From NCBI GenBank assembly GCA_013298125.1, contig JAAFJP010000048.1, positions 1 through 34,201 of the forward strand: DNA of 34,201 nt. Reading direction: 5' to 3'. The position numbers and the translations under genes are program-made. The notes beneath the pieces were generated by a model. That model was given only the letters and a program-made list of their open reading frames with translations, searched no databases and was not told the origin of the DNA. The DNA is from Cytophagales bacterium (GTDB lineage: Bacteria; Bacteroidota; Bacteroidia; Cytophagales; Spirosomataceae). Of this stretch, positions 1-34,201 are shown one piece after another (position 1 is the first letter of the stretch; every line of letters begins with the position of its first letter).

Positions 1-1
1 T

Positions 2-844
2 TATTACAACGGAGCATTCGGAGAAAAGTGGGCTGATTATGCTGAGAAGTTAGTTTCTGAGATTGAAAGAATACCTTTTGGTTTAACCTCACCCCCAGCC
101 CCTCTCCTACAGAGAGGGGGGGGGGGTCGGACGAATACTCCCCTCTCAGCAGGAGAGGGGTCGGGGGTGAGGTTTGATTTCAATGATGTCGTTTGTATCA
201 CCCAAAACGAAACCTCAAACGGTACACAAATCAAAGATTTAAAACCATTCAGAAAGGCATTTCCAGAAGCAATTATTGTCGTAGATGCAACTTCTTCTTT
301 GGGTGGAATTGAATTAGATTTTACGAATGGAGACGTGTGGTTTGCTTCCGTCCAGAAGTGTCTGGGACTGCCCGCAGGTATGGCAATAATGATATGTTCG
401 CCCAAAGCCATTGAGCGAGCCGAACAAATCAATGACCGTAAATTTTATAACAGTCTTTTATTCATTCACGATAATTTTCAGAAATTTCAAACTCATTTCA
501 CACCAAACGTTCTAAATATCTATCTCATAAATAAAATAATGTTAGAAATTTCTAATATTTCAATTATTTCTGAAAAATTGAAAATTCAAGCAAATATATG
601 GTATGATTTTTTCGAGAAAAAAGGAATAAAATGCTTGGTCGAAAATTCAGAAGTACGTTCTGATACCGTCATTACGATAGAAGGAACAGAGGAGCAAATC
701 AAGCAAATAAAAACCTTAACAAAAGCCCACGGAATTACCGTTGGTAACGGCTATGGTTCTTGGAAAAATACTACTTTTAGAATTGCAAATTTTCCAGCTA
801 TTGAAGACTTTGAGATTGAGGCTTTGATGAAGATATTAAAATAA
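2..844 (+). CDS. Class-V fold PLP-dependent aminotransferase, C-terminal part (5' end outside window), with an in-frame palindromic insert
   Basis: The reading frame is open from base 2 to the TAA at 842-844. The part after the insert reads like the large domain of a class-V (SerC/alanine-glyoxylate type) aminotransferase. It has CITQNETSNGTQ, then VDATSSLGG with the Asp that contacts the PLP ring, then SVQKCLGLPAGMA with the likely Schiff-base Lys, and a C-terminal small domain ending GNGYGSWKNTTFRIANFPA. The N-terminal portion, including substrate-phosphate contacts, lies outside the window. Bases 85-174 are a palindromic element read through as about 30 residues rich in Pro, Gly, Ser and Arg, between a segment ending in ERIPFG and FDFNDVVC. 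A GTG at 167 could be mistaken for the start, but homologous sequence continues upstream in the same frame (GAFGEKWADYAEKL). The substrate is not predictable. Family assignment is confident; whether the enzyme is active with the insert is unknown. Confidence 0.85.
   Translation, partial: YYNGAFGEKWADYAEKLVSEIERIPFGLTSPPAPLLQRGGGGRTNTPLSAGEGSGVRFDFNDVVCITQNETSNGTQIKDLKPFRKAFPEAIIVVDATSSLGGIELDFTNGDVWFASVQKCLGLPAGMAIMICSPKAIERAEQINDRKFYNSLLFIHDNFQKFQTHFTPNVLNIYLINKIMLEISNISIISEKLKIQANIWYDFFEKKGIKCLVENSEVRSDTVITIEGTEEQIKQIKTLTKAHGITVGNGYGSWKNTTFRIANFPAIEDFEIEALMKILK
85..174. repeat. 90-bp nested palindromic element inside the aminotransferase gene
   Basis: Terminal inverted repeats AACCTCACCCCC (85-96) and GGGGGTGAGGTT (163-174) are perfect. 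Inside lie two mirrored hairpins: CCCCTCTC/GAGAGGGG at 99-106 and 112-119 with loop CTACA, and the same stem at 140-147 and 153-160 with loop AGCAG. A run of 11 G occupies 116-126. The element is exactly 30 codons long and has no stop in the gene's frame. On the other strand it reads as LTPDPSPAERG, a peptide I recognise as a common spurious translation of a dispersed Bacteroidota repeat. I see no clear target-site duplication. Confidence 0.85.
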
Positions 845-852
845 TTTTGACC

Positions 853-871
853 AACAGGTTAGAAACCTGTT
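853..871. repeat. Perfect hairpin with AGA loop between aminotransferase and marC-like gene
   Basis: AACAGGTT (853-860), loop AGA, AACCTGTT (864-871) form a perfect 8-bp stem with a three-base loop just after the aminotransferase stop. There is a T-rich stretch after TTATAC (875-880), so it could act as a weak terminator. Its form (short stem, triloop) matches the hairpins inside the larger elements at 28935-29133 and 33812-34023. Confidence 0.6.
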
Positions 872-880
872 ATACTTTTT

Positions 881-1453
881 ATGCAATTAAATTTTAAAGA
901 AATCCTGTCCGTTTCGCTGATATTATTTTCGGTGATTGATATTTTGGGAGCAATCCCAGTCATTATTGATTTACGTAAAAAAACGGGTCATATTCATGCT
1001 GAACAAGCTACGCTGGTTTCGGGCGGGATTATGATTGCTTTTTTATACGTCGGAAAGTCCATTTTGGGGCTCTTGGGCGTTGATATAAATTCCTTTGCCA
1101 TTGCGGGGGCAATCATTATTTTCTTGATTGGTCTGGAAATGACTTTGGGCAGAAATATCTTTAAATCAGAGGATGCTGAGGCTGGGAAAGCGGCTTCCAT
1201 CGTTCCCTTAGCCTTCCCTGTCATAGCGGGTGCAGGTACGATGACGACTATTTTATCCTTGAAATCTCAATTTGATGAAATCAATATTTTGATAGGAATT
1301 CTATTGAATTTAGTCTTTATATATGTTGTACTAAAATCATCCCAATGGATTGAAACCAAACTCGGAACAGTAGGTACAAACGTACTCAGGAAGGTTTTTG
1401 GGGTGATTTTGTTGGCTATTTCCATTAAGATTTTACAGAAACGTCTCGGATAA
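881..1453 (+). CDS. MarC family integral membrane protein
   Basis: The 190-residue protein has about six hydrophobic segments: roughly 7-27, 45-66, 70-88, 107-125, 135-150 and 166-186. This matches the size and topology of the MarC/UPF0056 family. Family-like features are the early SVIDILGAIPVI segment, the polar loop after ATLVSGG and the central IVPLAFPVIAGAGTMTTIL segment. MarC proteins are inner-membrane proteins of unresolved function; the early link to multiple antibiotic resistance in E. coli was not upheld, so no substrate is assigned. The ATG at 881 follows the hairpin at 853-871 and a T-rich spacer. The next gene starts 46 bp downstream on the same strand, so they may be cotranscribed. 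Confidence 0.9.
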   Translation: MQLNFKEILSVSLILFSVIDILGAIPVIIDLRKKTGHIHAEQATLVSGGIMIAFLYVGKSILGLLGVDINSFAIAGAIIIFLIGLEMTLGRNIFKSEDAEAGKAASIVPLAFPVIAGAGTMTTILSLKSQFDEINILIGILLNLVFIYVVLKSSQWIETKLGTVGTNVLRKVFGVILLAISIKILQKRLG

Positions 1454-1499
1454 AATCACTTATTTATCATAAACTCAATAACTTAAATAATCATAAACC

Positions 1500-2174
1500 A
1501 TGAATGAAGAATTATTAGAACAAGAAGAGGAAGATTATAACCCTTTAGAGGGATTTAAAAATACATTCAAGAGTTTTGAGTGGGGTATTTCATTGAGTGT
1601 TGGCGGTTATTTATTCCTAATTTTCTTGGGGATAACTTACAACTTTTTCTACTTTTCATCATTCAGGATTAATATTTTCCTTTTTTCTGAAATCAATGAT
1701 TTTTTGATGGCACCATTAGCTAATCCATTGGTTGTTATATTAGCACTAATGAATGTAGGCTTATTGTTTATGTTGTATTATCTTAATTTTCTTTGGATGA
1801 GAAAGCATTTCAAGAGCTATCAAATTGCTTATCGAATTATGATGTTGGGTAAAAAAACGGATATAAAAAAAATGAATAAATACATGACATCACCTCTATA
1901 TATCATTTTTTCGGTTCTATTATATTTATTTGCATCAGCACAGTTCTATGCCACGTATCGTTCCACTAAAACATCTCACAATAAAAATATATACCACTAT
2001 AAATTATCAATCGACAAAGATGTAGTGATAAATACCGATAGTTTAGTTTACGTTGGAGACAACTCCGCTAACTATTTTTTATTCGATACGCTTAAACGAG
2101 AAGCTACGGTTATTCCCAAAGAACAAGTGAAATTTGTAAAGATTATAAAAAATCCCAAAGGCAGATTTTTATAG
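1500..2174 (+). CDS. Unknown membrane protein, three or four transmembrane segments
   Basis: I do not recognise a family. The 224-residue protein begins with an acidic stretch (EELLEQEEEDY), followed by hydrophobic segments at about 30-52, 72-98 and 137-152, then a soluble C-terminal domain of about 70 residues. That domain contains DSLVYVGDNSANYFLFDTL and ends in VKFVKIIKNPKGRFL. The C-terminal strand pattern, ending in a 'display a value, respond to it' type VYVGDNS motif, resembles small extracytoplasmic domains of uncharacterised Bacteroidota proteins, but this is only an impression. It lies between marC-like and RNase HI genes on the same strand with short gaps (46 and 37 bp), so an operon is possible. 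Confidence 0.7.
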   Translation: MNEELLEQEEEDYNPLEGFKNTFKSFEWGISLSVGGYLFLIFLGITYNFFYFSSFRINIFLFSEINDFLMAPLANPLVVILALMNVGLLFMLYYLNFLWMRKHFKSYQIAYRIMMLGKKTDIKKMNKYMTSPLYIIFSVLLYLFASAQFYATYRSTKTSHNKNIYHYKLSIDKDVVINTDSLVYVGDNSANYFLFDTLKREATVIPKEQVKFVKIIKNPKGRFL

Positions 2175-2211
2175 ATTATTTTCATTTTCTAAACTATTTT
2201 CTCAAATAAAA

Positions 2212-2853
2212 TTGGCAAAAAAACAAAAATATTACACCGTCTGGAAAGGGCGACAAACGGGAGTCTTCAACACTTGGAAAGAAGCCGAAGAGCAAGTAAA
2301 AGGCTTTGAGACAGCTCAGTACAAATCTTTCGAGAGTTTGAAAGAGGCGGAAGATGCTTTCAAAGGAAATTATTGGCAATCGGTTCAGAAACCACAAGGG
2401 GCAAGTTCTTCGGGTAAGCAAACAAAATCATCAGCTTTGGTTGGGAAATATAACGTAGAAAGCATTTCTGTGGATGCTGCCTGTGCGGGTAATCCTGGGA
2501 AATTAGAATATCAGGGTGTAGAAACGGGTACGAAAAGAGTCTTATTCTCAATGGGTCCTTTCCCACAAGGAACAGTGAATATTGGCGAGTTTTTGGCGAT
2601 AGTTCATGGCTTGGCATTCTTGAAAAAACACAATTCTCCTTTACCCATTTATTCCGACTCAAAAACTGCCATTAGTTGGGTGAAAAACAAAGCCATCAAG
2701 ACTAATTTAGAACGAAATAAAAAGACCGAGGAACTGTTTGTATTGGTCGATAGAGCCGTACAATGGTTGAAGGATAATCCGTACACGAATAAGATTTTGA
2801 AATGGGAAACGGAATTTTGGGGAGAGAATCCAGCGGATTATGGGCGGAAGTGA
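2212..2853 (+). CDS. rnhA: Ribonuclease HI with N-terminal viroplasmin (hybrid-binding) domain
   Basis: It degrades the RNA strand of RNA-DNA hybrids. Residues about 1-50 form the viroplasmin / hybrid-binding domain (KKQKYYTVWKGRQTGVF...W). A short linker follows, then the RNase H fold at about 75-213. The acidic active-site residues are visible in order: Asp in SVDAACAGNPG, Glu in NIGEFLAIVHGLA, Asp in IYSDSKTA and a final Asp in NPADYGRK. There is no ATG near the domain start; the TTG at 2212 gives (M)AKKQKYYTVWKG, which matches the usual start of the family, so a TTG start is chosen. The upstream spacer is A/T-rich with no strong Shine-Dalgarno sequence, as is common in Bacteroidota. A hairpin terminator follows at 2868-2900. 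Confidence 0.92.
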   Translation: MAKKQKYYTVWKGRQTGVFNTWKEAEEQVKGFETAQYKSFESLKEAEDAFKGNYWQSVQKPQGASSSGKQTKSSALVGKYNVESISVDAACAGNPGKLEYQGVETGTKRVLFSMGPFPQGTVNIGEFLAIVHGLAFLKKHNSPLPIYSDSKTAISWVKNKAIKTNLERNKKTEELFVLVDRAVQWLKDNPYTNKILKWETEFWGENPADYGRK

Positions 2854-2867
2854 TGGATAAAAACAAG

Positions 2868-2900
2868 AAAGGGATAATCATTTGATGTAATTATCCCTTT
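2868..2900. terminator. Bidirectional rho-independent terminator between rnhA and the toxin gene
   Basis: AAAGGGATAAT (2868-2878) pairs perfectly with ATTATCCCTTT (2890-2900) around an 11-base loop, with further T on the + strand (TTTTTGC). The A-rich sequence on the other side gives a U-tract for the opposite strand. It lies between two convergent genes, so it probably stops both. Confidence 0.85.
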
Positions 2901-2904
2901 TTGC

Positions 2905-3399
2905 TTATAGTTGTTCAACCGTCTTCATTGATAAAAACATTTTATCTGATGTTGGTAATTCTATAAAACCATAAGATTTATAAAAACTGACGGCTTTATC
3001 ATCAATAGGATCAACCACTATCGCTAAAATGCCAAGTTGATTTGATAAATCTAAACATTTTTTAAGTGCATCAAAGAGTAATATTTCTCCAAATCCATTT
3101 CCTTGAATACTTTTATCAATCGCAATTCTTCCTAAAAGGATTACTGGTAAATCTGAATAACTCGGAGGTAATTTTTTTATTAGTTCCTCCGGAAGGTCTT
3201 GCCTCCTTATTGAATTGGCAGACAAGGTAAAATACCCTTTTACAATATTTTGTTTATCTACTAAAACGCTACAAGATGATAATTTACGCTTTATATCTTG
3301 GTTAGCTTGCCTTTTGAGGTAGTTATCAAGTAAATCATAACCACAACTAAATTCTTCTTTTACATGGATACTCTCTAATTTTTCAATCGTTAGCTTCAT
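2905..3399 (-). CDS. GNAT-family acetyltransferase toxin (TacT/AtaT-like) of a type II toxin-antitoxin pair
   Basis: The protein has the GNAT acetyl-CoA loop QGNGFG after LLGRIAIDKS, and a late SFYKSYGF motif whose Tyr is the usual general acid. The N-terminal EKLESIHVKEEFSCGYDLLDNYLKRQA is typical of TacT-like toxins, which acetylate the amino group of aminoacyl-tRNAs and block translation; that activity is inferred from the family. I place the start at ATG 3399 (MKLTIEKLES). A TTG at 3408 would add three residues. Either way the gene overlaps the end of the antitoxin gene, by 17 or 26 bp, which suggests translational coupling. The paired antitoxin gene is immediately upstream. About 164 residues is the normal length for the family. 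Confidence 0.9.
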   Translation of the reverse strand: MKLTIEKLESIHVKEEFSCGYDLLDNYLKRQANQDIKRKLSSCSVLVDKQNIVKGYFTLSANSIRRQDLPEELIKKLPPSYSDLPVILLGRIAIDKSIQGNGFGEILLFDALKKCLDLSNQLGILAIVVDPIDDKAVSFYKSYGFIELPTSDKMFLSMKTVEQL

Positions 3400-3676
3400 T
3401 TGCTTCAATAAATTTTAAATAATTTGATTGAGCACGTTTAAGTTTTTCATTAGGTGCTGGTGGATTTAATAAAGCATCAACGAATACTCTTTTGTCCTCT
3501 AATGATTTGAGAATGAGGTTATTTTCGAGAATAATCTCATTCGCTTCCTTATTTACACAAAAAATAATGAATTCAGTCAAGTTCTTAAAACCCCTGATTT
3601 CGGAAGCATACTTAACGAACTCTTTTTGCTCTTTGCTAATCCGAACATCAATTCTGTCATTAATTACAGTTCCCAT
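3383..3676 (-). CDS. DUF1778 (TacA-like) ribbon-helix-helix antitoxin
   Basis: The 97-residue protein starts with a basic ribbon-helix-helix segment (NDRIDVRISKEQKEFVKYAS, then GFKNLTEFIIFCV). It continues into the acidic and helical C-terminal tail with the FVDALLNPPAPNEKLKRA signature typical of DUF1778 antitoxins. The tail neutralises the GNAT toxin encoded downstream and the N-terminal part binds the operator. The ATG at 3676 lies directly against a tandem repeat array that forms the leader (3683-3852). A palindromic operator overlaps the predicted promoter at 3892-3925. Expected behaviour, from the family, is autorepression of the pair by the toxin-antitoxin complex. Confidence 0.9.
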   Translation of the reverse strand: MGTVINDRIDVRISKEQKEFVKYASEIRGFKNLTEFIIFCVNKEANEIILENNLILKSLEDKRVFVDALLNPPAPNEKLKRAQSNYLKFIEANEAND

Positions 3677-3682
3677 TTTTAT

Positions 3683-3852
3683 CTATTTTGCTGTTTTTCT
3701 ATTTGCTATTTATCTATTTGCTATTTATCTATTTGCTGTTTTCTATTTTGCTGTTTTCTATTTTGCTATTTATCTATTTTGCTATTTATCTATTTTGCTA
3801 TTTATCTATTTTGCTGTTTATCTATTTTGCTGTTTATCTATTTTGCTGTTTT
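3683..3852 (-). repeat. Minisatellite of eleven 14-16 bp units in the toxin-antitoxin leader
   Basis: On the + strand the units read CTATTTTGCTATTTAT with variants (CTATTTGCTATTTAT, CTATTTTGCTGTTTAT, CTATTTTGCTGTTTT). Unit lengths from left to right are 16, 15, 15, 14, 15, 16, 16, 16, 16, 16 and 15. Identical variants cluster next to each other, a sign of recent unit duplication. On the coding strand of the antitoxin the unit is ATAAATAGCAAAATAG and the last copy ends 6 bp before the ATG. With the promoter near 3892-3925, the array would be transcribed as a roughly 200-nt A-rich leader. Confidence 0.92.
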
Positions 3853-3865
3853 CTTAGAAAACAGC
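3845..3865. repeat. Perfect 9-bp hairpin with three-base loop closing the minisatellite
   Basis: GCTGTTTTC (3845-3853), TTA, GAAAACAGC (3857-3865). The left arm is part of the last repeat unit, so the hairpin marks the promoter-proximal edge of the array. It would be at the very start of the antitoxin transcript. Confidence 0.7.
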
Positions 3866-3891
3866 AATTATTGATGTTCAGATTAGCATCG

Positions 3892-3925
3892 CAAATGTAC
3901 GCATATTATACGTACAAAAAACAAA
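3892..3925 (-). promoter_or_regulatory. Bacteroidota-type promoter with overlapping palindromic operator for the toxin-antitoxin pair
   Basis: On the minus strand TACATTTG (complement of 3892-3899) fits the -7 consensus TAnnTTTG, and a TTTG (complement of 3922-3925) lies 22 bp upstream as a -33 box. Between them GTACGCATATTATACGTAC (3897-3915) is a 19-bp palindrome with 8 of 9 half-site bases matching around a central T. This is the expected size and position for an operator of a ribbon-helix-helix antitoxin. Binding there would cover the promoter spacer. Confidence 0.65.
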
Positions 3926-4015
3926 TGCTTGGAATTTATTTTTAAAAGAAATTAGTAAGTACTTCAAAACCTCTTATAGTATTTAACATACATCTAAAAC
4001 TCATTAAATTTCATT

Positions 4016-4023
4016 TATATTTG
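4016..4023 (+). promoter_or_regulatory. Possible -7 box very close to the dnaX start
   Basis: TATATTTG fits TAnnTTTG but ends only 3 bp before the ATG at 4027, so a transcript from it would be leaderless or nearly so. No convincing -33 TTG is found at the right distance. Between 3926 and 4015 I see nothing else: AT-rich sequence without clear repeats or ORFs. Confidence 0.25.
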
Positions 4024-4026
4024 CGT

Positions 4027-5175
4027 ATGGAAAATTTTGTAGTTTCAGCCCGTAAATATCGCCCACAATTATTTGATTCTGTGGTTGGGCAATCGCATAT
4101 AACCACGACCCTCAAAAATGCTATTCGTACCAATCATTTAGCCCAAGCTTTCTTGTTTTGTGGTCCTCGGGGCGTTGGTAAAACCACTTGTGCAAGGATT
4201 TTAGCCAAAACTATCAACTGCGAAAACCTCACGCAGGAGGCAGAAGCCTGTGGTACTTGCGACTCGTGTACTTCGTTTCAGAATAATGCTTCTTTCAATA
4301 TCCACGAATTAGATGCGGCTTCAAATAACTCGGTTGATGATATTCGGAATTTGATTGACCAAGTGCGTTATCCTCCGCAGTCGGGCAAGTACAAAATCTA
4401 TATTATTGATGAGGTTCATATGCTCTCGACGAGTGCTTTCAATGCCTTTTTGAAGACCTTGGAAGAGCCTCCTTCGTATGCCATTTTTATTTTGGCAACT
4501 ACCGAAAAGCATAAAATTCTTCCTACGATTCTGTCTCGTTGTCAGATATTTGATTTCAATAGAATTCAGATTTCGGATATGACTCAGCATTTGTCGCAAA
4601 TTGCGGCAAAGGAGGGCATTATTGCAGATTTGGAGGCTTTGGAATTGATTGCCCAAAAGGCAGACGGCGGGCTTCGTGATGCCCTTTCAATGTTCGATTT
4701 GAATGTTACTTTCTCGAAAGATAATGTCCTCAAATACGCCGAAGTGCTTGATAATCTGCATATTCTGGATTATGATTACTATTTCAAAATGACTGATGCC
4801 TTACTGAATTCTAAGGTTTCGGATTCGTTTTTATTATTTGATGAAATCTTGAAAAAAGGCTTTGACGGACATCAATTTATCGTTGGATTATTAGAGCATT
4901 TTAGAAATATTTTGGTTTGCAAAGACCCTGTGACGGTCAGATTGTTACAAGTTTCGGAGTCAGTTCAGAAGAAATATTTAGAACAATCGGCGGCAGCACC
5001 GTATTCATTTTTAGTATCAGCTTTGAGTATAGGAGCATCTTGTGATTTGAATTATAAAGCTGCCAAAAACCAAAAACTGCACGTAGAAATCTGTCTCTTG
5101 AAATTGGCAAACATCGCCAACGTCTTGAATTTAGCAACACTACCCGCCACGGAGGGCGATGGCGGGGGAAAGTAG
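4027..5175 (+). CDS. dnaX: DNA polymerase III subunit gamma/tau, zero-frame (gamma-length) product
   Basis: This is the clamp-loader ATPase that loads the beta sliding clamp. From ATG 4027 the protein has 382 residues: Walker A GPRGVGKT at 46-53, a zinc module with Cys 65, 75, 78 and 81, Walker B IIDEVH at 126-131, sensor-1 region LATTEKHKI at 157-164 and the SRC arginine-finger motif at 170-172. Domain III runs to about residue 365 (LHVEICLLKLANI), so the clamp-loader core (domains I-III) is complete. The frame then stops at TAG 5173-5175 after a short EGDGGGK tail. A TTG at 4021 would add two residues, but ATG 4027 fits the family start (ENFVVSARKYRP). The tau-specific C-terminus is encoded downstream in the -1 frame (5346-5810), and a slippery heptamer abuts the stop. 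Alternatives to programmed shifting are a split gene or a sequence error. Confidence 0.93.
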   Translation: MENFVVSARKYRPQLFDSVVGQSHITTTLKNAIRTNHLAQAFLFCGPRGVGKTTCARILAKTINCENLTQEAEACGTCDSCTSFQNNASFNIHELDAASNNSVDDIRNLIDQVRYPPQSGKYKIYIIDEVHMLSTSAFNAFLKTLEEPPSYAIFILATTEKHKILPTILSRCQIFDFNRIQISDMTQHLSQIAAKEGIIADLEALELIAQKADGGLRDALSMFDLNVTFSKDNVLKYAEVLDNLHILDYDYYFKMTDALLNSKVSDSFLLFDEILKKGFDGHQFIVGLLEHFRNILVCKDPVTVRLLQVSESVQKKYLEQSAAAPYSFLVSALSIGASCDLNYKAAKNQKLHVEICLLKLANIANVLNLATLPATEGDGGGK

Positions 5176-5210
5176 TTGAGGGGAAAAAGAGGGAGACAGG
5201 AGAAGGGGGG
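5143..5210 (+). promoter_or_regulatory. Candidate programmed -1 ribosomal frameshift site in dnaX
   Basis: The heptamer G GGA AAG (5166-5172) is in the X XXY YYZ phase of the dnaX frame and is followed at once by TAG (5173-5175). Slipping by -1 re-pairs GGA with GGG and AAG with AAA and enters a frame open to 5810. GGAGGG at 5151-5156 lies 9 bases upstream, like the Shine-Dalgarno-type stimulator of E. coli dnaX. CCCGCCA (5143-5149) pairs with TGGCGGG (5160-5166). Downstream the RNA is purine-only for long stretches with G runs at 5180-5183, 5191-5193 and 5205-5210, which might form a G-quadruplex with the run at 5164-5168. I see no classic downstream stem-loop. Confidence 0.6.
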
Positions 5211-5345
5211 CAGGAGACAGGAAGTATTACTGTTCAATCGCAAGTTTCGCCACCCGCAACTCTTCAGCCACAAACCCCACAACCCCAAAACCCCGTAACA
5301 GGAACGCCTGCCTCAGGAACGCCTGCCCCCCCACAAATTCCATCA

Positions 5346-5810
5346 ATGGGTAAATTGAGGAGTACGGCTTCGCTTGGCAAACCATTGGTTCAGCAAGTTG
5401 CTCAGACAGTTTCGCAAGTACAAGAGCCTGTAATTCAACAGAATAAACCCTTTACAATTACTGAATTACAACCTGTTTGGGATAAATTAATCAAGGATTT
5501 AGAGAACCGTAGGAAGTTTAGTGAGTATGTAATTTTGAATCGAGCGTTTACTTTAAATGGTACAACGATTCATATAGAAGTTGATAATGAGATTCAAGTT
5601 GATTTATTAACAACGACTTTACGAACGGAGGTTTTGAATTTTTTGAGAAAAGAATTACAAAATTCAACGATTCATTTAGAGGTAGTCGTTTCTGAACAAG
5701 AGAATACGACTTTAATCTATACCCAAGCCGATAAATTTAAGTTTCTGGCAGAGAAAAATCCAGCTTTGCATGAGCTTAGGAGTGTGTTGGGATTGGATTA
5801 TGATTATTGA
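5346..5810 (+). CDS. dnaX: DnaX tau C-terminal region, in the -1 frame
   Basis: The frame is open from at least 5100, so after a shift at 5166-5172 translation would continue from 5169 to the TGA at 5808-5810. That adds about 213 residues and gives a tau-like product of about 595 residues, a normal length for Bacteroidota DnaX. Residues from the shift begin KVVEGKKRETGE, then a Pro/Gln/Thr-rich linker, then a folded domain (FTITELQPVWDKLIKDL... to NPALHELRSVLGLDYDY) that I recognise as the C-terminal domain of Bacteroidota gamma/tau proteins. The ATG at 5346 lies inside the linker and has no clear ribosome-binding site, so separate initiation there looks less natural than continuation from the upstream frame. 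In other bacteria this part of tau contacts the polymerase alpha subunit and helicase. Confidence 0.75.
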   Translation: MGKLRSTASLGKPLVQQVAQTVSQVQEPVIQQNKPFTITELQPVWDKLIKDLENRRKFSEYVILNRAFTLNGTTIHIEVDNEIQVDLLTTTLRTEVLNFLRKELQNSTIHLEVVVSEQENTTLIYTQADKFKFLAEKNPALHELRSVLGLDYDY

Positions 5811-5840
5811 TTAACCACTTGATTTTAAAGATTTTACCTA

Positions 5841-6737
5841 ATGACCAAAATTCGTAAAGATATTCTCTGGAAAGGGATAATCGAAGACTTATTTGAACAC
5901 TTTTTGACTTATTTTTATCCAAATTCACCAGAGATTTTTGATTTTTCAAAAGGCTTTGAATTTTTGGATAAAGAATTGGAACAAATCACTATTCCTGCCA
6001 GAAGTAAGCATCGTTTTGCAGATAAATTAGTGAAAGTTTATACCAAAGAAGGAGAAGAAAAATGGGTTTTGATACATATCGAAGTCCAAGGTTACGTAGA
6101 TGAAATCTTCTCAAAAAGGATGTTCACTTATCATTACAGAATCTATGATAAGTATGACAAAACCGTTGCTGCCTTTGCTTTGTTTACTGATGACAACCCA
6201 AAATATCGTCCAGATACATTTGAGACAGGATTATTAGATACAAAAATTTTCTATCAATACGGTACATTTAAACTTTCAGATTACAAACCAGAAGATTTCC
6301 AAAAGAGTAACAATCCGTTTGCTATTGTCTTAGAGACAGCATGGTACGCTCTGAAACAGAATAAACTAACAGACGAAAACCACTTTGCTCTCAAACTTGA
6401 TTTGGCTCGAAGATTACACAAAAGAGGATTCCCAAAAAAGACTTTCCTGAAAATGTGTAACTTCATAAAACATTATGTCTCGTTTGCAAATACAGAATTA
6501 TTGCCTAAATTAGTAGGTGAAATTGATACCATTACCGAAACAGCAAAACCGATGGGAATTTTAGAAGCCATAGAACAGGAGGTCATTAGACAGACTACTG
6601 AACAAACAGAAAAACGAGTAACTCAACAGATTTTAACCGATAATATCAATAAACTTTATCGAAAAGGGTTTAATGCGGAGGCTATTGCTGAAATGTTAGA
6701 AATTCCTTTAAAGTTCGTCAAAAAAGCCGTTGCCTAA
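5841..6737 (+). CDS. Rpn family PD-(D/E)XK nuclease (recombination-promoting nuclease / putative transposase type)
   Basis: The 298-residue protein has the layout of the Rpn/PDDEXK nuclease-transposase group. An N-terminal helical segment (ILWKGIIEDLFEHFLTYFYP) is followed by a catalytic core with Asp 61 in HRFADKLVKVY and Glu 81-x-Gln 83 in WVLIHIEVQG, then SKRMFTYHYRIYDKY. The C-terminus is helical (TEQTEKRVTQQILTDNINKLYRKG) and ends in a small helix-turn-helix-like segment (AEAIAEMLEIPLKFVKKAV). Rpn proteins of E. coli are DNA endonucleases that promote RecA-independent recombination and act in phage defence or growth inhibition. I see no terminal repeats around this gene, so it is not shown to be mobile here. 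It starts 30 bp after dnaX and ends at the bidirectional hairpin 6740-6777. Confidence 0.85.
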   Translation: MTKIRKDILWKGIIEDLFEHFLTYFYPNSPEIFDFSKGFEFLDKELEQITIPARSKHRFADKLVKVYTKEGEEKWVLIHIEVQGYVDEIFSKRMFTYHYRIYDKYDKTVAAFALFTDDNPKYRPDTFETGLLDTKIFYQYGTFKLSDYKPEDFQKSNNPFAIVLETAWYALKQNKLTDENHFALKLDLARRLHKRGFPKKTFLKMCNFIKHYVSFANTELLPKLVGEIDTITETAKPMGILEAIEQEVIRQTTEQTEKRVTQQILTDNINKLYRKGFNAEAIAEMLEIPLKFVKKAVA

Positions 6738-6739
6738 AA

Positions 6740-6777
6740 GTTGATAGAGAAGAAATTACTCTTTTTTCTCTATCAAC
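6740..6777. terminator. Bidirectional terminator hairpin between convergent genes
   Basis: GTTGATAGAGAA (6740-6751) pairs perfectly with TTCTCTATCAAC (6766-6777). The loop contains the stop codon of the minus-strand gene (6756-6758) and a T/A-rich stretch. The position, between the converging nuclease and quinoprotein genes, supports termination, though neither side has a long U-tract. Confidence 0.6.
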
Positions 6778-9578
6778 ATCAATAAATTTCCATCAGGGTC
6801 TCTTAGATATACCTCATTTCCAATGGGTTTTGATAGAAAATTTACCCCATTTTCAATTAATCTTTTATAATCTTCCTCCAAATTTTCAACTCCAAAAGCA
6901 ATTTTCTGATAGCCTGTTTGTGTGAATGGAATGGGCTTTGCGTTGGCAATAGTTTTAGGGTTATCAAACTGCCATATTTCTAACAACATATTGCCTACAT
7001 TAAACCATGCTCCTCTTAATTTTAGGCTGTCGATATTGGCAATATCGTCTAATTTTGGGTTGTTTTTGATATTATCAACTCGGTTAATAGGCTTGTTTCC
7101 AAACAGTTGCGTGTAAAATTCTACCAAACGATCAATGTCGTGAGTAACGATGGCTACGTGACCAATCCAATTGTCTTCTGTGAATTTTGGTTTGTCTAAT
7201 TGCTCAACCTCCAACATGATATTATTGGCATCTCGGATGTAAGCGTACTGAATGCCAAATCCTCGATTTACTGGTGAATTCCCACGACTTACGACGGTTG
7301 CTCCGTTGGCTTTTGCTTTTTCATAAATACTGTTCGTAGCGGGTGATTGGTAGCATACGTGCGTGATGCCAGAGCCTTGTACGGGCATCACGGATAGCTG
7401 ATTATTTCCCTCAAAATGGATTAATTCTAATTGCCCATTATTACCTTTCATCATAACAGCCTTACGGTTATGATGTTGAAAACCAGCGAGTTGTTCTACT
7501 GAAATAGGCTTTTTGATTTCTGTTTTACTTGCTTCTTTCAAGCCCGTTACTTTCTCATAAAACTGTACAGATTTATCCAAATCATTGACCGACAGGCTCA
7601 CATGGCTGATGCTTTTTATGGAAGATTTGGGCAGTGTTTCAAAGCATAACAATACATTTCCAGCCTTCTCGTTAAACTTAGCATACCCAGAATTGACGAA
7701 TAATTGATTGCCAACAATGACTGGTCCAGACGAGTCAAATGCTCCACCGTTGCCTTTTACACCATTAACAGATGTAAACTCTTTATTGGCATCAAATTCC
7801 CATAAAATTTTTCCATCTTGGGTTGAATAGGCGTGAAGAATTCCGTCCAAAGCACCACCAAAAACTAATTCTGGTGTGGCAGTAATGGCGGCGGAAAGTC
7901 CTGAGCCACAAGCCCATTTTATACCTTCGGGACAACGATTTTTCTCCACCATCGACCATTGCAATTTTCCATCTGCCACATCAAACGCATGAAGTCCTGG
8001 GAAAGCGGGCTTATGTTTATCCGCCTCATAAGCCTCACGGTCATTCACAGGCACATAAAGCGTTTGATTATTACTCGCCATTCCCCAATGAATGCCCCCC
8101 ATAATTCCCCCACGACCAGCCCTTGTTTGCCAAACTATTTCTCCGTTTTTGTCAGGATTGAGGGCGTAAATCATCCCAGATTTTTGTCCTGCCAAAACCA
8201 AATCTTGTTGCCCTGAAACTAAAATCGGGGGAGCTCCAAAATCAAAATCTGGACCAAAATTCTCGGGGCAGTTTGCTCCATTTGGCATGGTGCAAGCGGC
8301 ATTCCAAGCATCTTTTCCAACGGTTTGGCGAACCCATTTTATTTGTCCATCCGATAAATTCATGGCGATAATGGCATCACTATTTTCGGAAGTTGGTTGG
8401 GTATAATTTTCACCCGTTCCTACATACAAAAGTCCACGTTTCAGGTCTATCGTTGGACTCGACCAAACGGGTGCTCCCGATGGTCCAAAATTCTGTGTTC
8501 CTTTGGCGTTGATGCCTTGTGGTTTTGGCTCTTCCGTAGTATAAGTTTTCCAAATTTGTGAGCCATCTTCTGCATCAAGAGCCACTACTGAACCTCTAAA
8601 AGTACAGCATTGGTATTTCGGATTATAGGCTGAAATAACTTCCGTAGAAGAGACAGGAATGTACAAACGACTTTGATGTAAAACCAAAGAACCCGTAATG
8701 GTTGCGACTTCATGCGAATCAATTTTTTTCTTCCAAAGCAATTTACGAGTCTGAATATCAAGGGCATAGACATTGGCTTTAAAGTCACCAAAGTACAAAC
8801 GATTCGCATTTCCGTTTTTGTCAGTACCAATCGAAATGGCACTTCTTATCTCATCTTCCGCCTGAAATGTCCAACGAACGCAACCCGTTTTTGTATCAAG
8901 TGCATAAATAACGCCATGCTGACTGGCGGTGAAAAGTGTATTGCCCGCCACAGTCGGTTGCGACCTCGCACGAGTGGCTTCTGGAAAAGCAAACGCCCAT
9001 TTTAGAGTCAAATTACCCACGTTTCTTGCATTGATTTGAGCATCATTTACGAAGCGTTGGTTCGATAAATTCATGCCCCAATTGCTGACTTTAACAGCCA
9101 GATTTTTAGCGGATTTTTTATCGTTAAAATCACAAGTACCAGCAATGATTTGAGGCTTTTGCGTATCAATTTTTGAGATAAATTCTGCCACTAATTTTCT
9201 ATCTTTTGGACTTAGTGATGCCCCTTGCACTTTCATCACACCAGAGGTCAGCGTTTTGATGATGGCGTTGGAAGAAAGCAATTGCAAAGACTCAAATTTA
9301 GGTGCTTCTTTTACCGCTCCGTTATGACAAAATGAGCAATTGGTTTTATAGATTTCTTCGCCTGTAAGTGTATTTTTTGAAAAAATATCAATCTTAAAAC
9401 TTAGAAGAATTATTACAAAGAATATATATTTTATCGGAGTTTTTAAAAAATTGATTGCAAGGTTAAAAAGTCTTCCAATATCCATAGCGAGGGGTTTAAA
9501 CCCCTCGCTATGGATATTGGAAGGGCATCTCGCCAAATAGGTTGTAATTATATATCTAATTGCCAATTTCTGATTCAT
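6756..9578 (-). CDS. Exported cytochrome c / PQQ-type beta-propeller dehydrogenase fused to two VOC (glyoxalase-like) domains
   Basis: The 940-residue open frame contains, in order, a hydrophobic signal at about 50-62 (YIFFVIILLSF), a mono-haem cytochrome c domain with CSFCH at 81-85 and a likely axial Met near 115, and a quinoprotein propeller at about 150-650. The propeller has repeats such as VIYALDTKTGCVRWTFQAED and resembles cytochrome-c-type polyvinyl-alcohol dehydrogenase. VOC domains follow at about 655-780 (ISHVSLSVNDLDKSVQFYEK) and 787-940 (IGHVAIVTHDIDRLVEFYTQ, ending RDPDGNLLMLIEK). The likely reaction is oxidation of an alcohol or sugar in the periplasm with electrons passing to haem; the substrate is unknown. 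Residues 1-40 are doubtful: they run through a perfect 50-bp palindrome (9473-9522). An internal ATG at 9485 lies in the palindrome and would give a 909-residue protein with the same signal sequence. Confidence 0.85.
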   Translation of the reverse strand: MNQKLAIRYIITTYLARCPSNIHSEGFKPLAMDIGRLFNLAINFLKTPIKYIFFVIILLSFKIDIFSKNTLTGEEIYKTNCSFCHNGAVKEAPKFESLQLLSSNAIIKTLTSGVMKVQGASLSPKDRKLVAEFISKIDTQKPQIIAGTCDFNDKKSAKNLAVKVSNWGMNLSNQRFVNDAQINARNVGNLTLKWAFAFPEATRARSQPTVAGNTLFTASQHGVIYALDTKTGCVRWTFQAEDEIRSAISIGTDKNGNANRLYFGDFKANVYALDIQTRKLLWKKKIDSHEVATITGSLVLHQSRLYIPVSSTEVISAYNPKYQCCTFRGSVVALDAEDGSQIWKTYTTEEPKPQGINAKGTQNFGPSGAPVWSSPTIDLKRGLLYVGTGENYTQPTSENSDAIIAMNLSDGQIKWVRQTVGKDAWNAACTMPNGANCPENFGPDFDFGAPPILVSGQQDLVLAGQKSGMIYALNPDKNGEIVWQTRAGRGGIMGGIHWGMASNNQTLYVPVNDREAYEADKHKPAFPGLHAFDVADGKLQWSMVEKNRCPEGIKWACGSGLSAAITATPELVFGGALDGILHAYSTQDGKILWEFDANKEFTSVNGVKGNGGAFDSSGPVIVGNQLFVNSGYAKFNEKAGNVLLCFETLPKSSIKSISHVSLSVNDLDKSVQFYEKVTGLKEASKTEIKKPISVEQLAGFQHHNRKAVMMKGNNGQLELIHFEGNNQLSVMPVQGSGITHVCYQSPATNSIYEKAKANGATVVSRGNSPVNRGFGIQYAYIRDANNIMLEVEQLDKPKFTEDNWIGHVAIVTHDIDRLVEFYTQLFGNKPINRVDNIKNNPKLDDIANIDSLKLRGAWFNVGNMLLEIWQFDNPKTIANAKPIPFTQTGYQKIAFGVENLEEDYKRLIENGVNFLSKPIGNEVYLRDPDGNLLMLIEKKE
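9473..9522. repeat. Perfect 50-bp palindrome across the 5' end of the quinoprotein gene
   Basis: The 25-bp arms 9473-9497 and 9498-9522 are exact reverse complements with no loop. The centre is GAGGGGTTTAAACCCCTC, and the outer ends are TTCCAATATCC and GGATATTGGAA. It encodes SNIHSEGFKPLAMDIG in the gene on the minus strand and carries the ATG at 9485. No target duplication is visible at its edges. Confidence 0.9.
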
Positions 9579-9666
9579 GGGAAATACTTGTTTGTGATGA
9601 GTTTGTTTTTTGTGAATTTACAGGTATTTTCAACAAAATATTCAAATAATAAGAAGAAAATAGATA

Positions 9667-9727
9667 AAACTTAGAGATTTAGAGGATTAGAGAAAAATTA
9701 CTGTCGTAACTCTAATTCTCTAAGTTT
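9667..9727. repeat. Inverted repeat with word-repetitive arms upstream of the hydrolase gene
   Basis: AAACTTAGAGA (9667-9677) and TCTCTAAGTTT (9717-9727) are perfect 11-bp arms. Just inside, TTAGAG words recur (TTTAGAGGATTAGAG on the left, its mirror CTCTAATT on the right). The rest of the gap 9579-9743 is AT-rich; I see no convincing promoter in it for either divergent gene. Confidence 0.7.
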
Positions 9728-9743
9728 AAATCCAAAAACTTTA

Positions 9744-10727
9744 ATGAACTGGAAAAAACTTTTACTTGGTGGTTTGTTACTCATCATTCTTGTACCTACG
9801 CTCCTATACGTAGGGTCGTTGGATTGGGCTAAAAAGCATAGTGCTGAGGTGGCAAAATCTCCGTTATTTTCTAAGGATTTTGACACGGGAAAATGTCGAA
9901 TAAAAGCCAATGGTTTAGAGTTTTTTGCGAGAGTAGCGGGCATGAAAAATACAGGTAAAAACGTCATTCTACTTCACGGTTTTCCAGAATCTTCGATTGA
10001 ATGGGAGGCTCTTATTAAAGTCGCAGCCGACTCAGGATATCGAGTTTTAGCTTTCGACCAAAGGGGTTACAGTCCAAATGCAAGACCTTCGGAAGTGTCT
10101 GATTACCAACTCAATAAACTTTCAGAAGACGTTTTTGCCATTGCTGATGCTGTTGGATTTGATACTTTTCACTTGGTCGGACATGATTGGGGAGCGGGAA
10201 TTGGATGGAAGGCGGTTATGGATAAACCCGAAAGAATTATCACTTGGACAGCATTGTCAGTCCCGCATCTTGGGGTGTTTTTTGATGGCGTTTTGAATGA
10301 CACAATTCAGGCAAAAAGGAGTGGGTATTTTAAGTTTTTTCAGAAAAAATATTTACCAGAATTTCTCTTGACTTTTGCAGGACAAAGAGGTATAAAAAAG
10401 TTGATAAATAATTTACCCGAAAACCAAAAAACGGAATATTTATCCATCATGGCAGAGCCTTATGCCCTCACGGCGGAACTCAATTGGTACAGAGCAATGG
10501 ACGTGGAGGGCTTTGTGAAAAAGAAGGTTTTTGAAAAAGATATAACTCGTCCAACGCTTTTTATTTGGGGTAAAAAAGATTTAGTAATTTCGGAAACTGT
10601 TATCAAGCAACAAGCGAAATTTATCAAAGGAAAATACAAAGAAATCCCTCTTGATGCAGGACATAATTTGATTCAAGAAAAAGAAAAAATAGTCATTGGA
10701 GCTATTTTAGAGCATTTTAAGGAGTAA
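9744..10727 (+). CDS. Membrane-anchored alpha/beta hydrolase with Asp nucleophile (epoxide hydrolase / haloalkane dehalogenase group)
   Basis: The protein is 327 residues long. Residues 5-24 are a hydrophobic anchor or signal (LLLGGLLLIILVPTLLY). The hydrolase fold follows, with the oxyanion segment LLHGFPESS at 76-84, a strand with FDQRGYS at 104-110, and the nucleophile elbow VGHDWGA with Asp 148. The acid is probably Asp in IWGKKDLVI (about 279) and the His is in DAGHNLIQ (about 309). An Asp nucleophile in a GHDWG elbow separates it from Ser esterases and points to epoxide hydrolases or dehalogenases; the substrate cannot be told. A cap domain lies at about 170-255. The next gene begins 32 bp downstream on the same strand, also exported, so the two are probably cotranscribed. 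Confidence 0.9.
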   Translation: MNWKKLLLGGLLLIILVPTLLYVGSLDWAKKHSAEVAKSPLFSKDFDTGKCRIKANGLEFFARVAGMKNTGKNVILLHGFPESSIEWEALIKVAADSGYRVLAFDQRGYSPNARPSEVSDYQLNKLSEDVFAIADAVGFDTFHLVGHDWGAGIGWKAVMDKPERIITWTALSVPHLGVFFDGVLNDTIQAKRSGYFKFFQKKYLPEFLLTFAGQRGIKKLINNLPENQKTEYLSIMAEPYALTAELNWYRAMDVEGFVKKKVFEKDITRPTLFIWGKKDLVISETVIKQQAKFIKGKYKEIPLDAGHNLIQEKEKIVIGAILEHFKE

Positions 10728-10759
10728 ATTTACAAATCAACAAACAAAATCCACAAATC

Positions 10760-11902
10760 ATGAAAAAAATCTTAATCGGTTTATTACTCCTGTGCGTATC
10801 TGCGTATGGACTTACTTTTACCAATAAATTTGCCCACCTCCGCAATTTTGCTTCTTGGGGAAAGCACTCCATTTTTGATTTCAGAACGCACCCTACTCGT
10901 GTAGTGCAAGCATCCGCAATACCTCAGCCCTGGGGCATTGATTCTTCTTACAACAAAAAAGAAATTCCAGATTCGTTAATGAAGGTTTTGGAGGAGAATA
11001 ATACGATTGCTTTTTTAGTGATTCAAGATGGTAAAATCAAATATGAACACTATTGGGATGGTCACGCCAAAGATTCACTAAGTGGTTCATTTTCAGCCGC
11101 TAAAAGCATGATTTCATTATTGATTGGCATTGCTTTGGACGAAGGGAAAATCAAATCCGTTGACCAACCTGTGGGTGATTTTATTCCATCTTTTAAAGAA
11201 GGCGGTAAAGACAAAATCACAATTAGAAACCTCCTCACGATGTCTTCTGGAACGAGTTGGTTGGAAAAAGATAAAGGCTATTTCTCACTCAATGCGATGG
11301 GATATTATGGCGATGATGAACAGTATGTAGTTGATAATTATGAGTTTAAAGAACCCGCTGGGGTCAATTGGGAATATCGTTCGGGCGATACACAGGCTTT
11401 GGGTTTGGTCGTTGAAAAAGTGTTTGGTAAAAACATTTCTACCTTAGTTTCAGAGCGTTTTCTGCAACCGATGGGAGCTGAGAAAAATGCCCTCTGGCTC
11501 TTGGATGGTGGGAAAAACCACGAAAAAGCCTTTTGTTGTTTCAATGGAATTGCCAGAGATTATGCTCGTTTTGGACAATTGATTTTGAACAATGGTAAAT
11601 GGAACGACAAGCAAATTGTTTCTGAAAAATACATCAAAGAAGCCACCAGTCCAGCAAGTTATTTGAAAGACCCAACTGAAAATAATAATCCTGTTGATTA
11701 TTATGGTTATCAATACTGGATTCTCAATCGTGGGGGCAGGACAGTTCCGATGATGAATGGGCTTTTTGGGCAATATGTTTATGCTGTGAAAGACAAAAAC
11801 ACTGTCATTGTACGTCTTGGTAATTCTCCGATTGGTAAATTTTACCACCATTTTCAAGGGGATGCTTTGAAGTATTTGGATGCTGGGTTGTCTGTTCTGT
11901 AA
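10760..11902 (+). CDS. Exported serine hydrolase of the beta-lactamase / 6-aminohexanoate-dimer hydrolase (class C-like) family
   Basis: The 380-residue protein starts with a signal sequence (KKILIGLLLLCVSAYGLTF). Active-site elements of the penicillin-recognising serine hydrolase fold are present: Ser 112-Ala-Ala-Lys 115 in GSFSAAKSMISLLIG, and Tyr-x-Ser near residue 206 in NWEYRSGDTQALG. The NLLTMSSG segment is typical of this family. The spacing and the WEYRSGDTQALG context resemble NylB-like esterases and amidases more than true beta-lactamases, so I do not predict antibiotic resistance. It follows the alpha/beta hydrolase gene by 32 bp. A long inverted repeat lies directly downstream (11911-12022). 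Confidence 0.9.
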   Translation: MKKILIGLLLLCVSAYGLTFTNKFAHLRNFASWGKHSIFDFRTHPTRVVQASAIPQPWGIDSSYNKKEIPDSLMKVLEENNTIAFLVIQDGKIKYEHYWDGHAKDSLSGSFSAAKSMISLLIGIALDEGKIKSVDQPVGDFIPSFKEGGKDKITIRNLLTMSSGTSWLEKDKGYFSLNAMGYYGDDEQYVVDNYEFKEPAGVNWEYRSGDTQALGLVVEKVFGKNISTLVSERFLQPMGAEKNALWLLDGGKNHEKAFCCFNGIARDYARFGQLILNNGKWNDKQIVSEKYIKEATSPASYLKDPTENNNPVDYYGYQYWILNRGGRTVPMMNGLFGQYVYAVKDKNTVIVRLGNSPIGKFYHHFQGDALKYLDAGLSVL

Positions 11903-11910
11903 ACGTTATT

Positions 11911-12022
11911 GCACACGGATTTTATGGATTAGACACGGATTTTTTAAATATTTTATCAAAAGATAAGTTAGTCTTATTATTTAAAAAATTAAATCCGTGT
12001 CTAATCCCTTCAATCCGTGTGC
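11911..12022. repeat. Long imperfect inverted repeat with internally repeated words
   Basis: The left arm (11911-11950) carries GCACACGGATT, then GGATTAGACACGGATTT, then TTTAAATA. The right arm (11980-12022) is its mirror with a few changes, ending AATCCGTGTGC. Within each arm ACACGGATT occurs twice as a direct repeat. The structure fills the whole gap between the serine hydrolase and the TIM-barrel gene. It could terminate transcription, but it has the look of a dispersed palindromic element. Confidence 0.8.
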
Positions 12023-12043
12023 CATCTTTAATCTCTAATAATC

Positions 12044-12964
12044 ATGTTACAACTCGGACTCGTAAGTGCTATTTTAGCTGACCGTACTTTTGAACAAGTC
12101 ATTGACTTTGTTTCAGAAAAAAACTTTAAATGTGTCGAAATCATGTGTTGGCCCGCCAACAATGCGGATGCTCGTAGGTATGCGGGTGTGAGCCATATCA
12201 ACGTGGATGCACTTGACGACACACAGATAGCGTATATCAAAAAATATACTGCCGATAGAAATATAACTATCTCAGGATTAGGATATTATCCAAACCCTCT
12301 TGACCCCAATACTGAACAAGCGGAGGTTTATATTGAACATATCAAGAAGATTATTCGTGGTGCTGCCAAATTGGGAGTTCCAGTTGTGAATACCTTTGTA
12401 GGTCGTGACCCACAGAAAAATGTGGCTTATAATTTAGATAAATTCAAAGACGTTTGGACGGATATTGTCAAGGTTGCAGAGGAAGAAAATATCAACATTG
12501 GTATCGAAAATTGTCCTATGTTTTTTACCAATGACGAGTGGCCTGGGGGCAAAAACTTGGCAACCACCCCCGCTATTTGGGATAAAATGTTTGAGATAAT
12601 TCCTTCCAAAAACTTCGGACTCAATTATGACCCATCGCATTTAGTTTGGCAAATGATGGATTATTGTCGCCCGATTTATGATTATCGTGAACGCCTACAT
12701 CATATTCATTTGAAGGATGCCAAAGTGTATTATGATAAACTCAATCGTGTAGGAATTATGGCAAATCCTTTGGAATATCATTCTCCTAAATTGCCAGGAT
12801 TAGGTGATATTAATTGGAGCAAATTCTTTGCTGCCCTCACCGACGTTCGCTATCGTGGACCTGTCGTGATTGAGGTAGAAGACAAAGCCTACGAAGGTTC
12901 ACCAGAAGACGTTGAATCAGCCATTTTGACGGCGAGAAATTATTTGAATCAGTTTTTGGGGTAA
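12044..12964 (+). CDS. Sugar phosphate isomerase/epimerase-like TIM barrel (AP endonuclease 2 superfamily)
   Basis: The 306-residue protein reads as a xylose-isomerase-like TIM barrel. Metal-binding positions of the superfamily are visible: Glu in NIGIENCPM (about 154), Asp-x-x-His in GLNYDPSHLVW, His in LHHIHLKDAK and Glu in GPVVIEVEDKAY. These enzymes isomerise or epimerise sugars and inositols in the cytoplasm using a divalent metal. There is no signal peptide. The exact substrate is not evident, and the neighbours (two exported hydrolases, an exported lipoprotein) do not define a pathway. Length is normal for the family. The ATG at 12044 lies just after the inverted repeat and an AT-rich spacer. 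Confidence 0.9.
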   Translation: MLQLGLVSAILADRTFEQVIDFVSEKNFKCVEIMCWPANNADARRYAGVSHINVDALDDTQIAYIKKYTADRNITISGLGYYPNPLDPNTEQAEVYIEHIKKIIRGAAKLGVPVVNTFVGRDPQKNVAYNLDKFKDVWTDIVKVAEEENINIGIENCPMFFTNDEWPGGKNLATTPAIWDKMFEIIPSKNFGLNYDPSHLVWQMMDYCRPIYDYRERLHHIHLKDAKVYYDKLNRVGIMANPLEYHSPKLPGLGDINWSKFFAALTDVRYRGPVVIEVEDKAYEGSPEDVESAILTARNYLNQFLG

Positions 12965-13025
12965 AAGATAAATAGATTTTGTAAAATAAGGTGACATTCT
13001 TTCACGCATTTTCATTCATTTTAAC

Positions 13026-14864
13026 ATGAAAAAATTATCAATAATTATCGCTCTTTTTGTTCTTAGTGCTTGTACGCAAGTCTCAACCGTAAAAAGTACG
13101 CCCAATGCAGGCAGTAGCAAGAAAGTTGAAGATAACGTTGTGAATAATTCAGAAAAAAATGTTATCAAAACAATTCCCCCAAATGCTACCGCTGGACGTT
13201 ATGGAGATAGATTTCCAACGATTTCTACGCTAACAAGATTAGATCCGCTTCTCAATCAACAGTTCCCTGTTTTTCCCGTTACTTGGTTTGTAGATTCATG
13301 GAGTTTTGATAGAAATAATAAAATGAGCATGGATTATGGGGTGAGTTTTATTACTTCTCCCACCTGTGGATTTTACGGAAATTATTATAGTTGCAGTGAA
13401 TACGTCTATAACCACAGCCCTGAGTGTAATATTAATCCCGATAATTTTAATTCTACTATCCCCTTCCAGTTTCGGTGGACGTATGGGGGCAGTTGGGCTG
13501 TTCCAAGTAATCCAAAACCCTTTGGAAACGCAGAACAGGCTTATTCTTACGGGTATCGTTCAACAGGAAGTGCTGGGTATGGGAGTAAGACCAAAATTAA
13601 CGGTAAAGATCCCGTGGCGTTTATGGCTTCTGACCAAGAATTTATTACAAACTCGGATGAACTTTTGGGCTGGTATTTAGGAGCGAGTACCAAGTGTGCA
13701 GGTTATGTGTGTGATATGTACTCAGGAATTTTTGCGGAAGGATTTAACAGAATAGACCCTTCAAAATACCCCGATGCCCGAGGAAGTTATACAAGTTATA
13801 GTCAGAATCTCGATGGAACACCCTACTCAGGAGGAAGAAATCATGGAAGCTCAATAAATCAAGCCTTTGACCCAACTTACAGAATGTCGATACCTTCAAA
13901 AGGTATTAATAATAAATCTATTCTGGATATTCCGCAGGCAGTTCCTTCTATGCAAACAGGGCTATTGGCTGATGCTTGTTACAAACAAGGAACTACGCTC
14001 ACGAATATCGGCTACCCAGGCTCATCGACAGAATTTGATTCTAAAAAGATTAATAAATTCGGGCGAACTCCGAATACTGAGCATTATATCGCCAAGGTTA
14101 TTTTAGGCTGTGATGCCAACAAATGGTACTGTGTCAATAAATTAAACAATCGCCCCTTCAATCACATGGTAAAAATGGTTGCTGATGATGAGGCGGCGGG
14201 GGTTGGACGAGTTCATAATTCGGGTAGGACAGTTGGGAAGAAATGGGTAGATGATGGATATAGTTACTGTGATGTAAAAAATCCAAGATACGCTTACACA
14301 CATCTCAATCGGGCAGATGGGTATTCGGTGGCGGCTTTCAACTTTTTTACAGGGTGTTGGTGGATGCCTTGGGATATTAATCAGGGCTACAATGGGCGAG
14401 TTGTGGTGGGCAATAGTGGCTATCCTCCAAATAGCATGGCGTGCTATGACGGAGCATTAGGTTTTATCAATAGAATTTATCAAAAACAGGACTTTGGAAC
14501 AGAACAGAAATCGTTGATTGAGGTGATTCAAAATGCTAAATACAGACTACACGAATCTGAAATCAGCTACGATGGCGGAGTAACGTGGAAGAAAGAAAAA
14601 GCACAAGATTATGTACTCAATATGACCAGTATTCCTCAACGACAATTTATCACTCCCGAAGGTTATTGGGGTGTATATTTATGCCGTCCAGAGAATACAG
14701 AGGCTCTTAATTGCAAACTGAGGGTCTCATTTAACGGACAATACTACTACCAAGATATTACCGCAAATATGTGGGAAACAACTGACTATGACCCTAATAA
14801 TACGCCATTGGAGAATCTTCCTAATGTGAAAAAACAGTTTTGTATTGTGTTTAGAAAGTTATGA
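13026..14864 (+). CDS. Large unknown lipoprotein, cysteine-rich
   Basis: I do not recognise a domain. The protein has a clear lipoprotein signal, MKKLSIIIALFVLSAC, with lipobox LSAC and Cys 16 as the lipidation site. A short Ser/Asn-rich linker and a body of about 580 residues follow. Cysteines occur in close groups: PTCGFYGNYYSCSEY, TKCAGYVCDMY, GCDANKWYCVN and FTGCWWMPWD. This fits disulfides in an exported protein, together with many Trp, Tyr, Asn and Gly residues. The C-terminal third has a beta-sandwich feel (ESEISYDGGVTWKKEKA, YWGVYLCRPENTEALNC). It is followed 118 bp later by the giant adhesin gene on the same strand; a shared surface role is possible but unproven. A hairpin (14845-14878) covers its stop codon. 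Confidence 0.8.
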   Translation: MKKLSIIIALFVLSACTQVSTVKSTPNAGSSKKVEDNVVNNSEKNVIKTIPPNATAGRYGDRFPTISTLTRLDPLLNQQFPVFPVTWFVDSWSFDRNNKMSMDYGVSFITSPTCGFYGNYYSCSEYVYNHSPECNINPDNFNSTIPFQFRWTYGGSWAVPSNPKPFGNAEQAYSYGYRSTGSAGYGSKTKINGKDPVAFMASDQEFITNSDELLGWYLGASTKCAGYVCDMYSGIFAEGFNRIDPSKYPDARGSYTSYSQNLDGTPYSGGRNHGSSINQAFDPTYRMSIPSKGINNKSILDIPQAVPSMQTGLLADACYKQGTTLTNIGYPGSSTEFDSKKINKFGRTPNTEHYIAKVILGCDANKWYCVNKLNNRPFNHMVKMVADDEAAGVGRVHNSGRTVGKKWVDDGYSYCDVKNPRYAYTHLNRADGYSVAAFNFFTGCWWMPWDINQGYNGRVVVGNSGYPPNSMACYDGALGFINRIYQKQDFGTEQKSLIEVIQNAKYRLHESEISYDGGVTWKKEKAQDYVLNMTSIPQRQFITPEGYWGVYLCRPENTEALNCKLRVSFNGQYYYQDITANMWETTDYDPNNTPLENLPNVKKQFCIVFRKL

Positions 14865-14878
14865 TTTTCTAAACACAA
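14845..14878. terminator. Hairpin over the stop codon of the unknown lipoprotein gene
   Basis: TTGTGTTTAGAAA (14845-14857) pairs perfectly with TTTCTAAACACAA (14866-14878); the 8-base loop contains the TGA (14862-14864). There is no T-run after it, so termination is only possible, not clear. The rest of the gap to 14982 is AT-rich and shows nothing else. Confidence 0.5.
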
Positions 14879-14982
14879 TCACTACTCAAAGCCTTTGAAA
14901 AACAGTTTATTAGCTATAATTTTACACAGAAATTTATAGTTTTCAGAATGATTAATAATCTTCACTTTTAAAATCCAATCTT

Positions 14983-17900
14983 GTGAAACAATTACTACTA
15001 ACTATCATATTGTTTTTTGGACTTTTTTCTACTTCGATTGCCCAAAAAAGTTTACCCAATCTCCCTCAAAGAACTTCATCTGCTCGTAAAGCGAGTCCTA
15101 CTTGTCCATTGACGGTTACTATTCAAGACAATACACCTTCGGCTGTTTGTTCTGAATTATTGAAAACCTTAGTGGCAGTTTCTGACCCGTGTACTGATAC
15201 TACGGCGGTGTCTTATAGTTGGAGTTCATCAGTTGGCGGGGTTTTTTCAACTTCTCGGACAACAACTTTCAATTTACCAGAATTTTTGGTAGCTACCCCT
15301 GTGACTTTTACGATTACGGCTGTTGAAGGCACTGAGACGGTAACGGCTAATTATACCATTACGGTTAAGCCACGTCCATCAAGACCGAGCTTAACGCCTT
15401 TTGGAACAATTCTTATTTGTGATAATAATCCTGTTACACTAACATCGTCGGCTTGTACAGGTGGTAGTACCACGATATGGTCAACTGGTGCTTCGGCAGT
15501 TTCGTCTATTAGTGTCCCTGCCATCGGAGGAACATATTTTAAAGTTGCCTGTGCAAAAAATGGTTGTGTCAGTGACTCTACGGCTGCGGCGGCATTGACA
15601 ACTGGTATTGTGGCAGTTTCTCCGACAGTAACAAACAGAATAATTTGTGAAGGATCATCCCTTATAGCTGGCAATGGTTTACAAGCTCAATTGGTTAATT
15701 GTAACGCTACAGCATCTGGTACATACACGTATTCTGGCGGAACGGTTGGCTATGATAAAGGTTATATAAATACTGGTGGAATTGACCCCAAAGTTAGTGT
15801 CCCAAGTTTGGCAGGTAATATTTCAAACATAAAAGTCTCAGTAACTTGGCGAAAACAAAAGGGAGGTTATCAAAATAGTTGTGGTGTAGGAGACACAGAA
15901 TCATGGCCTTATCATAACGAAACGCAATTCAGAGTACAATCACCCAGTGGGAAAATCATAACTTTGGTCAATACTAATACTTATGGAGGTTCAGATAATC
16001 CAACCGTAACAACAGTATTTGAAGATGGGGGATCGCCAATTAATTTTTATAGCCCTCCTGTTTCAGGAACATTTGCACCCGCACAACCACTTTCTGGATT
16101 TATTGGAGAAAACCCAACGGGAACATGGACATTACTACCCTACGATGCAGTTGCGAAAGATCCACTTTGTGTAAGTGGTTTTCAGATTACATTCACGGCG
16201 GATGCACAAGTAGGTACGCTTACTTGGTGGGATGCTCCGACGGGTGGAAATCAAGTTGGGACAGGTTCAGAATTTATACCGACCAATACAACCATAGGTA
16301 CTTACACCTACTATGCACAAGCACAATGTGTAAAAGGCTGTCCAAGCGTAAGAACTCCTACGACTTTGACCATAAATCCTACTCCACAAGCCCCCGTGAT
16401 TACGGTGAGCGTTCCAGAAGTAAGTGGTGTAAGAAATGTATGCGGAGGAGAATCTATCACACTAACCGCAACGGGTTGTAGTGGTACTGTGAGATGGAAT
16501 AGTAGTTATAATGGAACGAACTTCGCATCAGGGTCGCCTTACACATTTGTTCCTTCGTTTAGTAATTCTTCAAATATAACTCAGACGTTTACAGCCGCTT
16601 GCGAAGGAGCAAACCTTTGTAGAAGCGTAAATAGCAATTCTCTAACAGTTGTCGTAAAACAAAAACCTGCACAACCTACTATTTCGGGACCAGGTTCTAC
16701 GGTTTGTATTAATTCAAATGTGACGCTAACAGCTTCGGCTTGCTCAGGAGGTATCTTGGGATGGACTGGCAATCGTTCTGGAAGTTCAATCAACTTTGTT
16801 TTGACGAGTGCGGTCAATATCAAAGTAGCTTGTACGGTTAATGGTTGTACGAGTGATAGTAGCAATGTTTACTCAATAACAACACTATCAAGACCAAACC
16901 CTCTAACAGTTAATTCGTCGCAAGTACAAGGACTTTGTTATGGGTCGAGTGTAACATTAAGTGCCAGTACCTGTGCGGGAACGGTAAAATGGACAGGGAA
17001 CTTAACGGGCTCTCCAATAACGGTAACACCCTTAACATCAAGAAGTTATAAGGCATCTTGTTTAGGAACAAATGGTTGTCCAGGTGATAGTAGTACAGCA
17101 TTGACGATTGTAGTTTTACCAAAAACAAAACCTACGATTACAGGTTCAACTTTCATCTGTGGAACGGGTGCGGGTATTCCTGTAACGCTTACCGCAACGG
17201 GTTGTTCGGGAGTTGGTGAGACTGTCATGTGGCGAAATGAAGATACTGGCACAACGTTTACCGAAACCATTTCTCAGACTAAAACATTCAGAGCTGTCTG
17301 TATCAGAGGTGGCTTTTGTGTGAGTGATAGTAGTGATATTTTTACGGTTCAGTATAGAAATAAACCTTCTCAACCAACGATTACGCCACCTGCAAGTACA
17401 ACTATTTGTCAAGGTGCAAGTGCGAGTTTGACTGCCAGTGCTTGTACAGGCGGTACTTTGGGTTGGACTGGGGGGTTGAGCGGTTCTTCTATTTCGATTT
17501 CATCCGTTGGTACAAAATCTTATAAAGTAGCTTGTACTATCAATGGATGTACGAGCGATAGTTCTTCGGCGGTAACAATTACAGTAAATCCAAAACCTGC
17601 ACAGCCAACGATTACAAGTACAGGAAATACCGTTTGCCAAGGAACAAACGTAACCCTAACGGCAAGTGCTTGTTTAAATGGAACTTACGGATGGACAGGG
17701 GGATTAACAACGTCTTCAATTACTGTTTCATCAGTTGGGACAAAATCATATAAAGTAGCTTGTACGGTCAATGGTTGTACAAGTGATAGTTCGGCAGTAA
17801 CAACCGTACAAATCAAAGCCAAACCATCTCAACCAACGATTACGCCTCCTGCAACTACAACTATTTGTCAAGGTACAAGTGTGAGTTTGACGACAAGTGC

Positions 17901-20900
17901 TTGTACAGGTGGAGCTTTGGGTTGGACAGGAGGATTGAGTGGGCAGACTGTTAGTGTTTCCCCAAATGTCACGAAGATTTATAAAGTAGCTTGTACAATC
18001 AATGGTTGTACGAGTGATAGCTCAAATGTTGTAACGATAACGGTTAATCCAACGCCTGTCATTAGTGTTAGTGCTAATAAAACCTCAGTATGTTTAGGAG
18101 ATACAGCAATATTAACCTTTGCAGGTTGTACAGGTTCTCTCTCATGGTCGAATGGAGCAACGACTTCTGTCATTAAAGTTTCCCCTGTTATTAATACAAC
18201 CTATACGGCTACTTGTACTTTAGGTTCTTGTTCTGCCAATCAATCGGTTAGTATTACAGCTTTATCAACGCCAAACGTAACAGCATCTGGTATTTTGCAA
18301 TGTGGGCAAACGGTTACTTTAACAGCTAATAATGTACCTGTTGGGTCAAGTATTCAGTGGCGGAAGGATGGGGTGGATATTGCGGGAGCTACTAACTCCA
18401 CATTGGTGATTAATAGTGCTGGGAGTTATGATTTTAGTAGTTATAAGATTGAAGAAAAATTAGTAAATGGAAGTAGTAATTGGATAAATTCAGTCAAATT
18501 TATAAGTCCTCTTGTTGGATTTATGAGTAGGCAAAATACTCAACAAGGAATCCTTAAAACTACTGATGGTGGAAATACTTGGGTTAGTGTCTATAGTTCA
18601 ACAGTAAATTTTAATGATATAACATTTATTACCCCGTCAATAGGATTTGCAGTGGGAACTGGAGGACGAGTAATTAAGACAACAGATGGAGGAAATACTT
18701 GGAATTTAATTCAACTAAACAGCAATTACGAATTATCTAAAATCAACTTCAAAGATAGTAATATTGGTGTTATAGTTGGAGGAGGAACAACAAATAATGA
18801 TATTGTAATCTATTACACTAACAACCAAGGGCAAACTTGGAATTTAGCATCAACTAATATGCCTGTTGCCAATGGAATTCCGTATTATTTTTCAAGCGTT
18901 TCGTTTGTTCCTAACACTAATAGTGTATTGCTAACAGGGTATTCTCTACCTAATAGATTTTTATTAAAGTCTAATGATAATGGGGCCATTTGGAATAATG
19001 TTTCTAATACTATTCCTTCAACACCTAAAGATATTGTTTTTACAACAGTAAATAATGGTTGGATAGTTGGGTTCAATGGTGGTATTCAAAAAACGAATGA
19101 TGGAGGGGATACATGGCAAACTGTTACAAGCCAAGCTACAAATAACCTTTATAATATTCAATTCATTAACTCAAATGTAGGCTATATAGGAGGAACACAA
19201 ACCTTACTCAAAACAACTAATGGAGGAAACGATTGGACAAAATTCATAACACCAACCAATTTATATACAACTAATATATCTTTCGTAAATGAGAATGAGG
19301 GCTGGATAGGAACTTACTATGGTTTATATAAATACACAACTTCACAATGCTCAACAACCCCATTAGTCATAGCACCCGCCCAAAGACCAAACGCACCCAC
19401 CATTACCCCACCAACCAACAGCACCATCTGCCAAGGCAGTAGCGTAACGCTTTCCGCAACAGGTTGTACAGGTGGTACATACGCATGGACAGGAGGATTG
19501 ACAGGTGCGAGTATTTCCGTAAATCCTTCATCAACAAGAGCTTATAAAGTAGCTTGTACCTTGAATACTTGTACGAGTGATAGTTCTTCGGCGGTAACCA
19601 TAACGGTCACTCCTGCACCAAGTTTTGTGATATCAAGTGATAAAACTTCAATTTGTGCAGGTGAATCAGCTACTTTAACAGCAACAGGTTGTACAGGTAC
19701 ACTATTATGGTCAAATAATGCTACTACAACGAGCATCACTGTTTCTCCTACTGCAAATACTACTTATCCAGCTACTTGCACATTGGGTTCTTGTTCTTCT
19801 AATCAATCAGTTAGTATCACAGCTTTATCAACGCCAAATGTAACCGCATCTGGCATTTTACAATGTGGGCAAACGGTTACTTTAACAGCTAATAATGTGC
19901 CTATTGGAACAAGTATTCAATGGCGAAAAGATGGGGTTGATATTGCTGGGGCAACTAATCCTACTTTGGTGATTAATAGTGCGGGGAGTTATGATTTTAA
20001 GGTTGGAGTTTCGTTTTCAACAGAGTTAGAATTATCAAGTGGACCATCAGGGTTATTGACATCAGGAGTATTCAAGATTCAGTTTATAGATAATACAAAA
20101 GGTTTTTATCTCTTAAACAACACACTCAAAAAGACTGTTGATGGGGGATTAAATTGGACAAATTCGTACTCACAAGGAAATTATATCCCTGACGTGAATT
20201 TCTTAGATGAAAATACAGGGTGGATGCTTGCTGGTAATCAGATTTTAAAAACTACAAATGGTGGTAGTAACTGGTCTGTATCTAATGGTACTTATCCAAC
20301 TGTACCGTCATTCTCAAAAATATTGTTTAGAGATAATACCAAAGGAATTATCTCTTGCTCAGGCTTAAATAAATTATTGATTACTAATGATGGAGGTACT
20401 ACTTGGAGTTTAGGTAGTACATTTAACGGAGTTCCAGAAAAGTTTGCGGTTGTTCCAAATACAACCAAAATATTTATGATTGGAAATGCAGCCAATTATA
20501 CAGGAGTTGTGAATAAATCAACTGATAATGGTAATACCTGGACAACAGTTTTGAGTTTAAATAATTTTGAATTTGGGGATATTCAATTTATCAATCAGAA
20601 TGTAGGATGGGTAATGGGTAGATATGGTAATTTTTATAAAACGGTTGATGGTGGAGATACTTGGACTTCTATTAATCCAAACGATAGTTATGGAGCTCCT
20701 TCCTCTTTTGATTTTATTAGCCCACAAATGGGGTATTTGTTCGGATTAGGAGGAATATATAAAACAGTAAATGGCGGTAATAACTGGACTCTTTTTAGAG
20801 ATGTTCAGTCAATTGATGTAAGCACTGGATTAATTGGTGTAGTTAAAAATTTAGACTTTACTTCGGAGGATAATGGTTGGTACGGGTTCAATATAACTTA

Positions 20901-23172
20901 TGGTAGTCCAGATAAATTCTATCTCAAAAAAGCCTCCACCCCACAATGCTCAACAAAACCAGCTATAATAGCACCACCCCAAAGACCAAACCCACCCACC
21001 ATCACCCCACCAACCAACAGCACCATCTGCCAAGGCAGTAGCGTAACGCTTTCCGCAACGGGTTGTACAGGTGGTACATACGCATGGACGGGTGGATTGA
21101 CAGGTGCGAATATTTCTGTAAGTCCTTCATCAACAAGGGCTTATAAAGTGGCTTGTACTTTGAATACTTGTACAAGTGATAGTTCTTCAGCGGTTACGAT
21201 AAATGTTACTCCGAAACCAACACAACCAACCATTAATCAAATAAATCCTAACATTTGTGTTGGACAAAGTACAACTTTATCTGTAACACCAATAAATGGA
21301 GCTACTTACGCTTGGACTGGCGGATTGACAGGAGCGAGTATTTCTGTTTCTCCAATAGTTACCAAAACGTACAAAGTTGTTACAACGATAGCTGGATGTA
21401 CGAGTGACTCAACAAGCATAACAGTAAATGTAAGTTCAGTAAATGCCCCAGTAATTTCTATTGGTGGAGAAGTTTGTACCAATACACTCCCTCTTAAAGT
21501 GTGGGACAATACGATTGCATTATCTGATGATGATGAACTAAAAACCGTCATTACTACAACAGATGGTGGTAATCTTTCTGTCCTTGGGTATTTATACGGA
21601 GACTCACCGAGAATTATTAAAACTGATGCTTCTGGAAATATCCAGTGGAGTAAAAACATAACTTCCATTAATGGTTCGACGGATATGAAATCTGCGGTAC
21701 AAACTTCTGATGGAGGATATTTGATTGGTGGGAAAAATAATTCTACCTCAATTGGTGGTGATATTAGTAGCACTTGCAGACTCGGTCTTGGCAATTCATC
21801 TACATGGGATTTTTGGGTACTAAAAATTGATGCCAATGGATTAAAGCAATGGGACAAACGTTTTGGAGGAAATGGAGAGGATGATTTGAATGATTTAATC
21901 AAAACCTCTGACGGAGGGTATTTATTGGGTGGATTTACTACCTCGGAGCAAGGTGGGGATGTGAGTGAACCAGGTTATGCAGGAGTAAAACAATATTGGG
22001 TAGTAAAAGTTGATGCTAATGGAATAAAACAATGGGATAAACGATTCGCAACGGAGTCATTTTCAACCGATTACTGTTCAATAAATTCTCTTTTACAAAC
22101 AAATGATGGAGGATATTTACTCGGAGGAAATGGCAAAAAACCTCTTGATTTTAATAATTTAAGTGCCCCAAGGACAGATGATTTCTTTATAGTCAAGATA
22201 AATTCCAGTGGAACAAAACAGTGGCAGGCTTTATATGACAATAACGTTGGGGCAGAGTATCTAAAATCTATGCAACCAACGTCTGATGGCGGATTCATTT
22301 TAGTTGGAAATACTGATGCAGGAAATGGGAATGTTTGGACTGTAGAAATAAATTCAAGTGGAGTAAAACAATGGGATAAACAATTTGGAGGTACAGGTAA
22401 TGACCAAGCCAACACTGTAAAATCAGTTCCAAGTGAAAATAACTTTTTAATTGCAGGGAGCTCAACATCTGGAATAAATGGAGATAAGTCCGAAGCCTCA
22501 AAAGGTGGTCAAGATATGTGGCTTATCAAAATTAAAGCGGATGGCACAAAAATCTGGGATAAAACATTAGGAGGAGATAGAACAGATTATGCCAATAGCT
22601 TAGCAATAAATCCCGACGGTTCAATAATTGTAGGAGGAGGCTCTAATTCAACCGCTTCGGGAGATAAGAGTATTGCTGCAAATCAATCTTACTATGATCC
22701 TCTTTCTGGGAATACTTATTTTAGACAAGATTCATGGCTTTTAAAAGTAGCATCAAATTGTCCACCTCAATCATCAGCATTTGTAACTTTAGGCGACAGC
22801 TTAATCTTAAAAGCAAACCCGTGTACAGGAACAATCAATTGGTCTAATGGAATGACTGGAAGTAGTATTGTGATCAAGCCTACTATCAATACTGTTTATA
22901 CTGCCACTTGTTCAACAACTTGTACAAGTCCAGCCAGCTCGCCATTTAATGTTACAGTTAGTACAGGAATTTGCGAAACCATCAAATCAGGCTCATGGAC
23001 AGATCCTACCACCTGGTCATGTAATCGTGTACCAATTTCAACAGATGATGTCATCATAAACACAGGGCATACCATCACAAATACAGGAGGTACAATCCGT
23101 GCAAAAAGTTTAAATTATAGAGGAGGTCAATTACAACTTTCTCCAACGTCTAATTTAATTCTCGGAAATTAA
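14983..23172 (+). CDS. Giant secreted multi-repeat adhesin-like protein (Ig-like, P-domain-like and YCF48/BNR repeats)
   Basis: The 2729-residue protein starts at GTG 14983 with a signal peptide (KQLLLTIILFFGLFSTSIAQ). By base position: a proprotein-convertase P-domain-like beta-sandwich at about 15700-16200 (IGENPTGTWTLLPYD); a row of Ig-like units of about 230 bp from 16381 to 18440, each opening with TICQG-type Cys and closing YKVACTINGCTSDSS; two YCF48/BNR-like propeller blocks at 18450-19340 and 20010-20935 with TTDGGNTW repeats; more Ig units; a block of TSDGGYLLGG / IDANGLKQWDKRFGG repeats at 21535-22745; and a terminal module (SGSWTDPTTWSCNRVPIST, then VIINTGHTI) seen at the end of other Bacteroidota adhesins. 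No type IX secretion C-terminal domain is recognisable. Likely role: cell-surface or released adhesion/matrix protein. The 1.6-kb unit containing the propeller is duplicated. Confidence 0.88.
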   Translation: MKQLLLTIILFFGLFSTSIAQKSLPNLPQRTSSARKASPTCPLTVTIQDNTPSAVCSELLKTLVAVSDPCTDTTAVSYSWSSSVGGVFSTSRTTTFNLPEFLVATPVTFTITAVEGTETVTANYTITVKPRPSRPSLTPFGTILICDNNPVTLTSSACTGGSTTIWSTGASAVSSISVPAIGGTYFKVACAKNGCVSDSTAAAALTTGIVAVSPTVTNRIICEGSSLIAGNGLQAQLVNCNATASGTYTYSGGTVGYDKGYINTGGIDPKVSVPSLAGNISNIKVSVTWRKQKGGYQNSCGVGDTESWPYHNETQFRVQSPSGKIITLVNTNTYGGSDNPTVTTVFEDGGSPINFYSPPVSGTFAPAQPLSGFIGENPTGTWTLLPYDAVAKDPLCVSGFQITFTADAQVGTLTWWDAPTGGNQVGTGSEFIPTNTTIGTYTYYAQAQCVKGCPSVRTPTTLTINPTPQAPVITVSVPEVSGVRNVCGGESITLTATGCSGTVRWNSSYNGTNFASGSPYTFVPSFSNSSNITQTFTAACEGANLCRSVNSNSLTVVVKQKPAQPTISGPGSTVCINSNVTLTASACSGGILGWTGNRSGSSINFVLTSAVNIKVACTVNGCTSDSSNVYSITTLSRPNPLTVNSSQVQGLCYGSSVTLSASTCAGTVKWTGNLTGSPITVTPLTSRSYKASCLGTNGCPGDSSTALTIVVLPKTKPTITGSTFICGTGAGIPVTLTATGCSGVGETVMWRNEDTGTTFTETISQTKTFRAVCIRGGFCVSDSSDIFTVQYRNKPSQPTITPPASTTICQGASASLTASACTGGTLGWTGGLSGSSISISSVGTKSYKVACTINGCTSDSSSAVTITVNPKPAQPTITSTGNTVCQGTNVTLTASACLNGTYGWTGGLTTSSITVSSVGTKSYKVACTVNGCTSDSSAVTTVQIKAKPSQPTITPPATTTICQGTSVSLTTSACTGGALGWTGGLSGQTVSVSPNVTKIYKVACTINGCTSDSSNVVTITVNPTPVISVSANKTSVCLGDTAILTFAGCTGSLSWSNGATTSVIKVSPVINTTYTATCTLGSCSANQSVSITALSTPNVTASGILQCGQTVTLTANNVPVGSSIQWRKDGVDIAGATNSTLVINSAGSYDFSSYKIEEKLVNGSSNWINSVKFISPLVGFMSRQNTQQGILKTTDGGNTWVSVYSSTVNFNDITFITPSIGFAVGTGGRVIKTTDGGNTWNLIQLNSNYELSKINFKDSNIGVIVGGGTTNNDIVIYYTNNQGQTWNLASTNMPVANGIPYYFSSVSFVPNTNSVLLTGYSLPNRFLLKSNDNGAIWNNVSNTIPSTPKDIVFTTVNNGWIVGFNGGIQKTNDGGDTWQTVTSQATNNLYNIQFINSNVGYIGGTQTLLKTTNGGNDWTKFITPTNLYTTNISFVNENEGWIGTYYGLYKYTTSQCSTTPLVIAPAQRPNAPTITPPTNSTICQGSSVTLSATGCTGGTYAWTGGLTGASISVNPSSTRAYKVACTLNTCTSDSSSAVTITVTPAPSFVISSDKTSICAGESATLTATGCTGTLLWSNNATTTSITVSPTANTTYPATCTLGSCSSNQSVSITALSTPNVTASGILQCGQTVTLTANNVPIGTSIQWRKDGVDIAGATNPTLVINSAGSYDFKVGVSFSTELELSSGPSGLLTSGVFKIQFIDNTKGFYLLNNTLKKTVDGGLNWTNSYSQGNYIPDVNFLDENTGWMLAGNQILKTTNGGSNWSVSNGTYPTVPSFSKILFRDNTKGIISCSGLNKLLITNDGGTTWSLGSTFNGVPEKFAVVPNTTKIFMIGNAANYTGVVNKSTDNGNTWTTVLSLNNFEFGDIQFINQNVGWVMGRYGNFYKTVDGGDTWTSINPNDSYGAPSSFDFISPQMGYLFGLGGIYKTVNGGNNWTLFRDVQSIDVSTGLIGVVKNLDFTSEDNGWYGFNITYGSPDKFYLKKASTPQCSTKPAIIAPPQRPNPPTITPPTNSTICQGSSVTLSATGCTGGTYAWTGGLTGANISVSPSSTRAYKVACTLNTCTSDSSSAVTINVTPKPTQPTINQINPNICVGQSTTLSVTPINGATYAWTGGLTGASISVSPIVTKTYKVVTTIAGCTSDSTSITVNVSSVNAPVISIGGEVCTNTLPLKVWDNTIALSDDDELKTVITTTDGGNLSVLGYLYGDSPRIIKTDASGNIQWSKNITSINGSTDMKSAVQTSDGGYLIGGKNNSTSIGGDISSTCRLGLGNSSTWDFWVLKIDANGLKQWDKRFGGNGEDDLNDLIKTSDGGYLLGGFTTSEQGGDVSEPGYAGVKQYWVVKVDANGIKQWDKRFATESFSTDYCSINSLLQTNDGGYLLGGNGKKPLDFNNLSAPRTDDFFIVKINSSGTKQWQALYDNNVGAEYLKSMQPTSDGGFILVGNTDAGNGNVWTVEINSSGVKQWDKQFGGTGNDQANTVKSVPSENNFLIAGSSTSGINGDKSEASKGGQDMWLIKIKADGTKIWDKTLGGDRTDYANSLAINPDGSIIVGGGSNSTASGDKSIAANQSYYDPLSGNTYFRQDSWLLKVASNCPPQSSAFVTLGDSLILKANPCTGTINWSNGMTGSSIVIKPTINTVYTATCSTTCTSPASSPFNVTVSTGICETIKSGSWTDPTTWSCNRVPISTDDVIINTGHTITNTGGTIRAKSLNYRGGQLQLSPTSNLILGN
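18053..21205 (+). repeat. Tandem duplication of a 1.56-1.6 kb Ig-Ig-propeller-Ig cassette inside the adhesin gene
   Basis: Copy 1 is about 18053-19614 and copy 2 about 19615-21205. The Ig segments are almost identical at DNA level: compare 18225-18435 with 19785-19998 (ALSTPNVTASGILQCGQT... to INSAGSYDF) and 19384-19600 with 20985-21200 (ITPPTNSTICQGSSVTLSA). The YCF48-like blocks between them share only the motif pattern. Codons in the 19384 and 20985 patches are noticeably C-rich (ACCCCACCAACCAACAGCAC) compared with the AT-rich surroundings. Confidence 0.85.
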
Positions 23173-23253
23173 AACCACCCAATACAAAGACTGAAATTCA
23201 GCGAAGAGGTTAAGAAAATTGTAGAGAGTATTCAAAAATAAATCTGTTATCCG

Positions 23254-23261
23254 TACTTTTG
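23254..23261 (+). promoter_or_regulatory. Possible -7 box upstream of tsaE
   Basis: TACTTTTG fits TAnnTTTG and lies 92 bp before the tsaE ATG at 23354. The nearest TTG upstream (23219-23221) is 32 bp away, longer than usual, so the promoter is only tentative. Confidence 0.3.
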
Positions 23262-23353
23262 AAATCAAAATCATATTGTACTATTCAGAATTATACTTTC
23301 TTTCGTCAATTTTCAACATAACTTATTCCTTGGATTTCAGTCTTTATCATTTA

Positions 23354-23788
23354 ATGAACTCAAAATCAATCAAATACAACTCCTTAAACGAAATAAAAAC
23401 CGTCGCCAAAACTATTCTTGACTTTGGGCAAAAGACTCCTGTCTGGATTTTTGAAGGGCAAATGGGGGCAGGGAAAACTACGCTTATCAAAGCCATTTGC
23501 GATGTTTTGATAGTAACGAGTCACGTGCAGAGTCCTACGTATTCGTTGGTTAATGAATACACCACCAAGCAAGGTAAAGACCTCTATCATTTTGATTTTT
23601 ATAGAATCAAAAACGAAGAAGAAGCCATGGATATTGGCGTGGAGGATTATCTGTATTCTGGTGAAAGATGTTTCATTGAATGGGCTTCAAAAATCGCTAA
23701 CTTATTGCCTTCCAAATACTTAAAAATCGAAATCCAAGTGCTTGAAGATGGAGCAAGAGAGATTCATTTGGAAAAAGTGGGGGTTTAG
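23354..23788 (+). CDS. tsaE: tRNA threonylcarbamoyladenosine biosynthesis ATPase TsaE
   Basis: TsaE is the P-loop ATPase that works with TsaB and TsaD to make the t6A37 modification of ANN-decoding tRNAs in the cytoplasm. Walker A is FEGQMGAGKTTLIKA. The family pattern SPTYSLVNEY follows, then LYHFDFYRI, and ERCFIEWASKI carries the conserved Glu-Trp. The frame extends upstream to a TTG at 23276, but the 26 extra residues (hydrophobic, YFLSSIFNITYSLDFS) are unlike the family. ATG 23354 (MNSKSIKYNSLNEIK) gives 144 residues, the usual size. The alanine dehydrogenase gene follows 43 bp later on the same strand, a pairing I have seen in other Bacteroidota. Confidence 0.93.
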   Translation: MNSKSIKYNSLNEIKTVAKTILDFGQKTPVWIFEGQMGAGKTTLIKAICDVLIVTSHVQSPTYSLVNEYTTKQGKDLYHFDFYRIKNEEEAMDIGVEDYLYSGERCFIEWASKIANLLPSKYLKIEIQVLEDGAREIHLEKVGV

Positions 23789-23831
23789 TGTATTTTTATA
23801 GGAAATTTTAAAATAACCCCGCAATCAAAAT

Positions 23832-25052
23832 ATGCCCCAACCAACAGGTTTTAAAGAAGTCCTTGCTCAAACAGGGCTAATGCCACAGGAAGCGTTAGTC
23901 TGGACAAAACAAAACGCTAAAAGTCTATTCATCGGAATTCCCAAAGAGGTTTCGATGCAAGAAAGGCGTGTGTCGCTTACGCCTTCGGCTGTTGGGCTTT
24001 TGGTGCGTAATGGACATCAAGTTTTGATTGAAACTGGGGCAGGGAATGAAGCAAAATTTACGGATAATCAATACTCAGATGCAGGTGGGCAAATATCTTA
24101 CACCACCGAAGAAGTCTTCAAAACGGACGTAATTCTCAAAGTTCAACCCCTCACAGATACTGAATTAGAATACCTCAATAATGGCTCTACAGTGATTTCA
24201 GCTTTGAATATGCCCCGCATGACGAAGGAATATTTCGAGAAATTGAACCGTAAAAAAATCACTGGACTTTGTTACGAATACATCGAAGATAACGTTGGTG
24301 GAATGCCAATTATCAGAGCCATGTCTGAAATTGCGGGTAGTACCGTTATGCTGATTGCGGCTGAATGTTTGAGTAGTGCCAATAGCGGAATGGGCGTAAT
24401 TTTGGGAGGAATCACGGGCGTACCACCTACCAAAGTCGTGATTTTGGGAGCTGGTACAGTCTCAGAATACACCGCCCGAATTGCAATAGGCATGGGGGCA
24501 GATTTGAAGGTTTTTGACAAAGATATTTACAAATTACAACGACTAAAATACTCTGTCGGACAAAATATCTATACCTGCATCATCGACTCCAATACGCTCA
24601 CACAGGCAATCATTGAGGCGGATGTGGTCATTGGTGCTTTGCGTGCAGAGGACGGTTTTACGCCCTGCATCGTTACCGAAGAAATGGTGTCGCTGATGAA
24701 GCCTGATTCGGTGATTATAGATGTTTGTATCGACCAAGGAGGCTGTTTTGAGACTTCCGAAATGACAACTCACGACAAACCGATTTACCGAAAACATGAT
24801 GTTATCCACTATTGCGTTCCCAATATTCCTTCACGTGTAGCACATACCGCCACACAAGCGTTGAGCAATATTTTTACCTCATTTCTCTTGAAAACAGGCA
24901 AAACGGGCGGCATTGATGAAGCCATCTTTGCGAACAAATCTTTCATGAAAGGGGTTTATACATACAAAGGCAGTCTGACAAACGCCAACATCGCCAAAAA
25001 ATTTGGTATGAATTATAAAGATTTAAGTTTGCTGAGTGCAGCACGGTTTTAG
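23832..25052 (+). CDS. ald: Alanine dehydrogenase
   Basis: It interconverts L-alanine and pyruvate plus ammonium with NAD. The 406-residue protein has the AlaDH/PNT N-terminal domain (IGIPKEVSMQERRVSLTPSAV, with the Arg and Lys that bind pyruvate), TGAGNEAKFTDNQYSDAG, and the Rossmann motif VVILGAGTVSEYTARIAIGMGAD around residues 202-224. The C-terminal part has VIIDVCIDQGGCFETSE and the catalytic-region segment CVPNIPSRVAHTATQALSN. The N-terminus is about 25 residues longer than classical Bacillus AlaDH, which is usual for the Bacteroidota form. It sits directly after tsaE. The gap after it (25053-25187) is filled by an inverted repeat. Confidence 0.95.
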   Translation: MPQPTGFKEVLAQTGLMPQEALVWTKQNAKSLFIGIPKEVSMQERRVSLTPSAVGLLVRNGHQVLIETGAGNEAKFTDNQYSDAGGQISYTTEEVFKTDVILKVQPLTDTELEYLNNGSTVISALNMPRMTKEYFEKLNRKKITGLCYEYIEDNVGGMPIIRAMSEIAGSTVMLIAAECLSSANSGMGVILGGITGVPPTKVVILGAGTVSEYTARIAIGMGADLKVFDKDIYKLQRLKYSVGQNIYTCIIDSNTLTQAIIEADVVIGALRAEDGFTPCIVTEEMVSLMKPDSVIIDVCIDQGGCFETSEMTTHDKPIYRKHDVIHYCVPNIPSRVAHTATQALSNIFTSFLLKTGKTGGIDEAIFANKSFMKGVYTYKGSLTNANIAKKFGMNYKDLSLLSAARF

Positions 25053-25053
25053 T

Positions 25054-25186
25054 TATTGGTTACTGGGGAATTGGTTTATTAGGAATTGGTTACTGATTTT
25101 ATAATACTGATTATCAAATACTTACAGATAATGACCAATTCCCAATAAACCAATAAACAAATTTCCCAATAAACCAGTAACCAACC
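25054..25186. repeat. Imperfect inverted repeat built from repeated words
   Basis: The left arm (25054-25098) carries TTGGTTACTGG, GGAATTGGTTTATTAGG and AATTGGTTACTG. The right arm (25128-25186) carries the reverse complements (CCAATTCCCAATAAACCAAT and CCCAATAAACCAGTAACC) with an extra copy of the CCCAATAAACC word. About 30 bp of AT-rich sequence separates the arms. It lies between two co-directional genes. Confidence 0.75.
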
Positions 25187-25187
25187 A

Positions 25188-25589
25188 ATGCTCGAAGATT
25201 ACCAAGCCATATCCAACGCCCCAAATTCACCTGAATTAGACGGCAAACACCTCGGAATTATCTCCACTGATTTTGCTATTGTGGCAGAATTTCTGAAAGA
25301 GGCTTCCTACCAAATCCGTACTCGTGGATTTTCAAAATATCCTATTTTTGCGGCATCCCAAAATCCCGTTCCGATTGGTTCAAAACTCATTGGTATTCAC
25401 GAAATGAATGGTAATCAGTGGCATTATCATGCTTCGATGATGGAGGAATTTGTCCAACGTGAAATCATTGCAGAAGAAAACGTAGAAGTCTTCAAAACCA
25501 GCTACAAAGACCCTGATGAGTTTTGCTGTTTGTTTGTGTTGGATAATGATTTTGTGAATTTTATTTATATTCCTTTTCCTGAGGATTAG
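25188..25589 (+). CDS. Conserved small protein of unknown function
   Basis: I do not recognise a named domain. The 133-residue, probably cytoplasmic protein has a mixed alpha/beta composition. Visible segments are LGIISTDFAIVAEFLKEASYQ, a Pro-rich IFAASQNPVPIGSKLIG, then WHYHASMMEEFVQREII and a C-terminal beta pattern FCCLFVLDNDFVNFIYIPFP. It looks like a normal gene by codon use and start (ATG 25188). Its last 29 bp overlap the end of the convergent glycosyltransferase gene (25561-25589), and no terminator separates them, so transcripts of the two would be antisense at their 3' ends. Confidence 0.75.
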   Translation: MLEDYQAISNAPNSPELDGKHLGIISTDFAIVAEFLKEASYQIRTRGFSKYPIFAASQNPVPIGSKLIGIHEMNGNQWHYHASMMEEFVQREIIAEENVEVFKTSYKDPDEFCCLFVLDNDFVNFIYIPFPED

Positions 25590-27093
25590 GAGTTATTTTG
25601 TAAATATAAAACGTCTCATTATGATTATGAGAAGGATTCATTAAATACGCCAAATTATCTACAAAACTGGGTTCAATATCCACTTCATGCTCCATCGTGG
25701 GGAATACTTTTTTCATCTCCGTTTTACGATTTTCTAAATCAGAATTTCCTACTAAAATCACATAGTTAGGTTTAGGTTTTGTGCCTAATTTCAACTGATT
25801 GGGCAATTCTGCCATTTTCTCACGAGTGTCAATCGTATAAAAATCATACTTTTTGCCCAAATAAAAAGGTGCTTCGGGTTGGGCAGCTTCGTAGTTTTGA
25901 ATCACTAAATTAGTCAAGTCGCCTTTCTCTCTGAGGTAATTCATACTCTCAACCCGTGAGCGTTTTGTGTAGGTTACGGACAGGAGAAAAACCAAGCCTG
26001 TATTCAAGACTAAAAACCAAATCGTAGCAAATTTTGTAAAGCCACGAAGCCACTTTTTCTCTTGGTATTGCTCGTATAAATCTCTGAAACCTATCGTCCC
26101 CAAAATCAATAAAAAAGGCAAAAAAGGTGTGATAAAACGTTCTTGTTTGTTGGGGTAATAGGAATGAAAAACAAAGAATAGTAGAGAAGCAAAAAATAAG
26201 ATTTGACGATTACCTTTTTGCGTAGCGGTTTTGAAATATCCTGATAAAAACAACAAAAATGGAAAGCCCAAAGTCAGCCCCGCCATCGTGCCAATGTATC
26301 TGTGCCAGGGTCCATTGGGATACATATCAATATTTGACGAATTGGAATTGAAGGTAAGATACGCTTGAATGGAAGCAATCGGATTACCCCAATAGAAATA
26401 GTCGAAAAGTCCTTGGGTCAAGAAATAAAATACGACAAAACCAATGCCGAAAATAAGGGCTTTTTGAAAGGTTTTTTTCTGAATCAACCACATCAAACCC
26501 ACCACAAAAGGGATAAAAATTATCTGATAACGAAATACAAAAGCTACCGTAAACCAAAAGGCAGAAAGTAAAACAGATTTTGTACTTAACCGTGAATCAG
26601 CCATAAAATAACACCCCATCAACAGCGGAGGAATACAAGCAAACTCACGAAGATTACGGACGGATAAAAATGGAATAACCCAGAAGGTAGCCAAAAGTAA
26701 TCCAACGATTTTTGCATCATTCTGACGACTACTCAAACGCTCCGTTAATTTATAGCCATAATAAACCGCAAGAATAGAGAAAATAGCATGGAATAATCTG
26801 ATAACCAGCATTTTAGTATCTGGATTATAGACTCCAAGCGACTCGCAAATGCCAAAAACTATCGTGTGGAAATAGGGATAAATAAGACTAAAAAGATAGG
26901 CTTTTCCCCCAACCAAAAACTCAGGAGTAAATGGACTTTTGGTTTTATCTAATAGGTTTTGAGCTAATTCTACCACCTCAAAATGGTCGTCAGTAAAGGC
27001 ATAACCTTTTGAAAAAATAGCGGCTAATAATCTAAAAAATAATCCGATTAGTAAGATTTTTTTAAGATTTAGTGAGTCTAAAATTTTGTTCAT
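25561..27093 (-). CDS. Polytopic membrane glycosyltransferase (GT-C fold, Alg9/PMT-like)
   Basis: The 510-residue protein has about ten hydrophobic segments in the first 400 residues and a soluble C-terminal part. An acidic motif in the first periplasmic loop (KGYAFTDDHFEVVELAQ) holds the Asp/Glu typical of GT-C enzymes that use lipid-linked sugar donors. PLLMGCYFM, LMWLIQKK and SYYPNKQERFITPFLPFLLILG (a family-like segment with a conserved ERF) support the Alg9/GT22-GT39 group. The acceptor and sugar are unknown. I use ATG 27093 (MNKILDSLNLKKILL). ATG 27126 would add 11 residues and overlap the histidine kinase gene by 14 bp. The kinase gene ends 19 bp before this start, so the two may form an operon. 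Confidence 0.85.
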   Translation of the reverse strand: MNKILDSLNLKKILLIGLFFRLLAAIFSKGYAFTDDHFEVVELAQNLLDKTKSPFTPEFLVGGKAYLFSLIYPYFHTIVFGICESLGVYNPDTKMLVIRLFHAIFSILAVYYGYKLTERLSSRQNDAKIVGLLLATFWVIPFLSVRNLREFACIPPLLMGCYFMADSRLSTKSVLLSAFWFTVAFVFRYQIIFIPFVVGLMWLIQKKTFQKALIFGIGFVVFYFLTQGLFDYFYWGNPIASIQAYLTFNSNSSNIDMYPNGPWHRYIGTMAGLTLGFPFLLFLSGYFKTATQKGNRQILFFASLLFFVFHSYYPNKQERFITPFLPFLLILGTIGFRDLYEQYQEKKWLRGFTKFATIWFLVLNTGLVFLLSVTYTKRSRVESMNYLREKGDLTNLVIQNYEAAQPEAPFYLGKKYDFYTIDTREKMAELPNQLKLGTKPKPNYVILVGNSDLENRKTEMKKVFPTMEHEVDIEPSFVDNLAYLMNPSHNHNETFYIYKITPNPQEKEYK

Positions 27094-27112
27094 TTTTAAG
27101 ATATTTTGTATT

Positions 27113-28303
27113 TTATTCCGCCCCATCCAACAAAATCCGAAACGTTGTCCCCTTATTTACCTCCGAATTTTTTACCATCAATTTACCGTTGTGATAATTT
27201 TCAATAATCCGTTTAGCAAGGGTTAATCCCAAGCCCCAACCCCGTTTTTTGGTACTAAATCCAGGGTTAAAAACTTTGCTTAAATTCTTCTTGGCAATGC
27301 CTTTTCCCGTGTCCGAAATATCAATGGTGATTTGATTATTTTTGGTTTCTTTTATCAATACTTTCAATGCCCCAACGCCCTCCATGGCATCCACGGCATT
27401 TTTACAGATGTTTTCAATCACCCACTCAAACAGATATTTGTTCAATTTTATCATCGTATTTGGGGGTAATTCATTCACAAAACTGAAAGAAACTTTGGTA
27501 GAAATTCGCTTTTGGAGATACGCCATAAACGTCTCAATCGTCTCCACAATATCCTCTTCTTTCAAGACTGGCACAGAGCCAATATTGGAGAAACGAGTTG
27601 TGATTACATCCAACCGTTGTACATCTTTTTCTAATTCCTTCACAATCTCTTGGTCATAAGTTGGGTCAGTTTTGAAGAACTCCACCCATGCCGTGAGTGA
27701 CGAAAGGGGCGTGCCTAATTGATGGGCAGTTTCCTTTGCCAAACCTACCCAAACACGATTTTGTTCCGACTTTCGAGAGGCATCAAAAAACAAATAAGCC
27801 GCTAATCCAAAGATTAAAACTACGAGTAATTGAAAGAGAGGATAATAACGTAAGATGTTGAGTAACTGAGAGTTGCCGTAGTAGATGTATTCCTTGTGCA
27901 AGCCCATATCTACTTCAATAGGTTTGTTGTCTTCTCTTACAATCTCCTCTAATTTTAGTTTTAAGAAAGTTTGTTGCTCTTTTGAACTTGACCCTTGTGG
28001 AAATTCAATATTCTTAGATTCAAGATAGCCACCTTCTTTTTTTAGAATAACTGGAATCGTATTATTTTCATAAGAAGCCATGACTTTCTCAAAAAAGAAA
28101 TTTATATCTTGATTCATGTCGCTTGTCATCGTGTATTTATACGATTCAGCAAAAATCTCAATTTGTAGTTTTTCTCTTTCTTCTAATTTTGTCACTAATT
28201 TATCAGTAATATACAAAGATGCCGCCCCCACAAGCACACAGAAGCCCAAAAAGGCAACTTTCCACCAAGTATTACGGCTATAAATATCAACGGTTAGTAT
28301 CAT
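27113..28303 (-). CDS. Membrane sensor histidine kinase, no adjacent response regulator
   Basis: The 396-residue protein has transmembrane segments at about 14-33 and 155-173 enclosing a periplasmic sensor domain of about 120 residues. The HisKA domain follows, with phospho-acceptor His 194 in KETAHQLGTPLSSL. The HATPase domain has an N box (WVIENICKNAVDAM), a G1 box (ISDTGKGIAKKN), an F box (VFNPGFSTKKRGWG) and a G2 box (GLGLTLAKRII). All catalytic boxes look intact. The partner regulator is not encoded in the window. The glycosyltransferase gene follows 19 bp later on the same strand. Confidence 0.93.
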   Translation of the reverse strand: MILTVDIYSRNTWWKVAFLGFCVLVGAASLYITDKLVTKLEEREKLQIEIFAESYKYTMTSDMNQDINFFFEKVMASYENNTIPVILKKEGGYLESKNIEFPQGSSSKEQQTFLKLKLEEIVREDNKPIEVDMGLHKEYIYYGNSQLLNILRYYPLFQLLVVLIFGLAAYLFFDASRKSEQNRVWVGLAKETAHQLGTPLSSLTAWVEFFKTDPTYDQEIVKELEKDVQRLDVITTRFSNIGSVPVLKEEDIVETIETFMAYLQKRISTKVSFSFVNELPPNTMIKLNKYLFEWVIENICKNAVDAMEGVGALKVLIKETKNNQITIDISDTGKGIAKKNLSKVFNPGFSTKKRGWGLGLTLAKRIIENYHNGKLMVKNSEVNKGTTFRILLDGAE

Positions 28304-28714
28304 GATTTTTTTCTTCTTTCAAAAACATTTTAGAAATTTTGGAAATACTTTTCAGGAGGCACTCAATACATTGTTAATTAAGTCTCTTTAACTTCCCGAA
28401 AGTAGAAAAAACTTTCGGGAAGTTCACCACTAAATAATTTTAGAAAAAATGAAAACTATTTAGTCAACGGTGTACTCAATTTTAAATTAAAACCAATTTT
28501 TGAGAAGTCCCTCCAAATTAAGCATAGTACGTTTAATTTACAATTTTTCCTTTACAGTTTCAATAATTTAACTTATAACTGTAATTACAAGTTTTGAAAT
28601 CAAAAATAAATGTAATATATTTTGTAAATCAGTATTATATTGCCGAATAATATTTTTTATTTCAAATAATGGCACTAACTTTGTCGTACATTCAGCAACA
28701 TAATTCTAAAACCC
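28304..28714. other. 411-bp intergenic region with two inverted repeats
   Basis: This is the divergent gap between the histidine kinase and the HipB-like gene. ACTTCCCGAAAGT (28391-28403) and ACTTTCGGGAAGT (28411-28423) are perfect 13-bp arms around AGAAAAA. Each arm can also fold on itself with a CCG or CGG loop. ACTAAATA (28429-28436) pairs with TATTTAGT (28457-28464). Neither is followed by a T-run. The rest (28465-28714) is very AT-rich and holds the -7 box at 28676-28683; I see no ORF in it. Confidence 0.6.
28676..28683 (+). promoter_or_regulatory. Likely -7 promoter box of the HipB-like gene
   Basis: TAACTTTG fits TAnnTTTG and lies 31 bp before the ATG at 28715, a usual leader length. 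No TTG at -33 is evident; the upstream 30 bp are A/T-rich. Confidence 0.45.
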
Positions 28715-28924
28715 ATGAATCTCGAACAGTTAGGCAATATTATACGTGAAAGGAGAAACGAGCTTTCTTTTAGTCAGGAACTACTCAGTAACAAAAGTGA
28801 TGTAGCTATCAAAACCATTCACTCCGTTGAATTGGGAAAGGCAAACCCGTCTCTAAAAACCTTAGATAAAATTCTGGAAAATTTAGATTTAGAAATTATA
28901 GTTGTTAATAGAAAAGGGGCATAA
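28715..28924 (+). CDS. Small XRE-family helix-turn-helix regulator, HipB-like, without a HipA partner
   Basis: The 69-residue protein is a single HTH_3 domain: LGNIIRERRNELSFSQELLS, a recognition helix near VAIKTIHSVELGKANPS, and LKTLDKILENLDLEIIVV. The last segment, ending in a beta-strand, is characteristic of HipB antitoxin/repressors. HipB normally binds HipA kinase encoded directly downstream; here the next 210 bp are a compound palindromic element followed by nagB, so no HipA is present. It may be an orphan repressor or a remnant of a toxin-antitoxin pair. Start ATG 28715 is supported by the -7 box 31 bp upstream. Confidence 0.85.
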   Translation: MNLEQLGNIIRERRNELSFSQELLSNKSDVAIKTIHSVELGKANPSLKTLDKILENLDLEIIVVNRKGA

Positions 28925-28934
28925 CGTATTTACT

Positions 28935-29133
28935 AAGCCTGAAAGGCTTGAATATGAATAGCCGTATGTGAAACGTACGGTTATTATGAATTGGGATACT
29001 ACAACTCTGAAAGAGTTGAATATAAACAACAGAAATTTTGCGAAAGATATTTAACCCCGTCGGGGTTTTCTTCTCCATACATTTCTTCCGTAAGTTTCAC
29101 ATACGGTTATTCAAATTTAAGTCCTTCGGACTT
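28935..29133. repeat. 199-bp compound palindromic element: six mirrored hairpins with three-base loops
   Basis: Hairpins in order are AAGCCT-GAA-AGGCTT (28935-28949), CCGTATGT-GAA-ACGTACGG (28962-28980), AACTCT-GAA-AGAGTT (29003-29017), AACCCC-GTC-GGGGTT (29053-29067), CCGTAAGT-TTC-ACATACGG (29088-29106) and AAGTCC-TTC-GGACTT (29119-29133). The first and last thirds are reverse complements of each other: the linker GAATATGAATAG mirrors TTATTCAAATTT. Where the two halves differ in a stem, both sides change together (GCCT/AGGC versus GTCC/GGAC). I see no clear target duplication and no ORF inside. It starts 10 bp after the HipB-like gene. Confidence 0.85.
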
Positions 29134-29173
29134 TTAACTGTACAAGATTTAGTAAAAAAGAAATAAAAACATC

Positions 29174-31075
29174 ATGGAACAAGCCATTAGCTACGAAAGA
29201 ATTCCAACCAGTATTTATGCAGATTCGGATGCTGCCTCAAAGGCGATTGCTCACGAAATTGCTGCCATCATCCGCAAAAGAGCCTCCGAAGAAAAACCTG
29301 CCGTACTGGGTCTGGCAACGGGTTCTTCGCCCAAAAAGGTCTATTCAGAACTCATCAGAATGCACCGTGAAGAGGGTTTGAGTTTTCAGAATGTCGTTAC
29401 CTACAACCTCGACGAATACTACCCGATGGAACCCGATGCTGTCCAGAGTTACGTGCGTTTTATGCGTGAACAACTCTTCGACCACGTGGATATTCCCGCA
29501 GGAAATTGGCATTTACCCGATGGAACTTTGCCATTAGATAAATTGGCTGAATTTTGTAAAGATTATGAAGCCCAAATTGAGCGTTACGGAGGTTTGGATT
29601 TTCAGTTATTAGGAATTGGTCGTAACGGACATATCGGTTTTAATGAACCAGGTTCGCTCGTGAATTCTCGTACACGCCTAATGACCCTCGATTTAACCAC
29701 CCAAATTGATGCTGCAGGAGATTTTGGGGGATTATCGAAAGTCTCGAAAAAGGCAATCACGATGGGCGTTCAGAAAATTATGGAAGCCAAAAGAGTGGTG
29801 TTGTGTGCCTGGGGTGAACATAAAGCCGCCAACGTTGCCCGTGCCGTTGAAGGTCCCGTAACTTCCGATGTACCAGCCTCTTATCTACAATTACACGAAA
29901 ACGCTTCGTTCATTATAGACACATCGGCAGCCGCTCAACTCACTCGTATGCGGACTCCTTGGATGGTAGATGCGGTAACGTGGGACAGACCGATGATAAA
30001 AAAAGCAGTTACTTATTTAGCTCTAACCGTGAAAAAACCAGTCTTGAAATTAACCAGTTCAGACTACAACGAAAACGGACTTTCAGACCTTTTGGCACTA
30101 TACGGTCAGGCGTATGATATTAATATTGAGGTATTTAATTATCTGCAACACACCATCACGGGTTGGCCTGGGGGCAAACCAAATGCCGATGATTCTAACC
30201 GTCCAGAACGTGCTTATCCTGCCAAAAAGAAAGTTATCATTTTCAGCCCTCACCCAGACGATGACATTATTTCGATGGGAGGGACTTTCCAACGATTGCA
30301 CGATCAAGGGCATGATGTTCACGTGGTTTATCAGACTTCAGGAAATATTGCAGTGGCTGATGATGAAGCCTTGCGATTTGCGGAATTTGTGGTAGATTTT
30401 AACGAAAGATTTGAAGCAAATAATCCAAAAGCCAACAGGATTTATAAAGAAGCCGCTAAGTTTTTAAAAGCCAAGAAGGATTCTGAAATTGATACGGATG
30501 AAGTGCGATATATCAAAGGTTTAATCAGAAGAGGAGAGGCAAAAAATACTTGTCGATACGTGGGAATAAAAAAAGAAAATATGCACTTTTTGGATATGCC
30601 TTTTTATGAAACAGGAACGATTCAGAAAAACCCTATCGGTAAAGAAGATGTGGACGTGGTGATGGCAAAAATTGAGGAAATTCAACCTCACCAAATTTAT
30701 GCCGCTGGCGATTTAGCCGACCCACACGGAACGCATAAAGTGTGTTTAGACGCAATCATGGAGGCTGTTCAGAAATTAAAGCACCGTGAATACATGAATA
30801 ATTGTTGGGTTTGGTTGTACAAAGGAGCTTGGCAAGAGTGGGATATTGACCAAATAGAAATGGCAGTTCCGATGTCGCCCGACCAAGTTTTGAAGAAAAG
30901 ATACGGTATTTTCAAGCACCAATCACAGAAAGATGGTGTGCCGTTTCAAGGAACAGATGCCCGTGAATTTTGGCAACGTGCCGAGGACAGAAACAGCAAT
31001 ACTGCTAATCTTTATAATGCCCTTGGGCTTGCGGAATATCAGGCTATGGAGGCGTTTGTTAGGTGGCGGTTTTGA
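29174..31075 (+). CDS. nagB: Glucosamine-6-phosphate deaminase fused to a PIG-L/LmbE-type deacetylase-like domain
   Basis: Residues 1 to about 270 are NagB, which converts glucosamine-6-phosphate to fructose-6-phosphate and ammonia. Motifs: LGLATGSSPKKVYSEL (phosphate loop), YNLDEYYPM with the catalytic Asp, and GIGRNGHIGFNEPGS with the active-site His. Residues from about 350 form a PIG-L/LmbE domain with the metal motif SPHPDDDIISMGG and a later PHGTHKVCLDAI His pair. The fusion of about 630 residues is a known Bacteroidota arrangement. The PIG-L part may act on an N-acetylated sugar, but its substrate is unproven. Cytoplasmic; no signal peptide. ATG 29174 gives the family start. The bidirectional terminator at 31100-31129 follows. 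Confidence 0.93.
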   Translation: MEQAISYERIPTSIYADSDAASKAIAHEIAAIIRKRASEEKPAVLGLATGSSPKKVYSELIRMHREEGLSFQNVVTYNLDEYYPMEPDAVQSYVRFMREQLFDHVDIPAGNWHLPDGTLPLDKLAEFCKDYEAQIERYGGLDFQLLGIGRNGHIGFNEPGSLVNSRTRLMTLDLTTQIDAAGDFGGLSKVSKKAITMGVQKIMEAKRVVLCAWGEHKAANVARAVEGPVTSDVPASYLQLHENASFIIDTSAAAQLTRMRTPWMVDAVTWDRPMIKKAVTYLALTVKKPVLKLTSSDYNENGLSDLLALYGQAYDINIEVFNYLQHTITGWPGGKPNADDSNRPERAYPAKKKVIIFSPHPDDDIISMGGTFQRLHDQGHDVHVVYQTSGNIAVADDEALRFAEFVVDFNERFEANNPKANRIYKEAAKFLKAKKDSEIDTDEVRYIKGLIRRGEAKNTCRYVGIKKENMHFLDMPFYETGTIQKNPIGKEDVDVVMAKIEEIQPHQIYAAGDLADPHGTHKVCLDAIMEAVQKLKHREYMNNCWVWLYKGAWQEWDIDQIEMAVPMSPDQVLKKRYGIFKHQSQKDGVPFQGTDAREFWQRAEDRNSNTANLYNALGLAEYQAMEAFVRWRF

Positions 31076-31099
31076 GGAATGAATTGAACTATATAAACC

Positions 31100-31129
31100 A
31101 AGAAGCCCTGATTTGAATCGGGGTTTCTT
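31100..31129. terminator. Bidirectional rho-independent terminator after nagB
   Basis: AAGAAGCCCTGATT (31100-31113) pairs with AATCGGGGTTTCTT (31116-31129) with two G-T wobbles and a TG loop. T-rich sequence follows (TTTCTTAGTTT), and A-rich sequence precedes it for the other strand. It lies between convergent nagB and the oxidoreductase gene. Confidence 0.85.
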
Positions 31130-31132
31130 AGT

Positions 31133-31750
31133 TTACCGCCTAATCACCTTAAAAGCCATATCCCGTCCATGCTTTTGAACGATTGCCAAGTTTATCCAAC
31201 ACATTGCCATTTGTTCAATTAGATGAAAAGTAGAATTTCCACCAAAATGATAAACGTTCTCAAAACCAATCTCTTTTGCTAATTGTGTGGCAATCTCTAC
31301 GCCCTTTTGACTATCTCCCGCCGTGAACATATCAATGCCTTGTTCGTGATAAATTGGATTGAGCATATTTTCATAACCCGTTGTATTAAAGCACTTTACA
31401 ATATCCGTAGCGTTGCAATGAGCCAATAAAGCATCAGCTGTATTATTAAAATTTTCCAGCGTATGACTTACCCCAGAGTTCATGGTGTCGATAATCACTT
31501 TCTGAGAAACATCTCCTAATGCCGAGGCAGTTTCAATGGCAAATTTTGCAGGGACAGCAATTATAATGACCTCCGCCATTTGTACTGCATCCACTATTGC
31601 ATGGGCTAAAATATTGTTACTATGATTCAACAATTCAATGCCTTTGAAGTTTTGAGTGTCTCTCACTCCCAAGTAAATCGTGTGATTTTCTGATAATCTT
31701 TTCGCTAATGTCCCACCGACATTTCCTGTACCAATAATTGCTATTTTCAT
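31133..31750 (-). CDS. NAD(P)-binding oxidoreductase of the F420-dependent NADP reductase-like family (COG2085)
   Basis: The 205-residue protein begins with a Rossmann motif IAIIGTGNVGGTLAKRL, followed by IYLGVRDTQNF (probable phosphate-binding Arg), VIIIAVPAKFAIETA, VIIDTMN and VKCFNTTGYENMLNP. The C-terminal helices contain FHLIEQMAMCWINLAI. Bacterial members often reduce substrates other than F420, so the reaction is open. Start ATG 31750 lies 1 bp after the stop of the upstream VOC gene, the tightest spacing in this operon-like run of minus-strand genes. Confidence 0.88.
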   Translation of the reverse strand: MKIAIIGTGNVGGTLAKRLSENHTIYLGVRDTQNFKGIELLNHSNNILAHAIVDAVQMAEVIIIAVPAKFAIETASALGDVSQKVIIDTMNSGVSHTLENFNNTADALLAHCNATDIVKCFNTTGYENMLNPIYHEQGIDMFTAGDSQKGVEIATQLAKEIGFENVYHFGGNSTFHLIEQMAMCWINLAIVQKHGRDMAFKVIRR

Positions 31751-31751
31751 T

Positions 31752-32135
31752 TTATTTTATATTTTGATGTAAGCCAACTTTGTTTCCTTCGCTGTCGATG
31801 ATAATAGCACCGTAGCCAAATTTTCCTAAATCCATTTTTGCAACTATTACTTTTCCACCAGCACCTTCTACTCGGCTAACACATTCGTCAATTTTATCAA
31901 ATGTATTAATAAAAATAATGGGACCATCCGTTGTCGGCTTTAAATCTTGCCTTACTACTATTGAACCTCCAACAGCTTCGCCAGTTGAAAAAGGCACATC
32001 GAACAAAATTAAATCTCCGTCCCCAAATGTTCCTTTCCGAACATGACCTTCTAAAACGGTATTATAAAAATTAAATGCACGGTCTAAATCCAATGCAGGT
32101 ATTTCAAACCAATTAATAGCGTGATTCCAATTCAT
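31752..32135 (-). CDS. VOC (glyoxalase/bleomycin-resistance-like) family protein
   Basis: The 127-residue protein has two babb modules: NWFEIPALDLDRAFNFYNTVL with a DLDRA..FY signature at the start, and VSRVEGAGGKVIVAKMDLGKFGYGAIIIDSEGNKVGLHQ at the end. The DSEGNKVGLH motif carries the usual last metal-site position (His here rather than Glu). This subgroup of short Bacteroidota VOC proteins has no established substrate. It sits 1 bp upstream of the oxidoreductase gene and 17 bp downstream of the DMT transporter gene. Confidence 0.9.
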   Translation of the reverse strand: MNWNHAINWFEIPALDLDRAFNFYNTVLEGHVRKGTFGDGDLILFDVPFSTGEAVGGSIVVRQDLKPTTDGPIIFINTFDKIDECVSRVEGAGGKVIVAKMDLGKFGYGAIIIDSEGNKVGLHQNIK

Positions 32136-32152
32136 GATTTTGTGTTTTTTGT

Positions 32153-32608
32153 TTAAAACTTCTTAATTAAAAATACTCCTACACACAGTAGTACAACACC
32201 AATGGCACGTTGCCAATTGATAGGATGGAATGTCGCACCAAGTAAACCAAATTGGTCAATTATCATTGCTGCCAATATCTGCCCCATCAGTACCAAAACC
32301 GTGACGTTGCCTATGCCCAACTTGGGGGCGAGAATGACAATAAGCAAAATATAAGTCCCACCCAATATGCCACCCAAATAACTCCATTTGGGAGCTTCCG
32401 CAAATTGTGAGGGTGAAGGCACAGAAAGTCGAGATGCTAAAATGTAAAACAGCAAACCAATAAAGGCAATACAAAAAACAGAAAGAGCTGAAAAATAAGG
32501 GCTTTGAAGGCTTTTGCCCAATTGCGTATTCATGGCACTTTGAAATGGTATCATTGCTCCTGCGGACATGGCGAGAATAATGTAAATAATTGAGTTGTTC
32601 ATTTTCAT
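32153..32608 (-). CDS. DMT superfamily small transporter (YdcZ/DUF606 family)
   Basis: The 151-residue inner-membrane protein has five hydrophobic segments: about 7-25, 40-58, 75-95, 100-118 and 132-148. YdcZ family features are AMSAGAMIPFQSAMNTQLGKSL in helix 1 and WSYLGGILGGTYILLIVILAPKLG. These four-to-five-helix proteins are probably half-transporters related to EamA exporters; substrates are unknown. ATG 32608 and ATG 32602 are both possible. It is 10 bp from the outer-membrane protein gene upstream. Confidence 0.88.
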   Translation of the reverse strand: MKMNNSIIYIILAMSAGAMIPFQSAMNTQLGKSLQSPYFSALSVFCIAFIGLLFYILASRLSVPSPSQFAEAPKWSYLGGILGGTYILLIVILAPKLGIGNVTVLVLMGQILAAMIIDQFGLLGATFHPINWQRAIGVVLLCVGVFLIKKF

Positions 32609-32618
32609 TTTTTTAGGT

Positions 32619-33389
32619 TTAATGATATTTTTGTTTAAAATTATAAGCCAGTCCGAATGTCAAAATGGTGTCATCCTGCCTGATTTTCGTTACTACGATG
32701 TTTTCAAATTTATATGTGTACAATACATTGAATGAAAAGCCTTTCCAAACAGGAAAATCCAGACCAATTTCATATTCTGTTCGATAATCATTACTATTGG
32801 TAAAGGCAGGTTGCCAAAAAGCATCATAATACAAACGAACACGCTTTTCAAACAAGTTATGAAAACCTGAAAGATAAACCGTCCCACGTCCTACGGTTGA
32901 TGTTTTCTCTCCATCATATTCTGTAAAATTAAAAGAATTTCCATTAAATTCCGTGTTCTCATAAACTGCATTTGCCGATAATTTTAGCGTATTATTTGGT
33001 TGATTAATCATTTGCCAAGTAAACCCAGCCCCTGCAAAAATACGACTGTCAATTTTACGCCTAAAATTGGTTGAAATATAAGCGATAGCATAAGGATAAA
33101 TCTTATTTTTAGGCTTGAAATAAAGGTAGTTTCTACTAAACAAGTCGTTATCGGCTTTAACGGCAAAAGCTTGATAGAGGCTACTATTCTGGGTTTTAAA
33201 AGCCCAACTATTTTTAGTAGTAACCGTAAAATCTATCCTACTTCTGACAGAGGTAAACCGTACATTGCCATCTTGAAAATTACCTGTCAGCGAAGCCCTG
33301 ATTTGATAATGCAAAGTATCACTTTCATTGAGTTGAGATAAGCCGTCAAAGTTATTCATGACTAACATGAAGATGAAAATTTTTCTCAT
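32619..33389 (-). CDS. DUF481-like outer-membrane beta-barrel protein
   Basis: The 256-residue protein has a signal peptide (RKIFIFMLVMNNFDGLSQ) followed by alternating amphipathic strands: YQIRASLTGNFQDGNVRFTS, RIDFTVTTKNSWAFKTQNS, NYLYFKPKNKIYPYAIAYI, RLYYDAFWQPAF, FSFNVLYTYKFEN and a final TILTFGLAYNFKQKY. This matches DUF481 proteins, described as salt-stress-induced outer-membrane proteins in other bacteria. Its function here is unknown. Its ATG overlaps the stop of the upstream lipoprotein fragment by 4 bp, so it is probably translationally coupled to that broken gene. Confidence 0.82.
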   Translation of the reverse strand: MRKIFIFMLVMNNFDGLSQLNESDTLHYQIRASLTGNFQDGNVRFTSVRSRIDFTVTTKNSWAFKTQNSSLYQAFAVKADNDLFSRNYLYFKPKNKIYPYAIAYISTNFRRKIDSRIFAGAGFTWQMINQPNNTLKLSANAVYENTEFNGNSFNFTEYDGEKTSTVGRGTVYLSGFHNLFEKRVRLYYDAFWQPAFTNSNDYRTEYEIGLDFPVWKGFSFNVLYTYKFENIVVTKIRQDDTILTFGLAYNFKQKYH

Positions 33390-33766
33390 TTGATTTTTAT
33401 TAATGGTTTACCATAAGATTTGGGTCTTGCTGCTTCTTGACAAATATTTTTCCCTTGTTCGGGTCTTGCTCCTAAATAAAGAGTATCGTTTTTTATTGAA
33501 ACAATATCAAATTCCTTATCACAAGCCAGCTTACTCTCTATAAATGAAATACCATCTTTTGTGACATCCGTTTCTTTTTCAAAAGCTAATGCTGTTAATC
33601 CGAAATTTTTGACTACCAACGAATCGGTCGTTTTAAGTGTCATAAATTTTTTATCAAAACCAAAAATGTAATTGGCTGTATTTTTCAAATTTTGGGATTG
33701 ATTTTCGTATTTATAATCTCCAATCCCTCTGAAAGTAAATACTGGTATTTTGGTTTGTTTATCCAT
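33386..33766 (-). CDS. 3' fragment of the interrupted lipoprotein
   Basis: The frame is open from the element's edge; the first ATG is at 33766 (MDKQTKIPVFTFRGIGDYKY). It would give 126 residues without a signal peptide. There is no typical promoter between the element and this ATG. It overlaps the DUF481-like gene by 4 bp. Confidence 0.6.
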   Translation of the reverse strand: MDKQTKIPVFTFRGIGDYKYENQSQNLKNTANYIFGFDKKFMTLKTTDSLVVKNFGLTALAFEKETDVTKDGISFIESKLACDKEFDIVSIKNDTLYLGARPEQGKNICQEAARPKSYGKPLIKIK

Positions 33767-33811
33767 GAAAAGTGTAAATTTTACTTCCCACTTATTATCA
33801 GTAAAAATAAA

Positions 33812-34023
33812 CGGAACTATGTATTATTTGGCGGAGACTTCCAATGTTACACTTCTCCGAAGTGAATATGAGGATTTCTACTATATTCTACAAATGCTGA
33901 ACCTCTCCGAGGTATAATACAGCTAAATTTCGGAGAAATTCAACCTTTGTAGAACAAGATAACCTCGAATCACAGGCTTCGGAGAAGCCCAGCCTTAATT
34001 CCGTCAAATGATACATAATTCCG
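33812..34023. mobile_element. 212-bp MITE-like element with 24-bp terminal inverted repeats, 8-bp target duplication and four triloop hairpins
   Basis: Terminal repeats are 33812-33835 (CGGAACTATGTATTATTTGG...) and 34000-34023, with 21 of 24 bases matching as inverted repeats. Direct repeats AAAATAAA flank it at 33804-33811 and 34024-34031. Inside, from left to right, are hairpins CACTTC-TCC-GAAGTG (33850-33864), ACCTC-TCC-GAGGT (33901-33913), AATTTC-GGA-GAAATT (33926-33940) and GGCTTC-GGA-GAAGCC (33975-33989). A TTCTACAAA / TTTGTAGAA pair lies between them. The whole element is one imperfect palindrome. It encodes no transposase. TSDs of 8 bp occur with several DDE families (for example IS1, IS66, IS256, ISL3, IS1595), but I cannot assign the parent. 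Confidence 0.9.
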
Positions 34024-34169
34024 AAAATAAATTCACGAATGCCATAAGTACCATTCAGATTTTCAACAGAAATACTTTTCCAGTTTCCTAAAATTTCTTT
34101 TTGGAATGTTTGCTCTTGTTTGCAAGAAAAAGAGCAAAGAATACTTAATATTGCTATGTATGTTTTCAT
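33888..34169 (-). CDS. 5' fragment of the interrupted lipoprotein, with tail encoded by the mobile element
   Basis: From ATG 34169 the frame gives about 50 native residues, then about 43 residues read from the element (MYHLTELRLGFSEACDSRLS) up to a TAG at 33888-33890. A longer frame to 34199 exists but adds a non-lipoprotein start. The fragment keeps the export signal but loses the rest of the fold, so it is probably non-functional. Confidence 0.6.
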   Translation of the reverse strand: MKTYIAILSILCSFSCKQEQTFQKEILGNWKSISVENLNGTYGIREFIFGIMYHLTELRLGFSEACDSRLSCSTKVEFLRNLAVLYLGEVQHL

Positions 34170-34201
34170 TGTCTTAAATAGTAATGGCAAAACATACATA
34201 A

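Follow-up and report, generated by a model that had tools for sequence, protein, structure and literature searches.

The window, by which we mean the whole 34,201-nucleotide stretch of DNA that was analysed, comes from an Arcicella genome (Bacteroidota) and carries near its end a non-autonomous element of 212 bp (33804-34031 with its flanking duplications) inserted in a lipoprotein-like gene. This element is likely a composite, in which a MITE of the DDE type (IS1595) carries as cargo REP-like hairpins that belong to a single-strand Y1 enzyme. Both the recognition of the hairpins by that enzyme and the mobility of the element are inferred. The features are as follows:

33386-33803, minus strand: 3' part of the interrupted gene (open reading frame list: 126 aa, 33386-33766; extended by the joined frame)
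33804-33811, no strand: left target site duplication AAAATAAA (sequence inspection)
33812-33835, plus strand: left terminal inverted repeat of the IS1595-type MITE (21/24 against the right end; similar ends on full IS1595 elements)
33850-33864, plus strand: outer left REP-A hairpin, CACTTC-TCC-GAAGTG, with the foot CCAATGTTA just 5' (decayed AAGGTT)
33901-33913, plus strand: inner left REP-A hairpin, ACCTC-TCC-GAGGT, with the foot CTACAAATGCTGA (decayed)
33926-33940, minus strand: inner right REP-A hairpin, AATTTC-TCC-GAAATT in the minus-strand reading, with the foot CTACAAAGGTTG
33975-33989, minus strand: outer right REP-A hairpin, GGCTTC-TCC-GAAGCC in the minus-strand reading, with the foot TTAAGGCTG
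34000-34023, minus strand: right terminal inverted repeat of the IS1595-type MITE (pairs with the left end)
34024-34031, no strand: right target site duplication AAAATAAA (sequence inspection)
34032-34169, minus strand: 5' part of the interrupted lipoprotein-like gene, from MKTYIAIL (open reading frame list; joined frame)

The insertion and its IS1595-type ends

The target duplication AAAATAAA is exact on both sides (8/8), the 24-bp terminal inverted repeats agree at 21/24 positions, and taking out 220 bp leaves a single open frame on the minus strand with zero internal stops. The joined frame has 197 codons from an upstream ATG and 187 from the MKTYIAIL start that was used in a preliminary description of the window, made from the sequence alone. 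The 8-bp direct repeats, the 21/24 ends and the restored 187-codon frame reported there all held when the sequence was re-examined. The 3' part of the gene has no Pfam match at E <= 0.001, and a homologue of it was looked for in the other seven Arcicella genomes and not found; the empty site is therefore supported by the duplication and the restored frame only, and the comparison with uninterrupted orthologues proposed in that description could not be made.

With the window element as query, a similarity search of its own genome returned 35 rows at E <= 0.001, matches on either strand included, and the sister genome, Arcicella aurantiaca DSM 22214 (G007), holds nine copies at 84-85% identity to it. 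These nine are 213 bp each and 98.1-100% identical to the first among them, a near-identity that points to recent movement; their duplications match at 7-8 of 8 bases in 8/9. A search of eight Arcicella genomes for the end pattern, with up to 2 mismatches allowed, found it in six of the eight (57 matches in A. aurantiaca, 20 in the window's genome), while the reversed pattern, used as a control, matched once across all eight. Two end pairs in A. aurantiaca enclose the longer elements L115 and L116 (1,750 and 2,005 bp), which have exact 8-bp duplications. Each encodes a transposase of the IS1595 family (NF033547, 183 and 188.7 bits, cut-off 75; PF12762; PF12760) and each carries a second open reading frame without a Pfam match. 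A third relative of the transposase is present in the same genome.

As its ends match those of full IS1595-family elements, the window element is an IS1595-type MITE: it has both the ends common with IS1595 elements and the 8-bp target duplication. It fails the third criterion for a MITE, derivation from an IS by deletion, because the repeat family that makes up its interior also occurs at sites that lack these ends; "MITE" refers here only to its small size and its IS ends, without implying that an IS lost its middle. The preliminary description had called the insertion a mobile element, and this is upheld by the many copies, their target duplications and the full IS elements with matching ends. 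The observation that was to refute it, namely that no second copy of the ends exists, is excluded by matches to the end pattern elsewhere in the genome and in the genus. Mobilisation of the window element in trans by an IS1595 transposase is inferred, and there are no movement data. No relative of the transposase was found in the window's genome (assembly of 5.85 Mb, 95.5% complete), so the helper of the window copy is inferred from the sister species; in the six remaining Arcicella genomes only G003 gave a match, and a weak one (26%).

The REP-A hairpins and their candidate partner enzyme

The interior holds four hairpins, with TCC loops in the left two and GGA loops in the right two, just as had been described. 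Scored against dinucleotide shuffles, the single-strand fold has a z of -7.15 for the plus strand as DNA and of -9.43 for the minus strand as RNA; by this measure, and by the copies in its own and the sister genome, the element is not due to chance. The cassette, here called interior A or REP-A, consists of a foot AAGGTT, a 6-bp stem and a TCC triloop, and occurs with and without IS1595-type ends. A search with TACAAAGGTT-N5-TCTCCGA, allowing 2 mismatches at most, gave 53 matches for the window's genome, 42 for A. aurantiaca, 12 for G003, 7 for G005, 6 for G006, 4 for G004, 2 for G002 and none for G001. Reversed controls gave 0 to 3 matches per genome (2 in the window's genome, against the 53 real ones), so that the count of 2 in G002 is not above background. 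The earlier verdict that the inside is unlike an ordinary MITE is thus supported, since it forms a distinct family of repeats.

REP-A matches are arranged in convergent pairs, divergent pairs and tandem arrays. Stand-alone clusters were read from hand-picked loci, and 21 of the 23 are arranged + + - - (outer, inner, inner, outer). Pairing at the four variable stem positions was counted over 168 strict hairpin units: it is Watson-Crick in 95, 92, 96 and 77% of them, and sliding the pairing by 1-2 bases lowers this to 1-33%, except for one slid column at 70%; all four pairs are intact in 114/168 units, with 14 different half-stems. The units are related by descent, and these percentages should not be read as a probability. 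Nine other MITE-like copies keep hairpins that are 93-100% identical to those of the window, with linkers at 44-71% and ends at 58-86%; these copies were hand-chosen from similarity matches to the window element, a selection that may be biased towards conserved hairpins. Several of them have decayed ends yet intact hairpins, an argument that it is the hairpins themselves that are being retained. The suggestion of selection on structure made in the preliminary description is supported on two grounds, on the compensated stems of the 168 units and on the conservation of hairpins above linkers in the nine copies.

REP-A does not have the GT[AG]G directly 5' of the hairpin that defines canonical REPs: its 5' foot is AAGGTT, and CTAC occurs further 5' in inner units only. 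For lack of that foot we call the repeats REP-like and not canonical REPs. The REP-like criterion is met by dispersed copies (dispersal was counted in Arcicella only) together with arrays beside a candidate cognate TnpA_Y1 gene. Two observations on individual copies may be recorded here. Three stand-alone four-hairpin cassettes (L208, L028, L024) share weak outer ends, GATGTTACGCA(A)..TTTAAGGTT, which carry little information per column and could be the decayed ends of another MITE family. One MITE copy (L005, 1505-1743) has 14 extra bases in each inner hairpin, at about matching places on either side of the centre, and these may be insertions into the hairpins.

Y1 transposases were searched for because the repeats resembled REPs. 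The search (PF01797) gave 47 matches, 30 of which were examined as loci. Many A hairpins lie within 1.5 kb at three of the 30, and all three are the same gene, tnpA-A, in A. aurantiaca, G003 and G006; the other 27 have no A hairpins beyond one weak match. In all three genomes tnpA-A adjoins leuC, plus an esterase-like gene where the contig reaches, and the three loci with A hairpins are exactly the leuC-linked ones. In the 3.3 kb examined at leuC there is neither tnpA-A nor an array in the window's genome, G001, G004 or G005, and leuC was not found in G002. The window's genome therefore has REP-A without tnpA-A, at least at that place.

The motifs of TnpA-A (PDHIH, FEWQ, YILNQKEHH) satisfy those of TnpA_Y1 subclass 1.2 (DH[IV]H, WQ, Y---Q--HH), and NCBIfam names the protein an IS200/IS605 TnpA (77.9 bits, cut-off 55). 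Membership of class 2, the RAYT or TnpA_REP enzymes, was considered and ruled out, despite the REPtron-like surroundings, by a score of 26-27 bits against the NF047646 cut-off of 80 and by Y---Q--HH in place of Y---NP.

A scan of named genomes with the A. aurantiaca protein gave 373 relatives, of which the best 80 were kept. All three subclass motifs are present in 76/80, partly by construction, as the peptide patterns of the scan included stretches of these motifs. Full flanks were available for 53 of the 80 loci (49/53 with all three motifs), and 38 of these 53 genes have a hairpin in at least two copies within 700 bp. Such a repeated hairpin occurs in 0/53 distal regions, which are probably mostly coding, and in 1/16 of a gene-flank control (16 of 19 PDDEXK_3 loci). 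When only Arcicella is considered, 7/14 strong and 7/15 weak Y1 loci, the latter mostly Y---NP, have such a repeated hairpin nearby; hence a hairpin neighbourhood is neither universal in this class nor restricted to it. Y---Q--HH was seen in 11 of the 14 strong loci, with 3 unreadable.

Hairpins of the A type, at least two within 700 bp, accompany 18/80 relatives, 17 of them within one 19-row clade (support 100/99) that includes Arcicella, Runella, Saprospiraceae and Lewinellaceae; among 78 distal regions, a single one contains a hairpin of this type. The A label changes 4 times on the tree against 16.4 when shuffled, and 0/500 shuffles are as low. The bootstrap of this tree is not quite settled, and only two Arcicella tnpA-A lineages are independent, the G003 and G006 proteins being nearly identical. 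Hairpin type thus tracks TnpA clade, as an enzyme and its site would; the association is shown, and recognition is inferred, without binding or cleavage data. Recognition by a transposase had been raised as one role for the hairpins: the enzyme is likely a Y1/HUH TnpA, different from the mover of the element, though here too recognition is inferred.

Other interiors between similar ends

Among the fetched loci, 40 elements are bounded by an end pair: the two full IS and 38 short elements of 86-239 bp. Most of these loci were fetched because they match the end pattern or resemble the window element, and interior A is favoured as a result. Left out of the 38, with no end pair at threshold, are 13 of the 20 stretches in one end-pattern fetch as well as L126-L128 and L134; many single end matches are outside it too. 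Target duplications match at 8/8 in 25 of the short elements, at 7/8 in 4 and at six or fewer bases in 9. Cross-paired flanks from different elements, taken as a control, match at 8/8 in 0.07% and at 7 or more in 1.9%. The A+T content of the exact duplications is 95.5%.

The short elements fall by motif into interior families A (13), B (7), C (9), D (1), E (7) and other (1). A palindrome-family motif is carried by 37/38, and assignment rests on it; L053 was placed by its palindrome alone, and the four shortest E interiors depend on a short motif. The palindrome score beats the best of 40 shuffles in 32/38 interiors and does not in six (L088, L129, L132, L133, L221, L223); the two shortest, of 38 and 40 bases, did not beat their shuffles and are possibly near-empty MITEs. 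At 110 Y1 loci examined, the motifs of interiors C and D are absent, and the short E motif appears as single matches at 5. The REP idea was tested for interiors A and B only, and C, D and E remain unlinked to any examined Y1 gene. PDDEXK_3 genes, which we take to be of the GxxExxY type, were tried as partners of interior C and rejected: CAC[AG]GAT occurs at most once per locus in 19 loci. An inverted repeat resembling interior D lies in the window itself, at 85-174 (35 nt, 89%, type CCCCTCTCC...GGAGAGGGG), and leaves the first open frame unbroken.

Palindrome B, GCGAGGGGTTTAAACCCCTCGC, stands on both sides of a different Y1 gene in the window's genome, and a variant form of it does so in G002. 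With up to 2 mismatches there are 21 sites in the window's genome, 5 in G002, 2 in G005 and none in the five other Arcicella genomes. Of the 21, three flank the Y1 gene, and nine have an IS1595-type end no more than 150 bp away. One kind of MITE thus houses two or more palindrome families, each of which has a Y1 gene of its own. The window has a perfect 52-bp palindrome of family B at 9472-9523, with a right flank, CGCCAAATAGgttgTAATTA, that by eye resembles a decayed IS1595-type end; the site is outside the 9/21 and might mark another MITE of this type in the window, older than the one at 33804-34031. At another Arcicella Y1 gene (L173, 758-1439) nine hairpins of two types (CAACGGATTTTAATCCGTTG, CGGTAGATTAAAATCTACCG) lie upstream, likely a further enzyme-hairpin pair.

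Competing explanations and comparison with known systems

In the composite reading, an IS1595 transposase acting in trans would have cut and pasted the window element by its ends, and TnpA-A would bind and cleave the hairpins as single-stranded DNA, by analogy with TnpA_REP on REPs. The hairpins would have reached their place between the IS1595 ends through insertion into, or capture by, a MITE, and the IS1595 machinery would then have spread the cassette, giving two unrelated transposition systems in one small element. A weakness of this reading is that neither machine is shown in the window's genome: there is no IS1595 relative, and no TnpA-A at leuC. A bolder version, in which a subclass 1.2 Y1 enzyme of Bacteroidota has its own REP-like hairpins and these are spread in Arcicella mainly by IS1595-type MITEs, is one that we lean slightly against. 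As an addition to it, these MITEs might require or favour palindromic cargo.

The rival that survives best is chance nesting, in which REPs and MITEs both favour A+T-rich intergenic DNA and at times insert into each other. It is unlikely, but some results favour it: exact duplications are 95.5% A+T, REP-A is also found alone, and two very short interiors have no clear palindrome. Against it stand the palindrome-family motif in 37/38 short elements and the later amplification of one cassette as a unit (nine copies). Less credible is a role as RNA signals, with hairpins kept for mRNA stability, termination or processing and a merely historical TnpA neighbourhood. The strong RNA fold and the compensated stems speak for it, and MITE RNAs reportedly affect neighbouring mRNAs (PMC3733652); but divergent and tandem arrangements occur beside convergent ones, hairpin type follows TnpA clade and is absent from those Saprospiraceae and Arcicella rows whose TnpA is of another type, and the six Rfam matches are all far under gathering scores. 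The folded-RNA role offered in the preliminary description is on that last count unsupported. An ordinary MITE, that is, an IS1595 element without its middle whose interior folds by accident and has no partner enzyme, is very improbable: its ends and duplications are ordinary for the type, as in the ISHwa6-related MITE of Haloquadratum walsbyi (165 bp, IR 25, DR 8; PMC3852290), but the interior is not IS sequence, is widespread without the ends and tracks a TnpA clade, and its hairpins are 93-100% alike while linkers drift.

The composite element resembles IS1595-family MITEs (PMC3852290) in being short and non-coding, with ends of about 25 bp, an 8-bp duplication and a helper of the IS1595 type. 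It differs from them in that the Arcicella interior is the palindromic repeat of a different system and that several unrelated palindromes lie between similar ends. With the REP/BIME and TnpA_REP (RAYT) "REPtrons" (PMC6006769, PMC8266576) it shares short hairpins preceded by a conserved 5' foot, their dispersal as inverted pairs, and arrays beside a low-copy HUH/Y1 gene with one hairpin type per enzyme. Unlike REPtrons, REP-A lacks the GT[AG]G foot, its enzyme is of class 1 (Y---Q--HH) and not Y---NP, and many of its copies lie inside DDE-type MITE ends. TnpA-A is like TnpA_Y1 subclass 1.2 in its HuH motif DH[IV]H, WQ and Y---Q--HH, its length of about 150 aa, its low copy number and its occurrence in Bacteroidetes. 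The survey of Quentin et al. (2018, PMC6006769, Table 1) enters REP "no" for that subclass, whereas repeated hairpins lie within 700 bp of 38/53 TnpA-A relatives. TIMEs, the Tn3-derived miniature elements that mobilise mosaic segments (PMC4133298), also have miniature ends carrying other DNA, but they belong to the Tn3 family, and the summary of that paper does not mention REP-system cargo.

We saw no reports of REP-like cassettes in a DDE-type MITE, or of hairpins for subclass 1.2, in the open-licence literature searched. REP-A offers a candidate DNA partner for a class of HUH enzymes listed in 2018 as REP "no" (PMC6006769). Nesting in MITEs is a possible route by which hairpin repeats spread through genomes, and the REP-like cassettes within a recently amplified DDE-type MITE in Arcicella make one such route directly testable. 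If the bolder reading were true, "domesticated" single-strand transposase systems would borrow the mobility of a DDE transposase.

Two further repeats in the window complete the inventory. At 3679-3865 there is a low-complexity tandem array of TTTATCTATTTTGCTA-like units with 8- and 16-base spacing. At 28935-29133, two 46-nt arms that are 83% complementary are separated by 107 nt, between genes that we take from their translations to be histidine-kinase-like and glucosamine-6-phosphate-deaminase-like.
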